Source: a virus
Direction: 5' to 3' (one strand)
Length of the DNA stretch: 40,752 bases
IMG/VR virus record: IMGVR_UViG_3300047554_000113
Location: 1 to 40,752 of that record
The position numbers and the translations under genes were made by a program. Shown one piece after another: positions 1-40,752 of this stretch. The notes beneath the pieces were generated by a model. It was not told the DNA's origin. It saw only the letters and a program-made list of their open reading frames with translations, and searched no databases. Position 1 is the first letter of the stretch; every line of letters starts with the position of its first letter.

Positions 1-12
1 ATATAATATATA

Positions 13-31
13 AGCCCCCCGTGAGGGGGCT
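13..31 (-). terminator. Terminator of the left leftward operon
   Basis: A 7-bp perfect stem (AGCCCCC / GGGGGCT) with a 5-base loop lies 14 bases past the stop of the last leftward gene. On the minus strand it is followed by an AT-rich but not pure-T tail (TTATATATTATAT). Position and GC-rich stem fit a rho-independent terminator; the weak T tract makes it less certain. Confidence 0.65.
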
Positions 32-44
32 CTAGAATTAACCG

Positions 45-341
45 TTATCTGAAGTCAATTATTCCCTGTTCATGTAACGTTTCGGTAACGAAATTGTTAA
101 CAGGAGATAACAAAGGGAATACTCTTCCCACTTCATCTGGTTTAAGACCACGAAGTTTACCTCTACCTTCTAGGTCTTTCATTGCCATAGCCTCAGACTC
201 GTAAGGTCCGAATAAGAATTGACCTAAGTCCTTGTACTGTACACCAACAACCCACAGTTCTCTGTCTCTACGCATTTCATCTAGTGCATCCCAGATATCT
301 TTTGCTAAGTCATCAACATATTCTGCAGGAGTAGATAGCAT
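45..341 (-). CDS. Hypothetical protein (98 aa)
   Basis: No family recognised. It is the last gene of the leftward operon, just before a terminator. The frame is open to a TTG at 407 (120 aa), but that start would overlap the upstream 38-aa gene by 41 bases and has no clear ribosome site. The ATG at 341 lies 25 bases after the upstream stop and is preceded by GGATAAG, so it is preferred. The protein is soluble and charged, with an N-terminal acidic helix (residues about 5-25) and a WVVGV/FLFGPY core that suggests a small alpha/beta fold. No cysteines or membrane segments are seen. The start is uncertain; that it is a coding gene is fairly likely from its operon position and length. Confidence 0.6.
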   Translation of the reverse strand: MLSTPAEYVDDLAKDIWDALDEMRRDRELWVVGVQYKDLGQFLFGPYESEAMAMKDLEGRGKLRGLKPDEVGRVFPLLSPVNNFVTETLHEQGIIDFR

Positions 342-366
342 ATCAGTTATCTTATCCAGTTCTTTC

Positions 367-483
367 TTACGTGTTCTCAATATACCTGAACTTCCTAACT
401 GTGTCAACTAATAAGGCTATACGTTTCTGTTGGTTGTAGATAACTACAGATTGAATAATGATTACTATCAGGGCTATTGTCAT
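367..483 (-). CDS. Small single-pass membrane protein (38 aa)
   Basis: The ATG overlaps the TGA of the preceding gene as ATGA, a coupling used repeatedly in this operon. Residues 2-16 are almost wholly hydrophobic (TIALIVIIIQSVVIY) and are followed by a basic tail (QQKR, VRKFR). This predicts one membrane helix with the positively charged C-terminus on the cytoplasmic side. No enzyme motif is present. Tiny membrane proteins in phage early operons can act in superinfection exclusion or host membrane takeover, but nothing here shows which. It is too short for routine gene callers; the coupling and the hydrophobic pattern are the evidence. Confidence 0.5.
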   Translation of the reverse strand: MTIALIVIIIQSVVIYNQQKRIALLVDTVRKFRYIENT

Positions 484-668
484 ACTTCACCCATTAGGTT
501 GTCAAAGAAATCATAGTCATCAGTTAAATCAGAGAAGTCATCATCATCTAGTACCTCCACTTCCAGTAGGTCTGGATGGTCTAGCGGTGCTAGTAGTTGT
601 GCTAACGTGCTGATTGGGTCTTCACCCTTTAACTTAAACGATACTAATAATACTGATTCTTTACTCAC
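480..668 (-). CDS. Hypothetical acidic protein (62 aa)
   Basis: No family recognised. The start is taken as the GTG at 668, which has a strong ribosome site (GGAGGA, 5 bases upstream) and overlaps the stop of the preceding gene by 8 bases. The open frame reaches 701 but the longer form has no ribosome site. An N-terminal beta-like stretch (SVLLVSFKLKG) is followed by a strongly acidic C-terminal half (DDDDFSDLTDDYDFFDNLM). Such acidity could suggest a DNA mimic, but at this length that is only a guess. It is coupled by ATGA to the downstream membrane protein. Confidence 0.6.
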   Translation of the reverse strand: MSKESVLLVSFKLKGEDPISTLAQLLAPLDHPDLLEVEVLDDDDFSDLTDDYDFFDNLMGEV

Positions 669-903
669 TGTCTTCCTCCAATATGTCTTGTACAAACTCA
701 TCGATGTGATGAGCCTGTTGTGCTAGTGATTCATAGTATGCGGATGCAACTATGAGGATGCGTAGAGTGGGTGAACATCTAGTGTTCCACCACTTGGTCG
801 CTTGCTTGTAGAAGTCATCACTCATACCAGCAATGACTTCCCAATGTTCTTTTATCTTTTCGTACACCTCAGGTGGGTAATCATCATAGTCATCATTCGT
901 CAT
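661..903 (-). CDS. Hypothetical protein (80 aa)
   Basis: No family recognised. It is predicted mainly helical, with an aromatic centre (FYKQATKWWNTR) and a helical C-terminal half with many alanines and acidic residues. The chosen ATG at 903 overlaps the upstream stop by 11 bases; upstream in-frame ATGs at 915 and 927 are possible, and no start has a convincing ribosome site. Its 3' end carries the GGAGGA ribosome site of the next gene, showing the two are translated in series. No cysteines pattern or membrane segment points to a function. Confidence 0.55.
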   Translation of the reverse strand: MTNDDYDDYPPEVYEKIKEHWEVIAGMSDDFYKQATKWWNTRCSPTLRILIVASAYYESLAQQAHHIDEFVQDILEEDSE

Positions 904-1081
904 AACTATCATCATCTTTCCATACATCTATGGCACCACCACATTTATCACATGCGATAGTATAATCACCATAGTCATCCTTGTGTACGTCATTGGTTAC
1001 TGTTAGATAGTTGCAGCACATACCTGCTACATCATGGCTACTAGTGAACCAATACGAATTGATACCGCTTCCCATTATCAT
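893..1081 (-). CDS. Small cysteine-motif protein (62 aa)
   Basis: The ATG overlaps the TGA of the WhiB-type gene as ATGA, so the two are probably translationally coupled. The protein has a CC pair at residues 22-23 and a C44-x2-C47 knuckle (CDKCGG), giving four cysteines that could bind one zinc ion, in an otherwise acidic sequence. This resembles small zinc-ribbon proteins common in phage early regions. No catalytic motif is seen. Coupling to the [Fe-S] protein upstream raises the possibility of a shared regulatory role, but this is inference only. Confidence 0.6.
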   Translation of the reverse strand: MIMGSGINSYWFTSSHDVAGMCCNYLTVTNDVHKDDYGDYTIACDKCGGAIDVWKDDDSYDE

Positions 1082-1377
1082 ACTGTAAGTGATGGCAACC
1101 CCCTAGTTACTCGTTCTGATATGCGTTCCATAGCAGTCATACCACCCCAAAAACCGTACAGTTCATGGGAAATTGCGTACTCTCTGCACTCCTGCAAGGC
1201 GGGACACTTGAGACAGGTCTGTCGTAACTGTGCATGTTGCTTAGGTGCAGTCGATACATAGTAACCCCACTCTGTCTTGAAGTCATACGCTACATAGTCA
1301 TCATAGAATAAGTCGCCATCCATTTGTGCGCATAACGCACCGTCTAGGTTGGGCATGTTCTCGTACAACTTATGCAT
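1078..1377 (-). CDS. whiB: WhiB-family transcriptional regulator (Wbl)
   Basis: Wbl proteins hold a 4Fe-4S cluster and bind the housekeeping sigma factor; they are found only in Actinobacteria and their phages. Seen here (99-aa numbering): cysteines 16, 55, 58 and 64 in the family spacing C-x(n)-C-x2-C-x5-C, followed by the family turn GFWGG at 75-79 and a basic C-terminus (RISERVTR). The longer open frame starts at 1398, but the ATG at 1377 has a strong GAGGAGG ribosome site and overlaps the upstream stop by 8 bases. The likely job is to retune host transcription early in infection, or to interfere with a host Wbl protein, as reported for the mycobacteriophage TM4 WhiB. It also gives the best evidence for the host phylum. 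Confidence 0.93.
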   Translation of the reverse strand: MHKLYENMPNLDGALCAQMDGDLFYDDYVAYDFKTEWGYYVSTAPKQHAQLRQTCLKCPALQECREYAISHELYGFWGGMTAMERISERVTRGLPSLTV

Positions 1378-1582
1378 TGTATTCCTCCTCTGGGTCAATC
1401 AGTACCATTGGTATATCTAAGTCCCAATAGATTCTACCAATAGCACCTGACAATTTCTTAACCTGTTCATCTGTTAAGAAGATAGCGATAGTGTCGTATC
1501 GCAGTACCCACTTACCAGTTTCTAACTGACTGAGTTTAACCTCATCGTCATCGTGTATAAATACATCTGTGTATGTTCTCAT
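1370..1582 (-). CDS. Hypothetical protein (70 aa)
   Basis: No family recognised. It is joined to the amidotransferase gene by a TAATG overlap, and its end supplies the GAGGAGG ribosome site for the WhiB gene. The sequence alternates short beta-like stretches (TYTDVFIH, WVLRYDTIAIFL) with a helix (TDEQVKKLSGAIGRI), suggesting a small compact alpha/beta domain. No cysteines or membrane segment are present. Position between a biosynthetic enzyme pair and a regulator does not reveal its role. Confidence 0.65.
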   Translation of the reverse strand: MRTYTDVFIHDDDEVKLSQLETGKWVLRYDTIAIFLTDEQVKKLSGAIGRIYWDLDIPMVLIDPEEEYNA

Positions 1583-2439
1583 TATGCATCCACCTCATTC
1601 CACCAGTTGCCTTGATTCTTAATTGCATAACTAGGAGTATAGCACATGCACTCGTCTGCTGTGCCGAAACAATCTAAGCATGTGTTACATGCGGCACACA
1701 CACCTGAGTAGTAACTCTCCTCATCCAACGGGATAAAGCAATTGTAACATAGGTCTGTGCCATTGTAAAATTGGTCGTCACTTTCGACAGATGTTAGTGC
1801 CTTGCGGTCAGCACTAAGCAAGTCATCAGTAGACCATAGACCACCACGACTACCATACATACCACCACCATAGAAGTTATACGCATGCTTGTAACTTGTG
1901 TTAGACCACCAGATGTCACCATCCCATGAACCTAGATGTTCGTTGACAATGTACACAGAGTCACGCAGTTCAGGTGCAGTAGATAAGATTGCTAACTTAC
2001 TACCTGCCGCCCAGTCCTCTAGTCTAGCAAACGAATGCTTGTCATCTAGCATCTCGATACCCATGTTAAGCATGACATCCTCAGCAAAGATACGGGTATC
2101 TGAGCGTCTGTCACCCTGTCGTGGGTGGATAGGTAGCATACCGTTGTGACCTAAGATGATGTCACTACGACCACCGACCTTGAAAGGATGAGCATTCTCG
2201 ATGATGCTGTCACCATGCGTAGTGATACGAGCATGATACATAGCAACAAAGTCCTTGCCTGCCTTGTCTAGTGTGTCATAGAACTTGTCCACAGTTTTCT
2301 GTGGATTCATACCACGACTTGTAATTATCCTGTCACCAGTATGGATAGCAAACCCAAACCCGTCAGGGTTATTGTTGTTAGCATTACTGATGTACTTGTA
2401 GTCAGGTATCTGACCCATTGAAACCATTAGTAAACACAT
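1582..2439 (-). CDS. Class II glutamine amidotransferase-like Ntn hydrolase with C-terminal zinc fingers
   Basis: Class II amidotransferases hydrolyse glutamine with an N-terminal cysteine and pass ammonia to a partner. Here the start at 2439 gives Met-Cys, so Cys2 becomes the nucleophile after Met removal. A GGAGG ribosome site sits 6 bases upstream, while the longer frame to 2463 would bury the cysteine. Family motifs (285-aa numbering): NPDGFGFA 24-31, HARITTHG 69-76, ENAHPF 81-86, GHNG 97-100, SDTRIFAED 113-121. The C-terminal 60 residues hold eight cysteines (231, 234, 248, 251, 254, 257, 264, 266), probably two zinc knuckles, unlike housekeeping members. The gene directly follows the amidoligase gene with one base between stop and start, so the two proteins probably act together. 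The substrate is unknown. Confidence 0.85.
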   Translation of the reverse strand: MCLLMVSMGQIPDYKYISNANNNNPDGFGFAIHTGDRIITSRGMNPQKTVDKFYDTLDKAGKDFVAMYHARITTHGDSIIENAHPFKVGGRSDIILGHNGMLPIHPRQGDRRSDTRIFAEDVMLNMGIEMLDDKHSFARLEDWAAGSKLAILSTAPELRDSVYIVNEHLGSWDGDIWWSNTSYKHAYNFYGGGMYGSRGGLWSTDDLLSADRKALTSVESDDQFYNGTDLCYNCFIPLDEESYYSGVCAACNTCLDCFGTADECMCYTPSYAIKNQGNWWNEVDA

Positions 2440-2440
2440 A

Positions 2441-3775
2441 CTATTCCTCCATTTCCATTTCATTATTGTTATTTGTTACTGAAAAATCTGGTAAGAATTG
2501 TACCAGATTGTTATACTTACCTTGCTTGCGTATCCATGACGTGAACTCCTCAGGTCTGAGCATAGTCTTGGCATCGTGTCCACTGCGGATGTCACGAGAG
2601 TAAGTGACCACCGCATGAGAGAACTCGATAGCACTAAGGATACGTTCTACCTTGAGTGAACCCTTGAACATACGCAACTCGATAGTGTGGGTATTCTGTA
2701 AGTTGATAGCCAGATACCTCTCACCACCCTGACCTGCAGTACCCCAACGATTACCCTTGATAGTCCTGATGTTATCCTGCTTAGTGGACTCACCTATCTG
2801 ACCATAACTAGAGTTGCGACCTGCGATGTGTTCGGTCAGACCCTGATTATTATTGATGAGCATAGACATAGCCATGATGTGGGTACGGTCTTTGAAAGCA
2901 CGTCTATCTATGTGTACATGCAGACCACAGGTACTGGTATCCCAAGACCTGAAGCCAGAGTCACGCAACTTAGTAATCGTATTCCAATTGACCGCATCCT
3001 GATAATACTTGAGCGATGCTGGATGTGTGACAATCTCGAAGCCAAAGTTAAGTGAACCATCCTCTTTGAGATAGACAAACTCACCCCACTCATCGACCAT
3101 AAGTTCAGAACCCTCGCTTAGGTCGCCACGTTTAGCCTCGACTTCCAACTCGATACCGAACCGCAAGTGTTCGTTATCTGCATCAGTACCATAGAACACA
3201 GGGCTAGGCTTGTAACCATAGTTGTGGATGTTGTCGTCATGTGGGGTACACATGTCCTCTGTCCACTCATACTGGTCACACTCACCACACCAACTGGCAA
3301 CACGTTCGACACAATCTCTGCAGTAGTAACTATCGTGAGCAACAACCTGCACATCATCCATGTAGACGGACTCTTCGCATCGTTCGCACATGTAGAAATC
3401 ATCCGAACAGTTGAGACACAAGTCATCAAGGTATCTATGGCTAAGGAAATACCTGAACCCTGACGTACTACTAGCAGGTCTGTTGTTACCACAACTACCA
3501 CAACTATCAGTACAGTCAGTACATAGATACTTATACACCGTGTCATACCGTGTAGGTGACACACGATTGAACTCATACTCTGTGAAAATCATCATGCTAT
3601 CGCTGTGATTATCATACATAAATAGATTACCACAGGTGTAGCACTCACGTTCCACGTTAGCATGCGGATGCTGGTCTGGGGTCATGTCATCAGGTGAAGT
3701 CACCGTAGCATGCGCACCAGTTGAACTGTTGATGTCTTCATAAAGCAATCTAATTGCTTCATCTAGAACTGTCAT
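2441..3775 (-). CDS. Amidoligase-fold (COOH-NH2 ligase, GS-like) enzyme with N-terminal zinc fingers
   Basis: The C-terminal half matches the Amidoligase_2 family, relatives of glutamine synthetase and gamma-glutamylcysteine ligase that join a carboxylate to an amine using ATP. Motifs in order: FGIELEVE 206-213, EDGSL 238-242, FEIVTHP 246-252, CGLHVHID 283-290, RYLAINLQ 353-360, TIELRMFKGS 364-373. These carry the expected Glu/His/Arg residues for metal and ATP binding. Residues 45-176 hold a run of C-x2-C knuckles (45/48, 85/88, 92/95, 120/123, 130/133, 152/155, 163/166), probably several treble-clef or ribbon zinc fingers for target binding. It is the first gene after a palindrome and is coupled to an amidotransferase. 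The substrate (peptide, wall or protein side chain) cannot be read from sequence. Confidence 0.85.
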   Translation of the reverse strand: MTVLDEAIRLLYEDINSSTGAHATVTSPDDMTPDQHPHANVERECYTCGNLFMYDNHSDSMMIFTEYEFNRVSPTRYDTVYKYLCTDCTDSCGSCGNNRPASSTSGFRYFLSHRYLDDLCLNCSDDFYMCERCEESVYMDDVQVVAHDSYYCRDCVERVASWCGECDQYEWTEDMCTPHDDNIHNYGYKPSPVFYGTDADNEHLRFGIELEVEAKRGDLSEGSELMVDEWGEFVYLKEDGSLNFGFEIVTHPASLKYYQDAVNWNTITKLRDSGFRSWDTSTCGLHVHIDRRAFKDRTHIMAMSMLINNNQGLTEHIAGRNSSYGQIGESTKQDNIRTIKGNRWGTAGQGGERYLAINLQNTHTIELRMFKGSLKVERILSAIEFSHAVVTYSRDIRSGHDAKTMLRPEEFTSWIRKQGKYNNLVQFLPDFSVTNNNNEMEMEE

Positions 3776-3793
3776 TCCATTTCCTTCCGTTGA

Positions 3794-3811
3794 TTATTCT
3801 AATTAGAATAA
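3794..3811. promoter_or_regulatory. 18-bp palindrome, copy 1
   Basis: Perfect palindrome TTATTCTAATTAGAATAA, extended to 20 bp by flanking A and T. It sits 18 bases before the amidoligase start, after the stop of the preceding gene. On the minus strand TAGAAT inside it lies 17 bases from TCGGCA, a weak -35, so it may overlap a promoter. Confidence 0.75.
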
Positions 3812-3813
3812 TG

Positions 3814-3948
3814 TTACTTGCCGATTGGTAGAAAGCCTTTGGCTTCCCATTCACGTTCTAACTTATCGAAGATAGGTGTTTGTGTCAAATCTCCGTCTGC
3901 ATCTAGGCGTTCGAGCAGTTTTAAGTATGCGTCTTTTAGTTTACCCAT
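3814..3948 (-). CDS. Hypothetical protein (44 aa)
   Basis: A small gene with one of the best ribosome sites in the window: AGGAGGTGA ends a few bases before the ATG at 3948. The protein is an amphipathic, charged helix-turn-helix-like peptide (KLKDAYLKLLERLDADGD, then IFDKLEREWEAKGF). No family is recognised. It follows the preceding gene by 11 bases and ends three bases before palindrome copy 1, making it the last gene of the group between copies 2 and 1. Strong translation and conserved spacing support a real gene; function is unknown. Confidence 0.65.
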   Translation of the reverse strand: MGKLKDAYLKLLERLDADGDLTQTPIFDKLEREWEAKGFLPIGK

Positions 3949-3959
3949 AGTGTCACCTC

Positions 3960-4142
3960 CTAATCGTTCACTAATACTAAATGGTTTTCGGACATGTTCA
4001 CAATAAACGACTTGCGTGCTTCCGCCTGCGTGTAGTTATAGTATGTGGATGAAAGCATGAACACTTCATGCGTAGTCATGTCACGCACAAGTGCTGACAC
4101 AATCAAGCCACCTGACGGGTGTGCAATTCGTACATTAATCAT
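3960..4142 (-). CDS. Hypothetical protein (60 aa)
   Basis: No family recognised. The frame is open to 4226, but the ATG at 4142 overlaps the stop of the 49-aa gene by 8 bases and has GGAG about 10 bases upstream, so it is preferred. The sequence looks like a small beta-rich domain: INVRIAHPSGGLIVSALVRD, then HEVFMLSSTYYNY, ending with a short helix (TQAEARKSFIVNMSE). No cysteine, membrane or catalytic motif is seen. It belongs to a run of four tiny genes between two palindromes that were probably transcribed together. Confidence 0.65.
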   Translation of the reverse strand: MINVRIAHPSGGLIVSALVRDMTTHEVFMLSSTYYNYTQAEARKSFIVNMSENHLVLVND

Positions 4143-4284
4143 GGCGTTCAACTCCAACTCCATACTCAACCTTAAGTTTAGCGTTTGCATAGTGCAACTT
4201 ATCCTTGAGTTCCCTGAGTTGCTCATCGGATAGATGCTTAACTGATTGCTCAGTTAGTTCAGACTTCCAGATAATGTTATCCAT
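4135..4284 (-). CDS. Hypothetical helical protein (49 aa)
   Basis: The ATG at 4284 has an AAGGAGA ribosome site 7 bases upstream and overlaps the upstream stop by 8 bases. The protein is mainly one charged helix (LTEQSVKHLSDEQLRELKDK, then LHYANAKLKVEYG) and could form a coiled coil. No family recognised. It is below the usual length cut-off for gene callers but has the spacing, ribosome site and overlaps of a real operon member. Confidence 0.6.
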   Translation of the reverse strand: MDNIIWKSELTEQSVKHLSDEQLRELKDKLHYANAKLKVEYGVGVERHD

Positions 4285-4405
4285 TAGCCAGTCTCCTTAG
4301 TTGTCGGCGTTGCAACTCACGTTGCTTAGCAACATGCTTGCGCTGGTACTGGGTGCTGTTCACAAACTCATGGTAAGTCTTGCGAACTCGGCGTTCTCTG
4401 TTCAT
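4277..4405 (-). CDS. Small very basic protein (42 aa)
   Basis: The ATG at 4405 lies 16 bases after palindrome copy 2. The peptide is extremely basic: about a third of residues are Arg or Lys, clustered at both ends (NRERRVRK and QRELQRRQLRRL), which suggests nucleic-acid binding. Its stop overlaps the next start by 8 bases. No family recognised. It is the first gene after copy 2, so its expression may be controlled by whatever binds there. A real gene is likely from overlap and position, although the ribosome site (GGAA) is weak. Confidence 0.5.
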   Translation of the reverse strand: MNRERRVRKTYHEFVNSTQYQRKHVAKQRELQRRQLRRLANG

Positions 4406-4421
4406 GATAGTTCCAATCTGA

Positions 4422-4439
4422 TTATTCTAATTAGAATAA
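4422..4439. promoter_or_regulatory. 18-bp palindrome, copy 2
   Basis: A second perfect TTATTCTAATTAGAATAA. It spans the last codons and stop of the upstream gene (encoding ...Y-S-N-stop) and lies 16 bases before the start of the next gene. Confidence 0.75.
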
Positions 4440-4624
4440 CCTAGTAGTAGTTTCAATGCTTCAACTCTACGGGTTTCTTCTGCTTGTGTCAAGCCGAACT
4501 CAACAGCAAACTTCTTACCCTTTGTAGGTGCTGTGTACTTAGGCACACTTCGCACCATTACATGTGACCTGCTACGGATAACCCTACTTGTAGGGATAGC
4601 CCCTTGATACCTTGCGCTAGGCAT
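4427..4624 (-). CDS. Hypothetical basic protein (65 aa)
   Basis: No family recognised. The open frame reaches 4714, but that would bury 98 bases inside the upstream gene; the ATG at 4624 overlaps the upstream stop by 8 bases, as for neighbours. The N-terminal half is rich in Arg and Ser (IPTSRVIRSRSHVMVRSV), and the C-terminal third is a helix (LTQAEETRRVEALKLLL). Its stop codon lies inside palindrome copy 2, so the regulatory repeat and the coding end have co-evolved. Possible nucleic-acid binding from charge only. Confidence 0.55.
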   Translation of the reverse strand: MPSARYQGAIPTSRVIRSRSHVMVRSVPKYTAPTKGKKFAVEFGLTQAEETRRVEALKLLLGYSN

Positions 4625-4778
4625 TTTGTGACGCCCATCTATTTTGACGGAACTTCTTAGCCAACTTGCCCGCTTCCACACGTTGCCAATTATAGTAAGC
4701 CCATGTTTGTTCATAGGCTTCTTGCCTGCGTGCTATGTTCTTAGCGCGTTTGTTACGCTTGCGTTGTGCTTTACTCAC
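4617..4778 (-). CDS. Small Lys/Arg-rich protein (53 aa)
   Basis: First gene after the strong promoter at 4854-4882 and palindrome copy 3. The GTG at 4778 is chosen because GGAG lies 6 bases upstream; in-frame ATG at 4790 and TTG at 4802 are alternatives without a ribosome site. The N-terminus is strongly basic (KAQRKRNKRAKNIARRQ), followed by an aromatic segment (YEQTWAYYNWQR) and another basic end. It looks like an RNA- or DNA-binding peptide, possibly an early takeover factor, but no family is recognised. Confidence 0.55.
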   Translation of the reverse strand: MSKAQRKRNKRAKNIARRQEAYEQTWAYYNWQRVEAGKLAKKFRQNRWASQNA

Positions 4779-4802
4779 AACTAACTCCATTTCATTTCGC
4801 AA

Positions 4803-4820
4803 TTATTCTAGTTAGAATAA
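4803..4820. promoter_or_regulatory. 18-bp palindrome, copy 3 (one change)
   Basis: TTATTCTAGTTAGAATAA: identical to the others except for one central base (A to G), which breaks perfect symmetry. It lies about 27-44 bases downstream of the predicted transcription start of the promoter at 4854-4882 and 24 bases before the next gene start. Confidence 0.7.
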
Positions 4821-4853
4821 ACGCTTGGCTAGAGATTTTCTAACCATGTAATA

Positions 4854-4882
4854 ATCATGCCATACTTTCAACCTTATGTCAA
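4854..4882 (-). promoter_or_regulatory. Sigma-70-type promoter for the left early operon
   Basis: On the minus strand TTGACA (4877-4882) is followed after exactly 17 bases by CATGAT (4854-4859, 4 of 6 to consensus, in the context TGGCATGAT). It lies in a 150-base non-coding gap upstream of the basic 53-aa gene. The start site would be near 4847, which is also an ATG. Confidence 0.65.
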
Positions 4883-4970
4883 GTAAGCATTTGCCCACAG
4901 ATAAAAGCGTTTCGCAACATAGAAAAGCACCTGACCACATAGTAAAGATTATCCTGCCGACATGCCAGAA

Positions 4971-4988
4971 TTATTCTAATTAGAATAA
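4971..4988. promoter_or_regulatory. 18-bp palindrome, copy 4
   Basis: Perfect TTATTCTAATTAGAATAA between the terminator of the HTH-like gene (4994-5024) and the promoter at 4854-4882. It is about 90 bases upstream of that promoter's -35. Confidence 0.75.
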
Positions 4989-4993
4989 AGGGC

Positions 4994-5024
4994 AAAAAAA
5001 ATACCCCCGATTTCTCGAGGGTAT
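4994..5024 (-). terminator. Rho-independent terminator of the HTH-like gene
   Basis: On the minus strand a 10-bp stem (ATACCCTCGA / TCGGGGGTAT, one T-G wobble) closes a GAAA tetraloop and is followed by eight T. It starts 13 bases past the stop of the gene at 5038-5529, separating this gene from the operon to its left. Confidence 0.92.
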
Positions 5025-5037
5025 CTTTTCTGTGCGC

Positions 5038-5529
5038 CTAGTCCAAGTCTGCCATTAGGTTATCAAACTCTAGGCTTAGTGTGTCCACGCTAGGCACGAT
5101 TTCAAGAACCGTAACTAACTCTAGGGCTAAGACCTTTAGTTTTGCCTTTTCGGCATGGGTAAGGGTTTTTGCATCCTTAACCGCGCTGTTTAGGTTTTTC
5201 TTAACGGCATCGAACTTGCTCACCTGATTGGTTTTACCGCTTGCTTTGCGACCTTTTGCAACATCGCTAACCTTTGCCTTATTTTGGCGAAGATCTTTGC
5301 CCGCTTGAGTTGCATCGGTAATTGTGCCAGCGATAAGTGCCTTACCGATTGAGTTCCAACGGCTAATCTGTGTCTGACTGGTCTTAAAACCCTTAGCATC
5401 TAAGGCTTTTACGAGTTCAGATTGGGTGCATAACTTAAGCGCATCTACAACCAATTTAGCCATTATCTCATCGTGAGACTTGCCTTCATTAACCATGCGA
5501 TTAACGATTGTGTTTAGTTTCTTATCCAT
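5038..5529 (-). CDS. Helix-turn-helix-like DNA-binding protein, candidate regulator (163 aa)
   Basis: The start at 5529 (MDKKLNTIV) has AAGGA 10 bases upstream; the frame is open to 5562 without a better start. Residues about 36-66 (TQSELVKALDAKGFKTS, QTQISRWNSIGKAL) read as a helix-turn-helix, with a recognition-helix-like QTQISRW. The middle (70-130) is very basic and helical; the C-terminus (130-163) is hydrophobic then acidic and may dimerise. It forms a single-gene unit with its own promoter-like sequence (5652-5679), a hairpin in its leader and a strong terminator. It stands at the divergence point between early and late genes, with palindromes on both sides. It is a good candidate for the palindrome-binding protein, but this is inference; no family is firmly recognised. 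Confidence 0.7.
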   Translation of the reverse strand: MDKKLNTIVNRMVNEGKSHDEIMAKLVVDALKLCTQSELVKALDAKGFKTSQTQISRWNSIGKALIAGTITDATQAGKDLRQNKAKVSDVAKGRKASGKTNQVSKFDAVKKNLNSAVKDAKTLTHAEKAKLKVLALELVTVLEIVPSVDTLSLEFDNLMADLD

Positions 5530-5561
5530 TTTTTTATGTCCTTTCCATGACATCCCACCCA

Positions 5562-5580
5562 CTAAATCCCAGTGATTTAG
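5562..5580. other. Leader hairpin of the HTH-like gene
   Basis: CTAAATC and GATTTAG form a 7-bp stem with a 5-base loop, about 33-51 bases before the start of the gene at 5038-5529 and inside its predicted leader. It could affect translation or bind a protein; it has no T tract. Confidence 0.4.
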
Positions 5581-5651
5581 GGAATGGATGCCAAGTAAAG
5601 AACTAGGCGCACTCTATTCAATTTTCAATTTACAATCTGTCACTAGTAACC

Positions 5652-5679
5652 ATTATTCATAAATTCGAACTTATTGCAA
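5652..5679 (-). promoter_or_regulatory. Possible promoter of the HTH-like gene
   Basis: On the minus strand TTGCAA (5674-5679) is followed after 16 bases by AATAAT (5652-5657, 5 of 6 to TATAAT). It would give a leader of about 115 bases before the start at 5529. The -35 is only 4 of 6, so this is a moderate call. Confidence 0.45.
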
Positions 5680-5752
5680 GTCTATTTTGAAATTATTTTT
5701 ATGGCGTGTCTAAAGGGTTTTTGGGGCATCCCTTGAAAACAATGGGTTTTGA

Positions 5753-13500: not shown

Positions 13501-16204
13501 TAAGATTGTACACGTACAACATGATACTATCCGTGGAAAGTTCGTTGCAGTACAGAAGAAGGCTAGTGCTAAGTCTAGACTACAGAGGTCTTACGAAGAT
13601 AAAGTAGAAATTGCTGATGGTGTATTCATTGGTCAATCTCTTGCTGGTGATGCTGGTCAAATGATGCGCGAAAGCACATCTACCAAAGCAACAACAATGA
13701 AGAACGTTCTAAACAACGATAACCGTATTACTGGTCTACATGCTTTTAGTAGTGGTAGCGAAATGCGTGAGATTAGAATTGATGAACCTCTATGGGTATC
13801 TGCACATTCTGAATACATCAACAATGTTGTAATGAAAGATGCAGTTTCTGCACGTATTGTCCAGGGTCTTGCTGCAGGCAAGAAGCCAGATGTACTAAAG
13901 AATCAAATCCTTAAGTGGCTAAAGAGTACAGACCCAGAAGCACGTCAATATATGCGTGACCAGAAGGCTAACTTACAGAGTTACAAGGATAATAACCTAA
14001 CTGTATCTGACTTAGTTGACCGTCAGTTTGTACAGATTAGGGCACAATACCTACCTGATACAGATGAATTTGGTAGCAAGATTCTTGTTGATATCGATGG
14101 TAAGGCTATGAGCCTAACTAAGGCTGCAGCATCTGGCAAGTTAACTGCTGATGTATCTGCTAACATCCCATTGAATGTACGTTACCCTGTAATGGCTAAT
14201 GCTGAACGTGTTAACTCACAGGCTAAGGTATGGCGTAACATTGTATCAACTATCTTCCACTATGTTGCTACACTTCCAGAAGACCACTTAGTACGTCATC
14301 CATTCTACAATATGGTTCACGATGCTGAGGCTCGTCGCATCTCTACACTTATCCGTAAAGAAGCAATTGCTAAGGGTAAGACAAAAGAAGAAGCAAACGA
14401 ACTTGTAGCCAAGTACGCAGATAAGATTAAGAATACTGCTAGTACACGTGCATATAAAGAACTAATGCAACGTCTATACAGTATTGAACGACAGACAGAT
14501 GTCGGTTCATTTATGCGTTTCGTACAACCATTCTACATGGCACACCAGAACTCAAGTCGTTTCTGGCTAGGTACAACTATCCGCAATCCACAGATTGCAG
14601 CATTAATGGCTAACGCATACAATGCTCCATACCGTGCTGGTGTAGTATATGATGAAGATGGTAACTTAGTTCCATCAGGTAATCCTTGGTCTACACGTAG
14701 AGATACTATTGTACTAGGTCTAGGTGATACTGGACTAGCAGGATATGTAAAGCGTAAGACTGGTAAGACAGAAGCACGCTTTGACCCTACTGCTATTGAC
14801 GTAATTACACAAGGTCAGTTACCTGTATTCCCTACAGTTGGTGGACCATTCGGTCAAACTGTATTAAGTTCTGCTTTAGTTAAGTCTAATCCAGACGAAA
14901 TAGCAATGAAACTGTTTGGTAAGAATGCAGAAGACATTGTTAACAAGTACATTATGCCATACTACGAAAAGACATATGGCAAGACTACTGGTGAATTACT
15001 AGCAACCAACCTTAATCCAATGAACAGTTGGATGATATCTGCTATGGCTGCTATCCGTAAGGGTAATCCTAGACTTGCTACAGATGAAGCAAATGCTAGA
15101 TTCAATGCTCGTTACAATGCAGCATACGATTACATCGTAATGCAGAAGGCACTAAATAATCAATCATTAAATGATGATGAGATTAAGTTAGAGGCTGCTA
15201 GACTGGCAACTAATACTCTATTTGTTGAGATGGCATCTGCATTCCTAGGTCCTATCGTTGGTGCTAAACTAGGCGATACTGAAGCACGTAACATTGAAAC
15301 TCAATTCAATAGACTACGTAAAGCAAACGGTGGAGACACCGATAAGGCTGCTATTGAACTAACAATGCAGATTCAGCAGAAGTACAATACGCCTATGGCT
15401 AGTACTATCTCTAATATCATCACTACACGTTCTACAGATAACCGTCTAGGTTTACTTGCTACACCACAGACACTAAAGAATCTAGAAACAAACAAGACTT
15501 TAGTGGAAGATATTGATTATCTATTCCCTGATAATCCATTCATTGGTGAACTGATTAGTGCTGGTAATCCAACTGAAGACTACAGCCAGTTTGTTGAAGA
15601 CAAGATGTTCTCAATGGAACTTAATGGTGAACCTTTACGTGGTAAACTAGATAATCCAGAAGAACGTGCAAAGCGTCAGCAATACTCAATGGCTTGGGAA
15701 TTGTATTTCAATAACATTGAATACATTGAACAGCATGCTAGAGACCGTAAGATATCTAAGAACTCTGACCAATATAAAGAAACATATGGTGAGTGGAAGA
15801 AAGATGTCATAGCCAAGATTGAGGAAAAGTTCCCTCTTTGGGCTACACGACCTGATACATTCCAGTTAGATAAAGCAACTAATAACCTAGCAATTGCTAA
15901 CAGATTACTAGCAGATGAGAAGTTTATGTCTACTGTTGGTAAAGATTCTAAAGCAATTCAAGGTCTTAGAGTATACATGGAAGCACGTCAAGTATTCAAA
16001 GATAGACTAGCACAAGAGGCTGCACGTACTGGTGTAACTGGTGCTGATACAAATCAGAACCGTTGGATACTTGAATGGCGTGATGATGTTGCTGATAGCA
16101 TTATCGAAAAGTACCCAGAGTTTGGACGTATGTTCGATAGGTACATTTCAAACGACAAACTTGAAGATATCCCATCATTCACAGAATTAAATGAAGGACT
16201 ATAA
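10574..16204 (+). CDS. Giant putative internal virion / DNA-ejection protein (1876 aa)
   Basis: By far the largest gene. Its place between portal and scaffold, and its size, recall the internal virion proteins that short-tailed phages eject ahead of their DNA (T7 gp16-like role). Seen: a helical N-terminus with basic patches; a strong predicted coiled coil at about 293-377 (KKIQQIEDTNKKLSDQIELL); long Ala/Lys-rich helical stretches; and, near 1312-1345, an aromatic motif (FMRFVQPFYMAHQNSSRFW) like ones seen in large phage virion-associated proteins. No transglycosylase or protease motif was recognised by eye. It is followed by two further Ala/Ser-rich genes joined by TAATG overlaps, suggesting a three-protein ejection set. 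The role is inferred. Confidence 0.65.
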   Translation: MSSMTPQPNDDNWFERTKADAIELGKKALSKVYETEAGKKALDTAAVAADKYGYLYREKIAPPLTAALLVANSNYREQNKNLSLSQQFDKAQEDSKRSAASFYKDQPGNDWRRSISPGRAMVALVGNVIPGEQGTDKIDWSNTDSVESYFTSGAAQFWSGLVDTGVSTVFDPFYRVGKGIRAVKTATLTRPVSTKSSFASRITYRPRVENFVTEINDGVAGIDNGIKPLIDAVEKSEDIQGIIRYGVIADSSNPEVAAQALRSAYATGGREGVGDVLKVMIGDTITFNKLVQRNDELSVLVNKYTKRNDAIEAKIAQAESSIFMGSRLNLSAKKIQQIEDTNKKLSDQIELLKKKQDSLKEEYKDANKERKNLEQRIGATPTNSVKALEGTGTDTLLHSANTTWSKFSRLERIRTSMAEVNAKGYWGEVDPMSDLGLAKEVSNMVGGTGPRFIRAAYWLSPNQQVREVPAGNMIIDGIPAKFSYKEVNARLQQAVKYGDMSSKTARAAAERYSKLTTPSERFQFAERLQRETMLGIIRKQFPEQYGKLSKTQLDAVDEFANHIIRETNVQRTKLIRDVLEKNYTLIDSRSGAALAQLEIQKLVQQTAESIAAKRGGPVGTADLNAARASLMNDPAFATQLPNNHFAMNMKDVSDIVKENHLAFKGFLQQISADNLSPQEIKRMIAQDKKFREANQGTVATMGDIAIGRTKVAKDRLTDIMDIYQTFIWKPTTLLSLKYTTRNVFEGWLRVAASAMDMNSKYGYSWTDMIRGGFGETLNAPYRIGYNIAQRGSARVNSVKLNRINENLIQSEKKLSLALGGPSKKTQDFIDKSIKAKAKDLNEDLLMANDSVSFPLAVIDGKIKTIGSHIGSANDKAAARIAKNAYDKVVSNTGLTGPEGNIVKALLNGDFNEAYRISSTLDAKTVSKALDHIGNTYDELAEKLAKLDKKKLSPGLAQDIKDLEFFIGRLDKHIDNAKIVHVQHDTIRGKFVAVQKKASAKSRLQRSYEDKVEIADGVFIGQSLAGDAGQMMRESTSTKATTMKNVLNNDNRITGLHAFSSGSEMREIRIDEPLWVSAHSEYINNVVMKDAVSARIVQGLAAGKKPDVLKNQILKWLKSTDPEARQYMRDQKANLQSYKDNNLTVSDLVDRQFVQIRAQYLPDTDEFGSKILVDIDGKAMSLTKAAASGKLTADVSANIPLNVRYPVMANAERVNSQAKVWRNIVSTIFHYVATLPEDHLVRHPFYNMVHDAEARRISTLIRKEAIAKGKTKEEANELVAKYADKIKNTASTRAYKELMQRLYSIERQTDVGSFMRFVQPFYMAHQNSSRFWLGTTIRNPQIAALMANAYNAPYRAGVVYDEDGNLVPSGNPWSTRRDTIVLGLGDTGLAGYVKRKTGKTEARFDPTAIDVITQGQLPVFPTVGGPFGQTVLSSALVKSNPDEIAMKLFGKNAEDIVNKYIMPYYEKTYGKTTGELLATNLNPMNSWMISAMAAIRKGNPRLATDEANARFNARYNAAYDYIVMQKALNNQSLNDDEIKLEAARLATNTLFVEMASAFLGPIVGAKLGDTEARNIETQFNRLRKANGGDTDKAAIELTMQIQQKYNTPMASTISNIITTRSTDNRLGLLATPQTLKNLETNKTLVEDIDYLFPDNPFIGELISAGNPTEDYSQFVEDKMFSMELNGEPLRGKLDNPEERAKRQQYSMAWELYFNNIEYIEQHARDRKISKNSDQYKETYGEWKKDVIAKIEEKFPLWATRPDTFQLDKATNNLAIANRLLADEKFMSTVGKDSKAIQGLRVYMEARQVFKDRLAQEAARTGVTGADTNQNRWILEWRDDVADSIIEKYPEFGRMFDRYISNDKLEDIPSFTELNEGL

Positions 16205-17010
16205 TGGCAAACGAAGGCGCAGACCTAGCGAAACAATCTCCTAAGAGTGTTCCTGATACCATTAGTTCTACATCTGGTGGTAGTTACTCAAGTGTATCAT
16301 ACAATCTTACAAGTAAGGAAGATGCAAGAGCATCATTCCGTAAGGCTATGACAGAACTGTACGGCTTCTACGACCCTAAAGCATTTAGTGTATTCTATTC
16401 ACAATTACAGAAACTAGAAAAAGGTTATGCTAGCCGTGAATCGGGTAGCGGTGGTTCTAGTACTCGTACTACTACCTCTTTTAATCCTAACTTGTTTATG
16501 GAAGAATACCTACAGGGATTAGCACCTGCAGTTATTCAATCAGGTAAGTTCGGTGGTGCTGCTCGTCAGACTGTTGATGAACTATCATCATACGCTGATG
16601 GCATGGGTCTTAACTACGGTGCATCTGTATTTGCTAAGGATATGCAATCAATCATATCTGGCAACAAAACAATAGATGAAGTATTCAATAGTTACCGTGA
16701 ATCAGCAGCACAACTATACTCTGGTTTTGCTGACCGTTTACGTCAGAACCCTAAGTTAACTCTTAAGGATTTGGCTAGTCCATACATCAATACTATGGCA
16801 TCACTACTAGAAGTAGACCCTAACACTATCTCTGTAACTAATCCTGTACTACAGGGTGCTATTGCAAAGGTAGATGGAACTATCAAGCCTGTTAGTGAAT
16901 TCATTAAAGATGTAAAGAATATGGATGCTTGGAAGTTTACAAAGAACGCTAAGGAAGAAGCAGTAGATTTGGCTAGTTCATTTAAGCGTGCATTCGGGTT
17001 TGGTGCATAA
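16204..17010 (+). CDS. Hypothetical virion-associated protein (268 aa)
   Basis: Coupled by TAATG on both sides to the giant protein and the next gene. The N-terminal 40 residues are Ser/Gly/Thr-rich and disordered; residues about 40-85 and 100-260 are predicted helical (EDARASFRKAMTELYGFYD; ESAAQLYSGFADRLRQNP). A Ser/Gly linker (ESGSGGSSTRTTTS) separates them. No known motif is seen. Order and composition suggest an internal or ejected virion protein working with its giant neighbour; this is inference. Confidence 0.65.
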   Translation: MANEGADLAKQSPKSVPDTISSTSGGSYSSVSYNLTSKEDARASFRKAMTELYGFYDPKAFSVFYSQLQKLEKGYASRESGSGGSSTRTTTSFNPNLFMEEYLQGLAPAVIQSGKFGGAARQTVDELSSYADGMGLNYGASVFAKDMQSIISGNKTIDEVFNSYRESAAQLYSGFADRLRQNPKLTLKDLASPYINTMASLLEVDPNTISVTNPVLQGAIAKVDGTIKPVSEFIKDVKNMDAWKFTKNAKEEAVDLASSFKRAFGFGA

Positions 17011-18059
17011 TGGCACAGAATGCAAACGTAAGAGAAAGTCGCATAACTACCACTACTAAGCCTAAGCCAAAACCTAAGCCAAAGCCAGTAGTAGAACCAG
17101 TAGTTCCAGTAAACGAACCAGTTTCTAGTGCATTTGACCAGGCATCATACATTAATGAATTGATGCGTATTCAGAATCAAGCAACTGCTAACATGCCTAG
17201 TGCTGCTACTAACTATGATATCTTCAAAGCAGAACTTGCTGTAGCCTTTGGTTCATTTGCTCCTAGTGATGATGCTTGGATTCGTGAAATATTCAATGCT
17301 GGTCAAGTTAAGATGAACGAGGGTGTATCACCTGGTTCTATTCCAGACTTACTTATTGATGACCCATCATTGGCTAACTACCGTTCTAGATTCAAAGGTC
17401 TATTGGACCTTAAGGAACGTGCTAAGACTCAGAAGGTTTCTTACCTTCCAACTATTGCTGAATACGTTACAGCAGAACGTGCTAACACAGAACTGCTACA
17501 ACGTTATGGTCTAAACAATATGGCTAATCAGAAGACACTAGATGCTTTGTTTGCTGGAGATGTGTCTACTACTGAACTAGAAGAACGTATTGTTAATGGT
17601 GTTACTGCAATTCAGAATGCAGACACTGCACTAAAGCAACAACTTGCTACAGAGTTTCCAACTCTAAACAGTTCAGATTTCTTAGAAGCATTACTATCTG
17701 GTAACGAAGGTGCTAAGATACTACAACAGAAAGTTGCTCGTGCAGGTATTGCTGCAGAAGCAGCGACTGCTGGTGTTAAATCACAGTTAGGTGCTGAAGA
17801 ACTACGTAAGTCTGGTGTAACACGTGAACAAGCACGTGCTGGTTTCCAGGCTGTAGCACAGCAAAAGGCTGGTGTAGAACAAGCAGGTCGTATCTTTGGT
17901 GATGTTGAAGTAGGTACACTACAAACAGAACTAGAGAAGGAAGCCCTACTTGGTCAGACTTCTAAGCGTACTAAAGCACTAGCCTCACAGGCTAGAGCAC
18001 AGTTCGGTGGTGCATCAGGTATCACAACTGGTTCTCTCGGTAAGAGAAAGCAAGTATAA
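17010..18059 (+). CDS. Hypothetical helical virion protein with KP-repeat N-terminus (349 aa)
   Basis: Joined to the preceding gene by TAATG. Near residues 17-30 it has a run of Lys-Pro repeats (KPKPKPKPKPVV), an extended, basic, probably disordered segment. The rest is Ala/Gln/Glu-rich helix (EELRKSGVTREQARAGFQAV and similar), with predicted coiled-coil character in the last 120 residues. No family recognised. It may be a third internal virion protein. It is the last gene before a hairpin-containing gap and the scaffold/capsid unit. Confidence 0.65.
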   Translation: MAQNANVRESRITTTTKPKPKPKPKPVVEPVVPVNEPVSSAFDQASYINELMRIQNQATANMPSAATNYDIFKAELAVAFGSFAPSDDAWIREIFNAGQVKMNEGVSPGSIPDLLIDDPSLANYRSRFKGLLDLKERAKTQKVSYLPTIAEYVTAERANTELLQRYGLNNMANQKTLDALFAGDVSTTELEERIVNGVTAIQNADTALKQQLATEFPTLNSSDFLEALLSGNEGAKILQQKVARAGIAAEAATAGVKSQLGAEELRKSGVTREQARAGFQAVAQQKAGVEQAGRIFGDVEVGTLQTELEKEALLGQTSKRTKALASQARAQFGGASGITTGSLGKRKQV

Positions 18060-18062
18060 ACT

Positions 18063-18133
18063 CTCGTTGGATAGACCAGCCCCAACGAGTAAAAGACTGG
18101 TAGTATACACCAACTCACATTCCCCTGTGTGAG
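18063..18133 (+). other. Two hairpins before the scaffold/capsid genes
   Basis: CTCGTTGG / CCAACGAG (18063-18089, 8-bp stem, 11-base loop) and CTCACA / TGTGAG (18114-18133, 8-base loop) fill the 117-base gap. A GTATAC hexamer lies before and after the second hairpin. Neither is followed by a T tract, so transcript processing or attenuation fits better than full termination. Confidence 0.5.
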
Positions 18134-18176
18134 AGTGCGAGTATACGTTAACAACTATGTAAGGGAGAGTGTTGCG

Positions 18177-18683
18177 ATGAGCAACAACAATCAAGACTGG
18201 CTAGATGACGATGATGACTTCGACTTCGATTTCGAAGAAGAAGAAACCCCTCGTCGTTCAAACTCTAATGATGCCTTGAAAAAGGTTCGTAGAGCAGAAC
18301 GTGCAAAGGATAAGCAACTCAAAGAGTTGCAGGCTGAACTAGAATCATTACGTAAGTTTCAACGTGAAGCCACCATCAGCAAAGTCTTAACAGAGAAGAA
18401 CATCAACCCAAAGATAGCCGCGTTCATTCCTGGTGACTTAGAAGTTTCTACGGAATCCATAGGTTCGTGGTTAGAACAATATGGTGATGTCTTTGGAGTA
18501 CAACCTGTACAGCAACAACAGTCAAATGTAGATGATATGGATATCGCTGCATTACGACAGATTGATGCTGCTACATCAGGTGCGTATTCTCTAGATGATA
18601 CCAATGACTTATTTGGTAGCATCAACAATGCCCAGTCGCATGAGGAGTTATTAGACTTACTCTACCGACAAGGCATGGAATAA
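18177..18683 (+). CDS. Putative capsid scaffolding protein (168 aa)
   Basis: Scaffolds guide capsid shell assembly and then leave. The start at 18177 has GGGAG 9 bases upstream; the longer frame from 18129 runs through the hairpin. The N-terminus is very acidic (WLDDDDDFDFDFEEEE), followed by a charged coiled coil at about 35-65 (KVRRAERAKDKQLKELQAEL) and a Gln-rich, acidic C-terminal half. This composition, and position directly before the major capsid gene, are typical of scaffolds. No sequence family is certain. Confidence 0.75.
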   Translation: MSNNNQDWLDDDDDFDFDFEEEETPRRSNSNDALKKVRRAERAKDKQLKELQAELESLRKFQREATISKVLTEKNINPKIAAFIPGDLEVSTESIGSWLEQYGDVFGVQPVQQQQSNVDDMDIAALRQIDAATSGAYSLDDTNDLFGSINNAQSHEELLDLLYRQGME

Positions 18684-18719
18684 TCGCAATAATCAACCAA
18701 GCAAAGGAAAATCCCCAAA

Positions 18720-19736
18720 ATGGCTAATGCATACACAGCATTATCTGGTGGTTCCGCAAACACCAATGGTGGTCTCGGTGGTGGACAGTACTCATCTGCC
18801 AACAACGTAGGCACATTCACACCATCTAACGGTGCTGGTCTAGTTCAGAAGGCATACGACCGCCTTGTTGAATTCGAACTACGCGCAACCCCATTGCTAC
18901 GTTCTGTAGCAGACAAGAAGCCTGCTCGTCAGGCAATGCCAGGTTCATCTGTAGCACTACAAATCTACAACGACCTAGCAAAAGCAACTTCTCCTCTATC
19001 GGAACAAGTTGACCCAGATGCAGTATCACTAGGTACTCCAGACATCGTTACCATTACTCTAAACGAATACGGTAACGCTGCTATGGTAACTCGTAAACTG
19101 CAACTAATGTCACTTGCTGACGTAGACCCAGCAGTTGCAAACATCATTGCATTCAACATGGCTGACAGCATCGACGATGTAGCACAAACTGCTCTTCTTG
19201 CTGGCACCAACGTTCTATACGCAACTGGTGGAACAACTACTGCAACTACCACTTCAGGTATCACTTCAGACGATGTAATCTCTGCTGCTGATATCCGTAA
19301 GGCTGTTGCAAAACTACGTAGCAACAAGGCTAACGGACGTAAGGGTTCACTATACTGGGTTGGTATCCACCCAGAAGTTTCACACGACCTTCGTGCTGAA
19401 ACAGGTGCTGCTTCATGGCGTAACCCACACGAATACCAAAGCAACGATGCAATCTGGGCTGGCGAAATCGGTCAGTTTGAAGGTGCATACTTCGTTGAAA
19501 GCCCACGTCTATACAAGGCTAACGATGGAGATTCTTCAATCCCAGTTTACCGCACATTCATTGCAGGTCAGCAAGCACTTGCTGAAGCAGTTGCTGAAGA
19601 GCCACACGTAGTTATCGGTCCAGTTACTGATAAACTAATGCGTGCTCGTCCAATCGGCTGGTACGGTGTTCTTGGTTTCGGTGTATACCGCAACGAAGCA
19701 CTATACCGCATTGAATCTGCTTCAAGCATCGCTTAA
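18720..19736 (+). CDS. Major capsid protein (N4 gp56-like)
   Basis: Forms the icosahedral shell. The 338-aa protein has a disordered Gly/Ser/Asn N-terminus, then a segment resembling N4 gp56-type capsids (YDRLVEFELRATPLLRS; DIVTITLNEYGNAAMVTRKL), a Thr-rich loop and a C-terminal domain ending WYGVLGFGVYRNEALYRIES. It follows the scaffold-like gene by 36 bases and has AAAGGAAAA upstream. Its codons end in C more often than those of its neighbours, as expected of a highly expressed gene. It is followed by a stem-loop. Capsid identity is strong from position and sequence character; the exact family is moderately sure. Confidence 0.88.
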   Translation: MANAYTALSGGSANTNGGLGGGQYSSANNVGTFTPSNGAGLVQKAYDRLVEFELRATPLLRSVADKKPARQAMPGSSVALQIYNDLAKATSPLSEQVDPDAVSLGTPDIVTITLNEYGNAAMVTRKLQLMSLADVDPAVANIIAFNMADSIDDVAQTALLAGTNVLYATGGTTTATTTSGITSDDVISAADIRKAVAKLRSNKANGRKGSLYWVGIHPEVSHDLRAETGAASWRNPHEYQSNDAIWAGEIGQFEGAYFVESPRLYKANDGDSSIPVYRTFIAGQQALAEAVAEEPHVVIGPVTDKLMRARPIGWYGVLGFGVYRNEALYRIESASSIA

Positions 19737-19752
19737 GTAGTGCTCAAAGTTT

Positions 19753-19776
19753 GTCCTCCACTTTCGGGTGGAGGGC
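19753..19776 (+). terminator. Weak terminator / attenuator after the capsid gene
   Basis: GTCCTCCAC and GTGGAGGGC pair as a 9-bp stem (one G-T wobble) with a 6-base loop, 17 bases past the capsid stop. The tail (ATTCTTGGGG) is poor in T, so partial termination that lets capsid transcripts predominate is more likely than a full stop. Confidence 0.55.
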
Positions 19777-19801
19777 ATTCTTGGGGTACTGAAAGGTAAT
19801 T

Positions 19802-20053
19802 ATGGGATACGTATTTATACCACCAACAGTCGAAGAAGGACCTGCAGGTGGCAACTGGCTATTTGCTCGTTACACATTAACACGTGGTGTTAGTGTACTT
19901 AAGATTGATGGAGAGTATTATGAAATACGATTCCCAACACAAGACCAAATGGACACAGCAGATATTGTTTATCAAGGTGGTCATGAGTACCCTGTATCAG
20001 CAGAAGAAGCACAAGACTTAGAAGATGCAGGCTACGAGGTGATTACAGTATGA
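19802..20053 (+). CDS. Hypothetical protein after the capsid gene (83 aa)
   Basis: No named family recognised. The ATG at 19802 has AAAGG 6 bases upstream. The sequence is beta-rich with aromatic residues (NWLFARYTLTRGVSVLKIDG, then YYEIRFPTQDQMDTADIVYQ) and ends with a short helix and an acidic patch. The FPTQD...ADIVYQGGHEY stretch resembles small proteins found after capsid genes in other actinophages, from memory and not verified. The stop overlaps the next start as ATGA. It could be a head-decoration or head-completion protein. Confidence 0.7.
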   Translation: MGYVFIPPTVEEGPAGGNWLFARYTLTRGVSVLKIDGEYYEIRFPTQDQMDTADIVYQGGHEYPVSAEEAQDLEDAGYEVITV

Positions 20054-20276
20054 CACCGTTAGAATGGGTATCAACAATCTCATTGGGATTAGGTATCGTT
20101 ATTGTAATTGGTAAATGGTTAATCGTAACCCCACTTAAGAACTTTATTAGAGAACAGACTTATCCTATACAACCATCAGCAAATGGTGGTCGTAGTCTAC
20201 CAGATGTTGCATCATCTGTACGTAGGATTGAAGAACGTCTAAACGAACATATAGACTTCCACTTGAAGGACAAATA

Positions 20277-20277
<1 letters not shown>
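20050..20277 (+). CDS. Small membrane protein (75 aa)
   Basis: One clear membrane helix at residues 7-27 (STISLGLGIVIVIGKWLIV), with a soluble C-terminal helix (SSVRRIEERLNEHIDFHLKD) that could form a coiled coil. It is coupled by ATGA to the gene before and TAATG to the gene after. The design (short outside, one helix, helical tail) fits a holin-like or virion membrane-contact protein. A second holin-like gene lies next to the endolysin, so its role here is open. Confidence 0.65.
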
Positions 20278-21694
<1,417 letters not shown>

Positions 21695-21699
21695 CCTAA

Positions 21700-22029
21700 A
21701 TGGCATACGCATATAAAGTTCTAGGTCAGAGTGCACCTAGTGCTACAACTAATACAGATGTTTACACTGTAGGTTCGGGCAAGCAAGCCATTGTATCTAC
21801 CATTACTATTGCAAATCGTTCAGGTTCTGCAAGTTCATACCGCATTGCTATTCGTCCTGCTGGTGCTACTTTAGCAAACCAACATTACCTGGCTTACGAT
21901 ATTGCTATTGCTGCTAATGACACAACCGTTTTAACAATGGGTGTAACTTTACAGGCAACAGATGTGGTTACAGTTTACGCACTAAGTTCTAACTTATCAT
22001 TTGGGATTTACGGTTCGGAGATTTCCTAA
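21700..22029 (+). CDS. Small beta-rich tail-associated protein (109 aa)
   Basis: A beta-sandwich-like sequence (AIVSTITIANRSGSASSYRI; VVTVYALSSNLSFGIYGSEI) with no named domain recognised. Small proteins of this type, built around 'ANRSG...YRIAIRP', recur in tail modules of other aquatic phages, as far as I can judge from memory. It lies 5 bases after the collagen-like gene and is joined by TAATG to the Gly-rich gene, so it is probably part of the fibre or tip. Confidence 0.65.
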   Translation: MAYAYKVLGQSAPSATTNTDVYTVGSGKQAIVSTITIANRSGSASSYRIAIRPAGATLANQHYLAYDIAIAANDTTVLTMGVTLQATDVVTVYALSSNLSFGIYGSEIS

Positions 22030-22748
22030 TGGCTGTTAGATTTGGAAGTAAATCTAGTATTGCCCAAGGACTACCAAAGGGAAGCAAGGCTTGGGACCAA
22101 GTCGCTAGTACTGCATTTGCTGCTGAAGTCTTATTAGTAGGCGGAGGCGGTGGAGGCGGTAATGATGGTTGTTACGGTGGTGGTGGTGGAGCAGGTCAAG
22201 TAAGAGACTTAAATGTTTCAATTAGTCTTGCTCAAACATACTCAATTACAATTGGTGCTGGTGGAGGTAGTGGTTCACCTGGTGCTTCTAGTACTGCATT
22301 CGGTTACACCTCTATAGGTGGTAACAACGGTAACAATGGTGGTGGCTCTGGTGCAGCGGTTGCTGGTGGTACATCAGGAAATGGCTACGGTGGTGGTAAC
22401 GGTGCTTGGTGTAACGGTTGTTGTGCATCAGGTGGTGGTGGAGGTGGCTCCACTGGTGGTGGCAACAGTGCTGGCAGTTGCAATAACTATGGCTCTGGTG
22501 GTCCTGGTTGGAACTGGAAATCACTTGGAACTACTTATGCTCAAGGTGGACGTGGGCTAAGTAACTGTACTGGTCATGGTAATGGTGCTGCTAACACTGG
22601 AAACGGTGGTAATGGTGCTTCTAGTGGTGGCTCTGGTATTGTAATAGTTCGTTACCTTGGTTCAGCAAAAGCAACTGGTGGAACAATCACATCATCTGGT
22701 GGATACACATATCATACTTTTACATCTAACGGAAACTTGGTAACTTAA
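22029..22748 (+). CDS. Glycine-rich tail tip protein (239 aa)
   Basis: Starting at residue about 36 (AAEVLLVGGGGGGG) the protein has long runs of Gly, Ser and Asn, with Cys pairs in the loops (WCNGCC; SCNNYGSGG). It ends with the strand-rich segment SGIVIVRY and ATGGTITSSGGYTYHTF. This architecture is the Gly-rich domain found at receptor-binding tips of many phage tail proteins, where polyglycine-II helices form a sandwich carrying variable loops. The DNA is GGT-rich and low complexity. It probably contributes to host contact. It has TAATG coupling upstream. Confidence 0.8.
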   Translation: MAVRFGSKSSIAQGLPKGSKAWDQVASTAFAAEVLLVGGGGGGGNDGCYGGGGGAGQVRDLNVSISLAQTYSITIGAGGGSGSPGASSTAFGYTSIGGNNGNNGGGSGAAVAGGTSGNGYGGGNGAWCNGCCASGGGGGGSTGGGNSAGSCNNYGSGGPGWNWKSLGTTYAQGGRGLSNCTGHGNGAANTGNGGNGASSGGSGIVIVRYLGSAKATGGTITSSGGYTYHTFTSNGNLVT

Positions 22749-22749
22749 T

Positions 22750-23253
22750 ATGGCTCATTATGCACTTATTGATGAAAACAATATTGTAGTAGAAGTGTTT
22801 GTTGGAGAAGATGAAAACACTTTAATAGATGGTAAAACCACAGAAGAACATTACTCTGAAAAATATGGCAAGCGTTGCTTGCGTACATCCTACAATGGAA
22901 CAATCCGTAAGAATTACGCTGGCATAGGTATGAAGTATAATGAAGCACTTGATGCTTTCATTATTGAACAACCAAATCCATCTTGGGTATTAAACAATGA
23001 AACTGGTAAATGGCAACCACCACTTCCTGACCCTGTAGAGTGGAATCCTATTCCACATTTCTTTAATGAAAATACAGGGGAATGGGAAATTGAACCGTAC
23101 TACAAAAACTCAGTAACTATTACAAGTCGTGTATTAACTTGTAACGACTGTCCATTCTGGGTTGGAGAAACTGCAACCTGTACACAGTGTGGATGTTCAG
23201 GTAAAACTTTACATACTAATCCAGACGCTACTTGCCCTGAAGGGAAATGGTAA
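22750..23253 (+). CDS. Conserved tail-module protein with C-terminal cysteine motif (167 aa)
   Basis: The N-terminal 120 residues (AHYALIDENNIVVEVFVGED; RTSYNGTIRKNYAGIGMKYN; PSWVLNNETGKWQPP) belong to a protein type I recognise from the tail regions of cyanophages and other aquatic phages, usually without known function. The C-terminal part has CNDCPFW, CTQCGCSG and a last Cys, probably a zinc ribbon. It lies between the Gly-rich protein and the first receptor paralogue. A role in fibre tip structure is likely. Confidence 0.7.
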   Translation: MAHYALIDENNIVVEVFVGEDENTLIDGKTTEEHYSEKYGKRCLRTSYNGTIRKNYAGIGMKYNEALDAFIIEQPNPSWVLNNETGKWQPPLPDPVEWNPIPHFFNENTGEWEIEPYYKNSVTITSRVLTCNDCPFWVGETATCTQCGCSGKTLHTNPDATCPEGKW

Positions 23254-24197
23254 TGACAACTAGACCAGGTTATATCTGGAGTGGTACTGAATGGGTAGCC
23301 ATTGGACAGGAAGCAGTTGTTGCTCCTGTTAGTTACCAAACCTCAGCACCATCAACTCCATCAACAGGTGACATCTGGATTGATTCCAATGATGACGTTC
23401 CAGGCATTGATACTTCACAGTTCCTACGCTGGCGCAAGACTGTATCAGGTGGAGAAACATCTGTATCAGGTACTGATGACACAGGCTTAACTCTTGCTTA
23501 CACTGCAGGTTACGAACAGGTTTACCTTAACGGTGTATTGCTAGTACGTGGACAGGATTACACTGCAACTAACGGTACATCTATTACAGGATTAACAGCA
23601 TTGGCTGCTAGTGACGTAGTAGAAGTATTTGGTGTAGTAGCCAGAGTAGTTGGAGATACTTATACCCAAAGTCAGATTACAACTTACCTTGCAGGTAAAA
23701 GTGATGTGACTTCAACTGGACTAGTTTTAATTACCAGTGCAACCATTGGTTCTGCTGTATCAAGCGTTACCATAAGTAACTGCTTTAGTTCCAGTTATGA
23801 TAATTACAGAATCATTATTAGCAATAGCGATGCTTCTGCGGATGCTTTTATGCGTATTAAATACAATAACTCAAATGGTTCAACTTACAAATACTGCATA
23901 TTATATGCTCCATTTACTGCAACTTCTTATACAAGTATAGGTGCATCTGCAAGTAATGGTACAACTTCTGCAATAGTCGGTATCACTGGTTTGGATAACA
24001 ATACAAATATTAGTTTTGATGTATTGAGTCCATATTTAGCGCAATATACAAGTCATACAAATACATCTGCTTCAACATATTTGGCTAATACTTGTAGTGG
24101 TTATGATGCAAACGCTGTTAGTCATACAGGTATTACTATTTTACCAGAATCAGGAACTATTACTGGTGGCACTATCAAGGTTTACGGATACAAGTAG
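23253..24197 (+). CDS. Receptor-binding tail protein, paralogue 1 (314 aa)
   Basis: The start is taken at 23253 (TAATG overlap, AAGGGAA upstream) and not at 23247. A short N-terminal motif (RPGYIWSGTEWVAIG) is probably a trimer or anchor piece and recurs as RVWSGTQWEPL in paralogue 3. The middle has a beta domain (GYEQVYLNGVLLVRGQDY). The C-terminal 150 residues, from LVLITSATIG through CFSSSYDNYRIII to GGTIKVYGYK, form a domain repeated in the next two paralogues. Such C-terminal domains at the end of tail modules normally bind the receptor. Confidence 0.75.
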   Translation: MTTRPGYIWSGTEWVAIGQEAVVAPVSYQTSAPSTPSTGDIWIDSNDDVPGIDTSQFLRWRKTVSGGETSVSGTDDTGLTLAYTAGYEQVYLNGVLLVRGQDYTATNGTSITGLTALAASDVVEVFGVVARVVGDTYTQSQITTYLAGKSDVTSTGLVLITSATIGSAVSSVTISNCFSSSYDNYRIIISNSDASADAFMRIKYNNSNGSTYKYCILYAPFTATSYTSIGASASNGTTSAIVGITGLDNNTNISFDVLSPYLAQYTSHTNTSASTYLANTCSGYDANAVSHTGITILPESGTITGGTIKVYGYK

Positions 24198-24203
24198 GGA
24201 ATT

Positions 24204-24728
24204 ATGACAAAGGCTAGAGATAACGCTACGCAAGGCGGATTAGTTCTACTTAGTAGACAGTCATTTACAGAAGCATATTCAGTTTCATTTAACAATGTTT
24301 TTAGTTCTTCATACAAGGGATACAGAGTTAATTTTGAAAAGATATATGGAGACTTTTCGGATAATGTATATTTTAATTTTAGAGTAGGGTCGCAAGATAC
24401 ATTTAATGGATACGATTCATCTATATTAACATCTAATGCTTCAAATACAACTATTGAAAGCACAAGGGTAAGTAATGGATACCAAGCCCAAATAATACAA
24501 TATGTTAGTAGTTCGGATTATCCATCTGCTGGGTTTATGGATATATATGGAGTTGGTTCAACTTCTCAAAAACCAAATCTTGTTGGTCAAATATGGTCAC
24601 AGGATAATAATTATATATTAAATAATTTTGGTGCCTCTATTAGAAATTCAAATATCTATACAGGGTTTTCAATAAGCGGTATGCAAAGTAGTCTTTATGG
24701 AACAATATCAGTTTACGGAATGAAGTAA
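24204..24728 (+). CDS. Receptor-binding tail protein, paralogue 2 (174 aa)
   Basis: Almost only the repeated domain: LVLLSRQSFTEAYSVSFNNV, FSSSYKGYRV, and a GTISVYGMK ending. It matches paralogues 1 and 3 in order of motifs but little in between. The DNA is strikingly AT-rich compared with its neighbours (for example 24361-24420 has about 16 G or C in 60), suggesting recent import. A free-standing receptor domain could be an alternative tip or a donor for recombination. Confidence 0.7.
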   Translation: MTKARDNATQGGLVLLSRQSFTEAYSVSFNNVFSSSYKGYRVNFEKIYGDFSDNVYFNFRVGSQDTFNGYDSSILTSNASNTTIESTRVSNGYQAQIIQYVSSSDYPSAGFMDIYGVGSTSQKPNLVGQIWSQDNNYILNNFGASIRNSNIYTGFSISGMQSSLYGTISVYGMK

Positions 24729-24737
24729 GGAAACAAT

Positions 24738-24974
24738 ATGTCAGAAACATTAATCGCAGTAGAAGTAGATGCACTAACTGGTGTTGTAACAGAACGCCCG
24801 TTAACTGCTGAAGAGATTGCAGAACGTGAAGCAATGGCTGCAGAATTTGCAGCACAGCAAGCAGCACGTGAAGCAGAAGAACTAGCAAAGGCTGAAGCAA
24901 AAGCATCTGGTCTTGCTAAGTTACAGGCTTTAGGTCTAACCGAAGCAGAAGCAAACGCTTTACTAGGAGCATAA
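24738..24974 (+). CDS. Small helical tail protein (78 aa)
   Basis: A beta-like start (TLIAVEVDALTGVVTERPL) is followed by a long Ala/Glu-rich helix (TAEEIAEREAMAAEFAAQQA) and a short helix-turn-helix end (LAKLQALGLTEAEANALLGA). It closely resembles small proteins that sit between receptor genes in other phages and may chaperone or trimerise fibres, a role known for other tail-fibre assembly proteins. AGGAA precedes the ATG by a few bases. No enzyme motif. Confidence 0.7.
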   Translation: MSETLIAVEVDALTGVVTERPLTAEEIAEREAMAAEFAAQQAAREAEELAKAEAKASGLAKLQALGLTEAEANALLGA

Positions 24975-24975
24975 G

Positions 24976-25587
24976 TTGGCTAAACAACCACGTGTGTGGT
25001 CAGGGACTCAATGGGAACCATTGGCAGTAACCCTGCCAGACTTGTCTAATTACTCCACCACTACGCAGATGAACACTGCTATCGGTGCCAATGCTGGTTT
25101 GAATCTAATTAGTTCTACTTCGTTTAGTGCTTCTAGTGCAGTAAATATAAACAACTGTTTCACTTCAACATATACAAGTTATAGAATTATGATTGACATT
25201 TCAAGCGTTTCAGCGTGGTCTGTTACTTATTTAAGATTACGGGCAAATGGTACTGATGATTCTAGTTCAAACTATAGATATGGCTTTGGTATTGCCAAGG
25301 ATAATTCAACTGGAACATATTTTGGAAATTCTGGAACTAACGTATTTCCCGTTACAAATGCAAATGCCACATATCCAACAATAGGACAAGTAGATATTAT
25401 TGCTCCTCAAGCAGCACGTTATACAACTATGAATTTTCAATATATGGGTGGAGATAACGTAAACTGGTTTTCTGCTGCTGGTGGTGGGCAATTAACCACA
25501 AGCACTCAATACGATGGATTTACAATTTACCCAAATAGTGGAAACATTACTGGCACAGTACGTGTCTACGGATACAGGAACTCATAA
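24976..25587 (+). CDS. Receptor-binding tail protein, paralogue 3 (203 aa)
   Basis: Starts with TTG, with AGGAG 8-9 bases upstream inside the end of the preceding gene. The N-terminal RVWSGTQWEPL copies the anchor motif of paralogue 1. The rest is the shared domain (LNLISSTSFSASSAVNINNC, FTSTYTSYRIMI, GTVRVYGYRNS). It is the third and last of the tandem receptor-domain genes, coupled by TAATG to a tiny cysteine-rich gene. Confidence 0.72.
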   Translation: MAKQPRVWSGTQWEPLAVTLPDLSNYSTTTQMNTAIGANAGLNLISSTSFSASSAVNINNCFTSTYTSYRIMIDISSVSAWSVTYLRLRANGTDDSSSNYRYGFGIAKDNSTGTYFGNSGTNVFPVTNANATYPTIGQVDIIAPQAARYTTMNFQYMGGDNVNWFSAAGGGQLTTSTQYDGFTIYPNSGNITGTVRVYGYRNS

Positions 25588-25682
25588 TGGCTTGTAGAAC
25601 AGGTTGCCCAACGCAAGACTGTGAATCATACGCAGATTGCTGTAAGGGCGTAGCAATTAATAAGTCTTCCCTAAGACCATAA
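25587..25682 (+). CDS. Cysteine-rich miniprotein (31 aa)
   Basis: Coupled by TAATG to the receptor paralogue. It has five cysteines in 31 residues (C3, C7, C12, C18, C19) within MACRTGCPTQDCESYADCC. I recall similar short proteins beginning CRTGCPTQD in unrelated aquatic phages, so it is probably a real conserved miniprotein; this is memory and not a search. It could bind zinc or form disulfides. It is too short for standard gene callers. No function can be assigned. Confidence 0.65.
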   Translation: MACRTGCPTQDCESYADCCKGVAINKSSLRP

Positions 25683-25711
25683 CTTAGTAAACTACTAGAA
25701 GAGGATATGTA

Positions 25712-26383
25712 GTGACTAACACAAACCTAACAATAATTGGCACACGGTCAAGACCGCACAATGCCATACGTGCTTTTGAAGCACTAAAGAAAACAAGTAA
25801 GATATCTGACTTCGTTATGATTATTAACGAAGACCAGGTTGACTTGTACCCAAAGATATACGGTGTCACAACTGAGGTTGTACCTAGTCATCACGGTGTC
25901 AATGGTAAGTTCAACACCATTGTACCTAAGTACTTAGACCAGTATGAAACTATTACTGGTATTGATGATGACTGTCTAGTACAAACAGATGGTTGGGATG
26001 TAATCCTATCTGAACCAATCAAGCGTTTAGGTTACGGTATCTCATACGGTAACGATGGAATCCAAGGACAACTACTTCCTACTAAGGTAATGATATCAAC
26101 TAACATTACTAAGGCATTAGGATTCTGGTGTCCACCAGCATTGTTCCATTCATATGCAGATGACTTCTGGAAACTAATGGGTGAATCTATCAATTCACTT
26201 CACTACTTCAGAGATGTCAATATGGAACATCTACACTGGATGAATGGTAAAGCACCTAAGGATGAGACCTACGAGAGCAATACTCTCCAACAGGCTCAGG
26301 CAGATAAACACGCTTATGGTTTATACCTACGGGATGAATACTACCCAGACCTAGAAAGACTAGAGAAGGCTCTGGGCATATGA
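25712..26383 (+). CDS. Glycosyltransferase-like protein (223 aa)
   Basis: GT-A-fold sugar transferase-like. The N-terminus (LTIIGTRSRPHNAIRAFEAL) has the strand and helix of the nucleotide-sugar site, and residues 85-87 (ITGIDDDCLV) are the acidic DxD-type metal site. GTG start (ATGA overlap with the next gene at the end). The middle has an unusual run of strands and the C-terminus is helical. It probably decorates virion fibre or host surface polymers, working with the next gene. The family match is by motif only. Confidence 0.7.
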   Translation: MTNTNLTIIGTRSRPHNAIRAFEALKKTSKISDFVMIINEDQVDLYPKIYGVTTEVVPSHHGVNGKFNTIVPKYLDQYETITGIDDDCLVQTDGWDVILSEPIKRLGYGISYGNDGIQGQLLPTKVMISTNITKALGFWCPPALFHSYADDFWKLMGESINSLHYFRDVNMEHLHWMNGKAPKDETYESNTLQQAQADKHAYGLYLRDEYYPDLERLEKALGI

Positions 26384-27456
26384 AGATAGCCGTATATGCT
26401 ATAGCCAAGAATGAAATCAAGCACGTGGATAGATGGGTAAAAGCCTGTCAGGGTGCTGATTCTATAGTGGTGGTAGATACTGGGTCCATAGACGGGACCT
26501 ATGAACGCCTCCTAGAATACCCTTTAGAAGCCCACAGAGCCAATCTCAGCCCTTTTCGCTTTGATGTGGCAAGAAACATAGCCCTTGATTTTATATCGCC
26601 TGATATTGACGTTTGTGTGTCCCTTGATTTAGACGAGGTTCCAGACCCAGACTTGTTTGACAAGATACGGGAGGGCTGGAAAGAGGACACAGGCAGAGCC
26701 TGGGTGATGTGGGATACTGGCAATATCTGGGCTAACAATAACCGTGTCCACGCTAGACACGGATATAAGTGGAAGTATCCTTGCCACGAAATCATCGTCC
26801 CTGATGCAGGTAAAGATAACTTAATCGTTATTGAATCCTGTGTCAGACACTTACCAGATAATGATAAGTCTCGTGGTCAATACTTAGACTTACTTGAACT
26901 AGGATACAAAGAGACTCCAGATGAGTCTCGTATGTTAGTATACTTGATACGTGAGTATTACTTCAAGGGTATGTGGAAAGAGATAGTTGAACTAGGTCCA
27001 CGTATTGATGACATCAAAGATGTCTGGAATGTTGAACTTGCACAAACCTATCGTGGTATAGGTGAAGCACATTGCAAACTTGGCAATGACCAAGAAGGTC
27101 TTAAGTGGTACCTCAAGAATGTTGAAGTAGCACCTAAAGATTTAGAAGCGTGGATGCCATTGGCTTTCTACTACTACGAACGTGGTATGTGGAAAGAATG
27201 TCAAGAGGCAGCCGATAAAGTTAATGAACTACCAAACGAATCGTACAAACATTACATAGCAGATGATTCTATGAAGTGGCGTATGTATGACCTACTAAGT
27301 ATAGCCTGTTGGAACTTAGGTCTCAAAGGTTCTGCTAAGAAGTGGGCACGTATGGCAGTTGAATTAAACCCTGAAGACGAACGTCTTAGAGGAAACTATG
27401 ATTTCATAGTTAGACAAACAGTTAGGGAATATAAAGATGCACACCCACACGGGTAA
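26380..27456 (+). CDS. Family 2 glycosyltransferase with C-terminal TPR-like repeats (358 aa)
   Basis: The N-terminal 200 residues are a GT2 domain: MKIAVYAIAKNE, VVVDTGSIDGT with D33, and the DxD motif LDLDEVPD (D83/D85). The remaining 150 residues are helical repeats like TPRs (YRGIGEAHCKLGNDQEGLKW; YYYERGMWKECQEAADKV), commonly used to hold a protein acceptor. Some GT2-TPR enzymes modify peptides or proteins. The first 440 bases use more GC-rich codons than the rest, pointing to a recombinant 5' part. It is coupled by ATGA to the preceding glycosyltransferase. A target could be the Thr-rich collagen fibre. Confidence 0.85.
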   Translation: MKIAVYAIAKNEIKHVDRWVKACQGADSIVVVDTGSIDGTYERLLEYPLEAHRANLSPFRFDVARNIALDFISPDIDVCVSLDLDEVPDPDLFDKIREGWKEDTGRAWVMWDTGNIWANNNRVHARHGYKWKYPCHEIIVPDAGKDNLIVIESCVRHLPDNDKSRGQYLDLLELGYKETPDESRMLVYLIREYYFKGMWKEIVELGPRIDDIKDVWNVELAQTYRGIGEAHCKLGNDQEGLKWYLKNVEVAPKDLEAWMPLAFYYYERGMWKECQEAADKVNELPNESYKHYIADDSMKWRMYDLLSIACWNLGLKGSAKKWARMAVELNPEDERLRGNYDFIVRQTVREYKDAHPHG

Positions 27457-27820
27457 AATCATAGACTGGAAGTTAGACGAGAATACAAACTATGTACCTA
27501 ACCTTTATGGTTGTACAGAGTGTGATGAAGTCTTTCCAGAATCTCCAAGTAATGGATTAGTAAGAGAAGAACATACACATACTAAGTATGTTGAAGGTTG
27601 CTTTGCTTGCAAGATGCCAACACTTCAATTAGCAACTGGTGATGCTAAAGCAGATTTGATTAGCAACGGTTGGACCAATAAGAAATGGGACAACGAGTTA
27701 GACCTATACCGTAAGGCTAGAGCCCAGGGTATACAACCAGAAGGAACTTCCACAGCCCAGATTCAAAAGGCTTTGGATGTAAGTGATAAGACAGGACACG
27801 CATTTGGCTCCGACCTCTAA
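27437..27820 (+). CDS. Zinc-binding hypothetical protein (127 aa)
   Basis: Overlaps the glycosyltransferase end by 20 bases. The N-terminus has a C26-x2-C29 knuckle (GCTECDEVF), a histidine cluster (EEHTHTKY) and a second C55-x2-C58 knuckle (GCFACKM), fitting one zinc site. The C-terminus is helical and disordered (RKARAQGIQPEGTSTAQIQK). The same 'zinc knuckle plus GCFACK' design is familiar to me from other actinophage structural regions, without a known function. Confidence 0.65.
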   Translation: MHTHTGKIIDWKLDENTNYVPNLYGCTECDEVFPESPSNGLVREEHTHTKYVEGCFACKMPTLQLATGDAKADLISNGWTNKKWDNELDLYRKARAQGIQPEGTSTAQIQKALDVSDKTGHAFGSDL

Positions 27821-28019
27821 GAAAACAAAAGTACAGAAAGTTATGCACGAATTCAAAACAGGTACTTTGCATTCTGGTAAAAAGGGTCCAGTTGTCAAGT
27901 CACGTCAGCAAGCAATTGCTATTGCCTTAAGTGAAGCGGATAAACTTAAAGGTAGAAGAACTAATAAGCAAAACCGCAGAACACCAAGAAAGCCACTACC
28001 GAAGACAGGGAAAATATAA
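27804..28019 (+). CDS. Small basic phage protein, DUF6496-like (71 aa)
   Basis: The conserved core is KVQKVMHEFKTGTLHSGKKG and VKSRQQAIAIALSEA, the motif of a short family seen in many phages and bacteria (DUF6496, from memory). A TTG at 27804 with AGGA 7 bases upstream is preferred; a GTG at 27783 and the ATG at 27843 are alternatives, the latter cutting into the core. It is strongly basic throughout, with a Pro/Arg-rich tail (RRTPRKPLPKTGK). It is coupled to the next gene by TAATG. Likely nucleic acid-associated. Confidence 0.7.
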   Translation: MAPTSKKTKVQKVMHEFKTGTLHSGKKGPVVKSRQQAIAIALSEADKLKGRRTNKQNRRTPRKPLPKTGKI

Positions 28020-28681
28020 TGGCAAGTTCCGATTGGAAAAAGAAAAACTACAACAAGAACATTAAAGTATCTCAAAGTGTAGTTGACCAACTAAAGAAAA
28101 GAAGCAAGTCAGAGAACATTGCTTTAGCAAATCGTACTGATGCTTCACCACAATTCAAAGAAGCAGTACGTCGTTTTTATGGTAAGCCAGCAACTGGTAC
28201 TACTCGTCCTACTGGTAAGATTACCCCACGCTCACGCGGAACACAAAGCACACCAAGCAAGGCATCTGCACCAAGCAAGCCAAAATCTAAAGCAGGTATG
28301 GGTGGACGTGCTACAGTAAAGAATCCACAAGGTACATCTATGAGTTCTGTAACATCAGAATCATACAAGATGAACGTTGATAGAAACTACAAAGCACCTG
28401 CATCTTACAAGCCACTATCAACTGGTGCTAAATTAGGTATGGTTGCGTCTGCAGTTCCTGCAGGTCGTGCTGCTATGGCAGCAGGTAAGGCTATTGGTCT
28501 TGCTGCTCGTGGTGGTAAGGCTATGCAGATTGTTAAGGGTCAGAAGGCTCTTGCTAAGACTGTACGTGGTAAGGCTACACGTTTACAGAATGAAGCAGAG
28601 GCTGCTAAATTACGTAAGGCTCGCAGCGAAGCAGCAAAGCGTGCTGCAGCAACTCGTGCCAAGAATGCAAAGAAGAAATAA
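28019..28681 (+). CDS. Highly basic protein with hydrophobic middle (220 aa)
   Basis: Residues 1-110 and 170-220 are rich in Lys, Arg, Ser and Thr and probably disordered. The C-terminal end (AEAAKLRKARSEAAKRAAAT) resembles histone-tail-like DNA-packing sequences. A Gly/Ala-rich hydrophobic stretch lies at about 138-170 (LGMVASAVPAGRAAMAAGKA). TAATG overlaps join it to neighbours on both sides. No family recognised. It may be a DNA-associated virion protein or membrane-active basic peptide; the placement among tail genes suggests it is packaged. Confidence 0.65.
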   Translation: MASSDWKKKNYNKNIKVSQSVVDQLKKRSKSENIALANRTDASPQFKEAVRRFYGKPATGTTRPTGKITPRSRGTQSTPSKASAPSKPKSKAGMGGRATVKNPQGTSMSSVTSESYKMNVDRNYKAPASYKPLSTGAKLGMVASAVPAGRAAMAAGKAIGLAARGGKAMQIVKGQKALAKTVRGKATRLQNEAEAAKLRKARSEAAKRAAATRAKNAKKK

Positions 28682-28950
28682 TGAGGAAACAAGGTATGCC
28701 TGCTCGTGGAGTTCCACGTGGCGGAAGTCGTATTAAAAAGGTTGCAACATCACGTGCTGCTAAAGACCTTAAGAAGGTTGCTAAAGTAGCGGCACCTATT
28801 GGTGCTGGTGCTGCTGCTCTTAAAAAGGCAAATGATAACATGAAAGCAGACCTACGTAGAATGGAACAACTGCGTAAACAGTATGATAAGTCTGCTGCAA
28901 AAGGTTCTATGTCTTTCAATGAGTACGTAAGAAAGTACGGTAAGAAGTAA
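28681..28950 (+). CDS. Small basic protein (89 aa)
   Basis: Another very basic, Ala/Lys-rich helix-forming protein (RIKKVATSRAAKDLKKVAKV; LKKANDNMKADLRRMEQLRK), similar in composition to its larger neighbour but shorter. It has TAATG overlaps at both ends. No family recognised. It belongs to a set of five consecutive basic genes (27804-29374), probably expressed together in quantity. Confidence 0.65.
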   Translation: MRKQGMPARGVPRGGSRIKKVATSRAAKDLKKVAKVAAPIGAGAAALKKANDNMKADLRRMEQLRKQYDKSAAKGSMSFNEYVRKYGKK

Positions 28951-29087
28951 TGAAGACTCCAGATTCAGCAAAACCAGTAATGGTAAAGCAGGGTGGTACT
29001 TTCTACCAAACAACCAAGGTAAACTACAACATGCCTAAGGTTCCTAAAGTTCCACCAATGCCACGTTCAGGTAAAAAGGCAAAGTAA
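28950..29087 (+). CDS. Small basic Pro-rich protein (45 aa)
   Basis: A short gene fitting exactly between two others by TAATG overlaps (ATG at 28950, stop at 29087). The peptide has a beta-like start (MVKQGGTFYQTTKVNY) and a Lys/Pro repeat tail (PKVPKVPPMPRSGKKAK). It is below the usual length threshold but exact overlaps on both sides make it convincing. No family recognised. Confidence 0.65.
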   Translation: MKTPDSAKPVMVKQGGTFYQTTKVNYNMPKVPKVPPMPRSGKKAK

Positions 29088-29374
29088 TGGCTGTAGCAAA
29101 AGACCCACGTCTAGCACGTGCAGGAGTCTCTGGCTACAATCAACCAAAGAGGACACCTAATCATCCAACTAAGTCACACGTTGTTGTGGCTAAGGTTGGA
29201 GACAAGGTAAAAACAATTCGCTTTGGACAACAAGGTGTGAGCGGTTCCCCTAGGAAATCAGGGGAATCTGCTTCATACCGTAAGCGTAGAGAATCATTCA
29301 AAGCACGTCATGCTAGCAACATCTCAAAAGGTAAGATGTCTGCAGCATATTGGGCAGATAAGGTAAAGTGGTAA
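29087..29374 (+). CDS. Conserved small basic phage protein (95 aa)
   Basis: I recognise the pattern (PRLARAGVSGYNQPKRTPNH, HVVVAKVGDKVKTIRFGQQG, YRKRRESFKARHASNISKG, AAYWADKVKW) as a small protein conserved in many cyanophages, pelagiphages and other aquatic phages, from memory; it lacks a known function. It is basic, with a beta hairpin and a helical tail. It links the basic-protein cluster to the adaptor gene by TAATG. Its presence in unrelated marine and freshwater phages suggests a virion or packaging role. Confidence 0.75.
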   Translation: MAVAKDPRLARAGVSGYNQPKRTPNHPTKSHVVVAKVGDKVKTIRFGQQGVSGSPRKSGESASYRKRRESFKARHASNISKGKMSAAYWADKVKW

Positions 29375-30273
29375 TGGCTACATTTAGTACAATCGCTGAT
29401 GAAGTAGTCCGTAAACTATCAGGATTTACATTACGTCAAGACCGTCAGACATACCTTACGTCTGCCGTATCTACTACTGATTTAACTATTAGTGTTAACT
29501 CTGCACAGAACATATCAAATGGTATCATCCAGATTGATAGTGAACTACTATATGTAGAATCATATGACCGTACTGCAAACACATTAACCATTCCCCCTTA
29601 TGGTCGTGGATACAACGGTACTCAGATTCAGTCACATCAATCAGGTGCTAAAGTTGTAGTATCTCCAACCTTCCCTATTGTAGATGTTAAGCAAGCAATC
29701 AATGATACCATCAATGCTGTTGGTAATGAGATATTTGTTGTAGGTACTACAACCTTCTCATTCAGTCCAGCAGTATCTACATATGCTATGCCAGATGAAG
29801 CAGACTTCATCCTATCTGTAACATATCAGTCAACTGGTCCTACTAAAGAATGGATTCCTGTAAGGTCATACCGTTTTGACCGTATGGCTAACGTTGCTAC
29901 TTGGAACTCTAGCAAGACTATGACACTACTAGAACCAGTAGAACCAGGTCGTACCGTACAGGTTGTATATGGTGCAACACCAGATGTACTAGAAAACGAT
30001 ACAGATGATTTCTCTATCGTTACTGGTCTACCTGAAACAAGTCGTGACTTGATTGTTATCGGTGCAGCATACCGTTTAGTATCTTTCGTTGACCCTGGTC
30101 TATTAACCTACGGTTCAGCAGAAGCAACACAGCAATCACAGATTGCAGGACGTGCCTATGGTGCAGGAACTAATGCTTCCAAGTACTTACTAGCACTATA
30201 TGAAAAGCGTTTAGCCGAAGAAGTTAAGCGTCTTATGGACCACCACCCTATTAGAGTAACCTACACGAGGTAA
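29374..30273 (+). CDS. Head-to-tail adaptor, T7 gp11-like (299 aa)
   Basis: The start at 29374 uses the TAATG overlap; a GTG at 29368 is the alternative. Middle and C-terminus resemble tail tubular protein A / adaptor proteins of short-tailed phages: helices (DEVVRKLSGFTLRQDRQTYL), a PYGRGYNGT loop and a C-terminal helix bundle (YLLALYEKRLAEEVKRLMDH). A beta domain at about 30-95 resembles the first part of the next gene (ITLDNATGLPNPPFILVLNP). The assignment is by position and fold pattern. Confidence 0.6.
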   Translation: MATFSTIADEVVRKLSGFTLRQDRQTYLTSAVSTTDLTISVNSAQNISNGIIQIDSELLYVESYDRTANTLTIPPYGRGYNGTQIQSHQSGAKVVVSPTFPIVDVKQAINDTINAVGNEIFVVGTTTFSFSPAVSTYAMPDEADFILSVTYQSTGPTKEWIPVRSYRFDRMANVATWNSSKTMTLLEPVEPGRTVQVVYGATPDVLENDTDDFSIVTGLPETSRDLIVIGAAYRLVSFVDPGLLTYGSAEATQQSQIAGRAYGAGTNASKYLLALYEKRLAEEVKRLMDHHPIRVTYTR

Positions 30274-30276
30274 TAA

Positions 30277-31287
30277 ATGGCACGTAATTATTCATCAATC
30301 GCTTCTGAGAAGCAGTTAGCATCTAACGTAAGCAATGTGGCTACACAGATTACGCTAGACAATGCTACTGGTCTACCGAATCCACCATTCATTTTGGTAT
30401 TAAATCCTGATACCAACATTGAAGAAATTGTACTGGTAGATGCAGACCAAACTGGTGTAGTATCTCCTACATTCAAGGTTACTCGTGCACAGGATAGTAC
30501 TACTGCACAGGTACATACTGCTGGTCAGACTGTACGTCACATGATTGTTGGTTCAGACCTACAGGCTGTTAGTACACACACCAGTGCTACTGAAGCACAT
30601 GGTGCTACTGGTGCTGTAGTTGGTACAACCAATACCCAGACACTAACTAACAAGAGATTAACATCTCCAAAGATTAACGAAGATGTTGCACTTACTGCAA
30701 CAGCAACTGAGTTAAATATTCTTGATGGTGTTACTGCTAGTACTGCAGAGATTAACTACCTTGATGGTGTTACATCTAACATTCAGACACAGTTTGATAA
30801 TCTAGTAACTGTACCTAGTGGTGTCATTAGCCAGTTTGCTGGCTCGTCTGCTCCTACTGGTTGGTTACTATGTGATGGTAGTGCTGTATCTCGCAGTACA
30901 TACTCAACACTATTTGGTATCTTAAGTACAACTTACGGTTCTGGTAATGGCTCAACCACATTCAACCTACCTAACTTAAAGGGTAAGGTAGCAGTTGGTT
31001 ACGACTCAAGCCAAACTGAATTTGATGCCCTTGGTGAAACTGGTGGTGCTAAGACTGTATCTCTAACTGAAGCACAGATGCCACCTCACACACACAGTTT
31101 GAATCCATCTGCAATCGTTGGTGGTGGGCACGTTGCTTCACCTAATACTGGAACTGCATATTCACCAGTTGGTAATAGCCCATCAGCAAACGTAACTATT
31201 ACATCTGCTGGTGGTACTGGTGGAACTGTAGAGGCACATCCTAACTTACAACCATACATCGTACTTAACTACATCATCAAATCCTAG
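30277..31287 (+). CDS. Tail Collar domain protein (336 aa)
   Basis: Residues about 180-245 are a clear phage Tail Collar domain: VISQFAGSSAPTGWLLCDG, then SRSTYSTLFGILSTTYGSG, TTFNLPNLKGKVAVGYD. The N-terminal 100 residues are a beta domain shared with the adaptor gene. The C-terminus has a Gly/Ser-rich loop and a PHTHSLNP-type histidine motif typical of collar proteins that bind metal. Collar proteins form the tail tip or fibre base and often contact the host. Confidence 0.88.
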   Translation: MARNYSSIASEKQLASNVSNVATQITLDNATGLPNPPFILVLNPDTNIEEIVLVDADQTGVVSPTFKVTRAQDSTTAQVHTAGQTVRHMIVGSDLQAVSTHTSATEAHGATGAVVGTTNTQTLTNKRLTSPKINEDVALTATATELNILDGVTASTAEINYLDGVTSNIQTQFDNLVTVPSGVISQFAGSSAPTGWLLCDGSAVSRSTYSTLFGILSTTYGSGNGSTTFNLPNLKGKVAVGYDSSQTEFDALGETGGAKTVSLTEAQMPPHTHSLNPSAIVGGGHVASPNTGTAYSPVGNSPSANVTITSAGGTGGTVEAHPNLQPYIVLNYIIKS

Positions 31288-31295
31288 GAGTATAA

Positions 31296-33308
31296 GTGAC
31301 TGAAATCAACGATATCTCCGAAGGTATTCCGTATGATGTTAGTGCAACTACTGCTAGTACAACTTTCACATTAACTGATACTGCATTCGATATTGTCATT
31401 GATGACTTAGCATTTGTTGCTAATGTTAGCAATCAAAATCCATATCGTCGTGAGACTGCACAGTACAAGAAAGACCAGTTCGATAACTCTATTGAACCAG
31501 GTGAGCAATCACTATCTGGTTGGTGGTTACGTTCTCAGACATCTTGGCATAATGGAATGGGTATTACATTCTATGACCCAGGCACAGACTTTGAACATGT
31601 ATCACATAGATACACCGATAGTCGCGGTGTAGATATTTGGACTGCTGGTGAAGCAACACTACTACCTGAAGTATTCCACGCATACACAGGTGAAAGTGGT
31701 ATCAATGCTGCAGTTGGTTACAATGGTTCTGCTGATGCTCTAGTATCTGGTGACTCTGTAGGAAACTTAAAGCGTATCTCATTAAATGCAGATAGTGCTG
31801 CAACTGTAAGTAATTTCTACAATGGTGCAACATACCCAGAGGGACACAACGGTAGTGTGTATTCATTTCTATCTGTAACTACAGATGGCTCTAACTACTA
31901 TGCTGCATGTAAACGTGCTGTACATACTGGCAATATTGCTACACTATCTTCAGACCAAGTAGCCTTTAACTTTAGTACTACTGATAGAACAGATGTATTC
32001 ATCAAGTACGTTAAAGGTTATGTGTTACTTGGACTAGGTAACAAGATATACAATATGTCTATAGTACCTTACGGTACTGGTCGTACTGAATCTACACATA
32101 ATCATAGTGGTGGTACAGATACACTACCATCTGGTGCAGATGTTAAGACACACATCAACCCTTCTTGGGTTTGGAAAGATGCTACTGGTTCACCTGATTC
32201 AGTTTACATTGCTGGTAATGGTGGCAGTAATGGTGAAATCTGGCAAGTAAAGTTCGATGAAGCCACAACCAATCTTGGTATGTCTGATGCAGTTATGGCA
32301 TTGTCACTACCTGATGGCGAGACTATTAACGCGATACATTACTATCTTGGATACCTAGCAATAGGAACAAGTAAAGGTATTCGTATCTGTCCTATATCAA
32401 CAACTGGTTCTATTGTTATGGGTCCATTGTTAATTGAACTTGCGTACGGTACTAATGGATTTACTGAACGTGGTACTTACCTATATGCAGCAACTAAGAT
32501 TGATAGTGGTGAATACACTAATGGTATCTTAGTTCGCATTGACTTATCACAACAGTTCAGTGATGGTACCTTTGCTCACGCTTATGACCTAGAGTATCGC
32601 TCATCTTTGGATTCAGATAGTTCAGATTGTACAGAAGTATATGTACTTGATGACCGTTTAGTTATGGTTATTGAAGAAGATAGTGCTGCTGGTGAACTAC
32701 AAGTAGAACATACTACAGACAAACGTGATACTGGCTGGTTACAAACTGGTAAGATTCGTTACTCTACAGTAGAACCTAAGTTCTTTAGATACATCAATGC
32801 TCAGTGTACTACTGGTACTGGAGATAACATAACCATTAGTGTGATTACTAAAGATGGTTCTGAAATTACACAGGCTGTAGTTACTGAGGGTCTAAGTAAC
32901 CTAGATATCTTATTGTCTGCTATTCCAGATAAAGAAGAGTATGTATCTTTTAAGTTTACATTTAACAATGTGACTGAAGACCAAGACCTACCAGTACTTG
33001 AAGCATACCAAATCAAGGCTACACCAGGTACACGTAGACAAAGACTATACCAATACCCACTATCTTGCTACGATAATGAGTTAGATAAGTTTGGTTCTGC
33101 CTTTGGTTATACTGGTAGGGCTATGGAATTTATCCAACGTCTTGAAGCAATTGAAGAGACAGGTAGATTTGTAACTGTAACAGACTACCGTGTTGGTGAA
33201 CAGTACCAAGGAATCATAGAAGAAGTAAGATTCACAAACGAGACTTCCCCCGATAAAGATAACACTGGATTCGGTGGGTTGTTACTAGTAACAGTAAGGA
33301 AACTATAG
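31296..33308 (+). CDS. Putative tail nozzle protein, T7 gp12-like (670 aa)
   Basis: A beta-rich 670-residue protein with a GTG start and AGGAG upstream. Repeating strands and Asp/Gly turns (WIPVRS-like and GYVLLGLGNKIYNMSIVPYG) suggest a beta-propeller, as in nozzle proteins that follow the adaptor in T7-like tails. Size and order (adaptor, collar, this gene, holin, endolysin) fit. There is no sequence motif that proves it; a baseplate-type or receptor-binding role is possible. Confidence 0.55.
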   Translation: MTEINDISEGIPYDVSATTASTTFTLTDTAFDIVIDDLAFVANVSNQNPYRRETAQYKKDQFDNSIEPGEQSLSGWWLRSQTSWHNGMGITFYDPGTDFEHVSHRYTDSRGVDIWTAGEATLLPEVFHAYTGESGINAAVGYNGSADALVSGDSVGNLKRISLNADSAATVSNFYNGATYPEGHNGSVYSFLSVTTDGSNYYAACKRAVHTGNIATLSSDQVAFNFSTTDRTDVFIKYVKGYVLLGLGNKIYNMSIVPYGTGRTESTHNHSGGTDTLPSGADVKTHINPSWVWKDATGSPDSVYIAGNGGSNGEIWQVKFDEATTNLGMSDAVMALSLPDGETINAIHYYLGYLAIGTSKGIRICPISTTGSIVMGPLLIELAYGTNGFTERGTYLYAATKIDSGEYTNGILVRIDLSQQFSDGTFAHAYDLEYRSSLDSDSSDCTEVYVLDDRLVMVIEEDSAAGELQVEHTTDKRDTGWLQTGKIRYSTVEPKFFRYINAQCTTGTGDNITISVITKDGSEITQAVVTEGLSNLDILLSAIPDKEEYVSFKFTFNNVTEDQDLPVLEAYQIKATPGTRRQRLYQYPLSCYDNELDKFGSAFGYTGRAMEFIQRLEAIEETGRFVTVTDYRVGEQYQGIIEEVRFTNETSPDKDNTGFGGLLLVTVRKL

Positions 33309-33559
33309 TGAGCGTAAAGCAGGTTAAGGAAATCCTTAAGCGTACTGCTGCAATGACGATTGCAAAAATCTCTGCTGTGTTTGCATTAGGTTCTGTTGCA
33401 GGTGTATCACTTGCACAGAATCTACTGATGACAGTAGGAATGGGTATATTGGAAGTTGCTGAAGACTTATCTAATTCATACCTAGAAGATGGTAAGTTAA
33501 CTGATGCTGAAATTGATGCAACATTCAAAAAGGTTGCAGCAAAAGGTAAAGGTGAATAA
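33308..33559 (+). CDS. Putative holin (83 aa)
   Basis: GTG start overlapping the upstream stop by one base. It has a hydrophobic membrane segment from about residue 15 to 47 (MTIAKISAVFALGSVAGVSL; LLMTVGMGILEV), flanked by a basic N-terminus (KEILKR) and an Asp/Lys-rich C-terminus. It precedes the endolysin by a TAATG overlap. Size, hydrophobic profile and place next to a peptidoglycan hydrolase support a holin or lysis-cassette membrane protein. Number of helices (one or two) is unclear. Confidence 0.7.
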   Translation: MSVKQVKEILKRTAAMTIAKISAVFALGSVAGVSLAQNLLMTVGMGILEVAEDLSNSYLEDGKLTDAEIDATFKKVAAKGKGE

Positions 33560-33981
33560 TGGCATCTCCAATTCGTAATGGTCGCATCGGTACACCATAC
33601 GGCAAGACTGGAAAGATGTGGAAGTCAGGTCGCCATGGCGGTGTTGACTATCCAGTATCAGAAGGTACTACAGTTTATGCAGTACAAGATGGTAAAGTAA
33701 TCCCTAACAACTGGGGCAAGGCTTTTGGTACTCACGTAATCGTGGACCAGAAGGCTATTGGTTCAGGTGAAAAGCGTATTGCTGGTGGATGGGCTATCTA
33801 TGCACATCTATCTAAGTCATTCGTAACTGCTGGTCAGGAAGTAAAGAAGGGCGATAAGATTGGGCTATCTGGTAATACAGGTAACTCGTCAGGTCCACAT
33901 CTTCACTTTGAAGTTCGTGATAACGAACGCTACTCTGCTGGCAAAGACGTAGACCCTATGCCATTTATTAACTTGGCATAA
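33559..33981 (+). CDS. M23-family peptidoglycan endopeptidase (endolysin)
   Basis: LytM/M23 zinc metallopeptidases cut peptide cross-bridges of the wall. All 140 residues are the catalytic domain: H26 and D30 in GRHGGVDYPV bind zinc; H83 in YAHLS, and H114/H116 in GPHLHFEVR complete the active site. There is no signal peptide, so release depends on the adjacent holin. As the last gene before a strong terminator, it ends the late operon. The family match is sure; a virion-associated role is less likely here. Confidence 0.93.
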   Translation: MASPIRNGRIGTPYGKTGKMWKSGRHGGVDYPVSEGTTVYAVQDGKVIPNNWGKAFGTHVIVDQKAIGSGEKRIAGGWAIYAHLSKSFVTAGQEVKKGDKIGLSGNTGNSSGPHLHFEVRDNERYSAGKDVDPMPFINLA

Positions 33982-33997
33982 TCCCCAAATAAAGAAT

Positions 33998-34040
33998 CCC
34001 CCTATAGGTACTCCTCTTACCTGTAGGGGGTCTTTTTTAT
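33998..34040. terminator. Bidirectional terminator between convergent operons
   Basis: CCCCCTATAGGTA pairs with TACCTGTAGGGGG (13 positions, one T-G wobble) around a 7-base loop, followed on the plus strand by TCTTTTTTATTT. On the minus strand the tail is T-rich too (GATTCTTTATTT). It lies 16 bases past the endolysin stop and 5 bases before the end of the leftward operon. Confidence 0.92.
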
Positions 34041-34044
34041 TTGT

Positions 34045-34371
34045 CTAACTAATTTCTTTTACACTAGTAATAGTTAGTGTATATCGTGGTTCACTATATC
34101 CATAGCCACCGACTATTGTATAACTTAAATAACCTGGACCACGACGAAGGTCGTCATCACGATTACGATAATCATCTGAAATGTATACAGTAGCCTCATC
34201 GTCAAACTTATCTGATTGTTCAGCAAGCAACTTGCGAAGATTACCAAGTCTAAGGTCGTTACCTTTCATCGGAATCTTTACTTCGACTTTAGTGGTGCGT
34301 TTCATTCTTTCATTTAACGCTTCTTCTTTTTCTTTTTTAATTGCTTCTTGTTCTTTTTGTTTTTTGTTCAT
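34045..34371 (-). CDS. Hypothetical protein (108 aa)
   Basis: Last gene of the right leftward arm. The first 32 residues are a charged helix (KEQEAIKKEKEEALNERMKR), followed by a beta region (TTKVEVKIPMKGNDL; ATVYISDDYRNRDD; RYTLTITSVK). No family recognised. The ATG overlaps the stop of the preceding small gene by one base. The helix could dimerise; the function is unknown. Confidence 0.65.
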   Translation of the reverse strand: MNKKQKEQEAIKKEKEEALNERMKRTTKVEVKIPMKGNDLRLGNLRKLLAEQSDKFDDEATVYISDDYRNRDDDLRRGPGYLSYTIVGGYGYSEPRYTLTITSVKEIS

Positions 34372-34508
34372 TACCTATCCTCATGTTGGCAATCGCACCC
34401 AGTACATTTATTATGAAGTTGTCTACATACCCAGAGATAGTTTCTAGGCATACCATTCTTATATGCAGTAAGTCTATCGCCTGCTTGTCTACAAGGTTTA
34501 CATATCAT
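34371..34508 (-). CDS. Cysteine/histidine-rich miniprotein (45 aa)
   Basis: ATGA overlap with the upstream gene and TAATG overlap with the downstream gene frame it exactly (start 34508, stop 34371). It has C3-x2-C6 at the start, C28, then C35, C38, C40 and H42 near the end (CTGCDCQH), forming probably one or two zinc sites. No family recognised. It lies directly after the proteasome-like gene, so the pair may be coupled in expression. Confidence 0.65.
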   Translation of the reverse strand: MICKPCRQAGDRLTAYKNGMPRNYLWVCRQLHNKCTGCDCQHEDR

Positions 34509-35029
34509 ATGGACATCACATCAATAGGACTCGCACACTCTGGTGAGTGTTTGATTGATGCACTAATAGCCATTTGTATTCGTTTACGTGGTGGTATGTC
34601 TAACTTACTAGTAGCATGTAGGCTACCAATAGCATAGGCATAACCAGAACCTTGAGCAGTATAGTCATACTCAGATACTGACCAATCTTCGGTAGTAATA
34701 TCAAACAATCTACCATCTACACCTACTAGAATATCAGCACCATTCTCTTTAGTATTAATATCAATCTTAAACATCTCTGATGCTTTCTGAATTGCATCAC
34801 AGAAATCAATACGTAAGTATGCTTCCAAGTTATCTAGTCTAGGTTCAGGATAGTTAGCAAAGTGCATTAACTGTCCAGTACCACGAGATGCAGAGTAAGC
34901 AATAATCATATTACCTATCTTGCGAATCTTAGGAGTGAGAGATGAGGAGATAAACCCCTCATCTGACATCCCTCGGTCAGCACCTATGTATACCTTACCC
35001 TGATGGGTAAGTCCTGCTAGTACTGTCAT
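34505..35029 (-). CDS. Proteasome beta / HslV-like Ntn hydrolase (174 aa)
   Basis: Proteasome-type Ntn hydrolases cut peptide bonds with an N-terminal threonine. After Met removal the chain begins TVLAGLTHQGKVYIGADRG, giving T1, D17 and, in LTPKIRK, K33: exactly the catalytic positions of proteasome beta subunits and HslV. The following IAYSASRGTG matches the next conserved strand. The length equals HslV-type subunits. No ATPase partner is encoded, so it may assemble alone or with host proteins, or act as a decoy. It is coupled by ATGA to the sigma-like gene and to a zinc miniprotein. Confidence 0.82.
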   Translation of the reverse strand: MTVLAGLTHQGKVYIGADRGMSDEGFISSSLTPKIRKIGNMIIAYSASRGTGQLMHFANYPEPRLDNLEAYLRIDFCDAIQKASEMFKIDINTKENGADILVGVDGRLFDITTEDWSVSEYDYTAQGSGYAYAIGSLHATSKLDIPPRKRIQMAISASIKHSPECASPIDVMSI

Positions 35030-35673
35030 ACTTCATCCTTGTCCTTGTATGGTGGGAATCCACCAAGGTATCGAACCATCTTGTTTAGTGCTCGGTTTGC
35101 AGCCATTGCTGTTGCTCTATGGCTTGGTCTATCCTCATCTACTACCTCATGTAAGGAATGTGAGTCTAGGTCTTGTCCATAGAATAGGAAGACTAGGTTT
35201 TGTTCTTTCTCTTCCAGTTTGTCAAACGCTTTGCGTATGTCCGCAGCATGAGCCATCCAATCTCCAGACTCGGAAGGTGCTTTACTGCTTCTACCCATGT
35301 TGATAAGCGCATTTTCAACTTTCTTCCAATCGTCTGAAAGTACTGCTGGGATAAGCATCTTAACAAAATCTTTCCGATAATAGAAAATATCCTCTGGCGA
35401 ATATCCTTCTGCATTAGCCTTCTCCTTTACACAGTAGTCATACGCAGCATTACGTAGTGACTTGGCTATTAGTTTGTCTGAATCTTTATGGTCTAACTCT
35501 GTTGTCCACTGATGGTACTTACGTGGATGTTCTATGAACCAGAGCCAGAGTTGTTGTTCAACGTCTGCTTTCTCGACCATAGGATACTTGCGCCTATACT
35601 CGGATGAAATCTGACCAACCATATCAGAATATTGTTGGATAAACGAATCCCCGATTTCAACCTTACCACGCAT
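35026..35673 (-). CDS. Sigma-70-like factor (215 aa)
   Basis: The start at 35673 has a GAGGG site 8 bases upstream; the TTG at 35688 is less likely. The N-terminal half resembles region 2 of sigma factors (VEKADVEQQLWLWFIEHP) and the C-terminal helices (IRKAFDKLEEKEQNLVFLFYG, RATAMAANRALNKMVRYLGG) resemble region 4, which binds the -35 element. Both are divergent from host sigma factors. A phage sigma or sigma-like activator would switch on the late operon. Similar proteins occur in other actinophages. Confidence 0.7.
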   Translation of the reverse strand: MRGKVEIGDSFIQQYSDMVGQISSEYRRKYPMVEKADVEQQLWLWFIEHPRKYHQWTTELDHKDSDKLIAKSLRNAAYDYCVKEKANAEGYSPEDIFYYRKDFVKMLIPAVLSDDWKKVENALINMGRSSKAPSESGDWMAHAADIRKAFDKLEEKEQNLVFLFYGQDLDSHSLHEVVDEDRPSHRATAMAANRALNKMVRYLGGFPPYKDKDEV

Positions 35674-36421
35674 AGACCTTACCCTCAACTACGAAAGAGC
35701 GTCCCTGAATTGGGACAGTGACGGGAGTGACATTACCTCTGCGTTGATAGAGTACAACAAACCCTTGCTCCCAGTTTGCACCACTCTGTCCAAGGTATGA
35801 TGCTTTGGACATATCCATAAGGTTTCCGACTTCAACGCCATACAACCTATCAGTGACTCTACCTCTGAATCCTCTGTGCTCGTGTTGGATACCCATTTTA
35901 TGTGTATGTCCGCATACAACTGATAACCCAATTTGTCGAGCAAGCATAAGAGCGGTACCGCCAGGCGATTTGTTGGCTCTACCTTCGTCACCGTGGGCAA
36001 GGACCCATCCTGGTGCAAAGTTGTAGAATTCATCGTGATACGTAATTCCGTGATTTTTGTAGCCAAGCAGTTTAGAATACTCAAGGTCACGGAGCGATGC
36101 CAAGGCAGGTGCGTACTTGTTAACGTAGTTTTGGATTCTGTCCCCATGATTACTCCTCATAGTGTGGAATGGTTTATCACCTAAGGCTTCTTTGAAGCCA
36201 ACCATAATCTCTGTAGTTTTATCTAGACCCTTCTGTAGAGTTCCTTCGAACTCACCAGCAAGACCTTTGTTCCATCGTGATGGCTCTGGACTATCTGCCT
36301 CATCACCTACACAGAATAGTTCGTCAGGTTGATACTCTTGTACGAACTTCTGTACAGCATTAACCGCACGACTATCGTGATATGGTATTTGCATATCACT
36401 TAGTACAACGATGCGTTTCAT
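35663..36421 (-). CDS. Calcineurin-like metallophosphoesterase (252 aa)
   Basis: Two-metal phosphoesterase. Start at 36421 with AAGGA 6-7 bases upstream; the frame is open to 36457. Motifs: VVLSDMQIP (D9, with Q11 where most families have His), CVGDEAD (G39-D40), RSNHGDR (N91-H92), LAHGDEG (H143) and CGHTHK (H172, H174). All five blocks of the family are present. It could act on nucleotides, RNA ends or DNA ends; its place between a sigma-like factor and a MazG-like protein points to nucleic acid or nucleotide metabolism. Confidence 0.9.
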   Translation of the reverse strand: MKRIVVLSDMQIPYHDSRAVNAVQKFVQEYQPDELFCVGDEADSPEPSRWNKGLAGEFEGTLQKGLDKTTEIMVGFKEALGDKPFHTMRSNHGDRIQNYVNKYAPALASLRDLEYSKLLGYKNHGITYHDEFYNFAPGWVLAHGDEGRANKSPGGTALMLARQIGLSVVCGHTHKMGIQHEHRGFRGRVTDRLYGVEVGNLMDMSKASYLGQSGANWEQGFVVLYQRRGNVTPVTVPIQGRSFVVEGKVYAW

Positions 36422-36437
36422 TTTATTCCTTATCTGT

Positions 36438-36980
36438 TTACTTATCCCATGTACCATCTATGACCATTAGTGCAATGGTTGCATAGTTGGCAATGTCAAC
36501 AAGTGTGTCTCGGATGCTTTCGTGTTTCGGTTCTTTGTTGTTATCTATTAGGTTATTCAGTCGTGCTATCTTGTCATACATACGTACACGAATACCATTG
36601 AGTGCACCACCAGGTGCATCAGCAATGTTACTCTTGCCGTAGTCTTCGTGCTTGGTTAGTAGTACATCTGCTAGTTCATCCTGTATATTGTACAAATCAA
36701 ATCGGAAGTAATCTTCCTTAGTGAACTCACCAGTCATAGTCTTCCTTAAGTCTTCCTCAAATTCTTGCTTACTTCCAGCAACAGAATCTTCCCATTCTGA
36801 GTGGTCTGTACAGCATTCACAGTCATCCCAAAATCCTGCAATAGGTTTACTACTGCTTGTATCTCGGATGGGCTGATTTGATTTAAGTCCCAATCCATTC
36901 AATCCTCTCTGTATTGATTCGAACATCTCGTCTATCTCTGAATAGTAATCATCAAACCATTCGTCTTTCATATTACTCAT
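36438..36980 (-). CDS. DUF1599/MazG-like protein with N-terminal extension (180 aa)
   Basis: The C-terminal 90 residues (from 95) match the DUF1599 family (also called nucleotide modification associated domain 1), related to MazG-type NTP pyrophosphohydrolases: LLTKHEDYGKSN (110-118), RVRMYDKIARLNNL, and SIRDTLVDIANYATIAL with D158, D162 and N165. These carry the acidic metal-binding pattern. The N-terminal half is acidic with C54, C56 and C57 (DDCECCTD). It may clean or alter nucleotide pools. ATGA coupling to the primase gene supports a replication role. Confidence 0.78.
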   Translation of the reverse strand: MSNMKDEWFDDYYSEIDEMFESIQRGLNGLGLKSNQPIRDTSSSKPIAGFWDDCECCTDHSEWEDSVAGSKQEFEEDLRKTMTGEFTKEDYFRFDLYNIQDELADVLLTKHEDYGKSNIADAPGGALNGIRVRMYDKIARLNNLIDNNKEPKHESIRDTLVDIANYATIALMVIDGTWDK

Positions 36981-37594
36981 GCCGCTACTTTCTGTTTGAA
37001 ATAATCGTGACCGTATAAACTATACATGCTATTAACATCATGCCCATCAGGCATGTTGATTACTACTACCCCTTGGATTTCCCTCGCAAGTTTCTTAGCA
37101 AAATCCGAACCAGGCTGGTCGCCATCAGCAAATACATAAATAGTTTGGAAGTCTTGGAGTAACTTCGTGTAGTGTCTTTTCCACGAGTTAGCCCCAGGAA
37201 CCCCAACTGACGGGATACCACACTTGTAGTTGAGCGTGATTGCATCTATCTCTCCTTCACATACTGCTATGTAATCTGTTGCTTGTTGTAATGCAGCCAC
37301 ATTGTACAACCTTGTTTCTGTCCCAGGCATTCCCATATACTTAGGTTCTTCACCATTGATAGACCTGAATCTAATATCAACTACACCTGTCGGTGTTAGA
37401 TATGGGATTGCTAGTCTATTGATAAACTGTTCATGTCCTGGAAGAGGCTCTACGACTAAGCCTAGGCGGACTATATGCGCGACGTCTAAGGTGATTCCCC
37501 GACTCGCTAGATACTCTCCTGCCTGGTCTATGTTCTTTGCGTAGTGATTCACTGCTTTCGCCAGTGATTCCTTCTGCAATTTTGAGTGCTTCAC
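36977..37594 (-). CDS. DnaG-type primase, TOPRIM part (205 aa)
   Basis: Catalytic part of a primase. The open frame reaches 37657, but a GTG at 37594 has AAGGA 4 bases upstream and is the best internal start. From there: helical linker (AVNHYAKNIDQAGEYLASRG), then a TOPRIM domain with CEGEIDAI (112-119) and the DxD-type FADGDQPG (157-161). The zinc-finger part lies upstream in another frame and overlaps by 164 bases. A complete primase needs both, either as two subunits or through a +1 frameshift. Confidence 0.85.
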   Translation of the reverse strand: MKHSKLQKESLAKAVNHYAKNIDQAGEYLASRGITLDVAHIVRLGLVVEPLPGHEQFINRLAIPYLTPTGVVDIRFRSINGEEPKYMGMPGTETRLYNVAALQQATDYIAVCEGEIDAITLNYKCGIPSVGVPGANSWKRHYTKLLQDFQTIYVFADGDQPGSDFAKKLAREIQGVVVINMPDGHDVNSMYSLYGHDYFKQKVAA

Positions 37595-37805
37595 TAAATC
37601 CTTTTCCTTCCTGTTGCATGATGATACTATAAGTATCACCCTTGACTCCGCATCCAAAACAATTGAATACGTTTTCTTCTACGTTTACTGTTGCTGATGC
37701 GTGACTGTCATCGTGAAATGGACACTTCATCTTCTGCCATCCATACCGTTCACGATGTACTAGTCCGCCATAGTGTTCGAGTACTGGTACTATGTCATGC
37801 TTCAC
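37431..37805 (-). CDS. DnaG-type primase, zinc-finger part (124 aa)
   Basis: N-terminal DNA-binding domain of a primase: C28-P-F-H31 and C49-F-G-C52 form the CHC2-type zinc site, within MKCPFHDDSH and FNCFGCGVKGD. The domain ends near residue 80 (FSEALKIAEG). Residues 83-124 are Arg/Ser-rich (RPGRRVSSESG; RLSRRASSRT), which looks like translation of the wrong frame over the TOPRIM part. This suggests a ribosomal frameshift, an ancestral indel, or genuine two-subunit primase. It is coupled to the resolvase gene upstream. Confidence 0.85.
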   Translation of the reverse strand: MKHDIVPVLEHYGGLVHRERYGWQKMKCPFHDDSHASATVNVEENVFNCFGCGVKGDTYSIIMQQEGKGFSEALKIAEGITGESSESLRKEHRPGRRVSSESGNHLRRRAYSPPRLSRRASSRT

Positions 37806-38140
37806 TAGTAACCTGCCTCATCTATTAGTTCATACCACACCTTGACTGGCATGGTTGCATACCATTCACCTACATCTGTGGTGCCAGACTTCTTGTGTAT
37901 TACAACACCAGTCTCTGCTTGGTCATTCCCCATTTCAACCTCAAGTTCTTTAACCCACTCAGACAACTTCATTGTCTTGTGGTTCTTGACTTCGATTACC
38001 ACACTGGGGATTCCAGCAATATCACCACGGTCAGCAGTACCATGAAGAGCACGCCTTTCCACCGCTTTACGTCCTTGTGAATGTAACCATCTAACAACCG
38101 ACGTTTCAGCACTGGTGCCCTTCTGTTTGCTTTTGCTCAT
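37805..38140 (-). CDS. Holliday-junction-resolvase-like PD-(D/E)XK nuclease (111 aa)
   Basis: Small nuclease of the PD-(D/E)XK superfamily, resolvase/Hjc type. E12 in GTSAETSVVRWL, D40 in TADRGDIAGI and E50-V-K52 in VVIEVKNHK give the metal-binding set; the basic segment ERRALHG precedes it. It would resolve branched DNA during replication or packaging. It overlaps the membrane miniprotein upstream by ATGA. The call is by motif spacing and is fairly secure; RusA-type is excluded by motif order. Confidence 0.8.
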   Translation of the reverse strand: MSKSKQKGTSAETSVVRWLHSQGRKAVERRALHGTADRGDIAGIPSVVIEVKNHKTMKLSEWVKELEVEMGNDQAETGVVIHKKSGTTDVGEWYATMPVKVWYELIDEAGY

Positions 38141-38208
38141 CCACGATTTCCATAATCCACATAAAGTATAATTGCTAATAGTACAGATAGTACTATGATT
38201 GCCATCAT
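38137..38208 (-). CDS. Tiny membrane peptide (23 aa)
   Basis: It fits between two genes with 4-base ATGA overlaps at both ends (start 38208, stop 38137), and has AAGGA about 10 bases upstream. Residues 3-17 are hydrophobic (AIIVLSVLLAIILYV), a single short membrane helix, ending DYGNRG. Such exact nesting is unlikely by chance. No function can be assigned; its neighbour is another membrane protein. Confidence 0.6.
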   Translation of the reverse strand: MMAIIVLSVLLAIILYVDYGNRG

Positions 38209-38432
38209 TTCTTTATTTCCTTGATGGTTAGTGGATTCTTACCACGTGATACACGTGATGCATTGAGGTCATTGATTAGTCCTTGAGACATCTTCTTATC
38301 GAAGTCTTTGAACTGCTTACGACCTACTTCAACAATGGTCTTCATGATTAGATGCATACCCATTAACTTGCCTACTTTATAACCTGCAATACCACTAAAG
38401 ATAAATGACAGGATGATTGCTACCGTATTCAT
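38205..38432 (-). CDS. Small membrane protein (75 aa)
   Basis: Residues 3-25 are hydrophobic (TVAIILSFIFSGIAGYKVGK), probably one membrane helix with the charged C-terminus in the cytoplasm (IVEVGRKQFKDFDKKMSQGL). AAAGGAG lies 7 bases before the ATG. No family recognised. Its position inside the replication operon suggests that replication may be membrane-linked, or that it is an exclusion protein. Confidence 0.65.
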   Translation of the reverse strand: MNTVAIILSFIFSGIAGYKVGKLMGMHLIMKTIVEVGRKQFKDFDKKMSQGLINDLNASRVSRGKNPLTIKEIKK

Positions 38433-38454
38433 TGTGTTTCTCCTTTGTTGGTTT

Positions 38455-39237
38455 CTATCTTGCTTCTTCTAAATCTGCTATGAACATATACTCTGGGTTA
38501 AACTGTAACCATACTGGTGTGTTACCTGATGGGTCAGCCTTACCATATCTGTTCTTTACTGAGGCAACAGCCATCAATCCTTGATGCTGTCCAAGTGTAA
38601 GGATTAACGCAGGTAACTGGTTAACCATACCTTGAACTGCTCCACGAGGTGGGCACGGGTCGGCAGAGTATGATTCTTTAGTGTGGTGCAGTACCAGCAC
38701 TGCGGCATTGGTGTCTCGTGCAAGGTACTTTAACTCCTTCATTGCGCTACGCATACCACCGAACTCTTCGCCACCATCCATAGCAACATCCATTAAGTTA
38801 TCTACTACGATTAGTGCAGGTGGTTCACCTAGCATTTCTTCGATAGCAGTAACCTCATCGTCAATGTCACCAAGTCCTGGGTTAGAATCGAATGACCAGT
38901 AGATATGACTAGCCTTTGCTAACTTCTGTCGTGCTAACTCTGGTTGGTCAGAGATAATCTTTTCTGCATCTGACTGTGATACACCCTCAATCATTGAGTA
39001 TAAACGCATAGCCATTGTGTGTGCGTTGGTATCAGCAGATAGGTATAAGGTTGGTGCTTGCATACGCAAGGCTAGTGCCAATGCTAATGTAGATTTACCA
39101 GCACCAGGTTGACCAGCAATCATAGATACCTCAGCACGTCTTAAGATAATCTGATTGTTATCAAACGTACGAAATACAGATGGCATTGGTTCGCCACCAA
39201 TGTCTGGTTTACCAACCGCTCTAGTTAATGTTTTCAT
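38455..39237 (-). CDS. RecA-like/DnaB-like ATPase, probable replicative helicase (260 aa)
   Basis: P-loop ATPase. Walker A is GQPGAGKST (42-50), Walker B ALIVVDN (141-147), and a late LVLHHTK (182-188) fits motif 3 with a sensor His. This is the RecA fold used by RepA/DnaB-type hexameric helicases and by RadA-like proteins. The N-terminal 35 residues are short, so a helicase loader or RepA-like function is possible. It sits with primase and nuclease genes. AAAGGAGG precedes the ATG. No DnaB N-terminal domain is present. Confidence 0.82.
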   Translation of the reverse strand: MKTLTRAVGKPDIGGEPMPSVFRTFDNNQIILRRAEVSMIAGQPGAGKSTLALALALRMQAPTLYLSADTNAHTMAMRLYSMIEGVSQSDAEKIISDQPELARQKLAKASHIYWSFDSNPGLGDIDDEVTAIEEMLGEPPALIVVDNLMDVAMDGGEEFGGMRSAMKELKYLARDTNAAVLVLHHTKESYSADPCPPRGAVQGMVNQLPALILTLGQHQGLMAVASVKNRYGKADPSGNTPVWLQFNPEYMFIADLEEAR

Positions 39238-39288
39238 TTTCCTCCTTTGTGTGTGAGCAGTTTAATCACATGCTCAGGTGCACTCGTC

Positions 39289-39720
39289 TTAAATAGTATT
39301 CCATTCTGGGTCTTTCTTAGTTACCCATTGAACAGCACACTGGTCTGGTGTACCCTTAGGTGTAGGACAGAAGTATCCCTTCCATTCACCCTTAGCACCG
39401 CTACCCTTACGTGTTACCATTGGTCCATGTGAACAGACACGAGAACCTGCAACACTAGGTGTTGCCTGTACTGGTGGTGGTACAGGTGCGAATGATGTCG
39501 TACCTGTTACTGTTGCACCTAATGCACTGGTAACAATGTCTACTGCACTAGGTGCTGGTGCACCTAAGAACAGTTCTTCTAAAGCAGCAACTGAATCATT
39601 AACACCGAAGTTAACAGCCTCGGTAATGTTACTGTTCAGTTCCTCAGCACTATCTCCACGAACTGTGATGATAGTACCAGCCTTAGTCTTGACATTGACT
39701 ACGTAGTTTTTCTCTGTCAT
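39289..39720 (-). CDS. Zinc-ribbon protein of the replication module (143 aa)
   Basis: The N-terminal 75 residues are a beta/alpha domain (YVVNVKTKAGTIITVRGDSA) followed by a Pro/Ala/Thr linker. The C-terminal 50 residues hold C96, H98, C118 and C128 (CSHGPM; GYFCPTP; DQCAV), a probable zinc ribbon. The same linker-plus-ribbon design occurs in other actinophage proteins next to Cas4-like nucleases, as I recall, perhaps single-strand DNA-binding or recombination helpers. The function is not established. It overlaps the nuclease gene by one base (TAATG). Confidence 0.6.
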   Translation of the reverse strand: MTEKNYVVNVKTKAGTIITVRGDSAEELNSNITEAVNFGVNDSVAALEELFLGAPAPSAVDIVTSALGATVTGTTSFAPVPPPVQATPSVAGSRVCSHGPMVTRKGSGAKGEWKGYFCPTPKGTPDQCAVQWVTKKDPEWNTI

Positions 39721-40373
39721 TACTTGCCTTCCTTGTTGTACTTACATATAGTAGTAAATCCACACATCTTGCAGTGGCTGTAGTTCGGTAAGAACAGTTC
39801 AGCCTTACGAGCAGTATCGAACTTAACTATTATTTCCTCTATCATATCATCTGTATAGAAGTCTAAGTCAATCAGGGGTGATGTTATTCCCTGACGTGCC
39901 ATCCAGTATGCACCATACTGTGGTCTTACACCGAACATCTTGCTCATACCTAGTGCATAGAATGCTAACTGTAGGTCTGATGATGGTGTCCGTTGTCCTG
40001 TCTTAAGGTCTAGGATTACTAGTTCACCAGCAGGTGTGACCATCACTCGGTCAATACCCATCTGTACTGGTACTCCACCAACCTCTACGTTCATACCAAT
40101 TTCAATGGCAGGTGTACCGTTAGGTGCTTCCCATATCTGCCAGCCTAGTTCACCAGTACGGAACTTAATCCAACTGTCTAGCATGAGACGACCATTGGTA
40201 TACCACCAAGCACCGTTCTCCTTGTCTGGGTTCTCTTTGGTAGCCCTTCCAGCAGTCTTCCACAATGCCTCTTCCTGCCCCGTAGAAGCACTGTGAGCGG
40301 TTTTTACACGCTCCCACGTATCTTTCCACACTAGGTCTAAATTAACGCCTGTAATTAGTTCATCTACCAGCAT
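39720..40373 (-). CDS. RecB/Cas4-like PD-(D/E)XK nuclease, C-terminal part (217 aa)
   Basis: Exonuclease-type core: GIDRV (D108), VILDLKTG (D122-x-K124) and DLQLAFYALG (Q135) are motifs II-IV of the RecB nuclease family. C201, C204 and C210 (SHCKMCGFTTICKY) are three of the four cysteines of the Cas4/AddB iron-sulfur cluster. The fourth cysteine and the motif I region are missing here but are found in the gene just upstream (40373-40573), in another frame. It is joined to that gene by TAATG. Together they would make a full Cas4-like enzyme for DNA end processing. Confidence 0.85.
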   Translation of the reverse strand: MLVDELITGVNLDLVWKDTWERVKTAHSASTGQEEALWKTAGRATKENPDKENGAWWYTNGRLMLDSWIKFRTGELGWQIWEAPNGTPAIEIGMNVEVGGVPVQMGIDRVMVTPAGELVILDLKTGQRTPSSDLQLAFYALGMSKMFGVRPQYGAYWMARQGITSPLIDLDFYTDDMIEEIIVKFDTARKAELFLPNYSHCKMCGFTTICKYNKEGK

Positions 40374-40573
40374 TACAGACCTGCATTCCAGAGTGCTTTA
40401 TCCACAGTTTCGGTGGCTTCATGCACAGATGAACCACCAACTAGCCACCAACTACCAGTCTCAGGTTGTCCTTCTACCCTTGATAGGTAGTACTTCCAAC
40501 CACAATCAAGCCAAGTACTTAACTGTGAATAGGATATATGAGCGGGTACTTCGTACCCGTTTATCTTTAACAT
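40373..40573 (-). CDS. RecB/Cas4-like nuclease, N-terminal part (66 aa)
   Basis: HISYSQLSTWLDCGWKYYL contains the first cluster cysteine (C24) of Cas4/AddB-type nucleases, and GGSSVHEATE (H51) is motif I. The chain then stops (NAGL-stop) and the next gene begins at once, in the -1 frame. It has AAAGGAG 6 bases before the ATG. It cannot be active without the C-terminal part; either two subunits assemble, a frameshift joins them, or a base was lost. It is the first gene of the right arm. Confidence 0.8.
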   Translation of the reverse strand: MLKINGYEVPAHISYSQLSTWLDCGWKYYLSRVEGQPETGSWWLVGGSSVHEATETVDKALWNAGL

Positions 40574-40622
40574 ACTATTCTCCTTTGTTTGTTCGAGTGA
40601 CTAGGCAAGGATTGCACTTGCT

Positions 40623-40642
40623 GTATCTCTCCCCTTAGATAC
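40623..40642. other. Leader hairpin of the right arm
   Basis: GTATCT and AGATAC form a 6-bp stem with an 8-base loop, about 50 bases before the first gene start of the right arm, inside its likely leader. Confidence 0.35.
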
Positions 40643-40660
40643 ATCCACTAGGACTAGTCT

Positions 40661-40706
40661 TGATGGTAGGTCAATGGGAAATGGAATTAAACCATCAACC
40701 TACCAT
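40661..40706. promoter_or_regulatory. Inverted repeats before the right arm, set 1
   Basis: TGATGGTAGGT (40661-40671) contains TGATGGT and ATGGTAGGT, which are inverted at 40691-40697 (ACCATCA) and 40698-40706 (ACCTACCAT). The interlocked 7- and 9-bp repeats in a short gene-free stretch suggest a protein-binding site near the right-arm promoter. Confidence 0.45.
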
Positions 40707-40734
40707 AACAGTACACATTGGAGGTTATACTGTT
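40707..40734. promoter_or_regulatory. Inverted repeat before the right arm, set 2
   Basis: AACAGTA (40707-40713) and TACTGTT (40728-40734) are a 7-bp inverted repeat with a 14-base spacer. On the minus strand TGTTATGGT (40703-40711) looks like an extended -10. There is no good -35, so the promoter is only possible. Confidence 0.4.
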
Positions 40735-40752
40735 CACTATATAAGTATATAT

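Follow-up and report, generated by a model that had tools for sequence, protein, structure and literature searches.

Several groups of phages encode an Amidoligase_2 ligase next to a glutamine amidotransferase, and the function of these pairs has so far been guesswork. The annotated instance in a cultured phage is gp105/gp106 of Mycobacterium phage Marvin. A paper on OM43 phages attributes to the amidoligase and GATase a suggested part in wall modification and in preventing superinfection in phiEco32, and gives suggested roles in secondary metabolism and phage-host interaction for the same genes in Marvin (PMC10580990). RIO1-like podoviruses and their relatives are described as carrying a seven-gene peptidoglycan-modification cassette (PMC5498523), the amidoligase/amidotransferase cassette genes are listed for LUZ24-like phages (PMC3890496), and wall-modification or superinfection functions are predicted for related cassettes in work that cites Iyer et al. 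2009. The available portions of PMC10580990, PMC5498523 and PMC3890496 report no experiment on cassette activity, and the literature searched yielded no enzymatic activity for any close relative. A role in nitrogen metabolism has been proposed for a Planctomycetes phage with an amidoligase and a glutamine amidotransferase (PMC10945688), and amidoligases of Clostridium elements are described with a gamma-glutamyl cyclotransferase encoded nearby.

The pair analysed here lies in a stretch of 40 752 nucleotides (hereafter the window) from an uncultured virus of actinobacteria. The first-pass annotation of the window knew of no described phage function for such a pair, which was mistaken: pairs are on record in Marvin, in the OM43 phages MEP401 and MEP402, where their function is discussed, and, as related cassettes, in LUZ24-like phages and phiEco32. 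The pair is thus not new. Marvin and other Marvinvirus phages have the same gene order as the window, an amidotransferase with 34-36% identity from end to end, the C-terminal Cys domain included, and a ligase that is 29% identical and shares its motifs. Marvin differs in having a 65 kb genome, 79 nt between the two genes, and a ligase with a shorter N-terminal Cys region and an additional C-terminal part, which is annotated as a glutamine amidotransferase domain protein. In MEP401 and MEP402 an amidoligase and a GATase also adjoin and share the catalytic motifs, whereas most of the N-terminal cysteines of the ligase are not kept in the OM43 phages and the MEP402 amidotransferase has no C-terminal Cys domain.

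The gene pair and its two protein families

A single base (position 2440) separates the ligase stop codon from the amidotransferase ATG, as the first-pass annotation had noted (Table 1). The amidotransferase most likely starts at 2439 (MCLL...) and not at 2463, the start given by the ORF finder, since GGAGG closely precedes the ATG there, a class II amidotransferase must begin with Met-Cys, and the longer frame would bury the cysteine.

Table 1. Positions of the gene pair, its predicted functional elements and the adjoining regulator in the window
Feature	Position	Strand	Basis or conservation
WhiB-like regulator, mostly found downstream of the pair (genomic context, outside the enzyme)	1078..1398	-	Pfam Whib, 44.1 bits
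Class II (Ntn, Cys2) glutamine amidotransferase	1582..2439	-	C-terminal Cys-rich zinc-type region
Amidotransferase residues 231-266, CxxC...CxxCxxCxxC...CxC	1642..1749	-	Conserved Cys
Amidotransferase motif HNG, residues 98-100, predicted oxyanion hole	2140..2148	-	44/44
Amidotransferase motif HARITTHG, residues 69-76, predicted glutamine binding	2212..2235	-	H69, R71, T74, H75, G76 invariant in 44/44
Cys2, predicted N-terminal nucleophile of the amidotransferase	2434..2436	-	44/44
Amidotransferase start codon ATG, followed by TGT	2439-2437	-	Sequence
Amidoligase_2 ligase	2441..3775	-	GS-like carboxylate-amine ligase (predicted), N-terminal Cys-rich zinc-type region
Ligase stop codon TAG	2443-2441	-	Sequence
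GGAGG, candidate ribosome-binding site of the amidotransferase	2446..2450 (2450-2446)	-	Within the ligase 3' end; sequence
Ligase motif TxExRxF, residues 364-370	2666..2686	-	E366, R368 invariant in 58/58
Ligase motif GxHxH, residues 284-288	2912..2926	-	Invariant in 58/58
Ligase motif GxExE, residues 207-211, predicted metal/ATP site	3143..3157	-	Invariant in 58/58
Ligase Cys-pair region, residues 45-176	3248..3643	-	Conserved cysteines, 58 sequences

The profile searches proposed for both proteins gave a clear answer for the ligase, which matches Amidoligase_2 (PF12224) in Pfam with 36.4 bits (curated cut-off 22), as do 57 of the 58 aligned ligase sequences. In PHROGs it falls into phrog_16683 (E 6e-41), a family without function there. 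Its predicted structure (mean pLDDT 77, and above 80 across most of the catalytic part) retrieved YbdK (1r8g, E 2.4e-6) at modest TM-scores (0.33), together with glutamine synthetase (GS) and gamma-glutamylmethylamide synthetase (GmaS) and, more weakly, Dop/PafA; the modelled fold is that of a GS-like carboxylate-amine ligase. All 58 aligned ligases keep the GS-like acidic, His and Arg active-site motifs GxExE, GxHxH and ExR. In the N-terminal region C130, C152, C155, C163 and C176 are invariant in all 58 and eight further cysteines are present in 55-57, a pattern that probably corresponds to about four zinc sites. A profile of this region matched LIM domains weakly among PDB sequences (E 0.007); we dropped the LIM assignment, as none of the ligases had a LIM match in Pfam.

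For the amidotransferase the Pfam result was split: the window protein scores 18.9 bits against GATase_4, under the curated cut-off of 23, yet all 44 aligned relatives match the family with E values of 0.1 or below (lowest 4.7e-9). It belongs to phrog_25883 (E 7e-41), likewise without function in PHROGs. A profile of the 44 sequences found the GlmS glutaminase domain among PDB sequences (E 4.4e-6), and the structural model (mean pLDDT 82) matched the GlmS glutaminase 1xff (E 8e-7) ahead of EgtC (7.5e-5). By profile and model, the protein is thus placed among the class II (Cys2) amidotransferases and resembles the glutaminase domain of GlmS, whose HTRWATHG aligns with its HARITTHG in the profile alignment. 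Residues M1, C2, R71, T74-H75-G76, H98-N99-G100 and D114 are invariant in 44/44. The same holds for C231, C234, C248, C251, C254, C257 and C266 of the C-terminal region, with C264 kept in 41/44, and these residues probably form two zinc sites.

The complete catalytic motifs and the extra Cys-rich zinc-type domains that the first-pass annotation reported in both proteins are therefore present across the aligned relatives, with invariant catalytic residues. Neither extra domain has a good match to any named Pfam family. Most cysteines of both vary little or not at all, a sign that the domains are functional parts, and within the alignments the conservation of motifs and zinc-type cysteines lies far above chance expectation. 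Real, complete and found in many genomes, the pair is ordinary in kind. A DNA-level search of phages returned no matches. Neither protein matched the PADLOC defence-system models, on which ground a known anti-phage defence system was rejected.

Linkage in viral and bacterial genomes

As a query against viral contigs, the ligase protein alone gave no matches; an alignment query recovered at least 498 ligase relatives, of which the best 80 were analysed. The amidotransferase lies directly downstream of the ligase in 78 of these 80; the other two loci (L072 and L074) stop at a contig edge, so that the partner is present in 78/78 loci with room for it. The reverse search, started from the amidotransferase and covering contigs partly shared with the first set, gave at least 570 viral loci. 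In 74 of the best 80 the gene directly upstream is the ligase; the remaining six loci start on a contig edge or very close to one (74/74 with room). The median spacing of the two genes is 11 nt (n = 82 pairs), no gene fusion was seen among the loci examined, and the longer viral relatives measure about 40 kb. Active sites are intact across the viral pairs, more than 150 loci in these partly overlapping sets. The pattern that would have spoken against a joint function, genes often apart and active sites degenerate, was not found among these loci. Within the phage lineage, the ligase and amidotransferase trees agree about as well as the ligase and terminase trees and not clearly better, and we therefore do not use tree congruence as evidence of interaction.

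Four loci (L009-L012) have the closest ligase relatives among the matches listed (about 55% identical). Their amidotransferase frames read Val-Cys where Met-Cys is expected, and so these genes likely start at GTG. Clostridioides phage AR1086-1 (L007) encodes an Amidoligase_2 protein without an adjoining amidotransferase.

In 64 of the best 80 viral ligase loci a WhiB-like gene lies about 2.2 kb away from the ligase, a hint at hosts among the actinobacteria. Terminator-like hairpins at 5032-4993 and 32-12 (minus strand) could bound a leftward transcript of the pair, the WhiB-like gene and small genes, and a promoter-like site is found at 4882-4854. The first-pass annotation had suggested that tiny peptides encoded at 3814-4778 could include substrates. 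In relatives these ORFs are not conserved beside the pair, with the exception of a single weak match (a 95-aa ORF, in L022), and a 49-aa ORF recurs in seven loci, there downstream of the pair. Nothing therefore marks the peptides as substrates, and we rejected the suggestion. Elsewhere in the window, an HslV/proteasome-like Ntn peptidase that begins with Met-Thr (34505-35029, minus strand; phrog_1040, E 4.7e-15) lies at the distal end of the leftward gene block. Within the ~40 kb lineage it occurs in 18 of 29 viral-contig records, and it is absent from Marvin, MEP402 and MW202733. Two glycosyltransferase-like genes (25712-27456, plus strand; phrog_14945 and phrog_13126) lie amid the rightward structural genes.

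A search of bacteria and archaea, limited to one genome per species, gave at least 568 ligase relatives, and the best 80, mostly from Nocardia and Ruminococcus-type genomes, were analysed. The amidotransferase is found within the locus in 74 of them, nearly always adjoining; as for the other six, L138 has an amidotransferase motif in a nearby ORF and some end shortly past the ligase. The N-terminal cysteines of the ligase are nearly general among the bacterial copies, and about half of them have the C-terminal Cys domain in the amidotransferase, which the other half lacks. Integrase, recombinase, relaxase or mobilization genes flank at least 26 of the 80 loci, and part of the bacterial loci are therefore likely to be mobile elements. 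We do not claim this location for all copies, with markers in only 26 of 80 within the flanks examined. A DUF960 gene is often found upstream of the ligase in the Ruminococcus-type loci (24-27 loci, in the range L100-L168).

Two or three ligase-amidotransferase pairs stand in tandem in 19 bacterial loci, mostly in Nocardia (within L092-L161). When the ligases and amidotransferases of these loci were clustered independently, each fell into two types, and the type of the ligase agreed with that of the adjoining amidotransferase in 40 of 40 members. This agreement indicates that tandem pairs are cognate units whose duplicates have kept their own partners, and it is the strongest evidence in our analysis for a dedicated two-part enzyme.

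Reaction and substrate

Both folds, the intact active sites and the obligatory, cognate pairing are in hand, and on that footing we infer a physical complex, ammonia transfer, a class of substrate and a benefit to the carrier. Our preferred reading, held with somewhat more confidence than doubt, is a two-subunit glutamine-dependent enzyme that amidates a macromolecular substrate, yields a carboxamide and benefits the element that carries it. The reaction would most likely be Gln + ATP + R-COOH -> R-CONH2, with R-COOH on a macromolecule. The amidotransferase would hydrolyse glutamine through Cys2 and pass the ammonia to the GS-like ligase, which would spend ATP on turning a carboxylate into an acyl phosphate and from it form a primary carboxamide. 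The Cys-rich domains of both subunits would most likely hold the subunits together and dock the substrate, and their presence favours a macromolecular one. This would be a protein of the host or of the phage or, with lower probability, a wall precursor, and on phages and bacterial loci, some of them mobile, the pair would alter a host component to the advantage of the element. The functional pairing and glutamine-dependent amidation put forward in the first-pass annotation thus remain the best reading of the reciprocal linkage, the intact sites and the cognate tandem pairs.

A narrower version, which we consider doubtful, is a protein-amidating machine of phages and mobile elements whose Cys-rich domains recruit a specific host protein and turn a carboxylate into an amide with nitrogen from glutamine. 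If true, it would represent an as yet undescribed post-translational takeover or protection mark, and the tandem pairs of Nocardia would be versions for two different targets.

A possible alternative, rated a little above that narrower version, is that the pair changes or amidates stem peptides of the host peptidoglycan and so blocks other phages (superinfection exclusion). A wall role has been suggested in print for phiEco32 as well as for marine and LUZ24-like podoviruses, and was repeated for the OM43 phages, with reference to Iyer et al. 2009; there is also a precedent in MurT/GatD, which amidates D-iGlu of the wall in some Gram-positives and mycobacteria. Against it, no supporting experiment was found in the literature searched, and the gamma-glutamyl cyclotransferase (GGACT) of the cassettes was detected in none of 32 records (the window and 31 others), in a search whose control was positive in 9 of 14 genomes. 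Cys-rich docking domains would also be unusual for an enzyme of wall precursors.

Less probable still, and in our view unlikely, is a gamma-glutamyl make-and-break scheme like that of EgtA/EgtC, in which the ligase would couple glutamate with an amine and its amidotransferase-like partner would hydrolyse the gamma-glutamyl amide. The ligase model is similar to YbdK and gamma-glutamylmethylamide synthetase, class II folds include hydrolases such as EgtC, which the partner model resembles, and other amidoligase systems encode a gamma-glutamyl cyclotransferase nearby. The activities of GlmS and EgtC rely on similar residues. However, the GlmS glutaminase is the better match for both the model and the sequence profile, and no recurrent pathway gene directly adjoins the pair in the phage and bacterial relatives.

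An auxiliary nitrogen metabolism, in which the pair shifts the glutamine and ammonia pools of the infected host, follows the proposal made for the Planctomycetes phage with both enzymes (PMC10945688) and is very improbable, as it leaves the strict cognate pairing and the conserved Cys-rich domains unexplained. Chance neighbours or decayed genes with no joint function can be dismissed in view of the reciprocal linkage and the intact active sites in viral and bacterial loci.

Comparison with MurT/GatD and the larger cassettes

The lipid II amidating complex MurT/GatD resembles the proposed enzyme in principle, as a ligase and a glutamine amidotransferase together produce a carboxamide. In contrast to the window pair, it combines a Mur-ligase fold with a class I amidotransferase and is not homologous. 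The LUZ24-like, phiEco32 and RIO-1-like cassettes share with the window an Amidoligase_2 protein and a class II amidotransferase encoded close together, and contain, beyond these two, a second ligase as well as an ATP-grasp enzyme and a gamma-glutamyl cyclotransferase. The second ligase (PF14395) was found in none of the 32 records, with control genomes likewise giving no match, and the window genes scanned against PHROGs gave no match to an ATP-grasp protein. With the cyclotransferase missing from all 32 records, the two genes alone seem sufficient. Their pairing is without exception in the actinophage-type contigs examined, drawn from hits in the hundreds, and is present in most bacterial loci examined. 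In comparison with the larger cassettes, the window pair represents a minimal two-gene form without the cyclotransferase, and therefore the simplest one in which reaction and substrate can be tested, with Marvin as the cultured relative.
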